From a virus, in the IMG/VR virus record IMGVR_UViG_3300020221_000037, positions 1 through 44,399 of that record: 44,399 nucleotides of DNA. One strand, written 5' to 3'. The notes beneath the pieces were generated by a model. The model saw only the letters and a program-made list of their open reading frames with translations, had not been told where the DNA came from and did not search any database. Shown here in pieces: positions 1-44,399 of this stretch. The position numbers and the translations under genes were made by a program. The first letter of the stretch is position 1. Each line of letters begins with the position of its first letter.

Positions 1-421
1 CGTTTATTTTTTTTGTTTTTTCTTTCATTGAATTAATAAAACTCCTAAAAATTGCAGACTCTGAACTTTTACCCATTACCTTTGCTCTTTGTTCCATGGC
101 AATTGCTGCTTGAATTTTGTGAGCATGTGATCTACCAGAATTTTTAATCTTAGAAACACTCTCTTTGGCAGTTGCAACATCCTTAAATCCCAATCCGTGA
201 ATTGTTCCTTTTGGATCTTCGTCTGTATAAAGATCAGAGTGTTTATCAGACTTATCTGGTTGTCCTGGTTTTTTTGGAATGCGAGGATTATTCATTTTAG
301 ACATAGACTTCTTTTTTCCCGCACAATGAGCTTTCTGAGAAAATCCTTTCGGATTAGAGCAATCAATACTCTTTTTATATTTATTCGTCCAGTCTTATTG
401 AAATTGTTTAAAGGTTTTCAT
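1..421 (-). pseudogene. Conserved phage protein with an in-frame stop at codon 9; C-terminus runs off the left edge
   Basis: The minus-strand frame opens with ATG at 421, overlapping the TAA of the preceding fibre gene (TAATG). It reads MKTFKQFQ, meets TAA at 397-395, then stays open to the window edge. After the stop come KKSIDCSNPKGFSQKAHC (a Cys/His-rich patch), NNPRIPKKPGQPDKSDKHSD, TIHGLGFKDVATAKESVSKI and a helical segment HAHKIQAAIAMEQRAKVMGK. I recall this layout as one continuous small protein in marine T4-like phages. GAA to TAA is a single-base change. Translation could instead restart at ATG 304 or 296, giving a shorter protein without the Cys/His patch. Function unknown. Pseudogene, alternative start, readthrough and sequencing error all remain possible. 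Confidence 0.6.
168..296. repeat. 129-bp direct repeat, copy 1 (partner 1682-1810)
   Basis: By eye this segment matches 1682-1810 with about six substitutions in 129 bases and no gaps. It encodes the NNPRIPKKPGQPDKSDKHS to GFKDVATAK part of the left-edge gene. The copies have the same orientation and flank the 413-aa fibre-like gene. Confidence 0.9.
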
Positions 422-1662
422 TAGATTTTTGTAAGTACTTTAGACATTTTAAAAGTTGTTGAAGTGTTTGATGTTGGAATAACCAAAATTCTTACATTCC
501 CAGAATTAATATCAGCATCAAAAGACGCTAAAGACTCTGAAGTTCTAATTGTTCCAAATTCATTAATATAAACATCTGTTCCATCATGTAAAACATTTAA
601 CGTGGTTAAATGATAAAGTGATCCTCTTGTTATTTGAATTTGATATTGAGCAGAGCGATATTTAGTAATATCAAAAGTATCAATACTTGTAGATGATGTT
701 GTAGTTGTTGATGATGATGCAGCTTCCAAAGAAACCAACGAAATAGCACTACCTGCTCCAATTTCAATACCAGATCTAGCTGTTACAATTCCAATGGAGT
801 CTACATTTGTTACATCTTCATAGATAAGAGTTCCTCCTATAGAAACATTGCCCGAGATTGTCGCACTGGAGGCAATAATTGACCCAACATTAATATTTGG
901 TGTGCCTGAAAGACCTGTTGCATTACCTGTTAGAGGTCCAACAAATGATGTTGCCGTGACAACACCAACAGACATTCCAATATTTGAGGTATTTCCATAT
1001 CCAAGTGTTTGATCTAAAGTTTGTGTTCCCCCTCCACCACTACTTGTTACTGCAGATCCAACCCACTTATCTAAAGATGAGTTATATCTCAAATAAAAGT
1101 CATTTGTTTTTGCAGTGCTTCTATCAATATCATCTAAAAACTCAAGTCGAACCTCACCACCACCTCCCTGAGTGCTTATAAGATTTTTTAAATATTCAAG
1201 TTCTTTTCTTATTCTAGCAATTTCTGGATCTTTTATATTTTCCTGCACTTCCTCTTTTGACTTTATTTGCTCCAAAATTTTAAGAGCATTATCTACGGTG
1301 CTTTCTTTTTTTACATCTACCTCTACCTGCAAAATTTCTTGCTCTGTTGTTTCAATTATTTGTTCTTCTTCAGTAATTTGATCAGATAGTAACTCTACTT
1401 GTTTAACTGAAATCTCTTTAATAATTTCTTCTTTTTTAATTTTTAGAGGTTCAGCATACAACCAAGATTCTAAAGCTTTAACTTGCTTTTGAATTTCTTT
1501 TTCTTTTTTCTTTTTCTTTTCTTTTTCCTCTTTTACTGATTCTTTGACTTGCGTAAAAAGGGAATCAATATTAATTTCTCCAACAAGTGACTTAAACTCA
1601 TCCTCTTTTTCTTTTTTGGCTTTACCTATAAGTGAGAAAAATTCTTTGAGTTCTGTGTCCAT
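421..1662 (-). CDS. Fibre-like virion protein with charged coiled-coil N-terminus (413 aa)
   Basis: Residues 1-165 are rich in Lys and Glu with heptad-like stretches and look like a coiled coil. A Gly-rich linker (about 166-170) leads to LRYNSSLDKWVGSAV, then the GVVTATSFVGPLTGNATGL segment common in marine cyanophage fibre and virion proteins. The last 80 residues (from about 330) form a beta-rich domain with the pattern 'IQITRG..YH..TLNVLHDGTDVYINEFG', resembling repeats in the 1489-aa protein of this window. It lies downstream of gp16 in the late module, so it is probably a virion appendage or accessory fibre. The 129-bp repeats flank it on both sides, which suggests an exchangeable cassette. 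Receptor or partner unknown. Confidence 0.75.
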   Translation of the reverse strand: MDTELKEFFSLIGKAKKEKEDEFKSLVGEINIDSLFTQVKESVKEEKEKKKKKEKEIQKQVKALESWLYAEPLKIKKEEIIKEISVKQVELLSDQITEEEQIIETTEQEILQVEVDVKKESTVDNALKILEQIKSKEEVQENIKDPEIARIRKELEYLKNLISTQGGGGEVRLEFLDDIDRSTAKTNDFYLRYNSSLDKWVGSAVTSSGGGGTQTLDQTLGYGNTSNIGMSVGVVTATSFVGPLTGNATGLSGTPNINVGSIIASSATISGNVSIGGTLIYEDVTNVDSIGIVTARSGIEIGAGSAISLVSLEAASSSTTTTSSTSIDTFDITKYRSAQYQIQITRGSLYHLTTLNVLHDGTDVYINEFGTIRTSESLASFDADINSGNVRILVIPTSNTSTTFKMSKVLTKI

Positions 1663-1668
1663 TTTTTA

Positions 1669-1905
1669 TCATTTTTGTTTTGCAGTTGCAACATCCTTAA
1701 ATCCCAATCCGTGAATTGTTCCCTTCGGATCTTCATCTGTACAGAGATTAGAGTGTTTATCAGACTTATCTGGTTGTCCTGGTTTTTTTGGAATGCGAGG
1801 ATTATTCATTTCACTGAAAGGTGACTTTGGTGTATTATTACACTTTTGATGGGCACAACCGCAATCTTTTTCCATCCACCTTACGACATTCCTCTTCATT
1901 TGCAT
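1669..1905 (-). CDS. Small protein with a truncated copy of the left-edge gene's central segment (78 aa)
   Basis: The N-terminus contains a Cys/His cluster (KDCGCAHQKC). Residues from about 33 on, NNPRIPKKPGQPDKSDKHS to GFKDVATAK, are nearly identical to the left-edge gene. The protein then ends after two more residues, exactly where the DNA repeat ends, so it lacks the downstream helical domain. A second Met at codon 3 is an alternative start. It looks like a partial duplicate joined to a different N-terminus. It may be expressed, or may be a relic of the event that placed the fibre gene here. Function unknown. Confidence 0.6.
   Translation of the reverse strand: MQMKRNVVRWMEKDCGCAHQKCNNTPKSPFSEMNNPRIPKKPGQPDKSDKHSNLCTDEDPKGTIHGLGFKDVATAKQK
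1682..1810. repeat. 129-bp direct repeat, copy 2 (partner 168-296)
   Basis: Second copy of the segment at 168-296, offset by exactly 1514 bases and about 95% identical by eye. It forms the 3' part of the 78-aa gene. Confidence 0.9.
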
Positions 1906-1933
1906 GATCTTCTGGCAATAAGTTTATTTATTA

Positions 1934-2260
1934 TTATGCAAGAGTAAAACTTGTAGATCCAATTCCAACTGCAGAAAAAACCAATAATCCGTTTTCTATC
2001 TTAATTGTGACTGGGGTTGTATTTGCTACACTTATAAATCCACCAGTAGAAGTTATAATACCCGAAACATTTATAGATTTTGATGTAAATTGAGTTGTAG
2101 ATGTTACTCCTAATGTTGCTATCCCAGATACTATGAAATTTGTTACGGATCCGATACCACCAATTACACTAGTAGAAATTCCAGCAGTATCAGAATATGT
2201 GGTGATACCTGCTCTAGATGCATAAATTGTGGTTGCTGTTGTTACTACTTTATAACTCAT
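1934..2260 (-). CDS. Small Ser/Thr/Gly-rich virion-like protein (108 aa)
   Basis: The composition (GISTSVIGGIGSVTNFIVSG, many Thr/Ser/Ile/Gly) matches the beta-rich fibre and virion proteins around it. No catalytic motif is visible. Its start overlaps the stop of the upstream 110-aa gene by four bases, so the two are probably co-translated. An AATAAATA late-type octamer lies in the gap after its stop (1921-1933), upstream of the 78-aa gene. Likely a minor structural protein; specific role unknown. Confidence 0.6.
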   Translation of the reverse strand: MSYKVVTTATTIYASRAGITTYSDTAGISTSVIGGIGSVTNFIVSGIATLGVTSTTQFTSKSINVSGIITSTGGFISVANTTPVTIKIENGLLVFSAVGIGSTSFTLA

Positions 2261-2589
2261 TGGTTTGATGGAGAAGATGTTACTAAAGCCATTCCTTCAA
2301 CTATTTTTGTTTTTTTAGATTCTGGAGATATAATGATTACATCATAGTAATATCTACCTGGAGATAATGCTGCAGTGACTGTATTGGCAATTGAAATAGC
2401 AATTTTTCCCGTTTCCGATGTTATACCAACAGAAAATGATGTAGAAGTTGAAGATTCTGGATATTTTTTAATCTTAGATACTGCAGAAAATCCAGTTAAG
2501 GGAACTACAGTGCCATCGGGGTTTGTAACATCAAATGATTCTTCAAAATCAGTTCCCTTCTCAATAATTAAATTAACTACTGCTGCCAT
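2257..2589 (-). CDS. Small beta-sandwich-like structural protein (110 aa)
   Basis: It opens MAAVVNLIIEKGTDFEESFDV and continues with alternating hydrophobic beta-strand-like segments (GKIAISIANTVTAALSPGRY, YYDVIII). The pattern resembles short Ig- or baseplate-type N-terminal domains of phage tail proteins, but this is an impression of fold only. It sits directly after gp16 with a late-type promoter sequence before it, and overlaps the next gene by four bases. Probably a virion component; exact role unknown. Confidence 0.65.
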   Translation of the reverse strand: MAAVVNLIIEKGTDFEESFDVTNPDGTVVPLTGFSAVSKIKKYPESSTSTSFSVGITSETGKIAISIANTVTAALSPGRYYYDVIIISPESKKTKIVEGMALVTSSPSNQ

Positions 2590-2603
2590 TATTCTTTTTT
2601 ATT

Positions 2604-3044
2604 TTATTTATGGTTTTGCTCTTGATTCTTTAAAATTTTAGAAAGTTCTGTGGTTGAACCAATAAACAACGCATTAGTAACACTTGTTGGACCCTTTTGA
2701 GATGTATCCTTCAAATCTTTCATTTTCTTTTGCAGATCAATTAATTTATCTGTAGTATCTGCAACATTTTTAATTAACTGCCCAGCAACTTCATATGCTC
2801 TTGGGCTATCACTTTCATGAGCCAATTCTAAAATTCCATTTATTGCTTCTTGACCCTTTTCAACTAAAGAATAAAGATTTCCTCTAGTATATTCGTAGTC
2901 TTTGTCAATTTGATCTAAATCTGCAGATGATAAATTTTTTGGGATTACTTCCAAATTATTAGAAACAATGGAAGAAGATACAGAATCCATTTCTAAAGAT
3001 TCTGCTATTGGATTCATTGAATTTTTTGAATTATTTTTTGACAT
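2604..3044 (-). CDS. 16: Terminase small subunit, gp16-like (146 aa)
   Basis: A helical protein with SADLDQIDKDYEYTRGNLYSLVEKGQEAINGILELAHESDSPRAYEVAGQLIKNVADTTDKLIDLQKKMKDL, the compact helical core (about residues 40-110) of cyanophage gp16 proteins. T4 gp16 is 164 aa. In T4-like phages gp16 assists the large terminase gp17 in DNA recognition and packaging. Here it follows gp15, as in T4; gp17 would be expected beyond the left edge but is not in the window. Confidence 0.85.
   Translation of the reverse strand: MSKNNSKNSMNPIAESLEMDSVSSSIVSNNLEVIPKNLSSADLDQIDKDYEYTRGNLYSLVEKGQEAINGILELAHESDSPRAYEVAGQLIKNVADTTDKLIDLQKKMKDLKDTSQKGPTSVTNALFIGSTTELSKILKNQEQNHK
2605..2612 (-). promoter_or_regulatory. 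T4-type late promoter octamer CATAAATA before the 110-aa gene
   Basis: The minus strand reads CATAAATA, one base from the T4 late consensus TATAAATA. It ends about 16 bases before the ATG at 2589 and lies in the 3' end of gp16. Confidence 0.5.
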
Positions 3045-3047
3045 AAT

Positions 3048-4079
3048 TTAGATTGAAGTAAAGTTTCCACCAATGTCAAAAAAAAGTTTTTCGTCATTAA
3101 ATCCAAAATCATCTTCTGGTTGAACTAGAGCATCATCCAAATAGTTTATAACATCAATAGAAGATTCGTGTGCATGTTCCTTCTTAGTAGTATTATCATA
3201 TCCTCTAGTTACAGTGAGAACATTTTCATTAATAGAAATGATTCTCATGTTTTCTTCATCTATTCTAATAATAGTATTTGTGGTCAAATTTGATGCATCT
3301 GCCACAACAATTTTTCCAATCTCATCATTTATCTGCCCATTTAAAATAGTTGTATTATCATCATTATAATCTTTAATTGCTCTTGGAGTTGCCGTATACC
3401 TTACTGCTCTTTGTGCTGTTTTGATGTTGGTGTTTGTATAATAATCAACTTGAACCTTCTTGATAAGACCATCGGTTGTATCTGCAACTGGACCAAATAG
3501 ATAAGTTTTTGCAGTAAATCTTAAAGTGTGAATAAGAATTCTTCTTGAGTTGAAATCACCTTCATAGTCATCACTTTGCGAAATACTTTCTAATACGATT
3601 GGAACATCTTTTTTTTCACCGATAGAGGAAACTAAATCAATAGTTACATTAATTGCCGGTTGAAAAAATGGTAATATTTGTTCTAAAATTTGTAAAGAAT
3701 CATCGTTTAACTTTGAAAAAACATTAAGTTCAAACGATAAGTTATATGGAACTGGCAAGTATACTTTCCTCATGGTCTTGCCATCTGAGGATAAAATCGC
3801 TTTAAATGATTGAGTTACGCTTGCTTTTCTTGAGGGATCATAAGATATTCCTGCCATTTCAAATGACATTCTTGGAAAAGTAATTTCAACCTTTTTATTG
3901 AGTTCTTCTTGTCTTGCTCTTTGTAAATATTTTTGGGAAGGTCCATAAGACAAAGGCACTTTAATAATACTAAAACTTTCGTTGTTTGAATCTTGATGTC
4001 TTACTTCAATATCATTGAATAATGTTCCGAATCCAATAACGGTTTTTCTTATAATTTGGTGATAAAAATAAGTATCCAT
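3048..4079 (-). CDS. 15: Tail sheath stabiliser / tail completion protein, gp15-like (343 aa)
   Basis: The N-terminus MDTYFYHQIIRKTVIGFGTLFNDIEV, followed by PLSYGPSQKYLQR, FPRMSFEMAGISYDPSRK and LPVPYNLSFELNVFSK, is the characteristic gp15 core. The protein is longer than T4 gp15 (272 aa). The extra part (about residues 235-320) holds a module with 'EENMRIISINENVLTVTRGY' that also appears in the giant baseplate proteins here. In T4-like phages gp15 caps the tail tube and sheath and joins the tail to the neck. A CTAAATA late-type motif lies before it, and gp16 follows after three bases. Confidence 0.92.
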   Translation of the reverse strand: MDTYFYHQIIRKTVIGFGTLFNDIEVRHQDSNNESFSIIKVPLSYGPSQKYLQRARQEELNKKVEITFPRMSFEMAGISYDPSRKASVTQSFKAILSSDGKTMRKVYLPVPYNLSFELNVFSKLNDDSLQILEQILPFFQPAINVTIDLVSSIGEKKDVPIVLESISQSDDYEGDFNSRRILIHTLRFTAKTYLFGPVADTTDGLIKKVQVDYYTNTNIKTAQRAVRYTATPRAIKDYNDDNTTILNGQINDEIGKIVVADASNLTTNTIIRIDEENMRIISINENVLTVTRGYDNTTKKEHAHESSIDVINYLDDALVQPEDDFGFNDEKLFFDIGGNFTSI

Positions 4080-4096
4080 TTCAAAACATTTTTATC

Positions 4097-4103
4097 TATT
4101 TAG
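4097..4103 (-). promoter_or_regulatory. Late-type promoter motif CTAAATA before gp15
   Basis: Minus-strand TACTAAATAGA about 18 bases before the gp15 ATG (4079), overlapping the gp14 stop. The same CTAAATA core occurs before gp13 and the glycosyltransferase-like gene. Confidence 0.5.
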
Positions 4104-5461
4104 TAAGTTCCAAAAGGATTTTTTTCGGAAAAATCTAAAATTTCATCTGCTGCAGTTTCAATATCGTCGTTATCTTCCTCTACATTATCATAAACAATTT
4201 GTTTAACAGAATATAAAGAACCAGATTTTTCTCCTTTAATAAGTTCTCCAAGTTTAAATTTATGATCGCTCACAATCCCAATTTCTAAAATTCCTGATGA
4301 TTTTGTCCAAGATTTTACTCTTGCAGTTGCTCCAGAAGTTTGAGCAATAATTTTTTCATTTATAATAAACGTTCCAACTCCTACAGTAGTAGCAGCACCA
4401 ATTGTAATTGTTGGAGCAGATGAATATCCCAGTCCAGAATTAAGAATACGAATTTGATTTATCGTTCCTGCACTACTAACAACTGCTTCTCCGGTTGCAG
4501 TTATACCCCACCCAACATTTGGTGACGAGAAAGTTACTGTGGGTGCAGTCACGTAACTATTACCTCCAGATGAAATTGTAACAATTCCAATTGAACCTTG
4601 TGTTGAAATTCCTGCGGTTATAATACCAGTTCCAGAAACAGTAACTGTTGGAATTCCAACGTATCCTCTACCTGGATTGATTAAAAATGCTTTATGAATA
4701 GATGAGGATGTGCTGATGCCAGATGATTTTGAAGTAATTATTCCAATAGCTGTCGCATTAATTCCTCCAGATGGAGCAGTTCCGATTGAAACATTTGGTG
4801 AAGATCTATATCCATAACCACTATATTGAACAAATAAATTACGAATTGCACCATTTACTATTCCAGTGAATGCTGTTGCAGTGCTTCCAATTCCAGTTAA
4901 AATTAGTTTTGCAACATATCCTTCATCTTTAACTACAGTGTCAATTTCTTCATTTCCAGTATCAATAAGTTCATCCTCGTATTCAAATAATTCGCATTTT
5001 AATTCATAAGTGTAAAGTTTTCCTAATTGATAAAATGGTTTTTCATGTTCTACAAATTTTATTTCGAAGAAATTTTTAGATAGTGGAAAATAAATTATGT
5101 CACCTTCTTTTGGTCTAACTCTAATATATTTGTCAATGCTTTCATCCAAAAAAGGACCGACAACCATTTCAAATCTTTCTCTTGAGATTGTTAATACCAA
5201 TTCATCTTTTTGCATTAATCCAAATTTGGAAAGAATATCTCCTTGACCAGAAAATCCATCAAAAGTATTTACGTAGGCTTCAATCGGAAATGCTTGTTCA
5301 AATTTTGATTGAATAACCTCTTCAATTATAGTTTTTGTAGTAATAAATTTTCTTGGAATGTAAAGACACTCAATTCCAAACATTTTAATCTGTTCATTTA
5401 CCAGATCCTGAACTAAACCTTGTTCTGTTTGACTAGTCTGCGTAAAAAATGGATTTAACAT
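4100..5461 (-). CDS. 14: Neck protein gp14-like, with a large internal repeat insertion (453 aa)
   Basis: The N-terminal 180 residues (MLNPFFTQTSQTEQGLVQDL, IKMFGIECLYIPRKF, GQGDILSKFGLMQKDELVLT, KPFYQLGKLYTYELKCELFEY) match the gp14 neck family. T4 gp14 is 256 aa. Here residues of about 185-350 are an insertion of beta repeats of the type 'SGYGYRSSPNVSIG', 'GRGYVGIPTVTVSG', 'GGNSYVTAPTVTF', 'GLGYSSAPTITIG'. The C-terminus (KFKLGELIKG...NPFGTY) returns to gp14-like sequence. gp13 and gp14 form the collar that joins the filled head to the tail. It starts four bases after the gp13 stop. Confidence 0.92.
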   Translation of the reverse strand: MLNPFFTQTSQTEQGLVQDLVNEQIKMFGIECLYIPRKFITTKTIIEEVIQSKFEQAFPIEAYVNTFDGFSGQGDILSKFGLMQKDELVLTISRERFEMVVGPFLDESIDKYIRVRPKEGDIIYFPLSKNFFEIKFVEHEKPFYQLGKLYTYELKCELFEYEDELIDTGNEEIDTVVKDEGYVAKLILTGIGSTATAFTGIVNGAIRNLFVQYSGYGYRSSPNVSIGTAPSGGINATAIGIITSKSSGISTSSSIHKAFLINPGRGYVGIPTVTVSGTGIITAGISTQGSIGIVTISSGGNSYVTAPTVTFSSPNVGWGITATGEAVVSSAGTINQIRILNSGLGYSSAPTITIGAATTVGVGTFIINEKIIAQTSGATARVKSWTKSSGILEIGIVSDHKFKLGELIKGEKSGSLYSVKQIVYDNVEEDNDDIETAADEILDFSEKNPFGTY

Positions 5462-5465
5462 TTTA

Positions 5466-6299
5466 TTATCCGATCATGTCAAGTGGTGGTAATTCATAGG
5501 TAGAAGACATTTTTTCCATAAGAGCATCAAGTTCTCTTTGTCCATCCTCATAAATTTGTCTTCCATTCAATGTAATTCCTCCAGGAAGAGAAACGTTATT
5601 AAACTTAATAAGATTTTGCCCCCATTGTCTTTTTGCGGTTGCAGTTAAATATCGTTTTAAAAATGAATCATTATAAACTCTAGTAAAGTCTGCAGGATCT
5701 AAAATTCTATAACATTCAATGACTAAGTAATCCCCTGCTTTCAATCTTTCCCAATCGGTATCAATATATAATCTATCTTGTCTTTTATTGAATCTTATTT
5801 GTTTTTCAGGAGTTAGTAACCACTCAATGTCTGATAGATAAGTTTTAACCATTGAATAATGCAATAAATCTACTGAACTAAAGTAGTAGAGATCATTTAA
5901 AAATAATTGATATCGAATATTGAATAATCCATCCGATACTGTACTTGTGTCAACTTTAAAAATTCTATTAATTCCTATTACTGATGGTGGAACTTCAATG
6001 TAATTGGAATTTTCTTGAAAGGAAAATGTTGTAGCAGTGCCAACAATTGTTGATGTTGCTGTTGTTGTAGTAATACCAGCATTTCCAGAACCTCTACCCC
6101 TAACAATGTCTCCTTCAGTGAGAACATGTTTTAAATACATTAATTCGACACCATCAAAGTGTCTTTCTTGGAAAAATTGAATGGCATCATCCAACAAATC
6201 ATCAAACTGTTCGTCAGCAATATTGATTTCCAAAACTGGATAACCAAGTTGCCTCTTTACATAATCTATCAGACCAGATCTACTGTTTGGTTGTGCCAT
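5466..6299 (-). CDS. 13: Neck protein gp13-like (277 aa)
   Basis: The N-terminus SRSGLIDYVKRQLGYPVLEINIADEQFDDLLDDAIQFFQERHFDGVE and the C-terminus LKRYLTATAKRQWGQNLIKF, GITLNGRQIYEDGQRELDAL are hallmarks of gp13 neck proteins. T4 gp13 is 309 aa. A short Thr/Gly-rich loop near residues 70-90 (GNAGITTTTATSTIVG) looks like a small insertion. It works with gp14 in head completion and tail joining. A CTAAATA motif precedes the gene. Confidence 0.93.
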   Translation of the reverse strand: MAQPNSRSGLIDYVKRQLGYPVLEINIADEQFDDLLDDAIQFFQERHFDGVELMYLKHVLTEGDIVRGRGSGNAGITTTTATSTIVGTATTFSFQENSNYIEVPPSVIGINRIFKVDTSTVSDGLFNIRYQLFLNDLYYFSSVDLLHYSMVKTYLSDIEWLLTPEKQIRFNKRQDRLYIDTDWERLKAGDYLVIECYRILDPADFTRVYNDSFLKRYLTATAKRQWGQNLIKFNNVSLPGGITLNGRQIYEDGQRELDALMEKMSSTYELPPLDMIG

Positions 6300-6310
6300 C
6301 GTTTTTTAAA

Positions 6311-6577
6311 TTATTTAGATTGTTGAATTAATTCTTTAATCAAAGATTTAATTTCACCCAATTCATTTTTTATACCGTCAACATCATCTTTAAGGTTTTT
6401 GACCTCTAAAGAAGTATTTTTTACTATTTCTTCTTTTTTTGAAAGAAGATTTTTTCTTTTTATGTATTCGTTATATTCCATGTTATTTGTATTTACAATG
6501 GCACAATTTTCAGAATCTCTAAACATTCCAAGTTTCCCTTCGACGGGAATCAATTCTCTATCATAAAAGTTATTCAT
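6311..6577 (-). CDS. Small coiled-coil protein between the 2522-aa protein and gp13 (88 aa)
   Basis: The N-terminal half (MNNFYDRELIPVEGKLGMFR) is compact. Residues of about 40-88 form a probable coiled coil (KKEEIVKNTSLEVKNLKDDV...LIKELIQQSK). Its start overlaps the TAA of the 2522-aa gene (TAATG), so translation is probably coupled. By position it is a late protein, perhaps a chaperone or minor neck/baseplate part. No enzymatic motif is visible. Confidence 0.75.
   Translation of the reverse strand: MNNFYDRELIPVEGKLGMFRDSENCAIVNTNNMEYNEYIKRKNLLSKKEEIVKNTSLEVKNLKDDVDGIKNELGEIKSLIKELIQQSK
6312..6318 (-). promoter_or_regulatory. Late-type promoter motif CTAAATA before gp13
   Basis: Minus strand AATCTAAATAA, 13-19 bases before the gp13 ATG at 6299, located in the 3' end of the 88-aa gene. 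Confidence 0.5.
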
Positions 6578-9500
6578 TATGCCAATGCGATTGTTCTAAG
6601 ATCTTTAATCTTTGGTGGAGCAGCTTGATTTGTTCCAGTCATGTCAATTTTAATTTGGAATTTTGTAAAAGGTGGAAGTGGATTCGCACTATAGGCATGA
6701 TCAGTATATCTCACACCCTGTAAACCAGTAGAACGTGGACGTAAATCTGGCAATCCATCAGATTTTTCAATTCTTTCAATGTTTCCTTCAAAATTAAGAT
6801 TGTCATATCCTGGGAATAATCTAAAAATTTCATTATCAAATGGTGTTGTAGATCCAACTCTTTGAATTTTGTACATCACTCTAATATCACTTGTTGCAGG
6901 ACAAACTGCAGAAAGTAATACTTTTAGGGACGATGCTGGATTTTCCAAAGTTATAATTTTGCTAACATAAGAAGCTATGCATGGATCTTGTCCATTAAGT
7001 CTAATCAATTCATTTGATGCGAAATCAACTATTGGATCATTTAATCTATTTGTTGTTGTTATAACACTTACTCGATCTAAGTCTATAACTGGAGAAATGT
7101 TCCTATTATTAGAAGTCATAATTAATTCCATAGTTATTGATTTATTTGCAGGAAGAGATGATAGGTGAAAATCTTCATTTACTCTTGATGCAATCATTCT
7201 TGGTGTTGGGAAATTATTTTGTGATGTGAGATTTATTTCTGTAAATCCTTGATCAACAAATGATTCTTCAATTCCATCAACACTTGTTGCACTAATAGTT
7301 CTAACTCTTCCTGAAATATTTGTTCCAGATGGAAGCATCGTTTGAATATTGGGAGTCAAGGTTTCAAACTGCATGTTTTGAGATGCATAAACAGTATTTC
7401 CACCACCAGATCCAGTTCTTGTAAAGTAAAGTTTTGGAAAACCAACACCAGAAGATCTATTAGTTCCATTTGTTGACATGTCAACTTTTACATGATAAAA
7501 ATCAAGATCTATTGCATCTGGAACAGTAGTAAAAGTCATGTTATGAGTTTTATTAATTCTTCTTAAAGAAACACCTCTAAATTGATATTTAAAGACGGTT
7601 GAATTTACCTCGTGTGTTGCTCTAGAAGACGAATCAATTCCTCTAGTAATTCCAGTGAGAGATGTTGCTGTTGTCCCAGTATAACTTATGATTTCACCAT
7701 CCACAAAAACGTATCCTGGATTTGTAGCACCAACTCCGATTCCTTCAAATGTAGTGAAATTTGAAGTTGAAGTTACATTTAAACTTTCTGTAGAATTAAT
7801 AGAGTATTCTTGAGTTACTCTAGTTGATGGAACATCAGAATCAATGTCAGAAATTTCAACTAAATTTGCAAAGGAATGCATTGCATGAGATCTATGCTTA
7901 ACCTTGAAATGTAATCCGTCAGAATTACTGCTATAATCAATTGTCTGTATTAAGCAATTTGTGGTGACAGCAGAACTCACTAAAGTATCAGGATCAGTAA
8001 AACTAACTGTATTAATTCCTATGTTAAATTCACCTTGAATGTCTTTGAGAACAATTGCATTTGATGCGGAAATAATTCCAACAGAAAATCTTGCTCCAGA
8101 TCCATTACCATCACCTATTGATGAAATTCCAACAACGTCTCCAATAACAAAGTTTTTACCACCTTCAGTTACTGTAACTCCACTCACAATACCATTAGTT
8201 ACCGTGACAATTCCAACCAAATTAGATCCTCTTTCTGAAGTTGTAGATTCTTCATTTGCATTTCTGACTACAACTAAAGAAATATTATTAAAGGTTTCTG
8301 TTCCAGATGATGGTGTATAACCAATTCCAGCATTGGTTATGATTAAAGATGTAGATCCAGTGGCAACAGCACTCGCAGTTGAAACCAAAATACCTTTAGC
8401 AGTTGTATTTCCCTGTTGAGAAACCGTTACACCAGGAACTAAATCTCCATTTATAAAAGTTGTTCCTAATCCAACAACTGCTCTTCTTGATAAAGTTTGA
8501 ATTGGATTATTGTCTAATTGAATTAGTTGCTTATTTCCTTTGTGCAACTTTGGGTTATAGAATCTAACAATTCCTGGTGTAATGTCGAATTGAGCTTTAT
8601 AAATTGTTAATTTCAAATCTTCCAATTGACTTGGATCCCAAGTAGATCCATTTTGAGATTTGAATAAAGATCCAAGATAAGGTTGTTGAGTAATAACCAA
8701 CTGACCTCTATTTGGTTGATTAAGTGTGGAGATGTCAATTTCCCCCATTCTAGAAATCCAAGCTTCATACTTATCTGATGGTGATACTAAAACAACCGCA
8801 TATTCAACATTTGGTCCTTTGAGATAAACTGGAGAACTAAATGTAAATTTAGTTGGAACAGATGCATTCTCAGAAACATTTATTTTATTTGGCATCATTT
8901 TTACCACCGAGAATGGTAAAATTGTAGTGGTTGGAGTACCACCTCTCATTTCCCTAATTTGTAAAGATACAGGTAATTCAGTATCTTTTGTTCTGAAGTA
9001 AACATCAACAGATGTTACAAATATTCCAGTTGCTTCATCAACTGCAAATGATTGTGCAAGGGGATCATAGTAAGTCGTTGATGATTGTGCTACAATGTCT
9101 CTTTCTACTTTCTTATCAGTTGTAGTTATTGTTCTAGTATCTTGTCTTTGAATCTGCTCTACAATTGGCAATTTAACGCTCAAAGTTGTCTGCTGAACAG
9201 TATCCTGCTCTCCCTGAGAATAGAAAGTTGCTTCAGCAGAACTTTGAACAATTCCACCAACTTTTGAATTTGTGGGACTTGTTGTAAATCTTATTGTTTT
9301 TGATCCAGTTTCCCATCTTGGATTTCCTGGTAAATTTGGATTTGGAATGAATAAGCTTCCATACAAATCCCCAACATCATCACTAATCAATCTTAAATCT
9401 CTAACAGTTGCTTCAGCACCACTTGTTTTACCTCTTAATTTTATACCTTTTACCAAATATCCATTAAATTCTGTAATTTGACTAGAAAGACTGAAAATGT

Positions 9501-12500
9501 CTACATTCAAAACATTTGATGTTGATGTATAAACATTGCCAATTGAAGTTCCATCATTGTAGGGATTATCTCCAACAAAATCTGTTGGTGAATTATAACG
9601 ACCTTCAAGATGCTGAGGATGAGCAACTCTAAAAGTCATCAAATCTAATTTTTTATCTCCATCAATGTCTAATTTTGCTTCCACAATTTCACCAATTCTG
9701 AAAGGAGAACTTCCAGATCTCATTGAAATTTCTATAAATTTGGGAGTACAATACTTTGTAACATCAATGCCATCAAAAAATACATAAAATCTTGTACTTG
9801 GTTTTAATCTACTAATTCTAAATTCAATATTTCTAGAACGCATGTATGGTATAATATCTCTACTTACGATTCTGTCTCCAAGATTTACTGTTTCTATAGA
9901 AGGTGTTACTTGAGTTTGAATTCCATCTCTTGATTGTTTGGTCGTTGTAGTATTTGTAGTTTCAATTAATGCTGTGGTAGTTCTTATGTCAGTTTCACCA
10001 CGTCTTGCTACACTTGGAGTAAAAGTGTTATTAGAAATAGGGAGAAGAATTCCACTTTGTTTCATGAGATCAATAGCTTCCGTTCGCGTAATCCCTGAGC
10101 CCCGGTCATTAGCCCATTCAAAAGTACTGGTTGAAGTTAGTCTAGATCCTGGTACTTCTCTTGTGTTAGTTACTTTTGTTGAAGACCAATAAGTTTCCCA
10201 TGATCCCCATTCCGTAGGAGCAAATCCAGTTTGTGGATTTACTCCTAATTCCTTAATTGTATCGTCATAAAATTTAGTTAACTGTGGATTTAATGCAGAA
10301 ATTCGTTTTTGATCAATCCATACATCAGATTGGGGACTTAATTCTAATGTTCCTTGATAGAAGACAATCAAAAATGGATTTACATTTTCAACTCTTGATG
10401 CATATCTTTGAGTAACTACAGGAACTTCAGTATAATTAAGTGTTAAAATTCTTCCACTCTTTTTAATATTTGATCCATCAATGTCATTAATAAAGTTGGC
10501 ATCTACATCTGGATTTGCAGTGCTTCCTATTCCTATTAAAGACTCTGATCCAACTAATAAGTCAATAGCAGTAGTATAGTGTGATGGTCTCAATTCTCCA
10601 TTTGTTTTATCAATGGATGCCTCAAAATCTGGATGTGATAAATCATGACTCTCATGAGATCTAAAGTTATCTACAAAAAATCCTGATTTAAATCTGTCTA
10701 ATCCAGATGCATCAGTTATTTTTAAATTTGCAGTCTCAGTTTCTAGCAAACTTAATTGTGTATAGTATTCAATGTTTGAAATTCTATCCTCCAACTTAGC
10801 AATATCTGACATTCTATATCGTTTATGTGGAGTTTTTGATACTACAACATCAGATGCAGAATAAGTGTAAGCAGGAATTTCCAATGTTGCTAATTCTAAT
10901 GCTTCATCTAGACTTTTTGGTGCAGAAGGATTTAATCCAGAACTACCTTTTTGATGTAAAAATTTTCCGTCTTTATCAATGTATACTTTATCAATTCTAG
11001 AAAGATAGTAATCATAGTCTAAAATTAAATATTCATCGTTTGAGAGAGGATCTGAAATGCTTGCTCCAGGAGAAGTAAAAGATCTTCCATCAAAATCGAA
11101 TGGTGAGAATGAAGATGATAATGAATAATCAGATACTCTAGGTCTAATGTCTATTAAAGAATCTTGTTTTTTTGGAAGAACTGTTTCGAGAGCAAGATAC
11201 TTTCTATCACTTTCTGCATAACTTGATGCTGTAAAAAAGTCACCATTATCAGATTGTTCAACAATAAAATGATTGAATACAATTTTTAGTCTTCTGGATG
11301 GAATTGGAGAATCTTTTTTTCTAGTTATATAACTGTAATCATAGAATGTTGGTTGAATACCAGTTGATAAAGAATAATAGTTTGTTATGTTTTTATCTCC
11401 TTTGGAGCAGGAGGAAACTAAAGCAGTTATTCCTGAATTTTCAAATGTAACTTTTTCACCAACAGAAAAAACATTATTATTTAAATAGACAAATCCCACT
11501 GAACTTAAACTTGGTTTTTCTGCAATTATTGCTACAGCATCACTATTTTCACCAATAATTTTTTCTCCAATTAAAACTCCAGATGTATTCGCCGTTGGAC
11601 CAGTAAACGATGTTAGAACACAACCTGGTAAATCTGGATTTGAATTACTATCAGATTCAAAAACTCCAAGAAGTTCTACAGCATCACAAACATTTAAACT
11701 AATTTTTTGATCTTGAATTCTAGTTCCGTAGATTCTATTAAAAGTTAATCCATCAACACTATTTTTTGATGAAGTTAACTGGGATCTTGTAAGGACTAAA
11801 GTTGATGCTTTTTGTAAAGTTTTTTCTTTTAATCTAATTTTATTCTTAAGTAAAGTTGCAAGTAAATCTGCTTTACCGGTTGATTTTGATAAACCTTTAA
11901 ATGTGACTGTTTTTTTATTTTCAGAGATTGAAAATTTGTCTGGAGTTAAATTTTCAATAGTTCCATCATCATAGCTAATGAAGTATCTATCTATTGTGAA
12001 TGGTTGAAAAAGTAAATCGGTTCCTGCAGAAGGAGTTGTAAATGAACTTAAAGAAATTGTAAGATTGTCAAATCTTTTTCTGATTTGAATTTGCGATGAT
12101 GTAATATCAACATCTTTAATGTTATTGTGTGGAAGTGGAGTTGTTAAACTATTATCTCCCTCATCAATTAAGGGTGATGATAAAACCAAATTGTTTATTG
12201 TTCCTGCCTGAACTGCTCCATCGCACACATTGGCAATAGTTGAAACACCACTAACATTGATTGTATCTCCATCTGTTGAGATTCCAGTTACAACATTAAA
12301 GGTTGGAACTTTTAATCCAGAAATTCTATATGAAAGAATGTCTCCTGAAGTTACAATGCCACTAAAAACTCTAGTTGGTGCAGTAATTATTCCAGAATTT
12401 GATCCTGTTTTTGTAATAAAATATGTAGAAGAATTTTGAATGTTTAATGATTTTTCCTTGGATAATGAAGTGTCTGCAGAAAAAGTTACTATACCTACAG

Positions 12501-14145
12501 AACTTCTGAGTGCTTTAACATCATTAATGTTATAATCTATTGCTTTAAGAATAATTCTTGAATTAATAATTCCATTAATTTTTATCTGTTCATTTCTATA
12601 AAATTCACCAACGGTGCTTGTTAACTTTACCGTTTTTGAATTTGATGTTGCAGACACAACAAACCCACTAGCACCACTTCGATTCCCTTCAATAAAATCG
12701 GATTCATTAAGAGAAATATTTGAATTTAATTCAAGTTGTGTATAAACTTCAATATCAAATAAAGAAATTTTAAATGGTGTTGCTTGATTTAAATATGAAA
12801 CTTTATTTAAATTAAAATCATAAACTCTTGCCTCACCTATTGGAATTCCTGTAGAATGATAAGATGATCCCACCATTCTATTGCTTAATAACTCTACTTT
12901 TGCAGTAGTTCCTATTCCTATTGAAGCAGATCCATAAACATTATTTAATAAAATATCAGTACCACAATTTATACCTACCGTTAAATTTTTAACTTGTTTC
13001 GTATCTCTTGCTTTCGGAACATCTAAAATTGAAGATGCTATTTTTTCAATATCATATCCTTTTACGTATGCTTTTCCTGGAGAAATTTCAACTGCTAATA
13101 AATTGTCTGATGGAGTATTTCCTTGATCTGTCTTTTGTGATGGTAAATATACTCCTCTACTACCTTCTCTATCATTAAGAGATTCTTTAACAAATACGTC
13201 AAATGGTTTTATATAATAATCACCAGATTCATCAAAAGTTCTTTTGGCTAATTCATCTCGAATTAAACTATATTGAGTATCTTTTTTGAACGATTGAAGT
13301 ATGCCATCTTCTACTCTAGCAATCTCAACAAAATCTTTGTCTTCAAAAGATTCTAAAGATCTTTTTGAAAAAATCAAACTAATTTTTAATCTATCCGCTC
13401 CAGGGGCAGTATAATTTGAAAATCCTTGTGCGTTATCATTTAATTTTGGGTCTTCATCTGCAGTTACAATTCTTTCAACTACATCAAATCCAACTCTATA
13501 GGATGGATTTGGGGAATATTGATCTAATAAAATTGTTTGTTTTTGAACTTCAACAAAAGTTCCTCTAACAAAATAAACACCATCACCAACAGACATTGCT
13601 GAAGCAATCGACGTTGCATTTGATGAAATAGTAGTCGCAAATGGTTGATTTGCTGGAATTGATCTTAATCCAAAACGAATCAAAGAAGTGCAGACTAACT
13701 GCTCAGCATTTGAAAATTCTCTAATTGATTGATTTGTTGAATTAGAACCACGATACTGAATGTAAAGGGTATTCGTCCCTCTTTCAGAATCGGCAGATGA
13801 CAAGACTTTTCTTACAGTGGCAGTTACACCCGATGACAACCCTTGTATTTGTTTGCCAACGAGTTGATTTAAATATAATTCAACATCAATTCCAGAAGAA
13901 GTTGGTTCTATTTGAACAGCATAAAATTCATTGTCATATGTCAAATTTCCTGGAATAATTTTTGAACCTTCCTTGAAGAAATGTTTTCCAAATTGTTCAA
14001 TTTGATTTTGAAGAATAGATTGAAGAGTTGTTAATTCTCTAGATTGTACTGGAAGTCCGGGCTTAAACAGAACCCTATAGTATTCATTGTCACGATTAAA
14101 ATCGTCAAAATAAGGACTATTGTTAAGATTAGTTTCCTGTGGCAT
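6577..14145 (-). CDS. Giant virion structural protein, DUF4815-like N-terminus (2522 aa), in the gp9-gp12 position
   Basis: The N-terminus (NLNNSPYFDDFNRDNEYYRV, LFKPGLPVQSRELTTLQSIL, GKHFFKEGSKIIPGNLTY) is the conserved start of a family of very large cyanophage virion proteins usually labelled DUF4815. Further on there are many beta modules, including 'FVDGEIISYTGTTATSLTGITRGI' (about residues 2130-2160), which recurs in gp15 and the other giants. Gene order (gp8 before it, gp13 after) puts it where T4 has gp9-gp12, so it probably builds the outer baseplate or short-fibre region; that is inference. It starts seven bases after the gp8 stop. The size is intact with no frameshift seen. Confidence 0.85.
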   Translation of the reverse strand: MPQETNLNNSPYFDDFNRDNEYYRVLFKPGLPVQSRELTTLQSILQNQIEQFGKHFFKEGSKIIPGNLTYDNEFYAVQIEPTSSGIDVELYLNQLVGKQIQGLSSGVTATVRKVLSSADSERGTNTLYIQYRGSNSTNQSIREFSNAEQLVCTSLIRFGLRSIPANQPFATTISSNATSIASAMSVGDGVYFVRGTFVEVQKQTILLDQYSPNPSYRVGFDVVERIVTADEDPKLNDNAQGFSNYTAPGADRLKISLIFSKRSLESFEDKDFVEIARVEDGILQSFKKDTQYSLIRDELAKRTFDESGDYYIKPFDVFVKESLNDREGSRGVYLPSQKTDQGNTPSDNLLAVEISPGKAYVKGYDIEKIASSILDVPKARDTKQVKNLTVGINCGTDILLNNVYGSASIGIGTTAKVELLSNRMVGSSYHSTGIPIGEARVYDFNLNKVSYLNQATPFKISLFDIEVYTQLELNSNISLNESDFIEGNRSGASGFVVSATSNSKTVKLTSTVGEFYRNEQIKINGIINSRIILKAIDYNINDVKALRSSVGIVTFSADTSLSKEKSLNIQNSSTYFITKTGSNSGIITAPTRVFSGIVTSGDILSYRISGLKVPTFNVVTGISTDGDTINVSGVSTIANVCDGAVQAGTINNLVLSSPLIDEGDNSLTTPLPHNNIKDVDITSSQIQIRKRFDNLTISLSSFTTPSAGTDLLFQPFTIDRYFISYDDGTIENLTPDKFSISENKKTVTFKGLSKSTGKADLLATLLKNKIRLKEKTLQKASTLVLTRSQLTSSKNSVDGLTFNRIYGTRIQDQKISLNVCDAVELLGVFESDSNSNPDLPGCVLTSFTGPTANTSGVLIGEKIIGENSDAVAIIAEKPSLSSVGFVYLNNNVFSVGEKVTFENSGITALVSSCSKGDKNITNYYSLSTGIQPTFYDYSYITRKKDSPIPSRRLKIVFNHFIVEQSDNGDFFTASSYAESDRKYLALETVLPKKQDSLIDIRPRVSDYSLSSSFSPFDFDGRSFTSPGASISDPLSNDEYLILDYDYYLSRIDKVYIDKDGKFLHQKGSSGLNPSAPKSLDEALELATLEIPAYTYSASDVVVSKTPHKRYRMSDIAKLEDRISNIEYYTQLSLLETETANLKITDASGLDRFKSGFFVDNFRSHESHDLSHPDFEASIDKTNGELRPSHYTTAIDLLVGSESLIGIGSTANPDVDANFINDIDGSNIKKSGRILTLNYTEVPVVTQRYASRVENVNPFLIVFYQGTLELSPQSDVWIDQKRISALNPQLTKFYDDTIKELGVNPQTGFAPTEWGSWETYWSSTKVTNTREVPGSRLTSTSTFEWANDRGSGITRTEAIDLMKQSGILLPISNNTFTPSVARRGETDIRTTTALIETTNTTTTKQSRDGIQTQVTPSIETVNLGDRIVSRDIIPYMRSRNIEFRISRLKPSTRFYVFFDGIDVTKYCTPKFIEISMRSGSSPFRIGEIVEAKLDIDGDKKLDLMTFRVAHPQHLEGRYNSPTDFVGDNPYNDGTSIGNVYTSTSNVLNVDIFSLSSQITEFNGYLVKGIKLRGKTSGAEATVRDLRLISDDVGDLYGSLFIPNPNLPGNPRWETGSKTIRFTTSPTNSKVGGIVQSSAEATFYSQGEQDTVQQTTLSVKLPIVEQIQRQDTRTITTTDKKVERDIVAQSSTTYYDPLAQSFAVDEATGIFVTSVDVYFRTKDTELPVSLQIREMRGGTPTTTILPFSVVKMMPNKINVSENASVPTKFTFSSPVYLKGPNVEYAVVLVSPSDKYEAWISRMGEIDISTLNQPNRGQLVITQQPYLGSLFKSQNGSTWDPSQLEDLKLTIYKAQFDITPGIVRFYNPKLHKGNKQLIQLDNNPIQTLSRRAVVGLGTTFINGDLVPGVTVSQQGNTTAKGILVSTASAVATGSTSLIITNAGIGYTPSSGTETFNNISLVVVRNANEESTTSERGSNLVGIVTVTNGIVSGVTVTEGGKNFVIGDVVGISSIGDGNGSGARFSVGIISASNAIVLKDIQGEFNIGINTVSFTDPDTLVSSAVTTNCLIQTIDYSSNSDGLHFKVKHRSHAMHSFANLVEISDIDSDVPSTRVTQEYSINSTESLNVTSTSNFTTFEGIGVGATNPGYVFVDGEIISYTGTTATSLTGITRGIDSSSRATHEVNSTVFKYQFRGVSLRRINKTHNMTFTTVPDAIDLDFYHVKVDMSTNGTNRSSGVGFPKLYFTRTGSGGGNTVYASQNMQFETLTPNIQTMLPSGTNISGRVRTISATSVDGIEESFVDQGFTEINLTSQNNFPTPRMIASRVNEDFHLSSLPANKSITMELIMTSNNRNISPVIDLDRVSVITTTNRLNDPIVDFASNELIRLNGQDPCIASYVSKIITLENPASSLKVLLSAVCPATSDIRVMYKIQRVGSTTPFDNEIFRLFPGYDNLNFEGNIERIEKSDGLPDLRPRSTGLQGVRYTDHAYSANPLPPFTKFQIKIDMTGTNQAAPPKIKDLRTIALA

Positions 14146-14151
14146 GGTAGT

Positions 14152-15708
14152 TTAAAATTCCAATACAATTTTGATGTCTTCTTTTTGTGTGGAAGATCTA
14201 GTTACTGCTGCACGATTGTCAACATAAACAATTTCACCATTATACTTTTTAACTTCTGGATTTGCAATTCCATTAACAAAACCTTGACCCAAATAATATG
14301 TCTTACTATTTATTGTAGTTTTAATACCTGGTTCTGATGTTGTTCCAAAATTTGTGTCAATTGTTAAACTATTAGATCCACCTAAAATTGTAGTATTTCC
14401 ACCAGATTCTGGTGAAGATGTAAATCTTTGTAATTTATACCCATATGTTGCCGTAGCACCACTTGCCAATTTTTTATCTTGCCAATATTTTAAAATACCT
14501 GTAGATGATGTCCATGAAATAACTCTACCAACAGCAGTAACTCCAGATCCAACTGTTTGACGAATGTATGAGTCTGGAGTGAAAGATGTTGTAGTAACAT
14601 TTGATCCACTTAACTTTAATGCATAGACAGAACTTGCCTTTGATAAATTTAATAATTCGGTAGAATTATATGCAATAGGATTTTTCACTATTCCTACTCT
14701 TGAAAATTGATTTCCAACAATAAAATCTGGATTTAAAGTATCATTCTCCAATCTAGAATAAATTAAAACCCGATATGCTCCGAGTTCTTTGTAAACATCA
14801 TATCCATGCCCTTGAGATGGTGGAATAATAACTTCCATCTCAGCATCAGTAGATCCACCATTAGTAATTCCTGCAACATCTAAATCAACGGTTCCAAATG
14901 TATAATCAACTCCACCATTTGTAATTTCTACTGCATCAATGGTTCCTGCGCTATTAACAATAACTGAACATGTGGCATCTTTACCATCTCCACTAATAGG
15001 CACATTATTGTATGTTGCAGCAGTTCCATATCCAACTCCACGGTTTTTAATTGTAATAATTTTAATTTGACCACTATCTAAAGCATTATTCCTTACTGCT
15101 TGATATTGTGCCCCAGTTTCCCAATTATTTGGAACTGGCATAAAATTTGTTGAATCAAACTTTATAATTTCACTCGGCTTAATAGTATAAAGATATTTCC
15201 AAATGTATCCATCACCGCTAGTTCCAGCAGACCTTGGTTCTAAATCAGTGAATGTTGGTTCATCTAAAGAAGGTCTGCCAAGAGGATTTTCTGGATCAGT
15301 CCCATTCTGTAGACAAATATATACTCTATAGTCGGAGTTTACAACATAATAATTTGCACTATACAAATTTGTTGCCGAGGTCACATTGGATAAGTTTGTT
15401 CTACTATAATCATGTCTATAATAGTCATAAAATGTTCCAGACCTCCAAACATTCTTTCTTACTACTCTGACTACATCATCGGCATTAATTTTTTTTAATG
15501 CCATCATTGTATCCCAATAATCATTTTCTTCAGCAATTGCATCCTTTGGTGCTGGTGGATTATCGTCCCATGTTGCTGAAATTTCTGAGGAATTTGGCAA
15601 CCCAATCCACAAATAATAATTATTAGAAGTAGAACCTATTCCAGTGATACCTGAAACAAAAGATTCTGCACTTTTAATACGAAATTGATCAGTAATAATT
15701 GCAGGCAT
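14152..15708 (-). CDS. 8: Baseplate wedge protein gp8-like (518 aa)
   Basis: MPAIITDQFRIKSAESFV, NNYYLWIGLPNSSEISATWDDN, ENDYWDTMMALKKINADDVV and YVCLQNG-type residues (VYICLQNGTDPENPLGRP) are typical of gp8 in T4-like phages. T4 gp8 is 334 aa. Here an insertion around residues 215-290 carries 'IKNRGVGYGTAATYNNVPIS' and 'VEITNGGVDYTFGTVDL' repeats like those in gp14. gp8 is part of the baseplate wedge with gp6, gp7, gp10, gp25 and gp53. A CATAAATA late promoter motif precedes it. Confidence 0.9.
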   Translation of the reverse strand: MPAIITDQFRIKSAESFVSGITGIGSTSNNYYLWIGLPNSSEISATWDDNPPAPKDAIAEENDYWDTMMALKKINADDVVRVVRKNVWRSGTFYDYYRHDYSRTNLSNVTSATNLYSANYYVVNSDYRVYICLQNGTDPENPLGRPSLDEPTFTDLEPRSAGTSGDGYIWKYLYTIKPSEIIKFDSTNFMPVPNNWETGAQYQAVRNNALDSGQIKIITIKNRGVGYGTAATYNNVPISGDGKDATCSVIVNSAGTIDAVEITNGGVDYTFGTVDLDVAGITNGGSTDAEMEVIIPPSQGHGYDVYKELGAYRVLIYSRLENDTLNPDFIVGNQFSRVGIVKNPIAYNSTELLNLSKASSVYALKLSGSNVTTTSFTPDSYIRQTVGSGVTAVGRVISWTSSTGILKYWQDKKLASGATATYGYKLQRFTSSPESGGNTTILGGSNSLTIDTNFGTTSEPGIKTTINSKTYYLGQGFVNGIANPEVKKYNGEIVYVDNRAAVTRSSTQKEDIKIVLEF

Positions 15709-15729
15709 TTTAATTATACTTTTTGTTTT

Positions 15730-15737
15730 TATTTATG
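15730..15737 (-). promoter_or_regulatory. T4-type late promoter octamer CATAAATA before gp8
   Basis: Minus-strand GCATAAATAAA, 22 bases before the gp8 ATG (15708), in the gap after the 1489-aa gene stop. Confidence 0.6.
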
Positions 15738-15743
15738 CTCTAT

Positions 15744-18700
15744 CTAATATAGGTCATAAGAATCTAACAACTCAACTGTTCTAATTACTAATGGTCCAGT
15801 TTCTATTCCAATAGATCCGTTAGTTGTATAAGATTCGAATGATTTTGGATTTTCTCGTTTATAGTCATAAATTCTACCCCAAGAATAATTACCGTAGAAA
15901 TCGCTAGTTCCAGTTGAAATTAAACTATTATCATTAACACTAACAGTAACTCTTGTCAATACTGTGGATCCAATACCAATAGCATCTCCAATGATAGTAG
16001 AAACTCCAACAACTTCATAAATGTTATCAATAAAAGTAGTTCCAACTCCAACAATTGTTCCAGATGATCCAGATGCTGAAGAATATGAAATGTTTGGAGA
16101 ATTTAAATTTGAATCAGTAACCACAAAGTAATACCCAGTTTTGATACCGCTATATTCAATAGCAGTTGTCATAAGAGAAGAATCTCTAAGAGGTGAATCA
16201 ATTGGTACAAACAAATCAAAATTAATACCGGTTGTAGCAATACCTACGATTGATGTGGAAGCAATACCCGTAATAATTCCAAAATCTCCTTCGTAACTTA
16301 GATTTCTAATTGACTCTGAAAATTGTGCTTCGGACTCTATTAAAACTTTTGGTGGATTTGATGAAGTATATCCAAGACCACCATTTACTATTTGTACTGA
16401 CGAAACTGTTCCAACTCCAGAAATAATTGCCGTTGCTGATGCGTTAGAAGTATAAACAACAATACCGTCATTAACAGTTCCTACTCCAATTGTTGAAGCG
16501 ATTGATACAACTGGTGAAGTGCTGAAACCAATTCCACCGTCATTAATTTTAATTGATGAAATTGAACCAATTCCTGATACAATCGCAGTTGCAATTGCTC
16601 CAGATTTTTCTTGCTGTTTGATTATTTTTATTTTTGATAAATTTTTTGGATAATCATCATATTCATTAAAAAGAGGCACAAGATAATTTACAAAAATTTC
16701 AGTTGAAGCAGAGCTAACATTATTAATTAAATAGCAAACTGGATAAATTCTAGAAGATATCAAAGGTCTATCCTTTGGCAATTCAATACCATTTATAATT
16801 AAGTCTGATGATTGCTTTAATAAATCTAAAGGTCTCAAATAATCCTTGGAATTTGAAATTCCATCTCCACCATAAGTATTTGTGTTAAAAATATTTGTAG
16901 TTCTAGTTTCTATACCAACAATAGTTCTTTCAGTTTGATAGTCTTCAAAATTATTAGACTCCGGAAAATTTGAAATTTTTATGTTATCTCCAATTTTTAT
17001 AGGAGAAATTATTTTTTTAGACTTTACATCAGAATCAGAACCTTTATAAAAATAAATCTGACAGGTATCATCTGCAACTGGTGCCTCAGTAAATCGTATT
17101 AATCCACCAATAATTTTATAACTTTCTATTGGTATTTGTAATACATCATTTACAAAAACTAAGAAATTTTGATCTATGAAAATTTGAGAACCTTTTGTTG
17201 CTGCATATGAAAATGGAATTCCATTTTGTTCTGTGATTTTAAATACAGTTTCCATTCCATCAAATTGATCAGAAATTGAATCTAATCTTAAAAGTTCTCC
17301 AAGACTCCATCCACTAAATGAATCATCATAAGTTCTGGTTACAGACAATCTAAATGAAGAGAAAGCAACTCCAACTATAGGATCTGTTGGAACACCAACA
17401 GATCCTCCAGATTCTATGGTTAATTCATCTCCAACTTTATAATTACTTCCATAGTTTGTTATTTCGAAATTAACAATACTTGAAGCAGATCCGACAACAA
17501 TAGACACTGAACCACCAATTCCTGTTGCACTGCCTATTAAAGGTAAATTTGCATATGGAAGAGGATCATCTATTACAATTTTTGGTGGATTTGAAGATGT
17601 ATATCCACTTCCTGCATTTGTTATAGTTACTGAAGTAACTATACCGGATGAAACGTTTGCATTTCCAACAGTAATAATACCAGAATTTGTTATTGCTTTT
17701 ACTATGACACTAGTTTGTATACCAGATCTATAACCAGATCCACTATTTCCTATCGAAATAGATGAAATTGATCCAATGCCAGAAATAATTGCCGTGCCAC
17801 CAGCTGCAACTAATGATTGATATCCATAAGAAACACTACTTGCCACAGATACTATAATTCCACCTTTTGGAATGCTTGCTGTATTTACATCGTAGTTTGT
17901 TGAGGAAGCTGTGCCAACAAATGTTATTGTAGTGATTCCACTATTTTCACCCAAAACATAATTTTCTGGAGAATGTTGTAGAACTTGATTAATTAAAATA
18001 ATTCCACCATAAGTTGAAATTCCAGTTACATTTTGTTGATCTTCTGTCAAATTGAAAATTTTAGTAACTCCATTAAATTGCTCAGCAATATTATCAAAAA
18101 GATAATTTTCTGCGTATGATTGTGTTGATGAATCCTCAGAATTTTGCCTAAAAAATACTCTACCAGCAAATGAAGAAGATGTTTGAATGCCAGAAAATCC
18201 TTTTAATCCTTTGGGAGGATCTGAAAATGAAATTTTATTTTTAGCAATTAGATAGTCACCGATGTATTTTGTTATGGTTGAACCAATTGAATGTGGTGAA
18301 TATGTGGAATTAAGCCATCCTCTATCAACATTTACGACATTTTCAAAAATGGTTTTAACTCTCATGTATTCTTCTTCAATTCTTAACAAATCACCTGCAA
18401 AAAATGATACCACACCAACAACAGAAAATGATGGTTGGAAATCAGTAATATTTTCACCCAAACTAAATGATAAATTTGTTTTGGTAAGTGGAGACTGAAT
18501 TGTATTATCAATAGAAATTATTGATTTTGTTGTAGCGTTTACTGAGCTTTCAAATGAATGCTTTAAATCTGTGATTGGTGCTAAATTTGAAATATCAATT
18601 GTTATTGGTGGAATAGCAAGTGCCTTTTCTGCAGTGTCTGCAACTTTGAACTTAGTTTCGGAAATTTTTACAGCATATAAATTTGAAGGAAGTTTATCTG

Positions 18701-20213
18701 TTGTTCCTATACCAGCAATTGATGTCGTTGCTATACCTATTCTAGCATTTTGAATTAAAGATGCAGTAGCAATATCTTTTGGTGGCAAATATAAAATTGG
18801 TTCTCCGGTAGTAAAAAAGTGATTTTTGATCGTGATTACATCATTTGTGGTATCAACTACGGTTGAACTAGATCCTACAAATTCCTTATAAAAAAGGTCA
18901 TCTCCTTTATGTTTTAAATTAAATGTTCTTGAAGTATCATCATTTGATGCGAGGTATGTTGCATCAAAACTTTGTATTTGATTATTTTGAAAGGATGTAA
19001 TTCCTACTGATGATTGATTGGGTAAATTTAATTGAATTATTCTTGCTTCTACTGCTTTATTTTGTGGTGGTGTAAATAAAAGTTCGACCTCAGATCCATT
19101 AAATTGTGCTGAAAAAGATCCAATTCCAGATGAAGTAGATACATTAGCAAATTCACTATAAAAAATATTAGATGTATTATGCAATAGTAAAATCTGAGAT
19201 GATTCAAATGTACTATCGGTTACATTTTTAATTTCTATGAAATAATCGGCAGCATTATAAATTGAACTGCTAAATCCACTTAATCTTGTTGGTATAGGTG
19301 ATGAGGTGGATGCTATTGATGTATATGAGGTTAAGTACTTTGCTTCACCAATTGCTAAACTACTTATTCCAGTTTTAGAACTATCAATTGATGTTTGAAA
19401 AACGCTTACACTGAGGGTTTTATTTTCAATTGGAGTAAATTCTAAAAATACATTTCCACCAGAAATAGATGATCCAAATGTTCCGAGACCAATTGATGAT
19501 GATTCAAACAGTGGATTATCTGTATTAATTGTCCCATAATCTAAATTATGGAGAATCGATGATGCACCATCTTGAACTAAAATAAATTCATTAAATTGTT
19601 TTATTGATGTGTTTTCTAAATCTTTAACTTGAATAGAAAATTTTGAAGATGTAAATTCGGATGCAGAGAATGATACAATTCCAACTGGAGTTGGAGAAAC
19701 TGAAGAAGTGATACCAGTATTGGTTGATTGAATACTAAACGAATTTCCAATAGTTATTCCAGTAGTGCCAACTCCAACATTGCTTAAAAATGGTATTTTT
19801 ACAGATCGAATTGAATAACTACTGAAAATTGGATTTGATGGATAAAAAAGTAATTGTCCGGTATTTGATGATGTTTCTGAAAGACTAAATTCGAAATTTC
19901 CTAGATCATATAACGATTCTATTCTTCCGAATGGAACTAAAAATCCATTTACTCCATCATGGGTAAAATTTATTTGAATTAATTGACTTTCTCCAGTAAA
20001 TCTAACGTTATAAATTAAAAAATAATACTTAATAGAATCAAATAAATTTAAATCTATACTATCTAAAATAGAAAAATTTGTAAGTCTGGATTCATCCCTA
20101 AAGGCAAAACTTATGTCATCAATAGGAATAACTCTATTAGTAATACATTCTATATAATCACTAACAACTTTATTTTCTAGATAAATTTCATTTGAAATTT
20201 TTTTAAATGACAT
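15744..20213 (-). CDS. Large repeat-rich virion protein between the gp7-position giant and gp8 (1489 aa)
   Basis: The N-terminus MSFKKISNEIYLENKVVSDY is not a family I can name. The first 480 residues hold at least three copies of a beta domain with the pattern 'F.E..LLHNTSNIFYSEFANV...IGSFSAQFNGSEVELLFTP', related to the C-terminal domain of the 413-aa fibre-like protein. Later come 'LLRIEEEYMRVKTIFENVVN..RGW' (about residue 620) and several 'GGLGYTSSNPPKVLIES' repeats (about 840-930 and 1280-1330). The position in the baseplate module points to a virion role. A GAGG Shine-Dalgarno sequence sits just before the start. Confidence 0.8.
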   Translation of the reverse strand: MSFKKISNEIYLENKVVSDYIECITNRVIPIDDISFAFRDESRLTNFSILDSIDLNLFDSIKYYFLIYNVRFTGESQLIQINFTHDGVNGFLVPFGRIESLYDLGNFEFSLSETSSNTGQLLFYPSNPIFSSYSIRSVKIPFLSNVGVGTTGITIGNSFSIQSTNTGITSSVSPTPVGIVSFSASEFTSSKFSIQVKDLENTSIKQFNEFILVQDGASSILHNLDYGTINTDNPLFESSSIGLGTFGSSISGGNVFLEFTPIENKTLSVSVFQTSIDSSKTGISSLAIGEAKYLTSYTSIASTSSPIPTRLSGFSSSIYNAADYFIEIKNVTDSTFESSQILLLHNTSNIFYSEFANVSTSSGIGSFSAQFNGSEVELLFTPPQNKAVEARIIQLNLPNQSSVGITSFQNNQIQSFDATYLASNDDTSRTFNLKHKGDDLFYKEFVGSSSTVVDTTNDVITIKNHFFTTGEPILYLPPKDIATASLIQNARIGIATTSIAGIGTTDKLPSNLYAVKISETKFKVADTAEKALAIPPITIDISNLAPITDLKHSFESSVNATTKSIISIDNTIQSPLTKTNLSFSLGENITDFQPSFSVVGVVSFFAGDLLRIEEEYMRVKTIFENVVNVDRGWLNSTYSPHSIGSTITKYIGDYLIAKNKISFSDPPKGLKGFSGIQTSSSFAGRVFFRQNSEDSSTQSYAENYLFDNIAEQFNGVTKIFNLTEDQQNVTGISTYGGIILINQVLQHSPENYVLGENSGITTITFVGTASSTNYDVNTASIPKGGIIVSVASSVSYGYQSLVAAGGTAIISGIGSISSISIGNSGSGYRSGIQTSVIVKAITNSGIITVGNANVSSGIVTSVTITNAGSGYTSSNPPKIVIDDPLPYANLPLIGSATGIGGSVSIVVGSASSIVNFEITNYGSNYKVGDELTIESGGSVGVPTDPIVGVAFSSFRLSVTRTYDDSFSGWSLGELLRLDSISDQFDGMETVFKITEQNGIPFSYAATKGSQIFIDQNFLVFVNDVLQIPIESYKIIGGLIRFTEAPVADDTCQIYFYKGSDSDVKSKKIISPIKIGDNIKISNFPESNNFEDYQTERTIVGIETRTTNIFNTNTYGGDGISNSKDYLRPLDLLKQSSDLIINGIELPKDRPLISSRIYPVCYLINNVSSASTEIFVNYLVPLFNEYDDYPKNLSKIKIIKQQEKSGAIATAIVSGIGSISSIKINDGGIGFSTSPVVSIASTIGVGTVNDGIVVYTSNASATAIISGVGTVSSVQIVNGGLGYTSSNPPKVLIESEAQFSESIRNLSYEGDFGIITGIASTSIVGIATTGINFDLFVPIDSPLRDSSLMTTAIEYSGIKTGYYFVVTDSNLNSPNISYSSASGSSGTIVGVGTTFIDNIYEVVGVSTIIGDAIGIGSTVLTRVTVSVNDNSLISTGTSDFYGNYSWGRIYDYKRENPKSFESYTTNGSIGIETGPLVIRTVELLDSYDLY

Positions 20214-20224
20214 TGAAATTTACC

Positions 20225-20368
20225 TCACTGATTTTGAGTCAAAATGTTTATAGTATTTTCAGCACAAAAATCAAAGTCAATACGGTGATTGACTGAAATA
20301 ACAGTATCAAGTTCAATTTTACTACTAACTTGAGTATTTTCTTCTATAATAAAAATGTCTTCTTCCAT
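20225..20368 (-). CDS. Tiny acidic protein between two giant virion genes (47 aa)
   Basis: The frame begins MEEDIFIIEENTQVSSKIEL and ends TINILTQNQ at TGA (20227-20225). An AATAAATA late-type octamer lies 20-27 bases upstream of the ATG. Its stop is followed at once by GAGG and the start of the 1489-aa gene, so the gene makes a natural translational lead-in. It occupies the whole gap between two large genes, which supports its being real. Function unknown. Confidence 0.6.
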   Translation of the reverse strand: MEEDIFIIEENTQVSSKIELDTVISVNHRIDFDFCAENTINILTQNQ

Positions 20369-20387
20369 TGAACCGCCGACTTTTAAT

Positions 20388-20395
20388 TATTTATT
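20388..20395 (-). promoter_or_regulatory. Late-type promoter octamer AATAAATA before the 47-aa gene
   Basis: Minus strand TAATAAATAATT just downstream of the 2601-aa gene's coding end, 20-27 bases before ATG 20368. It would drive the 47-aa and 1489-aa genes. Confidence 0.5.
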
Positions 20396-20396
20396 A

Positions 20397-23300
20397 CTAA
20401 AAAATAGTCGGTTCTTGTTTAATAAGTGCAGATTGTATTGTTGCTTTATTTTCCGGAACAGAAATAATTTCAAGATCTGCAAAATTTTTAAATCCGACAG
20501 AGTGTGTTGTAGCATCAACAATATTTTGCCATTTTGACTTTGGAATTGAACTTTTAATTGAGTATGAGAAAAATTGATAATAATCGCTATCATGTATTTT
20601 TTGCACTTCATCACTCAATTTTCCAGTGTCTCTTTGCCATCCATCAACAGTTTTTGACGATGAAGACACTTTAAAGAAAGATTCTATATAATTAGCATCA
20701 CTAACGATTGCTGAAGATTTTGAAGATTGACCTATTAACACATCACCAGATTTTATAGGAGCAACTTCCATAATCACTTTAGCGACATTGTTATCTTCAT
20801 CTATGGAAATTATTTTTCCATAGTTTGAAGATCCTACATAAATTTCTTCCTGTTTATTAAATTTAGTTTTTTCTGTGATAGGAGTAATTATTGGCAAATC
20901 TTCTTCCAAAATTACTTTTGGAAAAGAACCACTAAATTTAAAAGTTCCTGGTGATTGATTGTTTATTATATATGAAATTTCACTATTTGATGTATTTACA
21001 CCAACGATTGAAAATAGATTATAGTTATAATCTGATGAATTATATCCATTTCCTGTAGACACAATACCAATGTTTTCTACAAAAATTTTATCTCCAACAA
21101 AAAATGGAAAATTAGTATTAGAAAAAGTTTCATTAAGTTTTAATGTTACTCTTCTCAATGAAGAATTAAATGATACTGTTTGAACTCCCACTCCATTTGA
21201 ATTGTTTGTTGCTATAATTTTTGGAGGAATTGAAAAAAGATTTTGTGGAATCTGTAAAATCTTTACATCTGTAATGGATGTTCCATTCAGAGAAGTTTGA
21301 AATAAAAATCCAGGTATAGATTGATTTGTTATAGAATCTACAACAATTAAGTCTGGAGAAACTGTATATTTAGATCCACCATTTAGTAAAGATACGTCAA
21401 CAACTTTTAACAAAGATTTTAATTTTATTGCTTGTGGAAAAATAGCAAATGGTCTCAAAGTTAAATCTGCTGAATAATTAAATCCAACGTTTTTTAAGTT
21501 ATATTTTTTTAACAATCCAATATTAGATCCAAAAAGTTCAATCAAAGCAGTGTTGTTATTTGAACTTCCAGCAGAAACTACCACTGGAGGATAAAAATAA
21601 TTTCTTCCTTTTGAAACTATTTCAATTTTTTCTATAGGACCCTTTATGTTTGGAGAATTTGTGGAAAATTTAAGTACAGTAGCTTCATTTTGACTGTATG
21701 AATTTTTTTCTGGTTCATCCAAAAGATTTATTTTGAATGTTGTAGAACCAATTCCAACGACTTTTCCCAATACATTGAAATAACTAATTTGCTTTGACTG
21801 TAGACATGAGTAATTAATAACATCTCTATCAACCAATGGAGATTTAAATAAGTCTTGGATTAGATTGATAGATTTTGGTTCTAATCTATAAAATAATTGC
21901 TCTGGTGTACTTTCAGTAATTTCTAACTTGACTTTAGCAGACCCAATACCAACTTGTCCAAATTTAATCACATTGAAATTCTTCTCATTTTCGGTATTAT
22001 TTGAATAATATGGAATTGTGAAATTTTTATCTTTATATAAGTTAAAATCAAAAACCTCAATCTTTTTGCCAGATAATGATTGACTCAGTGATGAATCTGA
22101 TAAATCAAATACTACGGTATTTCCTTTAACTGCTATTAATTGTGGATTAATTTTAGAAATTTTTTGATTAGATCCTCCAATTGAAGTAAAGTTGATAAAT
22201 TCTGGAAATTGTTTTGTTGCCTTATAATAGTTTTCACATAATTTAAAATTATTTTTATCAATTTTTACGACATAGTAAGACTTTTTAGTTTTTAATGGAG
22301 ATGCTTCATTTGCACTTGTATATAAAATTTTATCTCCCGTATTTAAATTGTGACTATTAATTGTTATTTTACCTTGATCCAAACTAATTGCTGACGAATT
22401 GAATGTAATTTCATTAAATGTAGTTAATTTTGTATCTTGATCGTATTTAACATAAAATGTTGTCGATATCCCAGGAGTTAAAGAAATTTTTACATCTTCA
22501 TTTAATGAAAGATTATGATCTTCATCACAAACAACCGTTGCAACAACTTTTTTTACAGTTCCTTTGAATTCTGGTTTAAGAGGAGTAAAACTGTGGTATT
22601 GACCAGAACCAATAGAAGTAAATCTTAATTGAACTCCGGGAGCACCAATGCCCTCTACCTTTCCGCTTGAACCAATTCCAACAGTGGTTGTAGAAATTCC
22701 TAACAGATCTGAACTAACTTTAATTGCATAAACTGTTGAATTATCTTGAAGAGAGAATGTTGTAGATCCATTTGATACAACTATTGATGATCCCGACCCA
22801 TTTGAATATGTTAATGCTTGTCCTGTTGTAAATTGATGATTTTCTAAGTAGATCGTTCTTGTTGGTATAAATCTTTCTCTTCCGATGTTACCTGGAACAT
22901 TAAGAGTGTATACAATAGTTGATCCAATTCCAACACCAAAAGCAGTGCCAATTGCTACATGTTCCTTTGGATTAAAATAATATGAAAGATTTCTAAATGT
23001 TTCAACATTAGTGCTAATTCCTAAATTAAAATTAATTTTTTTGGATGAAACTTTTAATTTATTTCCAGCAGAAATAGAAGTTCCTCCAGTTCCACTATAT
23101 CTTCTTAAAACTCTTAATTTACTATTAGCAGCATCTATATTTAATACCAACATTTGTTCATTTCCAAATGATAATACATCATTTGGAGATACATTATTTA
23201 AGTCTGTTATACTTGGACCTACTACTGAAATTGATGTTACGATTCCTGTTTGTCCAGTAGTTCCGATTCCAATTGAAAGCGAATAGTTTAAATCAGACAC

Positions 23301-26300
23301 ATTAATCAAATGCTGTCCATTTAAATTATCTAAAGAATTCGTTGATACACCACTAATAGAAATTACATCACCATTCGATAAATTATGTGGAGACTGTGAA
23401 TGCCCAGTCACATTACCACTAAAATTATCGTACGTGAAGACGACGTTTTCAACATCAACTGCAGTATATCCTATAGAGATTGTTTTTGCACCAATAACTT
23501 CCTTTACTTTTGCAGAAAAATCAGATCCACTATTGATACTTTTTTCATCCAAAACTAGTCTGTCATTAATTTGATAATTTTCACCTGAATTTAAAATCTT
23601 AACTTTATCAATTTCTCCAAGTGAAGTGAATATAACATCAGATTCCTCCTCTAAATTATTTTGATAAATTCCATCATAAAAAGTAAATTTATCATTTAGT
23701 TTATAGTGATAGGTATTTCTATGATAATTGTTTAAATTTATGTTTGAATATTGCGAATTTTTTTTAGAGAAATTAAACTCATCAGGATTTGCTGCATATT
23801 TATCACCTATTAAATAAGGAAACTGAGGTTCTCTATAGTTTTTAAAAACACCTTTAGTACTTAAAGATTGATTAACTGTTGCAAAATATGCGTAGGTTCC
23901 ATTTGGAAAATCTGGAGTAATACAGAATCTACCATTTTTTTCATCCAGATCTGCATTATTTAAAAATTCATAATCTTCTATAAAAAACCCAAGAGGAAAT
24001 GTTGAAGTTGGAGGACCATCTATACGAGCAGATTTCAATGAATATCCAGATACCATTAATTTTATATTACCGCCATTTTTGTTAGAATATCCATATGGAC
24101 CATAAATTGGATTTCCGTCATATGCCCATCCTATAATTGGTGAATGTGAATTTGATATTTTTTCTGTATTATTTTTAAAAATAAGATCATTTTGTGTGTA
24201 ATTAATGCTGCCATCGCTATTTTTTTGCTTTAAATTTTTTCTAAGTTCCCTTGGAGAATACAAAGCAGTTAATTTAATTCCTCTTCCCTCATCACCTTCT
24301 TCTAAAAATAAATCATCCTCATTAAAACTATTTTCGTACCTTTTAACATCATTGACTGTCCAAGATTTTAAGTTAACTAAAAATTTTGCGCCAGATCCAG
24401 GAAGAATTTCTTGTATAACAAAATTTGATGTAGAATATCCAACACCACCATTCTTAATTTTTACTCCAGTAACGCTACTACCAGAAGAAACTGCAACTAA
24501 TTCTGCACCCACTCCATCACCAATGACTTTAAGTTTTGGTGCTGATGTGTAATCAGCACCTTTTTTTGTAATAATGACATCTACAATTGATCCAGTTTTA
24601 TCTAAAATTGCTTTATAAAAACTTTGAGTTCCTGCAGCAGAAACTCTTACATTTACTGCTTTAGAGTTGTTTATAATCGTACTATATCCATATCCTTTTC
24701 CAACATTTTCCAAATCAATTGATGTAATTGATCCTCCGAATATTGGTCTTATTTTAGATGAATAATCTTCTGTATCTGACTTTTTAATTCCAATTTCTCC
24801 AGACACTAAAACTGAAATTGGTGGATAATTAAATATGTGTGATCCGGACCCAATTGATGAGATGCCAATGAATTGATTTGTAATATAATTAGTTCTAGAA
24901 ACATCGAGTTCTGTGGATCCTGCAAAAGATAATCTAAAATTATTTTCATTAATTTTAATTACATGATAATAATTATTGTTTGATAATCCTCCAATTGGAA
25001 TACCCGTAGTTTTGTATAAAACTAAATCTCCATCATTATAGTTGTGATTTTTATAAAATAATGTATTGGTTGAAGTTATAATTCCAGAAGATGCAATGAG
25101 TCTTTTTTTATTTGCATACCCACTGCCAGAATTAGTAACAATAATTTCTCCAATTCTTTTCTTTAATGAAACGCTATCAAATCTTTGTATGCCACTTCCA
25201 ACCTCTCTCAAATCAATTAAATTTGTTTGATTTATAGCATCAGTAGAATTATTTGATAACGCAATACTACTTGGACCAACTCTAGAAACATAATAAATTG
25301 TATTGTTTATTAAAGTGCCTGTCGTTCCAATACCAATTTCTTGCTGACCAAATGATCTATAAATAACATCCTCTCCATTTTCAAATTTATGAAATGTAGA
25401 AAATCCTATTAAGTTATTAGTTAAATCAATTGATCCTGCATTAAAATTCATGGAATGTGAAAATGATTCGAGTCTAACTTCAGCAGTTGCTCCAAATCCA
25501 TTTCCACCAGAAATAGAAATTTTTGGTTCGGAAACATAATCAAATCCTGGATCAAGAATTTCTATTTCCTTCAATTCTCCTTTAACACAACAAATAGCTG
25601 ACGCATCAACTCCATTTTCACTTTCAAAAATTACTTTTGGTGGATTGATTACGTCGTAATCTTTTCCACCACCCAAAACTTCTATAGAATTTATTGACCC
25701 AAAATAAACTTTATCAGATGATTTATAGTTTTTGATTTCTACACCATTAATCAAAATTCCAATGGTTCCTGGAGTAGTTTCATAAAATCCACCATCAAAA
25801 TTTGGATTTTGTGGAATTTTTTTTAAAAATCTTTGTGTTTGTATTTGTTTATCAACAAATTTTGGAATTTGTAATTTAAATGTACCAGATCCAGAAGCAT
25901 TTACAAATCTATCGTTAGCAAGATCTACAAGACTATTTGCAAGATTAATTTCATTTGAATTAATTCTTCTCACATAATAATTTTTATCACTTATCAAATT
26001 ACCTAAAGATCCATTGATTGATGTATATTTGACAATTTCCCCACTATAAAACCCATGATCAACTGATCCTGTTGTAACTTGAATATTTACATCAACAGTT
26101 GTTCCAGTCCAAGATACAGATCTATTCTTTGCTGAGATTATTTTTCCACCTAAAGATGGTATAGATCCAGAGGCAACATATGCATCACCATTACTGTCGT
26201 AAACATTTTGAACATCCGCAGAAAAAGATTTGACATTTTCATAAATGTTGCTATTTGCAAATGCAATTTTTCTTCTAATATATAAAATTTTATTTAAATT

Positions 26301-28202
26301 TAGAGTTCCTGCTTCTGAAATAGAAAATGAATTTGAATTTGTAATTGTGTTAATAATACATGATTTTGTAGTTAAATCTGTAAAAACAATTTCCACAGCA
26401 TCCTTTTCATTGAATGTGTGACTTGATTTTGTAATCACATTATAAATTCCAAAAGATGTTGTAGATTCAATTTCTTTAATTTGATAATTAACACTGGTAT
26501 TAACTAACCAACTATTAAATAGAACATCTTTTTCATTTTTTATAAATCCTTGAGATCCTGCTTTGATTGTATCTCCAGGTCTCAATAAAGAATAATCTGA
26601 AGGAATGTCAAAATCAGATAATACTCCAGTAATGTGAACATTAATTTTTAATGAAGAATCATCTGCTGCATAAGCATACGTATCAATAATTTCAGAAACT
26701 TCATCACCATTTGTATACGATCTACTTATTTTTGAAATATTTAAAAATTGATTAAATGTTTTGTCCGTGTAAGAAACAACATCTTGCCCATTGACGATTA
26801 AACTTCCTTTATTTGGAAATCCTAATGTAGAATCTACAGTTATTGTTTTTGAATTTATAGATAATGGTGAAGTTAATCTAGTTTTTTTTGTAATTCTAAA
26901 TTGACTTAAATTTTCATCATTTGGTAGTGAGAGCAGATAATAACTTTGATTTTTATATCTAAATTCATCAACTCTAGAAATAGAAGTTGTAGCTCTAGGA
27001 TCAGATTGTATTAACGAGGATCCTTCTATTCTTTTAATATCAGGAACATTTACTAATTCTCTTGCAGATCTTTCTCTATAAAGAGGATTCGCATGTTGAA
27101 CAACCATTTTTTTAGTTGTCAAATAATCAGCATCAGATGCTTTAATTAAAAAGTCTTGAGGCTTAATTACATCAGATTCTACACCATAAAGAACTCTAAA
27201 CAAAATTTTAATTGCTTCATTAGTTCCTTTAGAAGAATAAAAATCTTTGATTTGCTTTATAAATTGAACATGATTTAAATCTGAATCAAATTCAACTCCC
27301 TGAAAATCTGGAGCATAAAGTGATTTTAATTTTTTAAAGAATTCCCTGGCAAATAAACTACTTAAGTTTTGTACAAGTGAATTTTCTGTATGAGATTGAG
27401 CAGAAGTTTTTGTAAAAGATAAAGATTCTGGTACATTGGTTCTGGATAATTTTTCAATTCCACTGAATCCTCTTATACATCCAGTAAAAGTGTTTTTTCG
27501 CAATACCTCAACATTAATTGCGGAATTTCCATACATGTTGGAAATTGTAGGACTGTATAAGTAAAAATTATTAGGAGCAGATTCTGGAACAATAAATGTT
27601 GTTTTTCTGTTTGCACCAAGAACACCAGTAACTGTAATTCCTGTAGTATAAGCAATTCCGGCATTCCAAGTTCCATCTTGAGTTGTTGAAATTTTGAGAT
27701 CATATCCATCATTGCTTGAATCAGATTGATCAAAGATATAAGTTCCACCCTTCTTTAAATTCAATTCACCAGACTCTACACCATTAACAAAAAATTTAAC
27801 ATCTTCATTTGATAATTCACTTCCTTCTACAGTAATTTTAAATGTTTGATTTGGATTAGTCGCTGACAATCCAGTATAAGTGATAATCTCATTATTAATT
27901 TTAATTAATCCATAAGATTCTGGAAATCCTGCTGTACTATTAACTACAATCGTTTTAGTATATGGTTCTATTCTATAACTTAATCTAGTGTAACTACTTA
28001 AAGCAGATCCAACCAAAGAATCAAGTTTTGTGTAATAATCTAAATTTTCAGCAAGATCTGCTGGACCACCTGGATGATCTTGCGATGTATAATAACTTTT
28101 TAAAAAATCAGAAAACAGTGGATTTTCATTTAAAATAAATTCTGGTAGTTGGTTTTGAACTACCTGACTAATCTTGACTCTTTGTGATGAGGTGCTTATC
28201 AT
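20397..28202 (-). CDS. Giant baseplate wedge protein in the gp7 position, with a YHYH-like domain (2601 aa)
   Basis: It sits directly after gp6, where T4 has gp7 (1032 aa). The N-terminal 400 residues (VKISQVVQNQLPEFILNENP, FLKSYYTSQDHPGGPADLAE, VQFIKQIKDFYSSKGTNEAI, FRVLYGVESDVIKPQDFLI) are the conserved block of a cyanophage baseplate giant. Around residues 1350-1450, SPIIGWAYDGNPIYGPYGY and FCITPDFPNGTYAYFATV fit a YHYH-type domain. Many 'G.GY...P.V...' and 'EIITYTG...RGFSG' modules fill the rest. Assignment to gp7 is by gene order; a separate cyanophage family (such as those called VrlC) is the alternative name. Confidence 0.82.
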   Translation of the reverse strand: MISTSSQRVKISQVVQNQLPEFILNENPLFSDFLKSYYTSQDHPGGPADLAENLDYYTKLDSLVGSALSSYTRLSYRIEPYTKTIVVNSTAGFPESYGLIKINNEIITYTGLSATNPNQTFKITVEGSELSNEDVKFFVNGVESGELNLKKGGTYIFDQSDSSNDGYDLKISTTQDGTWNAGIAYTTGITVTGVLGANRKTTFIVPESAPNNFYLYSPTISNMYGNSAINVEVLRKNTFTGCIRGFSGIEKLSRTNVPESLSFTKTSAQSHTENSLVQNLSSLFAREFFKKLKSLYAPDFQGVEFDSDLNHVQFIKQIKDFYSSKGTNEAIKILFRVLYGVESDVIKPQDFLIKASDADYLTTKKMVVQHANPLYRERSARELVNVPDIKRIEGSSLIQSDPRATTSISRVDEFRYKNQSYYLLSLPNDENLSQFRITKKTRLTSPLSINSKTITVDSTLGFPNKGSLIVNGQDVVSYTDKTFNQFLNISKISRSYTNGDEVSEIIDTYAYAADDSSLKINVHITGVLSDFDIPSDYSLLRPGDTIKAGSQGFIKNEKDVLFNSWLVNTSVNYQIKEIESTTSFGIYNVITKSSHTFNEKDAVEIVFTDLTTKSCIINTITNSNSFSISEAGTLNLNKILYIRRKIAFANSNIYENVKSFSADVQNVYDSNGDAYVASGSIPSLGGKIISAKNRSVSWTGTTVDVNIQVTTGSVDHGFYSGEIVKYTSINGSLGNLISDKNYYVRRINSNEINLANSLVDLANDRFVNASGSGTFKLQIPKFVDKQIQTQRFLKKIPQNPNFDGGFYETTPGTIGILINGVEIKNYKSSDKVYFGSINSIEVLGGGKDYDVINPPKVIFESENGVDASAICCVKGELKEIEILDPGFDYVSEPKISISGGNGFGATAEVRLESFSHSMNFNAGSIDLTNNLIGFSTFHKFENGEDVIYRSFGQQEIGIGTTGTLINNTIYYVSRVGPSSIALSNNSTDAINQTNLIDLREVGSGIQRFDSVSLKKRIGEIIVTNSGSGYANKKRLIASSGIITSTNTLFYKNHNYNDGDLVLYKTTGIPIGGLSNNNYYHVIKINENNFRLSFAGSTELDVSRTNYITNQFIGISSIGSGSHIFNYPPISVLVSGEIGIKKSDTEDYSSKIRPIFGGSITSIDLENVGKGYGYSTIINNSKAVNVRVSAAGTQSFYKAILDKTGSIVDVIITKKGADYTSAPKLKVIGDGVGAELVAVSSGSSVTGVKIKNGGVGYSTSNFVIQEILPGSGAKFLVNLKSWTVNDVKRYENSFNEDDLFLEEGDEGRGIKLTALYSPRELRKNLKQKNSDGSINYTQNDLIFKNNTEKISNSHSPIIGWAYDGNPIYGPYGYSNKNGGNIKLMVSGYSLKSARIDGPPTSTFPLGFFIEDYEFLNNADLDEKNGRFCITPDFPNGTYAYFATVNQSLSTKGVFKNYREPQFPYLIGDKYAANPDEFNFSKKNSQYSNINLNNYHRNTYHYKLNDKFTFYDGIYQNNLEEESDVIFTSLGEIDKVKILNSGENYQINDRLVLDEKSINSGSDFSAKVKEVIGAKTISIGYTAVDVENVVFTYDNFSGNVTGHSQSPHNLSNGDVISISGVSTNSLDNLNGQHLINVSDLNYSLSIGIGTTGQTGIVTSISVVGPSITDLNNVSPNDVLSFGNEQMLVLNIDAANSKLRVLRRYSGTGGTSISAGNKLKVSSKKINFNLGISTNVETFRNLSYYFNPKEHVAIGTAFGVGIGSTIVYTLNVPGNIGRERFIPTRTIYLENHQFTTGQALTYSNGSGSSIVVSNGSTTFSLQDNSTVYAIKVSSDLLGISTTTVGIGSSGKVEGIGAPGVQLRFTSIGSGQYHSFTPLKPEFKGTVKKVVATVVCDEDHNLSLNEDVKISLTPGISTTFYVKYDQDTKLTTFNEITFNSSAISLDQGKITINSHNLNTGDKILYTSANEASPLKTKKSYYVVKIDKNNFKLCENYYKATKQFPEFINFTSIGGSNQKISKINPQLIAVKGNTVVFDLSDSSLSQSLSGKKIEVFDFNLYKDKNFTIPYYSNNTENEKNFNVIKFGQVGIGSAKVKLEITESTPEQLFYRLEPKSINLIQDLFKSPLVDRDVINYSCLQSKQISYFNVLGKVVGIGSTTFKINLLDEPEKNSYSQNEATVLKFSTNSPNIKGPIEKIEIVSKGRNYFYPPVVVSAGSSNNNTALIELFGSNIGLLKKYNLKNVGFNYSADLTLRPFAIFPQAIKLKSLLKVVDVSLLNGGSKYTVSPDLIVVDSITNQSIPGFLFQTSLNGTSITDVKILQIPQNLFSIPPKIIATNNSNGVGVQTVSFNSSLRRVTLKLNETFSNTNFPFFVGDKIFVENIGIVSTGNGYNSSDYNYNLFSIVGVNTSNSEISYIINNQSPGTFKFSGSFPKVILEEDLPIITPITEKTKFNKQEEIYVGSSNYGKIISIDEDNNVAKVIMEVAPIKSGDVLIGQSSKSSAIVSDANYIESFFKVSSSSKTVDGWQRDTGKLSDEVQKIHDSDYYQFFSYSIKSSIPKSKWQNIVDATTHSVGFKNFADLEIISVPENKATIQSALIKQEPTIF

Positions 28203-28206
28203 ATCT

Positions 28207-30087
28207 TTAGAGTTCTCTTATAAATCCTGGTTGATAGTAACTTGTTTGTGTGGTCAATCTTGTTCCAGAGGTATTTTCTCCAGAAGAAATTACGTCACGA
28301 ATTAAATTAATTTTAGATGATCCAACGTCAAATCTAACATATAAATCTTTTAATCCAATGACATCATTGGAAAGTGGAACGGCTTGAATTTCTATAACAT
28401 TATTTGGTGCTGCTGTTGAAGATATGTTTACAGTATCTATAATAATTTCTCCAGTATCATAGTTAACAGTTCCAGCATTTCTTTTAATAATTTTTGGTTT
28501 TAAATCTTTATAAGTAAAAAAGAAAATTTCACCGGTTGTCGATGAAACTCTTCTATCTGCCAAATAGACATCATCATTAATTCCTACAATTTTAAATGAT
28601 GTTGAATTAATGTTGTATGTGTCCTTTGATGTATGAAATGCGTTTCCAAAACAAATTTCATACTGAGCATTTGAATCAATTTCGGCAATTAAATCTCTGC
28701 GAATAAGAACACTTGTTATGTTAGAAGTAATTGAATAATTAACATTATCAATTAATGATGAAACTTTGCTATATTTAAATCTACCTCCAAATTTATTCAA
28801 ATCAATAGACTGCGAATATTGCGTCAATGAACTTAAAATCAATGTTCTTAAATCAGAAACTCTATTATTTTTATTATAGTCAAAATAAACTGAAGAAACT
28901 ATTTCAACATAAAGATACTTGGCATCAATAAATTGGGGAATAATTCCTGCAATTGAATAATTTTTTAATTTTAACAGAAGATCTCTTTTTGTAGAATTTG
29001 GAAGTTTATCACCATTTCTTGGTTTAACTGAAATAAAAACTTTTCCGTATTGTGGAGGACTTAATTCTTCTCCACCATAAGCAGTCACAGAATCTACATT
29101 TGGATAGATGTATCCGATAATTGACTCATAATCAGATGCAGTAACTGCTCTATACTGCGAGGAATAAATTCTTGGAGCAAAATGTTTGATTGAATTAATT
29201 GATTCCGATTCATCACCATTTCTTGATGATTGAGATGTAGTAATTCTTGATACATTTGTTGGATCAATTATAGTATTATTTTCATCTCTCAAAATTCCTA
29301 CCAAATTAAATTGAGTGGCACCATTTCCACCTCTACCAGATGTTGTAATGTATGAAACATCAATAACATTTCCATTCTCTAGTTTTTTGCCGATGATTCC
29401 ATCACCAAATAATAATTCATATCTTTCGTCAGAAACTTCCTGAATTAGATAAATGTCTGATCGACCATCAATCTTTAAAATATTATCAACTTGCTTATAT
29501 TCAGAAGATACTGAAGAATTTTCGGATAATTTAATTAGGACTCTGATTGTACTTGTGTCTACAAAAGAGTTTGGTAAAATGTATTTTTGATCGTAAACTG
29601 ATTGACTGACTGTGAATTTCGTTTGAACAAATGTTCCTTCATAAATTTCAACATTATCAAATCTTGCAATTCCATTTATAACATTTGTGGTTACATCTTC
29701 AGGAATTGAAAAAATAAAATTAGTATTATTTGCTGAACCATTACAAACAACTCCTGCCTTTAATGTTGCAGTAAGAGATGTTAAGTTATTGACTCTGAAT
29801 GAAATTTTTGCAATTGCCGATCTTCTTGATCTTGGAACATATCCGATACCCCTAACAAGAGAGACGACATTTTCTCTTAGAATTGCAGAATCGAGAAATG
29901 ATTCATTAACTGCAAGATTTGTATTGTACGCTGTGATGTATGTATTATAAGCTAGGGTATTAATCAGGACCGAAAGATTCGAACCTTCAAAATCAAAATC
30001 AGTAAAATTGCTATTTGCTCTCAGGTAATCCTGAATCGAAACTTTTATCTGATCAAAATCTAGATTTGTGTACTGACCGAATGCCAT
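28207..30087 (-). CDS. 6: Baseplate wedge protein gp6-like (626 aa)
   Basis: The N-terminus DFDQIKVSIQDYLRANSNFT, LSVLINTLAYNTYITAYNTN and SFLDSAILRENVVSLVRGIG, plus VTASDYESIIGYIYPNVDSV and GKVFISVKPRNG in the middle, are clear gp6 hallmarks (J-like baseplate family). T4 gp6 is 660 aa, so the length is normal. gp6 dimers link neighbouring baseplate wedges. The gene starts two bases after the gp25 stop and is followed at once by the gp7-position giant, giving a tight late operon. Confidence 0.95.
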   Translation of the reverse strand: MAFGQYTNLDFDQIKVSIQDYLRANSNFTDFDFEGSNLSVLINTLAYNTYITAYNTNLAVNESFLDSAILRENVVSLVRGIGYVPRSRRSAIAKISFRVNNLTSLTATLKAGVVCNGSANNTNFIFSIPEDVTTNVINGIARFDNVEIYEGTFVQTKFTVSQSVYDQKYILPNSFVDTSTIRVLIKLSENSSVSSEYKQVDNILKIDGRSDIYLIQEVSDERYELLFGDGIIGKKLENGNVIDVSYITTSGRGGNGATQFNLVGILRDENNTIIDPTNVSRITTSQSSRNGDESESINSIKHFAPRIYSSQYRAVTASDYESIIGYIYPNVDSVTAYGGEELSPPQYGKVFISVKPRNGDKLPNSTKRDLLLKLKNYSIAGIIPQFIDAKYLYVEIVSSVYFDYNKNNRVSDLRTLILSSLTQYSQSIDLNKFGGRFKYSKVSSLIDNVNYSITSNITSVLIRRDLIAEIDSNAQYEICFGNAFHTSKDTYNINSTSFKIVGINDDVYLADRRVSSTTGEIFFFTYKDLKPKIIKRNAGTVNYDTGEIIIDTVNISSTAAPNNVIEIQAVPLSNDVIGLKDLYVRFDVGSSKINLIRDVISSGENTSGTRLTTQTSYYQPGFIREL

Positions 30088-30089
30088 TA

Positions 30090-30488
30090 TTATGCCCTAG
30101 TAGGTAAAAGAACAACCTCTATAATTTGTGTGTCAACGGGAAGACCAACAATGTCGTATTGAATAACTGCTAACAATTCGTGATCTTCTCCGTTTACAGT
30201 TACTTCTACATTAATGTTATCAATACGTGGTTCATATGCTTCTAAAACTGATTTAATTTCATTCTCCAAAGGTATCTCTGGAAATGTTGTATCTAACTCA
30301 AATAGTGCATCAGTGACTCTTGAACCAAAATCAGGATCAAAAAATTTTTCACCGAGTTTTGTGAAAATAATATTTTTGACAGATCGTTTAATCGCATCTT
30401 CATTTCGAATCGTTAAAAGATCTTTAGTAACTGGATGCTTTTTAAAAGACAAATTAATGTCTTTAAATGCTCTAGAAATAGATGCCAA
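30090..30488 (-). CDS. 25: Baseplate wedge protein gp25-like (132 aa)
   Basis: The length equals T4 gp25 (132 aa). SRAFKDINLSFKKHPVTKDL, AIKRSVKNIIFTKLGEKFFD and DFGSRVTDALFELDT are the family's conserved parts, including the lysozyme-like gp25/W fold core. In T4, gp25 with gp6 and gp53 forms the inner baseplate wedge and nucleates the sheath. A TATAAATA late promoter sits 26 bases upstream, inside the end of the 54-aa gene. Confidence 0.95.
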   Translation of the reverse strand: MASISRAFKDINLSFKKHPVTKDLLTIRNEDAIKRSVKNIIFTKLGEKFFDPDFGSRVTDALFELDTTFPEIPLENEIKSVLEAYEPRIDNINVEVTVNGEDHELLAVIQYDIVGLPVDTQIIEVVLLPTRA

Positions 30489-30513
30489 TTACTATTCTCC
30501 ACAAATCTTTTTG

Positions 30514-30521
30514 TATTTATA
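30514..30521 (-). promoter_or_regulatory. Perfect T4-type late promoter octamer TATAAATA before gp25
   Basis: Minus-strand GAGTATAAATACAA matches the T4 late consensus exactly and lies 26 bases before the gp25 ATG. It is the best late promoter seen in the window and heads the baseplate operon. Confidence 0.75.
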
Positions 30522-30527
30522 CTCCAA

Positions 30528-30692
30528 TTACATGGTTATTTTACCGTAATAAGGTTCTGTTCCATACTCCCAATCATCATAATCCTCATCATTGCGAATT
30601 CTTTCATGCAACTCAGTCTGTTTTTTGAGATCGTGCTTCTTTTCTGTCAAATTATCATGTAAAATTTCCGATAAGATCAATTTTTCGTCCAT
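30528..30692 (-). CDS. Small acidic protein upstream of gp25 (54 aa)
   Basis: The frame starts MDEKLILSEILHDNLTEKKH and ends WEYGTEPYYGKITM. AGGAG lies seven bases before the ATG, a strong ribosome binding site. The charged, helical N-terminal half is followed by an acidic tail (RNDEDYDDWEYG). It lies between the 220-aa gene and gp25, and the gp25 promoter overlaps its coding end region. Function unknown. Confidence 0.65.
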   Translation of the reverse strand: MDEKLILSEILHDNLTEKKHDLKKQTELHERIRNDEDYDDWEYGTEPYYGKITM

Positions 30693-30704
30693 TTTTTCTC
30701 CTGA

Positions 30705-31367
30705 TTAGTGAAAATCAGAACTTTTTACGGGGTTGCTATCCCGAATTTCTTTGATTTCGTACATAAAATCGTCTGAAGTCTCAATTTTTCTACGATTTTC
30801 AACTGAATATTCGGTCAAATCAATCTCATAACCTGGATTTTGAGTAATTCTGTTCTTTGTCCATGCATCATCGTACCATAAAATCTTATTATTTGGGTAT
30901 GCATAGTAATTTCCATTGTCCATCTTGAAAAAATGAGCACATTTATGTTCTGGAGTCTCACTAAAGTTCGTATTCAAGGTGGATTTTGACTCCCATGACC
31001 AATCGAGAGTGAACATATAAACACCTTCGTTCTTTTCACCTCGATAATTGATTAATTGAGCTCGTAATCCAGAGAGTCTTGAACGAACTTGAACATCAAT
31101 ATAAGGAGAAAAACAATCCCACCACATACACTCTTCCAATTGAGGGACTGGTGCATCTGGTTTCCAACAAAAGGCATGAATTGGCCTACGAGTCCAGTTT
31201 ACACCATTCTCAAGAAATGCCTCAAACAGCGGTACGTGCTTCTCTAAGGACGATACAGAGTGTACATCACATAAAGTTACCTCACCATGTCCCTTTTTAT
31301 GATTGTAGAGAAATTCATTACGAATGTAGCAAGTAATCGTTGGAAGATTATGATTTAAGTATGCCAT
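30705..31367 (-). CDS. Conserved cyanophage protein of unknown function (220 aa)
   Basis: The sequence MAYLNHNLPTITCYIRNEFL...HGEVTLCDVHSVSS, with many Trp and aromatic residues (CMWWDCFSPYIDVQ, MFTLDWSWESK, NKILWYDDAW), resembles an unnamed protein I recall near gp25 in T4-like cyanophages. No signal peptide, membrane span or known catalytic motif is visible. The ATG has only a weak ribosome binding site and follows a terminator-like hairpin by a few bases. Probably soluble; role unknown. Confidence 0.75.
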   Translation of the reverse strand: MAYLNHNLPTITCYIRNEFLYNHKKGHGEVTLCDVHSVSSLEKHVPLFEAFLENGVNWTRRPIHAFCWKPDAPVPQLEECMWWDCFSPYIDVQVRSRLSGLRAQLINYRGEKNEGVYMFTLDWSWESKSTLNTNFSETPEHKCAHFFKMDNGNYYAYPNNKILWYDDAWTKNRITQNPGYEIDLTEYSVENRRKIETSDDFMYEIKEIRDSNPVKSSDFH

Positions 31368-31375
31368 AAGTTGTT

Positions 31376-31402
31376 AATAAAAAAGCAGAAATTTCTTCCT
31401 GC
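31376..31402 (-). terminator. Rho-independent terminator after the 50-aa basic gene
   Basis: The minus strand reads AGCAGGAA / GAAA loop / TTTCTGCT (one G-T pair), then TTTTTTATT. The hairpin lies just 5' of the 220-aa gene start, so that gene needs read-through or an unseen promoter. Confidence 0.6.
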
Positions 31403-31406
31403 TCTA

Positions 31407-31559
31407 TCTATGTTATTATCGTCCTTGTCCCTTGTACCTTTTGCGAGATCCGTTGCGAGAAGAAGCACTCAATTTGGTATGTTGCGAGCGACCTTGACGA
31501 GTTTTCTTCGGTGTTCCGGGTACAAAATTCGACCCACCAGAGCTTTTACGAGTTGCCAT
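31407..31559 (-). CDS. Tiny basic protein MATRKSSGG..., possibly frameshifted near its C-terminus (50 aa)
   Basis: The minus-strand frame reads MATRKSSGGSNFVPGTPKKT, then TRQGRSQHTKLSASSRNGSR, a strongly basic composition that suggests nucleic-acid or capsid binding. I recall a short conserved cyanophage protein like this that ends in a basic YxGQGR-type tail. Here that tail (KRYKGQGR, stop at 31415) is readable only in the +1 frame after a run of five A's (forward T's 31438-31442). In the original frame the protein ends RKKVQGTRTIIT at 31407. An extra base in the homopolymer, natural or from sequencing, would explain this. Function unknown. Confidence 0.55.
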
Positions 31560-31572
31560 AAGTTAATCTCCA

Positions 31573-32346
31573 TCAAATAATACGAGTCTTTTCGTGACCG
31601 ACACGAATGCGTGGGTCACACCAGATTTCAAATCCCTCTTTCTTGGCATCAAGACAGAAGGATACGTCCTCACCGCACATGTCTTGAACCTCACCAGACT
31701 CAAAGACTTGCATTTGTGGTGCAAACCATGGATACGTGAGAGACTCAAAGACTCCATTCTTAATCAGCACCCATCCGAAACCTGTATAATCAACGGTAAA
31801 GGGTTTGCGTCTCTTCTGAATGGATTCCACTGTCTCATGATTCATCACACCACCATTCTTACGGAAGTCACCTTCCTCCAACCAATGAGCAACCGATGTG
31901 GTGTATCCGTCTTCCGTTGCATACCAACCCGCAACGATGTTCTTTTCATCCGTACAATCTTCGGATTCACCCTGAGCAAGTGCAAGAAGTTGCCAGAATT
32001 TTTCGGTGTTGAACACAATGTCATTATCAATCCAGAGTTGATAATCATAATTCAGTTTTCCGTCCCAAGGAATCTGCTTCGGTCCACGAAGAACATTTGC
32101 ACCAAGAACCTTACACCGTGCAAAGTTGACCATAGAAGAATAGTCCTGAGAGATCTGAATACTCATTCCGTTTTGAACAAGATCAAAACAGAGTTGAACA
32201 AAACTCTTCAGAAAAGTATAGGAACAACCTCTTCCAGGAAGACAGAAAACAATACTTTTACCTTTTGCTTTTTCTTTAATCTTATCATAATCCCACTGAG
32301 GAGAATCGGCAGTGGATTTCGCAATAACTTTAAATCCTTTTGTCAT
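31573..32346 (-). CDS. GT-A-fold glycosyltransferase-like protein (257 aa)
   Basis: KGKSIVFCLPGRGCSYTFLK (nucleotide-binding-like start), YDYQLWIDNDIVFNTEKFW (a DxD-type motif, D-N-D, near residues 107-109), VDYTGFGWVLIKNGVFESL and CGEDVSFCLDAKKEGFEIWC ending VGHEK fit the order of GT-A glycosyltransferases: DxD, acceptor loop, catalytic acidic residues, metal-binding His. Similar proteins in cyanophages are called glycosyltransferase-like. Substrate unknown; virion, DNA or host surface sugars are possible. Promoter: TTGACA-17-TATGAT lies just upstream, with a late CTAAATA inside its spacer. Confidence 0.7.
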   Translation of the reverse strand: MTKGFKVIAKSTADSPQWDYDKIKEKAKGKSIVFCLPGRGCSYTFLKSFVQLCFDLVQNGMSIQISQDYSSMVNFARCKVLGANVLRGPKQIPWDGKLNYDYQLWIDNDIVFNTEKFWQLLALAQGESEDCTDEKNIVAGWYATEDGYTTSVAHWLEEGDFRKNGGVMNHETVESIQKRRKPFTVDYTGFGWVLIKNGVFESLTYPWFAPQMQVFESGEVQDMCGEDVSFCLDAKKEGFEIWCDPRIRVGHEKTRII

Positions 32347-32369
32347 AAGAAAATAATTTCTACATCAAC

Positions 32370-32398
32370 ATCATACAGGAGTATTTAGAATGTGTCAA
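32370..32398 (-). promoter_or_regulatory. Sigma-70-type promoter with nested late motif before the glycosyltransferase-like gene
   Basis: Minus strand: TTGACA (32398-32393), 17-base spacer, TATGAT (32375-32370), about 24 bases before the ATG at 32346. Within the spacer lies CTAAATA (32388-32382), the late-type motif seen before gp13 and gp15. Confidence 0.65.
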
Positions 32399-32401
32399 GA
32401 T

Positions 32402-32409
32402 GATAAATA
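32402..32409 (+). promoter_or_regulatory. Late-type promoter octamer GATAAATA for the 192-aa plus-strand gene
   Basis: Plus strand TGATAAATAATCG, 26 bases before the ATG at 32435, the same spacing as TATAAATA before gp25. It diverges from the promoter at 32370-32398. Confidence 0.55.
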
Positions 32410-32434
32410 ATCGTATTCGGTTGGAATAGGATTC

Positions 32435-33013
32435 ATGTTTAATTCAGAAGACGTAAGATTACTGCAAGAAGCATACGCATCTGTTTATTTTGATGAGTCT
32501 CAGTATGCTCGTGAAAATCCAGAGAAGTATGAAAGAAGCCCAGAAGCAAGAGAAGGCCGCAGAAGAAGAAGTGGAATAAATGATCCTCATACTGGAATCA
32601 ATTCACCTGCTTTTGAAAAGTTTATGAGACAGCAAATGGGTGGTGGAAAGAAAAAGAAAGTAAAAGAAGAAGTTTTTGATGAAATTTTCTCACATCTTCT
32701 CGATGAAGGTTATGCCGACACCGATCAGGCAGCTCTTGCTATTATGGCAAATATGAGTGAAGAGTGGAGGCAGAGTATTGTTGAATTCATGAGAGGTTCT
32801 GGTCCCGGACGCCCCAATGGTGGAAATAGCACCCGTCCTGGTGACGGGAAACCATATGCAGATGGTCCTCTCTGGGATAGTAAACAAAAGCCAGAGGATG
32901 TACCAAGTTCTACAAAATCATCACCTACTAAAAAACCAACACCAAAACCAACACCAGGAAATAGCACCCGTCCTGGTGACGGGAAACCATATGCAGATGG
33001 TCCTCTCTTCTGA
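32435..33013 (+). CDS. Virion- or prohead-associated-like protein with repeated Gly/Pro tail (192 aa)
   Basis: This is the only clear plus-strand gene. The N-terminus LLQEAYASVYFDE matches a short 'QEAY.SVY' start shared by several unrelated late cyanophage proteins. Residues of about 78-115 (VFDEIFSHLLDEGYADTDQA, AIMANMSEEWRQSIVEF) match a short helical tag common in cyanophage structural or scaffold proteins. The tail has two copies of GNSTRPGDGKPYADGPL separated by a Lys/Pro/Thr linker. A late promoter lies before it and a strong terminator after it. Probably a late, particle-associated protein; exact role unknown. Confidence 0.7.
   Translation: MFNSEDVRLLQEAYASVYFDESQYARENPEKYERSPEAREGRRRRSGINDPHTGINSPAFEKFMRQQMGGGKKKKVKEEVFDEIFSHLLDEGYADTDQAALAIMANMSEEWRQSIVEFMRGSGPGRPNGGNSTRPGDGKPYADGPLWDSKQKPEDVPSSTKSSPTKKPTPKPTPGNSTRPGDGKPYADGPLF
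32822..33008 (+). repeat. Two identical 52-bp direct repeats in the tail of the 192-aa gene (32822-32873, 32957-33008)
   Basis: The copies are identical over 52 bases and in the same frame, 135 bases apart, encoding GNSTRPGDGKPYADGPL twice. Identity at the DNA level implies recent duplication or recombination-prone homogenisation. Confidence 0.95.
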
Positions 33014-33036
33014 ACCACTTCCCAAACTGGCACACT

Positions 33037-33061
33037 AGAGGGTCTCACCACCCTCTTTTTT
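33037..33061 (+). terminator. Rho-independent terminator after the 192-aa gene
   Basis: The stem AGAGGG / CCCTCT, with an eight-base loop, is followed by a T tract, 24 bases after the TGA. Confidence 0.8.
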
Positions 33062-33272
33062 ATGACTGAATTATTTTCAGTGACCCTAGGGGGATTATTT
33101 TTTGCCCGGGAATTTTTTTTATTTAAATGGTTTTATAATATTGATGTCGTTGGGGGACCTTTGTAGGTTAGGGACTTAAGCAATTATATATTCGCTACGC
33201 CCGCATAAGTATAAAGAATTCACCCCAATTTAACTGTCATTTCGGTCATAAACCACGCACCTCGCAAAGTAT
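33062..33272. other. Intergenic stretch without a visible gene
   Basis: No plausible ORF was seen on either strand. It holds short G- and C-runs (CCCTAGGGG, GCCCGGG next to a T tract) and an AT-rich stretch around 33111-33145. I see no tRNA-like fold and no convincing -35/-10 pair. Confidence 0.5.
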
Positions 33273-33299
33273 AAAAAAAGAACAGAAATTCACTGTTCT
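33273..33299 (-). terminator. Rho-independent terminator at the end of the minus-strand two-gene unit
   Basis: The minus strand reads AGAACAG, seven-base loop, CTGTTCT, then T6 and AT. It would end transcripts from the 59-aa and 88-aa genes after they cross the first TTTTCCACA cluster. Confidence 0.8.
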
Positions 33300-33308
33300 C
33301 TGACTATA

Positions 33309-33462
33309 AAGTTTTCCACAAGTTTATGATACTTTTTCCACAAGTTTTCCACATAAAGTATAAAGTTTTCCACAGGTTGCTGATGCTTACTGTGCATGAG
33401 ATCTCTGATACCAACTGTGATCTCGCAGATTTATACTCAGAACCTGTGGAAAACTTTATACT
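33309..33462. promoter_or_regulatory. DnaA-box-like cluster 1: five exact TTTTCCACA copies with a 22-bp inverted repeat
   Basis: TTTTCCACA occurs on the plus strand at 33312-33320, 33334-33342, 33345-33353 and 33366-33374, and on the minus strand at 33445-33453. TTTTCCACA is known as the DnaA box form of cyanobacteria (E. coli: TTATCCACA). The segment 33309-33343 recurs exactly at 34188-34222. The arms 33357-33378 and 33441-33462 are a perfect 22-bp inverted repeat around a 62-base spacer. See cluster 2 and the findings. Confidence 0.75.
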
Positions 33463-33727
33463 ATTCCTCCGCAATCTTATCGTATGAAAGCGTCAAGAGG
33501 GAGGATGTAATGCTGTGTGCATGAGTGATACTGTGCAGCAGCAGATTGCGACCTGATTGCTGATACCATTGTGCGCTGCTGTTGTATAGAAACTGTGTGA
33601 TGCCTGCGATAACAGCAGCAACCGTAGCAGTGAGCATCAGTATCTCATGCATAATCTCATGAGCATAAACCTCATGCAATTGTTCCTGCAGCGTGCTCAG
33701 ATAAGGCACCTGAAAAGAATAGCTCAT
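33461..33727 (-). CDS. Small protein with one probable membrane helix, between the DnaA-box clusters (88 aa)
   Basis: The sequence MSYSFQVPYLSTLQEQLHEV, then AHEIMHEILMLTATVAAVIAGITQFL (likely membrane helix, about residues 24-47), and a C-terminus ending LSYDKIAEE resembles a small cyanophage membrane protein, but I cannot name it. The stop lies inside the right arm of the inverted repeat of cluster 1. It is downstream of the 59-aa gene and shares its sigma-70 promoter. No clear Shine-Dalgarno sequence before the ATG. Function unknown. Confidence 0.55.
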   Translation of the reverse strand: MSYSFQVPYLSTLQEQLHEVYAHEIMHEILMLTATVAAVIAGITQFLYNSSAQWYQQSGRNLLLHSITHAHSITSSLLTLSYDKIAEE

Positions 33728-33814
33728 AATGATAAAAATGTGTTTTCAGTGGTATGACCCCTGCATACGATTAGAGAGGGGTTGTAGAGGCACAGAGAGG
33801 TGTCTGGTGACGTA

Positions 33815-33994
33815 TTACCAATCGAGATTCATGTCCTCTACGGTGACACTTAAGGACTCTGCTGGTTCTAACTTAAAGACACGTTCATAATTAATCTCAT
33901 GAGGATTGAAGTCTTCGAGCACGTTGAACTCTAAAGTCACACGAAATTTCTGTAACTGTCCAGGTAGAGATGCCAGTGTCATGAGATTTCTCAT
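33815..33994 (-). CDS. Small protein with 'FRVTLEFNVLEDFNPHEINYE' core (59 aa)
   Basis: The frame reads MRNLMTLASLPGQLQKFRVT, LEFNVLEDFNPHEINYERVF and ends MNLDW at TAA. An alternative start is Met5 (33982). The core resembles small cyanophage early proteins of the pattern 'F.V...F.VL.DFNP..INWE..F.L'. It is the first gene after the strong minus-strand promoter at 34035-34007, so it is probably expressed early. No catalytic motif is visible. Function unknown. Confidence 0.65.
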   Translation of the reverse strand: MRNLMTLASLPGQLQKFRVTLEFNVLEDFNPHEINYERVFKLEPAESLSVTVEDMNLDW

Positions 33995-34006
33995 CGGGTT
34001 ACACTA

Positions 34007-34035
34007 ATTATAAGGGTTGTGAGGGATTTTGTCAA
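34007..34035 (-). promoter_or_regulatory. Consensus sigma-70 promoter driving the 59-aa and 88-aa genes
   Basis: Minus strand: TTGACA (34035-34030), 17-base spacer, TATAAT (34012-34007). Both hexamers match the bacterial consensus exactly. The -10 ends 12 bases before the ATG at 33994. Confidence 0.85.
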
Positions 34036-34068
34036 CTCTGAGGGTGTGGAGTTTTGTGTGGGTGTGTG

Positions 34069-34097
34069 TTGACAAAGTGCGTGTCTTATGTTATAAC
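34069..34097 (+). promoter_or_regulatory. Sigma-70 promoter on the plus strand, firing into DnaA-box cluster 2
   Basis: Plus strand: TTGACA (34069-34074), 17-base spacer, TATAAC (34092-34097), one base from consensus. It diverges from the promoter at 34007-34035. No protein gene of normal size lies downstream on this strand, so the product may be a non-coding or primer RNA. Confidence 0.7.
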
Positions 34098-34187
34098 GTC
34101 TTAGACCACAAGCACTGAGAGGATTTAATTGATCGGCACACGAAACATTAAAACAACTCTAGAAGGGTTTTAATACACATAAAAAAG

Positions 34188-34306
34188 AAGTTTTCCACAA
34201 GTTTATGATACTTTTTCCACAAACCTGTGGAAAACTATAAAACAGCATATTATGTTTTTTAATACATTTTTATCATACAAAAAACTTTTCTAAATTACAT
34301 TTTTTT
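34188..34306. promoter_or_regulatory. DnaA-box-like cluster 2 with adjacent AT-rich stretch (candidate origin core)
   Basis: TTTTCCACA occurs on the plus strand at 34191-34199 and 34213-34221 and on the minus strand at 34226-34234; the last two form an inverted pair with a four-base gap. The 35 bases 34188-34222 equal 33309-33343. Bases 34235-34306 that follow are very AT-rich and include several A and T runs, as expected of a DNA unwinding element. A further TTTTCCACA lies at 34502-34510 inside the neighbouring gene. Origin function is inferred from architecture only. Confidence 0.6.
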
Positions 34307-34557
34307 GGTGGAAACATTCCAGTGTAAGGTGTAGTCAATGAGAGATCAATTTGCTTTCCTGGTGTCTTTGAATTGACTGGGGCAAAGTATAATTGTTTCT
34401 TGATAGAATAGAATCCCCAGACTGTTGCCACTGCTTTTCCCAAGTTGTAATCGTATTTGCAATGATGATTGAGCATAATGCGATCAAACTTGGAATTAAA
34501 CTTTTCCACACTGTAAGAGTAACCATTTGGAGCAGAATGTGGAAAGTTGGGTGTCAC
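34273..34557 (-). CDS. Conserved small phage protein, GTG start (94 aa)
   Basis: The frame starts at GTG 34557, overlapping the TGA of the 38-aa gene by GTGA, which supports this start and coupled translation. The body YSVEKFNSKFDRIMLNHHCK, YDYNLGKAVATVWGFYSIKK and LYFAPVNSKTPGKQIDLS resembles a small family I recall from cyanophage early regions. No motif gives a function. One TTTTCCACA lies within the coding region, and the 3' end runs into the AT-rich stretch. Confidence 0.7.
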   Translation of the reverse strand: MTPNFPHSAPNGYSYSVEKFNSKFDRIMLNHHCKYDYNLGKAVATVWGFYSIKKQLYFAPVNSKTPGKQIDLSLTTPYTGMFPPKKCNLEKFFV

Positions 34558-34670
34558 GCAAAAGGGGCAGATTCTTCTCCTTCTTGATTGATGAGGGAAT
34601 CCAGAATCGCAAGCAATTCGTTACCAGTGTTTGCTTGATTCAGCAGAGAAATGAGAACTTCTTGAGTCAT
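34554..34670 (-). CDS. Tiny protein MTQEVLISLLNQANTGNELL (38 aa)
   Basis: The helical 38-residue frame MTQEVLISLLNQANTGNELL...QEGEESAPFA ends in TGA that overlaps the GTG start of the 94-aa gene. 'NQANTGNELLAILD' is like short helical proteins of cyanophage early regions. The leader contains a 9-bp hairpin (34694-34726). Function unknown. Confidence 0.6.
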   Translation of the reverse strand: MTQEVLISLLNQANTGNELLAILDSLINQEGEESAPFA

Positions 34671-34693
34671 GAGAATGATGATGAGAGTGTACT

Positions 34694-34726
34694 GGGAATG
34701 AGTATGTTTAATGACCCCTCATTCCC
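34694..34726 (-). promoter_or_regulatory. Leader hairpin upstream of the 38-aa gene
   Basis: Perfect 9-bp arms GGGAATGAG (34694-34702) and CTCATTCCC (34718-34726) with a 15-base loop, 24 bases before the ATG and not followed by a T tract. It lies in the 5' leader, so it may affect RNA stability or translation. Confidence 0.5.
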
Positions 34727-34801
34727 GTTGAGTCAGGTGTCATCAGCAGGCAAGAGCACCATCACACTTTCGAGATAAGTTACATCGTGCCACTGACAAG
34801 T

Positions 34802-34810
34802 ATCATAGCA
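34802..34810 (-). promoter_or_regulatory. Extended -10 promoter TGCTATGAT for the 38-aa and 94-aa genes
   Basis: The minus strand carries TGC directly before TATGAT (34807-34802), an extended -10. No good -35 lies 17 bases upstream. The gap between 34670 and 34858 holds no gene; it also contains one copy of the GATAAGTTAC element at 34774-34783. Confidence 0.45.
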
Positions 34811-34857
34811 CAACCATACCTGTCACATTAGTTGCAGATTCTAACAAATAATGAAGA

Positions 34858-35106
34858 CTAGAAATCGAACACGTCAGAGTTAATTTGAATCACATTCACT
34901 CTGGGATCATTGAACTTAACTCCGTCACCAGTTACTGCATCAGAACCGACGTAATCACAGAAGGTTTCATAGTCACCACACTCAGAAGCAAGGTGATACA
35001 AACTCTCGTCATTGTTGATCCAGAGAGCACAGTTCCAGGTCTCATAATTCTCCCAACCATTATAGGAAATGTCGAGAGCATTGGACTGATAGGTTGCGGT
35101 TGCCAT
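34858..35106 (-). CDS. Small phage protein with 'NYETWNCALWINND' motif (82 aa)
   Basis: WENYETWNCALWINNDESLY is a signature of a common small family in phages of many hosts (pattern NYETWN.ALWI.ND); its function is not established. The rest is acidic. A GGAG ribosome binding site precedes the ATG. The leader starts at the TTTGACTCTTTAAG element shared with the 52-aa gene at 39072-39230. Probably an early gene. Confidence 0.8.
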   Translation of the reverse strand: MATATYQSNALDISYNGWENYETWNCALWINNDESLYHLASECGDYETFCDYVGSDAVTGDGVKFNDPRVNVIQINSDVFDF

Positions 35107-35120
35107 TTGGTGAAAACTCC

Positions 35121-35192
35121 TTTGACTCTTTAAGATTAGCAGGTTTTGAGGTTTGTGCTCATTGTTTGTGACACTTCTACAAGTGGCACATT
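35121..35192 (-). promoter_or_regulatory. Intergenic promoter element with imperfect TGTGCCAC hairpin before the 82-aa gene
   Basis: Minus strand: TGC then TAATCT (35138-35133) as a possible extended -10, preceded by an imperfect inverted repeat TGTGNCAC (35168-35175 and 35183-35190, one mismatch). TTTGACTCTTTAAG at 35121-35134 is shared exactly with 39246-39259. Confidence 0.45.
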
Positions 35193-35204
35193 GATAAGTT
35201 ACTC

Positions 35205-35393
35205 TTATGCTCCAATAGATGTCAACAACTTGTCACATTCATGATACAATCCTGGTTTGACACTTTTTGCCTTGGTGATGACAAGATTTCGATTCAGATT
35301 TGGATGTCGATAGATCAAATGCTTGCCCGATGTGCGATGTTCATAGCAACCACGAGAGAGCAATTCTCGGAGAAAATCGTTGTACTTAATCAT
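35205..35393 (-). CDS. HicA/YcfA-like putative mRNA interferase, no HicB seen (62 aa)
   Basis: The sequence MIKYNDFLRELLSRGCYEHR, TSGKHLIYRHPNLNRNLVI and KSVKPGLYHECDKLL fits the small HicA (YcfA) double-stranded RNA-binding-type fold: an N-terminal helix, a strand with the catalytic His in G-K/S-H, then 'R.P' and a second strand. HicA toxins cut mRNA and are normally paired with HicB; neither neighbour looks like HicB. In a phage it could act on host messages or block a host toxin-antitoxin pair. The stop codon lies inside the GATAAGTTAC-type element. Confidence 0.7.
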   Translation of the reverse strand: MIKYNDFLRELLSRGCYEHRTSGKHLIYRHPNLNRNLVITKAKSVKPGLYHECDKLLTSIGA

Positions 35394-35398
35394 TGCAA

Positions 35399-35563
35399 TC
35401 AGTAACCGTTGAGAAACTCATGCAGTGCTTCATCGTATTGTTCTTTCGTCTCAAAATACCTTCCGTAGATATATTTTGGATACTCAACATCTGGAATAGG
35501 ATCTGATGGCAGATCCCGCTTCTTGTCCAGGATTTGTTGTTTGTAAGGATTGGGATTTGTCAT
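35399..35563 (-). CDS. Small hypothetical protein (54 aa)
   Basis: The frame reads MTNPNPYKQQILDKKRDLPS, DPIPDVEYPKYIYGRYFETK and ends EALHEFLNGY. It is hydrophilic, with no membrane or signal segment. It lies five bases upstream of the HicA-like gene and immediately downstream of the 66-aa gene, in the same operon. It does not resemble HicB (no RNase H-like strand pattern or ribbon-helix-helix domain visible). Confidence 0.55.
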   Translation of the reverse strand: MTNPNPYKQQILDKKRDLPSDPIPDVEYPKYIYGRYFETKEQYDEALHEFLNGY

Positions 35564-35569
35564 TGGATT

Positions 35570-35770
35570 TCAGTTAAGAATGTGACGGTAATCAATAGAT
35601 TTAACACACCAACCTGTAGCATTAGTAATCTCTTCAATGAGATCTTCTTCATCATCTGCTTCCCACATACCAATGCAACCTTCGGTTACAATGTGTTGAG
35701 TTTGTTCGGGGGGATAAACATCATCCTCCATCTCAAAATCGAGTTCGATGTCATCAACTTGGAATTGCAT
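35570..35770 (-). CDS. Small acidic hypothetical protein (66 aa)
   Basis: I chose the ATG at 35770 (MQFQVDDIELDFEMEDDVYP) over an upstream in-frame Met at 35821, because the upstream part lies inside the 50-aa gene. The body is very acidic and ends GWCVKSIDYRHIL. This resembles small phage proteins with an 'EE.TGW.V..I.Y' C-terminus. Acidic composition could suggest a decoy or inhibitor, but this is speculation. Confidence 0.65.
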   Translation of the reverse strand: MQFQVDDIELDFEMEDDVYPPEQTQHIVTEGCIGMWEADDEEDLIEEITNATGWCVKSIDYRHILN

Positions 35771-35772
35771 GA

Positions 35773-35925
35773 TTAGAATTGAATGGGTTGATAGGATTGA
35801 ACGAACCGAATTGCATCGCAAACTGAATAGAAAACGTTATACCTCATGGCATTGTTTTCATCGTTGTTATAGACAACATAATGTGTCTTTTGAGTGTCAA
35901 CGTCACAGGCAAATACAGTTTCCAT
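35773..35925 (-). CDS. Small hypothetical protein (50 aa)
   Basis: The frame reads METVFACDVDTQKTHYVVYN...YNVFYSVCDAIRFVQSYQPI, with an alternating strand/helix look. It fills exactly the gap between the 42-aa and 66-aa genes. Stop and next start are two bases apart. Function unknown. Confidence 0.6.
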   Translation of the reverse strand: METVFACDVDTQKTHYVVYNNDENNAMRYNVFYSVCDAIRFVQSYQPIQF

Positions 35926-35926
35926 T

Positions 35927-36055
35927 TCAGTTAGCAAGAACAGCAATCCGAGAGGATGAATGAATCAAAGAAAGATCAAAAGCATAATGATCTGCCTCCT
36001 CTTTTGTGAAGAAACAAGCAAACGGAATGTGTGAGAGAAAGAGTGTATAAGTCAT
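35927..36055 (-). CDS. Small hypothetical protein (42 aa)
   Basis: MTYTLFLSHIPFACFFTKEE...LSLIHSSSRIAVLAN. The start overlaps the TGA of the 35-aa gene (TGATG), indicating coupled translation. The pattern 'FF.K.E.AD.YA.DL' resembles short phage proteins that carry an amphipathic helix. Function unknown. Confidence 0.55.
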   Translation of the reverse strand: MTYTLFLSHIPFACFFTKEEADHYAFDLSLIHSSSRIAVLAN

Positions 36056-36162
36056 CAGAAGTGTGCTTCGGAATAGTCAAGTTGCTCGCTGTACTTTGCG
36101 ATGGCATCATAACACTTTTTGGTCATACCTTCGTAAGCATCAGCATGGAATTGACGATTCAT
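36055..36162 (-). CDS. Tiny hypothetical protein, first gene after a duplicated promoter cassette (35 aa)
   Basis: MNRQFHADAYEGMTKKCYDA...EQLDYSEAHF. The 91-bp promoter/leader cassette ends at its ATG, and AGGGGAG eight bases before the ATG is a strong ribosome binding site. It starts an operon running through the 42-, 50-, 66- and 54-aa genes to the HicA-like gene. Function unknown. Confidence 0.6.
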   Translation of the reverse strand: MNRQFHADAYEGMTKKCYDAIAKYSEQLDYSEAHF

Positions 36163-36250
36163 TTGGGTGCTCTCCCCTTGTCTGTCTTTATAGTATGGCA
36201 CAGGCACCAGGGATCATGTAGTTCGTGTTGATACAAAACCAGACTTTTTT
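36160..36250 (-). promoter_or_regulatory. 91-bp promoter/leader cassette, copy 1 (partner 37563-37653)
   Basis: About 95% identical by eye to 37563-37653 (five substitutions in 91 bases), with 39 inner bases identical. On the minus strand it contains TGC-CATACT (extended -10 at 36197-36192), a leader with AGGGGAG, and the start codon of the 35-aa gene. Confidence 0.75.
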
Positions 36251-36251
36251 C

Positions 36252-36300
36252 GATCATCGTATTTGATGAGTTAAATTGTATTCGATAAGTTACTCTTATT
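36252..36300 (-). promoter_or_regulatory. Operon-boundary elements: TCATC...GATGA repeat and GATAAGTTACTCTTAT
   Basis: Between the 202-aa gene stop (36306) and the cassette lie GATAAGTTACTCTTAT (36284-36299), identical to 35193-35208, and an imperfect inverted repeat TCATCGTATTTGATGA that recurs near 40327 and 40991. Confidence 0.5.
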
Positions 36301-36305
36301 AGAAA

Positions 36306-36914
36306 CTATTTCAAAGAAATGATAGACTTTGCCTCCTCCCAGATCTTTTCATAAATTGCGTTGGGATTGTGTTCTACTGAAACATCTAAAAGTGTGCTAG
36401 CACCATCATAAATCATCACCACATTCTTAGGTGCTACAGAGAAACTAATTCGTGCGGTGTTTGGTGCAATTCTCCGACCATAAAAGATTGCACTCTCTAC
36501 AACTGCAATGCGAGCATAGTGAGGATCAATCAGCACATAACAATCTGCTTTTGATTGAAACGTATCTGTTCCCTTTGCTTTCTTCTGAATGTCCCACTGT
36601 TTTGTGTAGAAAAGTTTATTCCCACTTTTCTGAGGTTTCATACCACTACACTGAGTTTTTGCATCAGGAAAGATGTTACCATTGAACACATAATCAGGAT
36701 CATTTGCTTGTCCTTTTCGATTTGGTTTCAAGTTAATGTATTTGCCGATTTCTTCAGCAAATCCATACTCAATTCCCTCACCACGGGCAAAACAATCAAT
36801 GCCAAAGGAATAGGGATACTGAAGTGAAACAACTCTTGCAATTCTCATGAAGTCCCGATACACTTCCTGCGGAACTTGTCGAAGTGCTGAAATGAAACTT
36901 TCGGTTTTGGTCAT
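36306..36914 (-). CDS. Hypothetical protein, possible nuclease-like fold (202 aa)
   Basis: The sequence MTKTESFISALRQVPQEVYR, then SFGIDCFARGEGIEYGFAEE, NGNIFPDAKTQCSGMKPQKS, TDTFQSKADCYVLIDPHYAR and IAVVESAIFYGRR is not a family I recognise. 'PDAKT' and 'ADCYVLID' sit in a spacing reminiscent of restriction-like folds (PD..., D/E-x-K), but the catalytic set is incomplete by eye. A GAGGAG ribosome binding site precedes the ATG. It is preceded by the 142-aa gene. Soluble, no signal peptide. Confidence 0.7.
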   Translation of the reverse strand: MTKTESFISALRQVPQEVYRDFMRIARVVSLQYPYSFGIDCFARGEGIEYGFAEEIGKYINLKPNRKGQANDPDYVFNGNIFPDAKTQCSGMKPQKSGNKLFYTKQWDIQKKAKGTDTFQSKADCYVLIDPHYARIAVVESAIFYGRRIAPNTARISFSVAPKNVVMIYDGASTLLDVSVEHNPNAIYEKIWEEAKSIISLK

Positions 36915-36952
36915 TAGAATCTCCTCGTAAGGATAAGTGAATGTTTGTTAGA

Positions 36953-37381
36953 TTATTTTGCGTACAGATAACCACCAGACCAATCTGCATTTGCCAACAA
37001 ATACTCCCGATCTTTAATCAATCGCAGATCGTAACGTACACCTTTGGCAGGAGACTTCCAGGATGCAGATTTATACACTTCACCAGTCTTTTTATCTACA
37101 AAGCAATGCACGGAACGAGAGCGACCACCGTCAATCATTACAACTTTGTGATACTTTTTGCCAGACTCGATGACATAATCAATCGGACATTCACCTGCTT
37201 TCAGTTTAACAATACAAGACTCATGATAATCAGTGCTCTCACCTTTTTGAAGAGAACGATAATGTCCACGAATCGAATAATCAACATAATTCTGCTTCAG
37301 TGCTTCAATCAGCAGATGAGTATTCTTCAGCACCGAATCTGCGATGGTTTGTTGTGCTTGCATTTGGAGAGTTGCAGTCAT
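36953..37381 (-). CDS. Conserved marine phage protein of unknown function (142 aa)
   Basis: IADSVLKNTHLLIEALKQNY, then FVDKKTGEVYKSASWKSPAK, GVRYDLR and a final ADWSGGYLYAK are strongly conserved in many cyanophages as I recall; the family has no established role. Its 'K...V.IDGG.SRSVHCFVDKK' part looks like a small beta fold. It is the second gene after promoter cassette copy 2, 14 bases after the 56-aa gene stop. Confidence 0.78.
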   Translation of the reverse strand: MTATLQMQAQQTIADSVLKNTHLLIEALKQNYVDYSIRGHYRSLQKGESTDYHESCIVKLKAGECPIDYVIESGKKYHKVVMIDGGRSRSVHCFVDKKTGEVYKSASWKSPAKGVRYDLRLIKDREYLLANADWSGGYLYAK

Positions 37382-37394
37382 TGTGTGTTAAAGA

Positions 37395-37565
37395 TCAGTC
37401 AACGAGAGAATAGTTTGCAACCCAGGAAGGAATCCCAGAGAGTGATAGCGAACCATTGCGACAATCGCAATAATCTTGTGCGTCTTCTTCAGTATAAAAG
37501 GGACCGATGTATTCTGGGGAATCCAATGATTGAGACCAGAAACAAACAGTGAAGGTTTCAGACAT
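37395..37565 (-). CDS. Small hypothetical protein after promoter cassette copy 2 (56 aa)
   Basis: The start at 37565 (MSETFTVCFWSQSLDSPEYI) is chosen because the cassette's ribosome binding site and ATG position match copy 1. The upstream in-frame Met at 37610 lies in the promoter. 'GPFYTEEDAQDYCDCRNG' is a pattern of small phage proteins. Function unknown. Confidence 0.65.
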   Translation of the reverse strand: MSETFTVCFWSQSLDSPEYIGPFYTEEDAQDYCDCRNGSLSLSGIPSWVANYSLVD

Positions 37566-37653
37566 TTGGGTTCTCTCCCCTTGGATGTCTCTATAGTATG
37601 GCACAGGCACCAGGGATCATGTAGTTCGTGGTGATACAAAACCAGACTTTTTT
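37563..37653 (-). promoter_or_regulatory. 91-bp promoter/leader cassette, copy 2 (partner 36160-36250)
   Basis: It contains TGC-CATACT (37600-37595) on the minus strand, a leader with AGGGGAG, and the ATG of the 56-aa gene. See copy 1. Confidence 0.75.
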
Positions 37654-37654
37654 A

Positions 37655-37671
37655 GATAAGCATTGCTTATC
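37655..37671 (-). other. Hairpin GATAAGC/GCTTATC just after the 48-aa gene
   Basis: Perfect 7-bp arms with a three-base loop start two bases after the TAA at 37673. No T tract follows on the minus strand, so it is more likely an RNA-stabilising hairpin or protein site than a simple terminator. Confidence 0.5.
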
Positions 37672-37672
37672 A

Positions 37673-37819
37673 TTATAGATATAGAAACTCTGCAATGAAG
37701 TAGTCTACAGTGATCTCCAACTTCGATGCCATTTCTTCACAGTAATCATCAAACGCATTTTGTTGTTGTTGGCGATCATCTTCATGCTCAATGAACAGAT
37801 CTGCACTTTCGTTAGTCAT
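37673..37819 (-). CDS. Tiny acidic hypothetical protein (48 aa)
   Basis: MTNESADLFIEHEDDRQQQQ...KLEITVDYFIAEFLYL. A Gln run (residues 17-20) and an acidic, helical body. It is followed directly by the hairpin at 37655-37671, and lies 39 bases downstream of the secreted-protein gene. Function unknown. Confidence 0.55.
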   Translation of the reverse strand: MTNESADLFIEHEDDRQQQQNAFDDYCEEMASKLEITVDYFIAEFLYL

Positions 37820-37858
37820 AATAAAGGATGCGAAGTTTAGAGTATGATTGTAACAGAA

Positions 37859-38272
37859 TCAACAGGCAAATGCAAGTCCACCGATAGATGCACCCAATGC
37901 AGTTGCCCACCCACGATTGTTGCGATTGTTGCGAGTGCTGGTCATGGATCTACCGATTGCTCCTCCAAGTGTAGCACCTAAAAGTGTACGAACTGGATTG
38001 CAGTTAGGATTGGTTTCTCTACCATAATACCCACCACCATTGTTATAGTATTGATTGGTAGGTCTCCATCCTTGATTGATAGAATTGCATGGCACATTAT
38101 AAGATTGAACACTCACTCTACCAGATACATAATTACCATATTCATCATAACCACCAGGTTGATAAACTTCCTGATTTTGAGTGCAAACTCCAAACTGATT
38201 AACCTGCTGTGCTTGCACACTTACGGTTGAAAGTGTGAGTGGTAACAGTAAAGCTAATGGAAGAAATTTCAT
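37859..38272 (-). CDS. Secreted or envelope protein with signal peptide and glycine zipper (137 aa)
   Basis: Residues 1-22 (MKFLPLALLLPLTLSTVSVQ, cut likely after AQA or QA) form a clear Sec signal peptide without a lipobox Cys. The middle (PGGYDEYGNYVSGRVSVQ, NQYYNNGGGYYG) is Gly/Tyr/Asn-rich. Residues of about 93-137 (TLLGATLGGAIGRSM, ATALGASIGGLAFAC) are two glycine-zipper hydrophobic segments, as in bacterial outer-membrane or envelope proteins with a glycine-zipper 2TM domain. The likely site is the host periplasm or outer membrane during infection. Role unknown; superinfection exclusion or lysis aid are guesses. Confidence 0.75.
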   Translation of the reverse strand: MKFLPLALLLPLTLSTVSVQAQQVNQFGVCTQNQEVYQPGGYDEYGNYVSGRVSVQSYNVPCNSINQGWRPTNQYYNNGGGYYGRETNPNCNPVRTLLGATLGGAIGRSMTSTRNNRNNRGWATALGASIGGLAFAC

Positions 38273-38535
38273 TACCAGGTTCCTCTCTGAATGTGAATCT
38301 TTCGTATCTCAGTATGTAGGAACTGAAGAAGTTTGGTGTCTGTGGTATTGTCAAAAGCATAATAAAGTCGATTTAGATACTCTTGCTGTGTGGTGCATTT
38401 GACTACCTTTGCACTCGTTACACCGATGCCGTTGAGTGGTGAACCTGCCTTAGATTTGGGCATCCCAAAGTTACCTGTGATGCGACCAGTTGTTCTCAGT
38501 TGTGGTTTGATCTTGGAGAGATTAGAATAGTTCAT
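38272..38535 (-). CDS. Small basic hypothetical protein (87 aa)
   Basis: MNYSNLSKIKPQLRTTGRIT...NGIGVTSAKVVKCTTQQEYL, then NRLYYAFDNTTDTKLLQFLH. Its stop overlaps the start of the secreted-protein gene (TAATG), and its own start overlaps the upstream 79-aa gene by four bases, so all three are coupled. Function unknown. Confidence 0.65.
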   Translation of the reverse strand: MNYSNLSKIKPQLRTTGRITGNFGMPKSKAGSPLNGIGVTSAKVVKCTTQQEYLNRLYYAFDNTTDTKLLQFLHTEIRKIHIQRGTW

Positions 38536-38771
38536 CGAGCAACAATGTCAAGAGTTTCCATCAGCATCATCGCAAGTTCTGTGCGATTGTCTTGATCTAC
38601 TACAGGAATGTTAACTTCCACAAAATCACTCACAAGTTCCATCAATAGTTCAGTCATTCTCTCATTTGCATACACACAAGTTGCAAGATCATACTTAAAT
38701 CCATCACACAACAGTTTGAGTGACTTAGTGACAGTGAGTTCTTGCACAGAATCGACAGTAGAGTAAGTCAC
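38532..38771 (-). CDS. Small helical hypothetical protein (79 aa)
   Basis: MTYSTVDSVQELTVTKSLKL...MTELLMELVSDFVEVNIPVV, DQDNRTELAMMLMETLDIVA. All-helical look, acidic. Overlaps both neighbours by four bases (ATGA-type). Function unknown. Confidence 0.65.
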   Translation of the reverse strand: MTYSTVDSVQELTVTKSLKLLCDGFKYDLATCVYANERMTELLMELVSDFVEVNIPVVDQDNRTELAMMLMETLDIVAR

Positions 38772-38896
38772 TTGTTCAGAGGAGAGTTAAAGAAACGACG
38801 AAATGCAGTGACAACAATAATCAAAGTTGAAACTACACCAAGCAGACCAAGAAAGGTGACAGCATCACCATTGAAAGTGTAAGTATCAGGAGTCAT
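38768..38896 (-). CDS. Small single-span membrane protein (42 aa)
   Basis: I chose ATG 38896 (MTPDTYTFNGDAVTFLGLLG) rather than the upstream in-frame Met at 38968, which lies in the 56-aa gene. Residues of about 13-32 (VTFLGLLGVVSTLIIVVTAF) form one membrane helix, followed by a basic end (RRFFNSPLNK), suggesting N-out orientation. Function unknown. Confidence 0.6.
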   Translation of the reverse strand: MTPDTYTFNGDAVTFLGLLGVVSTLIIVVTAFRRFFNSPLNK

Positions 38897-38898
38897 AA

Positions 38899-39069
38899 TT
38901 AAGAAAGATGAATAATACCAGCAGAGCACAATGTAGACAGTGTGCGACCATAATGACCCTGCAACCATTTGTATGCTTGAGTGTCATAGATTTGCTGAAA
39001 AAGAGTCACAAACTCTTCTTCAGTTACATTACCTTCTTCGTAACGAAAAAGTAGATCTGAGTCAGGCAT
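38899..39069 (-). CDS. Small phage protein with 'LQGHYGRTLSTLCSAGII' C-terminus (56 aa)
   Basis: The sequence MPDSDLLFRYEEGNVTEEEF...LFQQIYDTQAYKWLQGHYGR matches a small family common in phages (pattern 'E.F..LFQ.L.D.G....LQG.YGR.A..LI.AG'). Function not established. It lies two bases before the 42-aa membrane gene and two after the 52-aa gene. Confidence 0.7.
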   Translation of the reverse strand: MPDSDLLFRYEEGNVTEEEFVTLFQQIYDTQAYKWLQGHYGRTLSTLCSAGIIHLS

Positions 39070-39071
39070 TG

Positions 39072-39230
39072 TTAGAAGTCGTAGTTAGAATTGAGAGCAC
39101 CTTCAAAGGATTTATCATCATAACCGATGACATTCTCAGGATCTATCTCATCAGCAAACTCACGCATCTCAGGTAGATCAAAGATCTCACCAGGAGCATC
39201 AGCAATCTCTGACCAAAGTTCATCATACAT
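39072..39230 (-). CDS. Small very acidic hypothetical protein (52 aa)
   Basis: MYDELWSEIADAPGEIFDLP...DEIDPENVIGYDDKSFEGAL. GGAG lies before the ATG, and an extended -10 promoter (39263-39258) gives a leader of about 20 bases. It heads the operon 39230-37673. The acidic composition fits a nucleic-acid-mimic type early protein, but this is not evidence of function. Confidence 0.65.
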   Translation of the reverse strand: MYDELWSEIADAPGEIFDLPEMREFADEIDPENVIGYDDKSFEGALNSNYDF

Positions 39231-39245
39231 AATGGATCTCCGTTC

Positions 39246-39317
39246 TTTGACTCTTTAAGTATTGCACAGAATGATGTGCTTTGGGAGTTTATTGTGCCAC
39301 TTCTACATGTGGCACAA
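39246..39317 (-). promoter_or_regulatory. Early-type promoter TGC-AATACT with upstream TGTGCCAC hairpin
   Basis: Minus strand: extended -10 TGCAATACT (39266-39258), then CTTAAAGAGTCAAA. Upstream lies a perfect 9-bp inverted repeat TTGTGCCAC (39292-39300) / GTGGCACAA (39309-39317). The same arrangement, imperfect, precedes the 82-aa gene at 35121-35192. Confidence 0.55.
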
Positions 39318-39371
39318 GGAGCATTTCTGCTCCCACACTTTGCCTTTGAATAACCACAAACAAAAGCACAT

Positions 39372-40283
39372 TTATTTAGTCCAATTTTTTTCCATCACAA
39401 AGTTATGATGACTGAACTCGTGACGATTCACAAGTTTGAATGTACCATACTTGGTGCTGCGAACATAACCTTCATGCTCACACTCTTCACCGTTGACATA
39501 ACACATCAACTCATCATCGGTGTGAAGAAGTAAAAAGAAAGACTCTTTGATTTTTATCACGAGATTGTAGAAGTTGAACAGGTGAACATCAGCACCAGTC
39601 ATTTCTGCAAGCACCTCAGCATCAAGATCTTCACCACATTTGATGAGAAGATTCACTGCTTTCTTGATCTCTTCAACATCTTTTTTGCTGACAAATGTGA
39701 CCAGAGAACTCATCTGTTTGGCAAACTTACTAAGTGTCAGCACCTCAGTGAAGTTGCCGCGGAAGTATACATCAGGTTTGACAAACAAAACAACATCATC
39801 ACTGTTCAATTCTGGAATCTCAAATGATGCAACAGCATCTTTGAGTGTAGGACCAGAGTAGGAAGTATGAGGAGCAATGATAAACACCTGATTCACTTTC
39901 TCTTTGAAAGAGTAAGTAATCGTATTGGGTCGGTAAGTATCATCACCACCGAAACCAATAAAGTCACCTTGCACCACACCTTTGATGCGAGGCAGACAAT
40001 CAAATGCTACGTGCAAAATGTCAGCAACTTTGGGAACATTGCCATGATTGATGTCAATGTCCTCATGACAGTAGTTGATCTTGATTTTCACTTTGTTGAA
40101 CACACTTTTGGTGCCCACAAAGAACTTTCCAGTCTCAGGATCAGTGCCCCAAACTATAGCAGGAGCACCGTCAATCTTGACGGAAACTTTATCTTTAACA
40201 GATTGATTTGCAAACCAATCTAACACTGAAAGATCACCAGTGAGAATGGAATCTTCAGGATGCTCAAGATGTGTGTTTTTCAT
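39372..40283 (-). CDS. DUF6267-like protein with ligase-type nucleotidyltransferase motifs (303 aa)
   Basis: I use ATG 40283 (MKNTHLEHPEDSILTGDLSV); a GTG at 40304 lies in the promoter -10. 'HLEHPED' and 'VSVKIDGAPAIVWGTDPETG' followed by KFFVGTKSVFN match the family I know as DUF6267. K36-I-D-G39 is motif I (KxDG, adenylated Lys) of the DNA/RNA ligase and capping superfamily. 'VVQGDFIGF' fits motif IIIa/IV, and 'HEGYVRSTKYGTFKLVNR' gives motifs IV (EG.V) and V (KLV). Activity as ligase or nucleotidyl transfer to an unknown target is inference. The gene may have a leaderless mRNA. Confidence 0.75.
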   Translation of the reverse strand: MKNTHLEHPEDSILTGDLSVLDWFANQSVKDKVSVKIDGAPAIVWGTDPETGKFFVGTKSVFNKVKIKINYCHEDIDINHGNVPKVADILHVAFDCLPRIKGVVQGDFIGFGGDDTYRPNTITYSFKEKVNQVFIIAPHTSYSGPTLKDAVASFEIPELNSDDVVLFVKPDVYFRGNFTEVLTLSKFAKQMSSLVTFVSKKDVEEIKKAVNLLIKCGEDLDAEVLAEMTGADVHLFNFYNLVIKIKESFFLLLHTDDELMCYVNGEECEHEGYVRSTKYGTFKLVNRHEFSHHNFVMEKNWTK

Positions 40284-40289
40284 GTCTTT

Positions 40290-40318
40290 AGTATGGCACA
40301 GCACAGGAGCAAAGTCAA
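40290..40318 (-). promoter_or_regulatory. Promoter TTGACT-17-CATACT (extended -10) before the DUF6267-like gene
   Basis: Minus strand: TTGACT (40318-40313), 17-base spacer ending in TGC, CATACT (40295-40290). The -10 lies only seven bases before the ATG at 40283, so transcription would begin about at the start codon. Confidence 0.65.
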
Positions 40319-40361
40319 CCCCTGAATCATCAGTGTATTTTATGAGTTTAATTGAAATGGA

Positions 40362-40547
40362 TTAAACTCTCTCATCAGACGAATACGCAGGTTCAATGGT
40401 ATGCTTACACTCCTCAAACAAACTTTGTAGAATCTCGTCACAGAGTTGATACGATTTACTTGTCACGCCCACTGCATTTGCTTGATAGTATCGTACTGCG
40501 TTGTAGATAACTTTCCTCTGCTCCAAGTTAAAGATTTTATCACTCAT
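40362..40547 (-). CDS. Small hypothetical protein (61 aa)
   Basis: MSDKIFNLEQRKVIYNAVRY...SKSYQLCDEILQSLFEECKH. Helical; 'LEQRKVIYNAVRYYQ' is a pattern of small cyanophage proteins. Its ATG overlaps the TGA of the upstream 54-aa gene by eight bases (ATGAGTGA), supporting both. Function unknown. Confidence 0.65.
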   Translation of the reverse strand: MSDKIFNLEQRKVIYNAVRYYQANAVGVTSKSYQLCDEILQSLFEECKHTIEPAYSSDERV

Positions 40548-40704
40548 TTCGATTCAATACCTCCATAGTTGACACTAATTTATTATACAATGCAGGCAAA
40601 GAAACCTGATTTAGATTCTCTGCTATTTTCTCATCTTTACGATTCAACAGTTGAAGTGAAGTCATCAAAACATTGAGTTCGTTGACATTTAGACTGACAG
40701 ACAT
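40540..40704 (-). CDS. Small helical hypothetical protein (54 aa)
   Basis: MSVSLNVNELNVLMTSLQLL...NLNQVSLPALYNKLVSTMEV, ending LNRNE. Helical and repetitive in Leu/Asn. Six bases after the 46-aa gene stop, overlapping the 61-aa gene. Function unknown. Confidence 0.6.
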   Translation of the reverse strand: MSVSLNVNELNVLMTSLQLLNRKDEKIAENLNQVSLPALYNKLVSTMEVLNRNE

Positions 40705-40710
40705 GATAGT

Positions 40711-40851
40711 TTATAGAATAGGATTTGCACTCAAAACTGTTGCATTTGGATTCTGAATGAGAGCATATCTTTTTGCCTCAGCATAATCCCGAGCAACACA
40801 TTCAATAAAGAATCTTGTACCAAGATAAATGCACTCAACTTTGTATTTCAT
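40711..40851 (-). CDS. Small hypothetical protein with a long leader (46 aa)
   Basis: MKYKVECIYLGTRFFIECVA...NPNATVLSANPIL. The pattern 'RDYAEAKRYALIQNPNATVL' resembles small phage proteins with one helix and two strands. Transcription from the promoter at 40954-40982 would give a leader near 95 bases that contains a 6-bp hairpin. Heads the operon 40851-40362. Confidence 0.6.
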   Translation of the reverse strand: MKYKVECIYLGTRFFIECVARDYAEAKRYALIQNPNATVLSANPIL

Positions 40852-40886
40852 GATGATTAATTGTTTTAAGTTAATTGTTATAAATT

Positions 40887-40903
40887 ACACTGTTTGCCAG
40901 TGT
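40887..40903 (-). promoter_or_regulatory. Hairpin in the 5' leader of the 46-aa gene
   Basis: Perfect arms ACACTG (40887-40892) and CAGTGT (40898-40903) with a five-base loop, between the promoter and the ATG. AT-rich sequence without structure follows up to the start. Confidence 0.4.
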
Positions 40904-40953
40904 TGTGCTTCTGTTGAAGTTAGATACTGCGTCGTTTTCTTGACTACTCTTAT

Positions 40954-40982
40954 AGTATTACATAGAATCTGGGCAAAGTCAA
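40954..40982 (-). promoter_or_regulatory. Promoter TTGACT-17-AATACT (extended -10) before the 46-aa gene
   Basis: Minus strand: TTGACT (40982-40977), 17-base spacer ending TGT, AATACT (40959-40954). It shares its -35 region and upstream CCCCTGAATCATCA-type sequence with the promoter at 40290-40318. Confidence 0.65.
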
Positions 40983-41023
40983 CCCCTGAATCATCACTAT
41001 ATTTGATGAGTCAAACTGTCATT

Positions 41024-41043
41024 GATAAGTTACGTAACTTATC
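41024..41043. other. Perfect 20-bp palindrome built on GATAAGTTAC
   Basis: GATAAGTTAC followed by its exact reverse complement, three bases after the stop of the 59-aa gene on the minus strand. No T tract follows. GATAAGTTAC also occurs at 34774, 35193 and 36284. Confidence 0.7.
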
Positions 41044-41046
41044 ACA

Positions 41047-41226
41047 CTACATGGGAAGTTTACCGATTGACTTTCCTTTTTTGTGTGCTTGAATGTATTT
41101 CCGTGCAGAACCTTCAGTTCTACACAGTTTCTCAAGTTGTTGTCCATTGTGTATGATGATGTATCCTTTGTTAGCATAGGGAACTGCTGCGTATTCTCCT
41201 TTATTGACTATAAATCCTTCCATCAT
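41047..41226 (-). CDS. Small basic protein coupled to the helicase gene (59 aa)
   Basis: MMEGFIVNKGEYAAVPYANK, then GYIIIHNGQQLEKLCRTEGS and ARKYIQAHKKGKSIGKL. Basic C-terminal helix. The ATGATG start overlaps the helicase stop TGA, so it is co-translated with it. A small protein of this kind next to the helicase is familiar from cyanophages; a helicase partner is possible but unproven. Confidence 0.7.
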   Translation of the reverse strand: MMEGFIVNKGEYAAVPYANKGYIIIHNGQQLEKLCRTEGSARKYIQAHKKGKSIGKLPM

Positions 41227-42461
41227 TTCCTCACCACACTCACAGCAGGTTCACCTTTGGTGAAAATCGTATCAACAACCGATTGAACTGCACGAGCAGT
41301 GCTGACACCAACCTTGTTGTAAACAGGAATACAAACTAGACCGAACGATTTGCTATACTGACCAAGGTTGCCAGGTTGAATCAAACCATCACGAAGTCCT
41401 TTTGCGTCGTCATGATGCAACCTAATGACACGTCCGATAGTTTGACTGATGCCAATAAAGTCCATGTTGCGAAGAAACAAAACTGCCTCAAGTCCAGAGA
41501 CATTGATACCCTCTGCAAGGATGCTATGATGCAACACAACAAACTTCTTAGAGTTATCCTTACCCCATGCAGAAAGAGTGTCAAAGAACACCTCACGATT
41601 GACTTTGCGACCATCAATCACTGCACCAGTCTTGGCAGTAATATACATCCAAGAGAAACCACGTTGCTCTAACTCAGCACAGAAATCAGTTTCTGACACC
41701 AGTGAAACGATTTGCTTGGTTGCCTTAGCACAAATCAGAATCTTGCTGGCATTGTTATCATCAATCGTTTCCAGCAGATTAGCAGCATCACGATCAAAGT
41801 TTGTCTGCTTGCCAGTCACCATTTCCAGTTGCTTGACTACAACTTTAGGGGGCACAATGTATCCACCTTCGACAAGTTCGGGAGCAGGAACTTTGCAGAT
41901 CACTTGACCATAAACATCCACATCATTCATGCCTGGTTTACCCACAGTCACGGAATGTTTCGGAGTTGCAGTAAAGAAATAGCAACGATTTGCATTGGCA
42001 GCAAAGTGCTCCGTTGCAGGGAAAAAGTTACGTTTGACCGAATTGTGTGCTTCGTCAAAGTAAATCGTATTCACATCAATACCTGCCTCCTGAATACGTT
42101 GCAGGGAGTTGTAAGTGGTGAAGATGATACGATTGCGCTTGTAAGTCTGCACCGCCCAATCATAGATACCAGCAGGACTGGTGGTGGACTCGTGATGAGT
42201 CTCCCCAGAATGCACGTGAAGCACACGAACCATAGGATCAGTGATAAACTCCAGAAACTCACTGGACAACTGCTCTGCCAGCAGAATACGGGGAGCAACT
42301 ACAACAATAGTCTGAGGAGTTTGTGACTGAAACTCACGCAGAGCATCATAAATCATCTTCAGAGTCTTGCCACCACCAGTAGGCACAATCACCTGACCTT
42401 TGTTGTGCTTTTGCATAGCAGCAACAGCACGTTCTTGATGCGGACGGAGTTGAAGTTGCAT
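41223..42461 (-). CDS. Superfamily 2 DEAH-box DNA helicase, UvsW-like (412 aa)
   Basis: I chose ATG 42461 (MQLQLRPHQERAVAAMQKHN); an upstream in-frame Met at 42533 overlaps the previous gene. Motif Q/Ia region RPHQ, Walker A VPTGGGKT (about residues 26-33), DEAH in IYFDEAH (about 135), FFTATP motif III, GKDNSKKFVVLHHSILAEGI and QTIGRVIRLHH (motif VI, arginine finger) are all present and intact. Such helicases (UvsW in T4) process recombination and replication forks and remove R-loops at origins. The protein lacks an extra N-terminal domain, so UvsW or a related RAD25-type phage helicase are both possible. Confidence 0.85.
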   Translation of the reverse strand: MQLQLRPHQERAVAAMQKHNKGQVIVPTGGGKTLKMIYDALREFQSQTPQTIVVVAPRILLAEQLSSEFLEFITDPMVRVLHVHSGETHHESTTSPAGIYDWAVQTYKRNRIIFTTYNSLQRIQEAGIDVNTIYFDEAHNSVKRNFFPATEHFAANANRCYFFTATPKHSVTVGKPGMNDVDVYGQVICKVPAPELVEGGYIVPPKVVVKQLEMVTGKQTNFDRDAANLLETIDDNNASKILICAKATKQIVSLVSETDFCAELEQRGFSWMYITAKTGAVIDGRKVNREVFFDTLSAWGKDNSKKFVVLHHSILAEGINVSGLEAVLFLRNMDFIGISQTIGRVIRLHHDDAKGLRDGLIQPGNLGQYSKSFGLVCIPVYNKVGVSTARAVQSVVDTIFTKGEPAVSVVRK

Positions 42462-42507
42462 TACAAATGAATCAATACAAGTATGATAGAAAAGATTAGG
42501 CAAAAAG

Positions 42508-42738
42508 TCAAGGATCTTGTGCCAGTTCTTCAACTGTCACGTGCTTACATAGTTGTCTTTTAAGTTCCACCTGAATGTTGATAAGATGACCATACAAAAA
42601 CTGCTGATACTCATTACCTTCCAGAAGATTTGTGAGTTCAGTTATACATTCAAGTGACTTGATGAGTTTATTTTTCTCTGTGAGAGGAGTTTTCAACCAT
42701 TCATCCAACACTTTATCATCAATAGGCAATTCAATCAT
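42508..42738 (-). CDS. Small helical hypothetical protein upstream of the helicase (76 aa)
   Basis: MIELPIDDKVLDEWLKTPLT...LIKSLECITELTNLLEGNEY. The start overlaps the 81-aa membrane gene stop by four bases. All-helical, mixed charge. In the same operon as the helicase, with a 46-base gap before it. Function unknown. Confidence 0.65.
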   Translation of the reverse strand: MIELPIDDKVLDEWLKTPLTEKNKLIKSLECITELTNLLEGNEYQQFLYGHLINIQVELKRQLCKHVTVEELAQDP

Positions 42739-42980
42739 TTTCTACATTCCAAGAAATAAGAATACCGTGCCGACCCATCAGGATTGTATTGTACCACATC
42801 ACAACCCTTATACTCATCCACCACCTCAAATCTTTGGTTTGATGGTGTAGGTTGTGCGTCTAACCAGTTTGCAGCACCATTTAGAATAAACACTAACAGA
42901 ATCAACACACCAAACACACCCACACCTAACATAGCACCAGACAGAAACTCTTTAAGTGCTACTTTATCGTCTTGTGTCAT
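42735..42980 (-). CDS. Single-span membrane protein (81 aa)
   Basis: Residues of about 13-35 (SGAMLGVGVFGVLILLVFIL) form one membrane helix after a short N-terminal segment (MTQDDKVALKEFL). The C-terminus (VVDEYKGCDVVQYNPDGSAR, YSYFLECRK) has two Cys residues and looks like a small soluble domain. Overlaps both neighbours by four bases. Function unknown. Confidence 0.65.
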   Translation of the reverse strand: MTQDDKVALKEFLSGAMLGVGVFGVLILLVFILNGAANWLDAQPTPSNQRFEVVDEYKGCDVVQYNPDGSARYSYFLECRK

Positions 42981-43222
42981 CGTGGTGGGGGCATCGTGAG
43001 TGCTCTGGCAGTTGTTTCTTGATACCTCATAAATGTCTTTAATACTGATTTAAGTGTGAGTTGTAGTTCTTCTACATCTTCACACTGGTCAATCGTCCTT
43101 GACATTTTTTCATACTCAAACATCTTTGCAGGACTATCGAGTTTGATATCATCGGGATGTGTTTCTGACATGTTATCGTCTCCGTAAAGTTCGTCGAATA
43201 AAAAGGACCAAGAGTTCGTCAT
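42977..43222 (-). CDS. Small acidic hypothetical protein (81 aa)
   Basis: The start at 43222 (MTNSWSFLFDELYGDDNMSE) overlaps the TGA of the 67-aa gene (ATGA), which favours it over the in-frame Met at 43258. Acidic, helical C-terminal half (QCEDVEELQLTLKSVLKTFM). Function unknown. Confidence 0.65.
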   Translation of the reverse strand: MTNSWSFLFDELYGDDNMSETHPDDIKLDSPAKMFEYEKMSRTIDQCEDVEELQLTLKSVLKTFMRYQETTARALTMPPPR

Positions 43223-43422
43223 ACATCCCACTCCCGTGCTTCCCAGTCCATCAAGCACATATCAGTTTGCTGTTTGTCAGTATAGTTATCGTAGGCATAT
43301 TGACGACACTCTTCTTCTGTGCCCTCAAATAGCATTTCATACATTTTGTGGTCTCCATCGTAGGTAAACTTATACAATCCCCACTCGTCGTAGCAATCAG
43401 GAAAGAACGGCATCATACCCAT
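43219..43422 (-). CDS. Small hypothetical protein rich in acidic and aromatic residues (67 aa)
   Basis: MGMMPFFPDCYDEWGLYKFT...LFEGTEEECRQYAYDNYTDK. The third codon ATG (43416) overlaps the upstream TGA and may be the true start. 'EGTEEECRQYAYDNY' is a pattern of many small phage proteins. Function unknown. Confidence 0.65.
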   Translation of the reverse strand: MGMMPFFPDCYDEWGLYKFTYDGDHKMYEMLFEGTEEECRQYAYDNYTDKQQTDMCLMDWEAREWDV

Positions 43423-43874
43423 CCAGCAAAACTAAAAATGTATGATAGTCCCCATTCTAATGTATGAGGTGGTAATTCGTCAATATGTTCAAATACAAGT
43501 CGTCGTGCATGTAAAATACGTTCTTTGCCGACTGCAAGTAAATTAGCTTTAGAACCCTTGAGAAACTCATTAAAATCTTCTTGATTGTTTTGCTTTTGAC
43601 CTGAAATATACAAGCGTCGCATTTCAGTCATCAATTCTTTTGTTTCGGGTGAAAATGTGACTGTATTTTCGCCCACAGGTATTTCCATACGCTTCATACA
43701 ACCCATAGAAAACTTCATAGCGTCTCTGACTTCATCAACCGTCAGTGTATCATCATCTCCACTACGATAAGAGTGTTGAATGACACCATTTGTGCATTCA
43801 ATCACACGCAACAGGGCTAGTTTATCTTTTTCTACATCGGGTAGTGCTTCAAATTCTGTTTTCCAATCAATCAT
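43413..43874 (-). CDS. Helical hypothetical protein (153 aa)
   Basis: The start at 43874 (MIDWKTEFEALPDVEKDKLA) overlaps the TGA of the 52-aa gene as ATGA; the first in-frame Met is 43883. Helical with segments LLRVIECTNGVIQHS, VDEVRDAMKFSMGCMKRMEI and a hydrophobic end (LEWGLSYIFSFAGWV). No motif recognised. Part of a coupled chain of four genes. Function unknown. Confidence 0.7.
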   Translation of the reverse strand: MIDWKTEFEALPDVEKDKLALLRVIECTNGVIQHSYRSGDDDTLTVDEVRDAMKFSMGCMKRMEIPVGENTVTFSPETKELMTEMRRLYISGQKQNNQEDFNEFLKGSKANLLAVGKERILHARRLVFEHIDELPPHTLEWGLSYIFSFAGWV

Positions 43875-44029
43875 TGTTCCCATACCATCTGATGTGCAAG
43901 TTTATCTCTTAACGCATTAATTCTTTTATCATCATACTGCTGAAAGTTTCCACGCTTTTCTACTTTTTTGTAATAATGTAACGCATTAATAATTATACCA
44001 TAATCTTCCATCGTTATATCTATTTGCAT
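43871..44029 (-). CDS. Small basic hypothetical protein (52 aa)
   Basis: MQIDITMEDYGIIINALHYY...RGNFQQYDDKRINALRDKLA. Helical, with stop and starts overlapping both neighbours (TAATG with the 78-aa gene, ATGA with the 153-aa gene). Function unknown. Confidence 0.6.
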   Translation of the reverse strand: MQIDITMEDYGIIINALHYYKKVEKRGNFQQYDDKRINALRDKLAHQMVWEQ

Positions 44030-44265
44030 TAAAAACCCTTTGTTTTTTTATTTTTCTTTGGCTTTGGTTCTTTATGATCTAGAACCTCAACGTGACTTAA
44101 AAAGTTACCACCACTCTCAAACCATTTACGCTTCACATCTTCATAATTATCAAAGACAAAGGTATCACCACTGCTTATTACTAATTTATAATCGTGACGA
44201 AGATAGGGTTCGTCAGATGTTTGTCGGAAATATCGTGGGTCAGAAGGGTCAATAAGTTGAGTCAT
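44029..44265 (-). CDS. Small hypothetical protein with basic tail (78 aa)
   Basis: MTQLIDPSDPRYFRQTSDEP...DTFVFDNYEDVKRKWFESGG, ending EPKPKKNKKTKGF. 'FDNYEDVKRKWFESG' fits a strand-helix phage protein; the Lys-rich tail may bind nucleic acid. Coupled to the next gene by TAATG, and overlapping the right-edge gene by four bases. Confidence 0.7.
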   Translation of the reverse strand: MTQLIDPSDPRYFRQTSDEPYLRHDYKLVISSGDTFVFDNYEDVKRKWFESGGNFLSHVEVLDHKEPKPKKNKKTKGF

Positions 44266-44399
44266 TTTACTTTACCATCGAGTATTTGGTCAGCATCGAG
44301 ATCCATTCGGGTATTCTTACCAAGCAACTGCAACACGTATCCCTCAAAATCAGTAGAATCTGATTCGTAGATGACATGACCGTGATTGTTGTCACTCTC
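44262..44399 (-). CDS. Partial gene at the right edge (C-terminal 45 residues)
   Basis: The frame is open from the window edge and ends ESDSTDFEGYVLQLLGKNTR, then MDLDADQILDGKVK at TGA. The start lies outside the window. Overlap of four bases with the 78-aa gene supports the frame. Function unknown. Confidence 0.65.
   Translation of the reverse strand, partial: ESDNNHGHVIYESDSTDFEGYVLQLLGKNTRMDLDADQILDGKVK

Follow-up and report, generated by a model that had tools for sequence, protein, structure and literature searches.

The region holding two groups of DnaA boxes in the window, by which we mean the whole 44,399-bp IMG/VR fragment analysed here and the sequence to which the box counts below refer, is probably a transcript-primed replication origin of the T4 oriF type that belongs to a T4-like cyanophage and is supplemented with sites for the host DnaA, a reading to which we give a probability of about two in three. 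T4-like cyanophages are among the most abundant viruses in the ocean, and the best-studied origins of T4 itself depend on motA promoters. The origin had not previously been pinned down for the T4-like cyanophage group, and judged from its sequence the locus described here is most likely the site at which replication starts. At the sequence level it has the boxes, their identity with host boxes, their spacing, a conserved promoter, leader and unwinding element, a mostly single-copy syntenic position and relatives that are free of boxes. In the mechanism that we propose, a host-type sigma-70 promoter would give rise to a short non-coding RNA antisense to the neighbouring genes, which would run into the A+T-rich unwinding element, stay annealed there as an R-loop and prime the leading strand as at T4 oriF. 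Host DnaA would bind the phased TTTTCCACA boxes cooperatively at group B and array A and would either help to melt or hold open the element or tie phage firing to the DnaA state of the host, with replication starting at this locus.

On its left side the window carries T4-type baseplate and neck genes followed by gene 25, a ferredoxin-like gene and the phrog_1574 gene. Because of the T4-type baseplate and neck genes, gene 25 and a UvsW-like helicase we assign it to a T4-like cyanophage, in keeping with the label it had been given in the preliminary description of this DNA. The phrog_573 gene converges on the module from the other side (Table 1), and in a close relative (L115) the corresponding gene likewise adjoins the B boxes. 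The GC content goes from ~30% in the structural genes to ~40% at the ferredoxin gene (30500-31500), a ~50-bp stretch ggaaatagcacccgtcctggtgacgggaaaccatatgcagatggtcctctc is repeated within the ORF at 32435-33013 (at 32820-33012), and a small minus-strand ORF at 35205-35393 matches phrog_353, annotated as 'toxin' (E=3.5e-8).

Table 1 Features of the candidate origin region, with box clusters and palindromes in related phages
Feature	Position	Strand	Description
Isolated TTTTCCACA copies	21433, 21660	-, -	Within structural gene
Gene 25 (baseplate wedge)	30090..30488	-	Matches annotated gp25; one border of the syntenic interval
phrog_1574 glycosyltransferase-like gene	31573..32346	-	Conserved neighbour on the gene-25 side
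Exact TTTTCCACA sites	33312+, 33334+, 33345+, 33366+, 33445-, 34191+, 34213+, 34226-, 34502+		
DnaA-box array A	33312..33453		Four direct boxes (33312, 33334, 33345, 33366), spacing 22/11/21
Array A, inverted box	33445-33453	-	79 bp further on
Divergent sigma-70 promoter	34007..34035	-	TTGACA-17-TATAAT, 12/12 consensus; leftwards, with flanking genes; consensus match only
Orphan promoter	34069..34097	+	TTGACA (34069-34074), 17 nt, TATAAC (34092-34097); sigma-70 type
Predicted leader	34098..34190	+	Start predicted ~34104; conserved block CTTAGACCACAAG (relatives: GGCTAAGATCACAAG)
DnaA-box group B	34191..34234		34191+, 34213+ (22 bp apart), convergent 34226-
A+T-rich unwinding element	34235..34306	+	85% AT; by sequence
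Unwinding-element core	34250-34275		TTATGTTTTTTAATACATTTTTATCA; 13-nt repeats, ACATTTnTT type
phrog_573 gene	34273..34557	-	Convergent neighbour; 3' end meets the module
UvsW-like helicase	41223..42533	-	phrog_16 DNA helicase, ResIII/DEAD; other border of the interval
Box cluster, S-SM2	58.06 kb		One place in the record
Box cluster, DSL-LC03	80.1-80.6 kb		One place in the record
Box cluster, S-RIM2	46.7-47.0 kb		One place in the record
Box cluster, Syn9	52.57 kb		One place in the record
Box cluster, S-PM2	19.23 kb		One place in the record
Box cluster, Syn19	50.6 kb		One place in the record
TGATACGAATTCGTATCA-type palindrome with TTATCA repeats	promoter +70 to +290		L147, L150, L156, L163, L168, L170, L174

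A full scan found 11 exact copies of TTTTCCACA in the window against 1.18 +/- 1.10 expected; shuffled windows held at most 5 copies and 0 of 100 shuffles reached 11. Nine of the 11 copies fall inside 33312-34510, and no other 9-mer in the whole window is as clustered as TTTTCCACA/TGTGGAAAA (9 copies in 1.3 kb), the runners-up being A-rich simple sequences or 9-mers that overlap this motif. The preliminary description had listed nine sites, all of which proved exact, and the comparison with shuffled sequence that it had proposed bears out the enrichment. Its remark that no other copies had been noticed has to be amended by the two isolated copies in Table 1. Array A sits 0.6 kb upstream of the stretch formed by promoter, leader, group B and unwinding element, and 35 bp from the start of array A recur without change in group B (34188-34222). 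The lone box at 34502-34510 lies within the phrog_573 gene and was left out of the module.

The phrog_1574 gene was the query used to find relatives, and in two sets of 16 and 33 relatives, picked via a neighbouring gene and not by boxes, two exact boxes within 60 bp occur in 5 and 8 respectively with permuted control motifs at ~0. Within IMG/VR at least 120 loci have three direct copies of TTTTCCACA in ~90 bp, compared with 17 for a reversed control motif. Neighbouring boxes on the same strand are spaced by 11, 12 or 20-22 bp in 79 of 95 cases (47 non-redundant arrays), and the 22/11/21/~78 layout of array A is shared by L003, L007, L016, L037 and L070, among which the DNA between the boxes differs. 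In Syn9 two convergent boxes (52565/52589) are accompanied by a weak match to the module at 52653-52712, and no box clusters were found in the whole records of P-SSM2, Bellamy, S-T4, S-CAM9 and S-SSM7. Recurrence in related phages, which had been suggested as a check, is thus seen at one locus in many relatives and with helical spacing, and together with the adjacent unwinding element it favours the earlier idea that the region is an origin. One 284-kb contig (IMGVR_UViG_3300027541_000009; loci L040 and L080) has box clusters at two places and phrog_1574 in two different copies and is therefore probably two joined phage genomes.

On the minus strand of the window group B can be read as a 20-pair hairpin followed by a T-run (RNA fold z = -3.8), so that it might serve the convergent gene as no more than an RNA hairpin or terminator, with array A a by-product of its duplication. 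This explanation is barely credible, as it fits the window only and is largely refuted by the relatives, most of which have direct repeats unable to form a hairpin while the convergent pairs of others have no T-run after them.

The motif TTTTCCACA is the 'species-specific' cyanobacterial DnaA box, for which DnaA binding has been tested in Cyanothece and Anabaena (PMC4674748). The oriC of Cyanobiaceae beside dnaN contains TTTTCCACA together with one-mismatch variants such as TATTCCACA, TTTTCCCCA and ATTTCCACA, and the identification of the phage motif as a DnaA box is thereby upheld against both the tested box and the boxes of picocyanobacterial oriC. Single-mismatch boxes are enriched ~3.5-fold in the phage modules (20 vs ~6 expected), with changes mostly at positions 3 and 6 and never at 8 or 9. 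No DnaA homolog is encoded in 13 phage records, so any DnaA acting at these sites would be that of the host; examined for an iteron-type origin, with a phage-encoded initiator next to its iterons, the same records yielded no DnaA-family protein, and several small neighbouring ORFs have no assigned function. In many viral contigs the E. coli-type box TTATCCACA forms triple clusters as well, and among the matches listed homologs of window genes accompany 4 of 120 such loci vs 69 of 120 TTTTCCACA loci. We rejected TTATCCACA clusters as a counterpart in these phages, from which they are almost absent; in the single T4-like example, L578, the repeat unit is 12 bp long, of another kind and probably coding.

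The boxes also show an extended flank preference, AGTTTTCCACAGG, which goes beyond the 9-mer, and box-free phages hold another palindrome in the same slot. Both would suit binding sites of some other protein, from host or phage, that resemble the DnaA box by coincidence or shared ancestry. We consider this highly improbable in view of the exact identity with the tested cyanobacterial box and with the hosts' own oriC boxes, the near absence of E. coli-type triple clusters from these phages and the resemblance of the single-mismatch positions to known DnaA-box variants.

The orphan promoter points to group B and the unwinding element, opposite in direction to the neighbouring genes, and no credible plus-strand gene was found downstream of it. 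In most relatives TTGACA-17-TATAxT followed by GGCTAAGATCACAAG lies on the same strand upstream of the unwinding-element core. A promoter/leader HMM, the training of which left out the window and the box-free loci L188, L130, L156 and L123, found ~90 loci, gave matches outside the training set down to E ~1e-19 and recovered the held-out window at 34066-34127 on the plus strand (E=1.7e-5). The AT-rich stretch at 34235-34306 singled out in the preliminary description is indeed 85% AT, and with their AT content the 60 bp beside group B fall within the highest 0.6% of the window. In relatives the 60 bp that follow the array or the B group lie on average at about the 90th percentile of AT; the mean AT profile around whole arrays is flat, the signal appearing only after orientation and the B element are separated. 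An A+T-rich tract with a conserved core TATACATTTWTTAATACATTT of 13-nt repeats adjoins the arrays or group B in relatives, and the core is also present in the box-free L188, L130 and L156.

In all 85 loci scored, seeds among them, a matrix for the unwinding element gave higher values downstream of the promoter than upstream (median position ~+100), a result that is partly circular since promoter and element seeds were picked relative to each other and that the held-out loci answer in part. S-PM2 was not part of the training set, and there the highest-scoring match to the element in the whole genome (24.4 bits, next 15.5) adjoins the three boxes. Of 26 complete or long records, 17 contain a match to a module model built on sequence only, almost all of them a single one, and they include the box-free Bellamy, S-SSM7, S-CAM9, S-B43 and S-SRM01. 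The model found no match in T4, and under stricter filters none in P-SSM2, S-T4, P-SSM4, P-HM1, S-RSM4, Syn19 and ACG-2014f. The position of the boxes varies, being between leader and unwinding element, just beyond the element or upstream of the promoter. Precise conserved coordinates are now available in the isolates Syn9, S-PM2, S-SM2, S-RIM2 and Bellamy, which makes the proposal directly testable.

The minimal oriF and oriG of T4 consist of a promoter and a downstream A+T-rich unwinding element at which an R-loop of the transcript primes the leading strand (PMC3016281), and the cyanophage module likewise has a promoter aimed into a downstream A+T-rich unwinding element. In the T4 record oriF, or ori(uvsY), lies between uvsY and gene 25 and beside uvsW; the cyanophage module similarly lies between UvsW and gene 25, the interval from the helicase to gp25 also holds the module in S-SM2 and Bellamy, and in T4 and cyanophage alike the RNA is directed away from gene 25 towards uvsW. 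The two differ in that T4 uses a MotA middle promoter and the cyanophage a sigma-70 -35/-10 promoter (TTGACA-17-TATAAC), in that the T4 RNA is the uvsY mRNA whereas the cyanophage RNA would be antisense to the surrounding genes, and in the added DnaA boxes of the cyanophage, where the R-loop is a proposal by analogy. Cyanomyoviruses are without motA (PMC2984593), so a host sigma-70 promoter is to be expected, and T4 oriE uses an early promoter (PMC3016281), so that the MotA middle promoter is not universal among T4 origins. It had been argued at the outset that T4 origins do not use DnaA; the contrast is too sharp. As the boxes sit in a conserved module of promoter and unwinding element that resembles a T4 oriF-type origin and exists box-free too, DnaA seems to supplement a T4-type origin as an option and not to replace it.

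The same promoter could instead make a regulatory RNA that flanking boxes repress or activate, in which case the locus would be a DnaA-regulated antisense RNA and not an origin. The boxes do flank the promoter, with array A upstream and group B ~35-120 nt after the predicted start, there is a divergent consensus promoter on the minus strand, and in isolates the module promoter is antisense to annotated genes. We nevertheless regard this as unlikely, since it leaves unexplained the conserved unwinding element beside the boxes, the synteny with T4 oriF and the retention of the promoter where the slot is occupied by a very different motif, and no conserved RNA fold is found in the promoter/leader block. 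A known RNA family was likewise rejected, the only Rfam match being sub-threshold and meaningless.

With cyanobacterial oriC the phage module shares the box TTTTCCACA (PMC4674748), multiple phased boxes and an adjacent AT-rich element with short repeats. It differs in not lying beside dnaA/dnaN, in having a promoter aimed at the unwinding element and in its tighter, perfect-consensus boxes in a layout unlike that of host oriC. A clear DnaA-trio CTACTACTACT follows a box in the host oriC loci L297, L298, L307, L315 and L325, and no host-type trio was seen at 33300-34310. The host layout differs and is without close direct-repeat box pairs, so that we rejected the idea that the phage array was copied from a captured host oriC.

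High-affinity DnaA boxes that lie clustered at a distance from the host origin also recall datA-type titration sites, and the preliminary description had offered as its second reading a sink that titrates host DnaA and blocks host initiation. The boxes are of perfect consensus, number up to 8-9 per phage and are denser than in host oriC, and their copy number would climb with phage replication. Such a decoy explains less than an origin and we hold it to be quite improbable. In contrast to datA the phage boxes adjoin a promoter and an unwinding element in a conserved geometry, and helical phasing, orientation, element and promoter are all conserved yet needless for a sink; the conservation of spacing, position and neighbouring elements makes a pure decoy the less likely reading. 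Boxes standing without other origin elements, as in a decoy, are not what we observed, the promoter and unwinding element being conserved with them. In many relatives the boxes number no more than 2-3, and others lack them; early in infection, with a few boxes in each genome, little DnaA would be tied up.

That the boxes are an optional part of the proposed origin is illustrated by a set of 41 module loci, window included, that was not selected by boxes: 16 (~40%) have at least two exact boxes, which are spaced by one or two helical turns, a single box is present in 5, and 20 have none. On the poorly resolved tree of these loci box gain and loss require at least 10 changes, which rules out the boxes as a clade marker. 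In the slot, TGATACGAATTCGTATCA-type palindromes occur in 9 of 24 box-free vs 0 of 51 box-positive modules and ATTGAGAAT repeats in 5 of 24 vs 0 of 51, counts taken over related loci that are not independent. The box-free L140, L180 and L349 have ATTCTCAAT/ATTGAGAAT repeats in the same slot, which we take to be reminiscent of Fur-type sites. As boxes and palindromes or repeats are mutually exclusive, the pattern suggests that the protein-binding sites in the slot are interchangeable. We tentatively propose, with the odds slightly against it, that T4-like cyanophages share a single-copy T4-oriF-like origin with an interchangeable binding slot, that host DnaA boxes occupy the slot or lie upstream of the promoter in ~40% and a TGATACGAATTCGTATCA palindrome or ATTGAGAAT repeats take their place in the others, and that the helper of initiation has been swapped repeatedly in evolution. 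If true, transcript-primed and DnaA-type initiation would be fused in one origin of a lytic phage, for which we found no precedent.

A switch in GC skew had been put forward as a further sign of an origin, and here the outcome was negative, cumulative skew showing no switch at the locus in the four complete genomes of Syn9, S-PM2, S-SM2 and DSL-LC03. For Syn9, which belongs to the same phage group as the window and has a box pair of its own, a 2010 review relays from its ref. 23 a predicted single theta origin, and it leaves the origins of the others open (PMC2984593). Our search, largely outside subscription journals, found no published report on DnaA boxes in a cyanophage, a T4-like phage or Syn9. 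Should DnaA be used, phage initiation would be coupled to the replication and cell-cycle state of the host. A T4-like phage would then depend on its host in a new way, and two classical mechanisms of initiation would be combined in a natural hybrid.

The S-PM2 record (NC_006820, 17.4-19.3 kb; L484) lists tRNAs that overlap genes and the box cluster, but ARAGORN finds none there; the tRNA coordinates look out of date. The leaders of L170, L143 and L168 contain tandem units of 31-34 bp in 3-5 copies, about three helical turns each, for example GGTCTCAGAGCATTAAAAGGGTATAAGTTACG.
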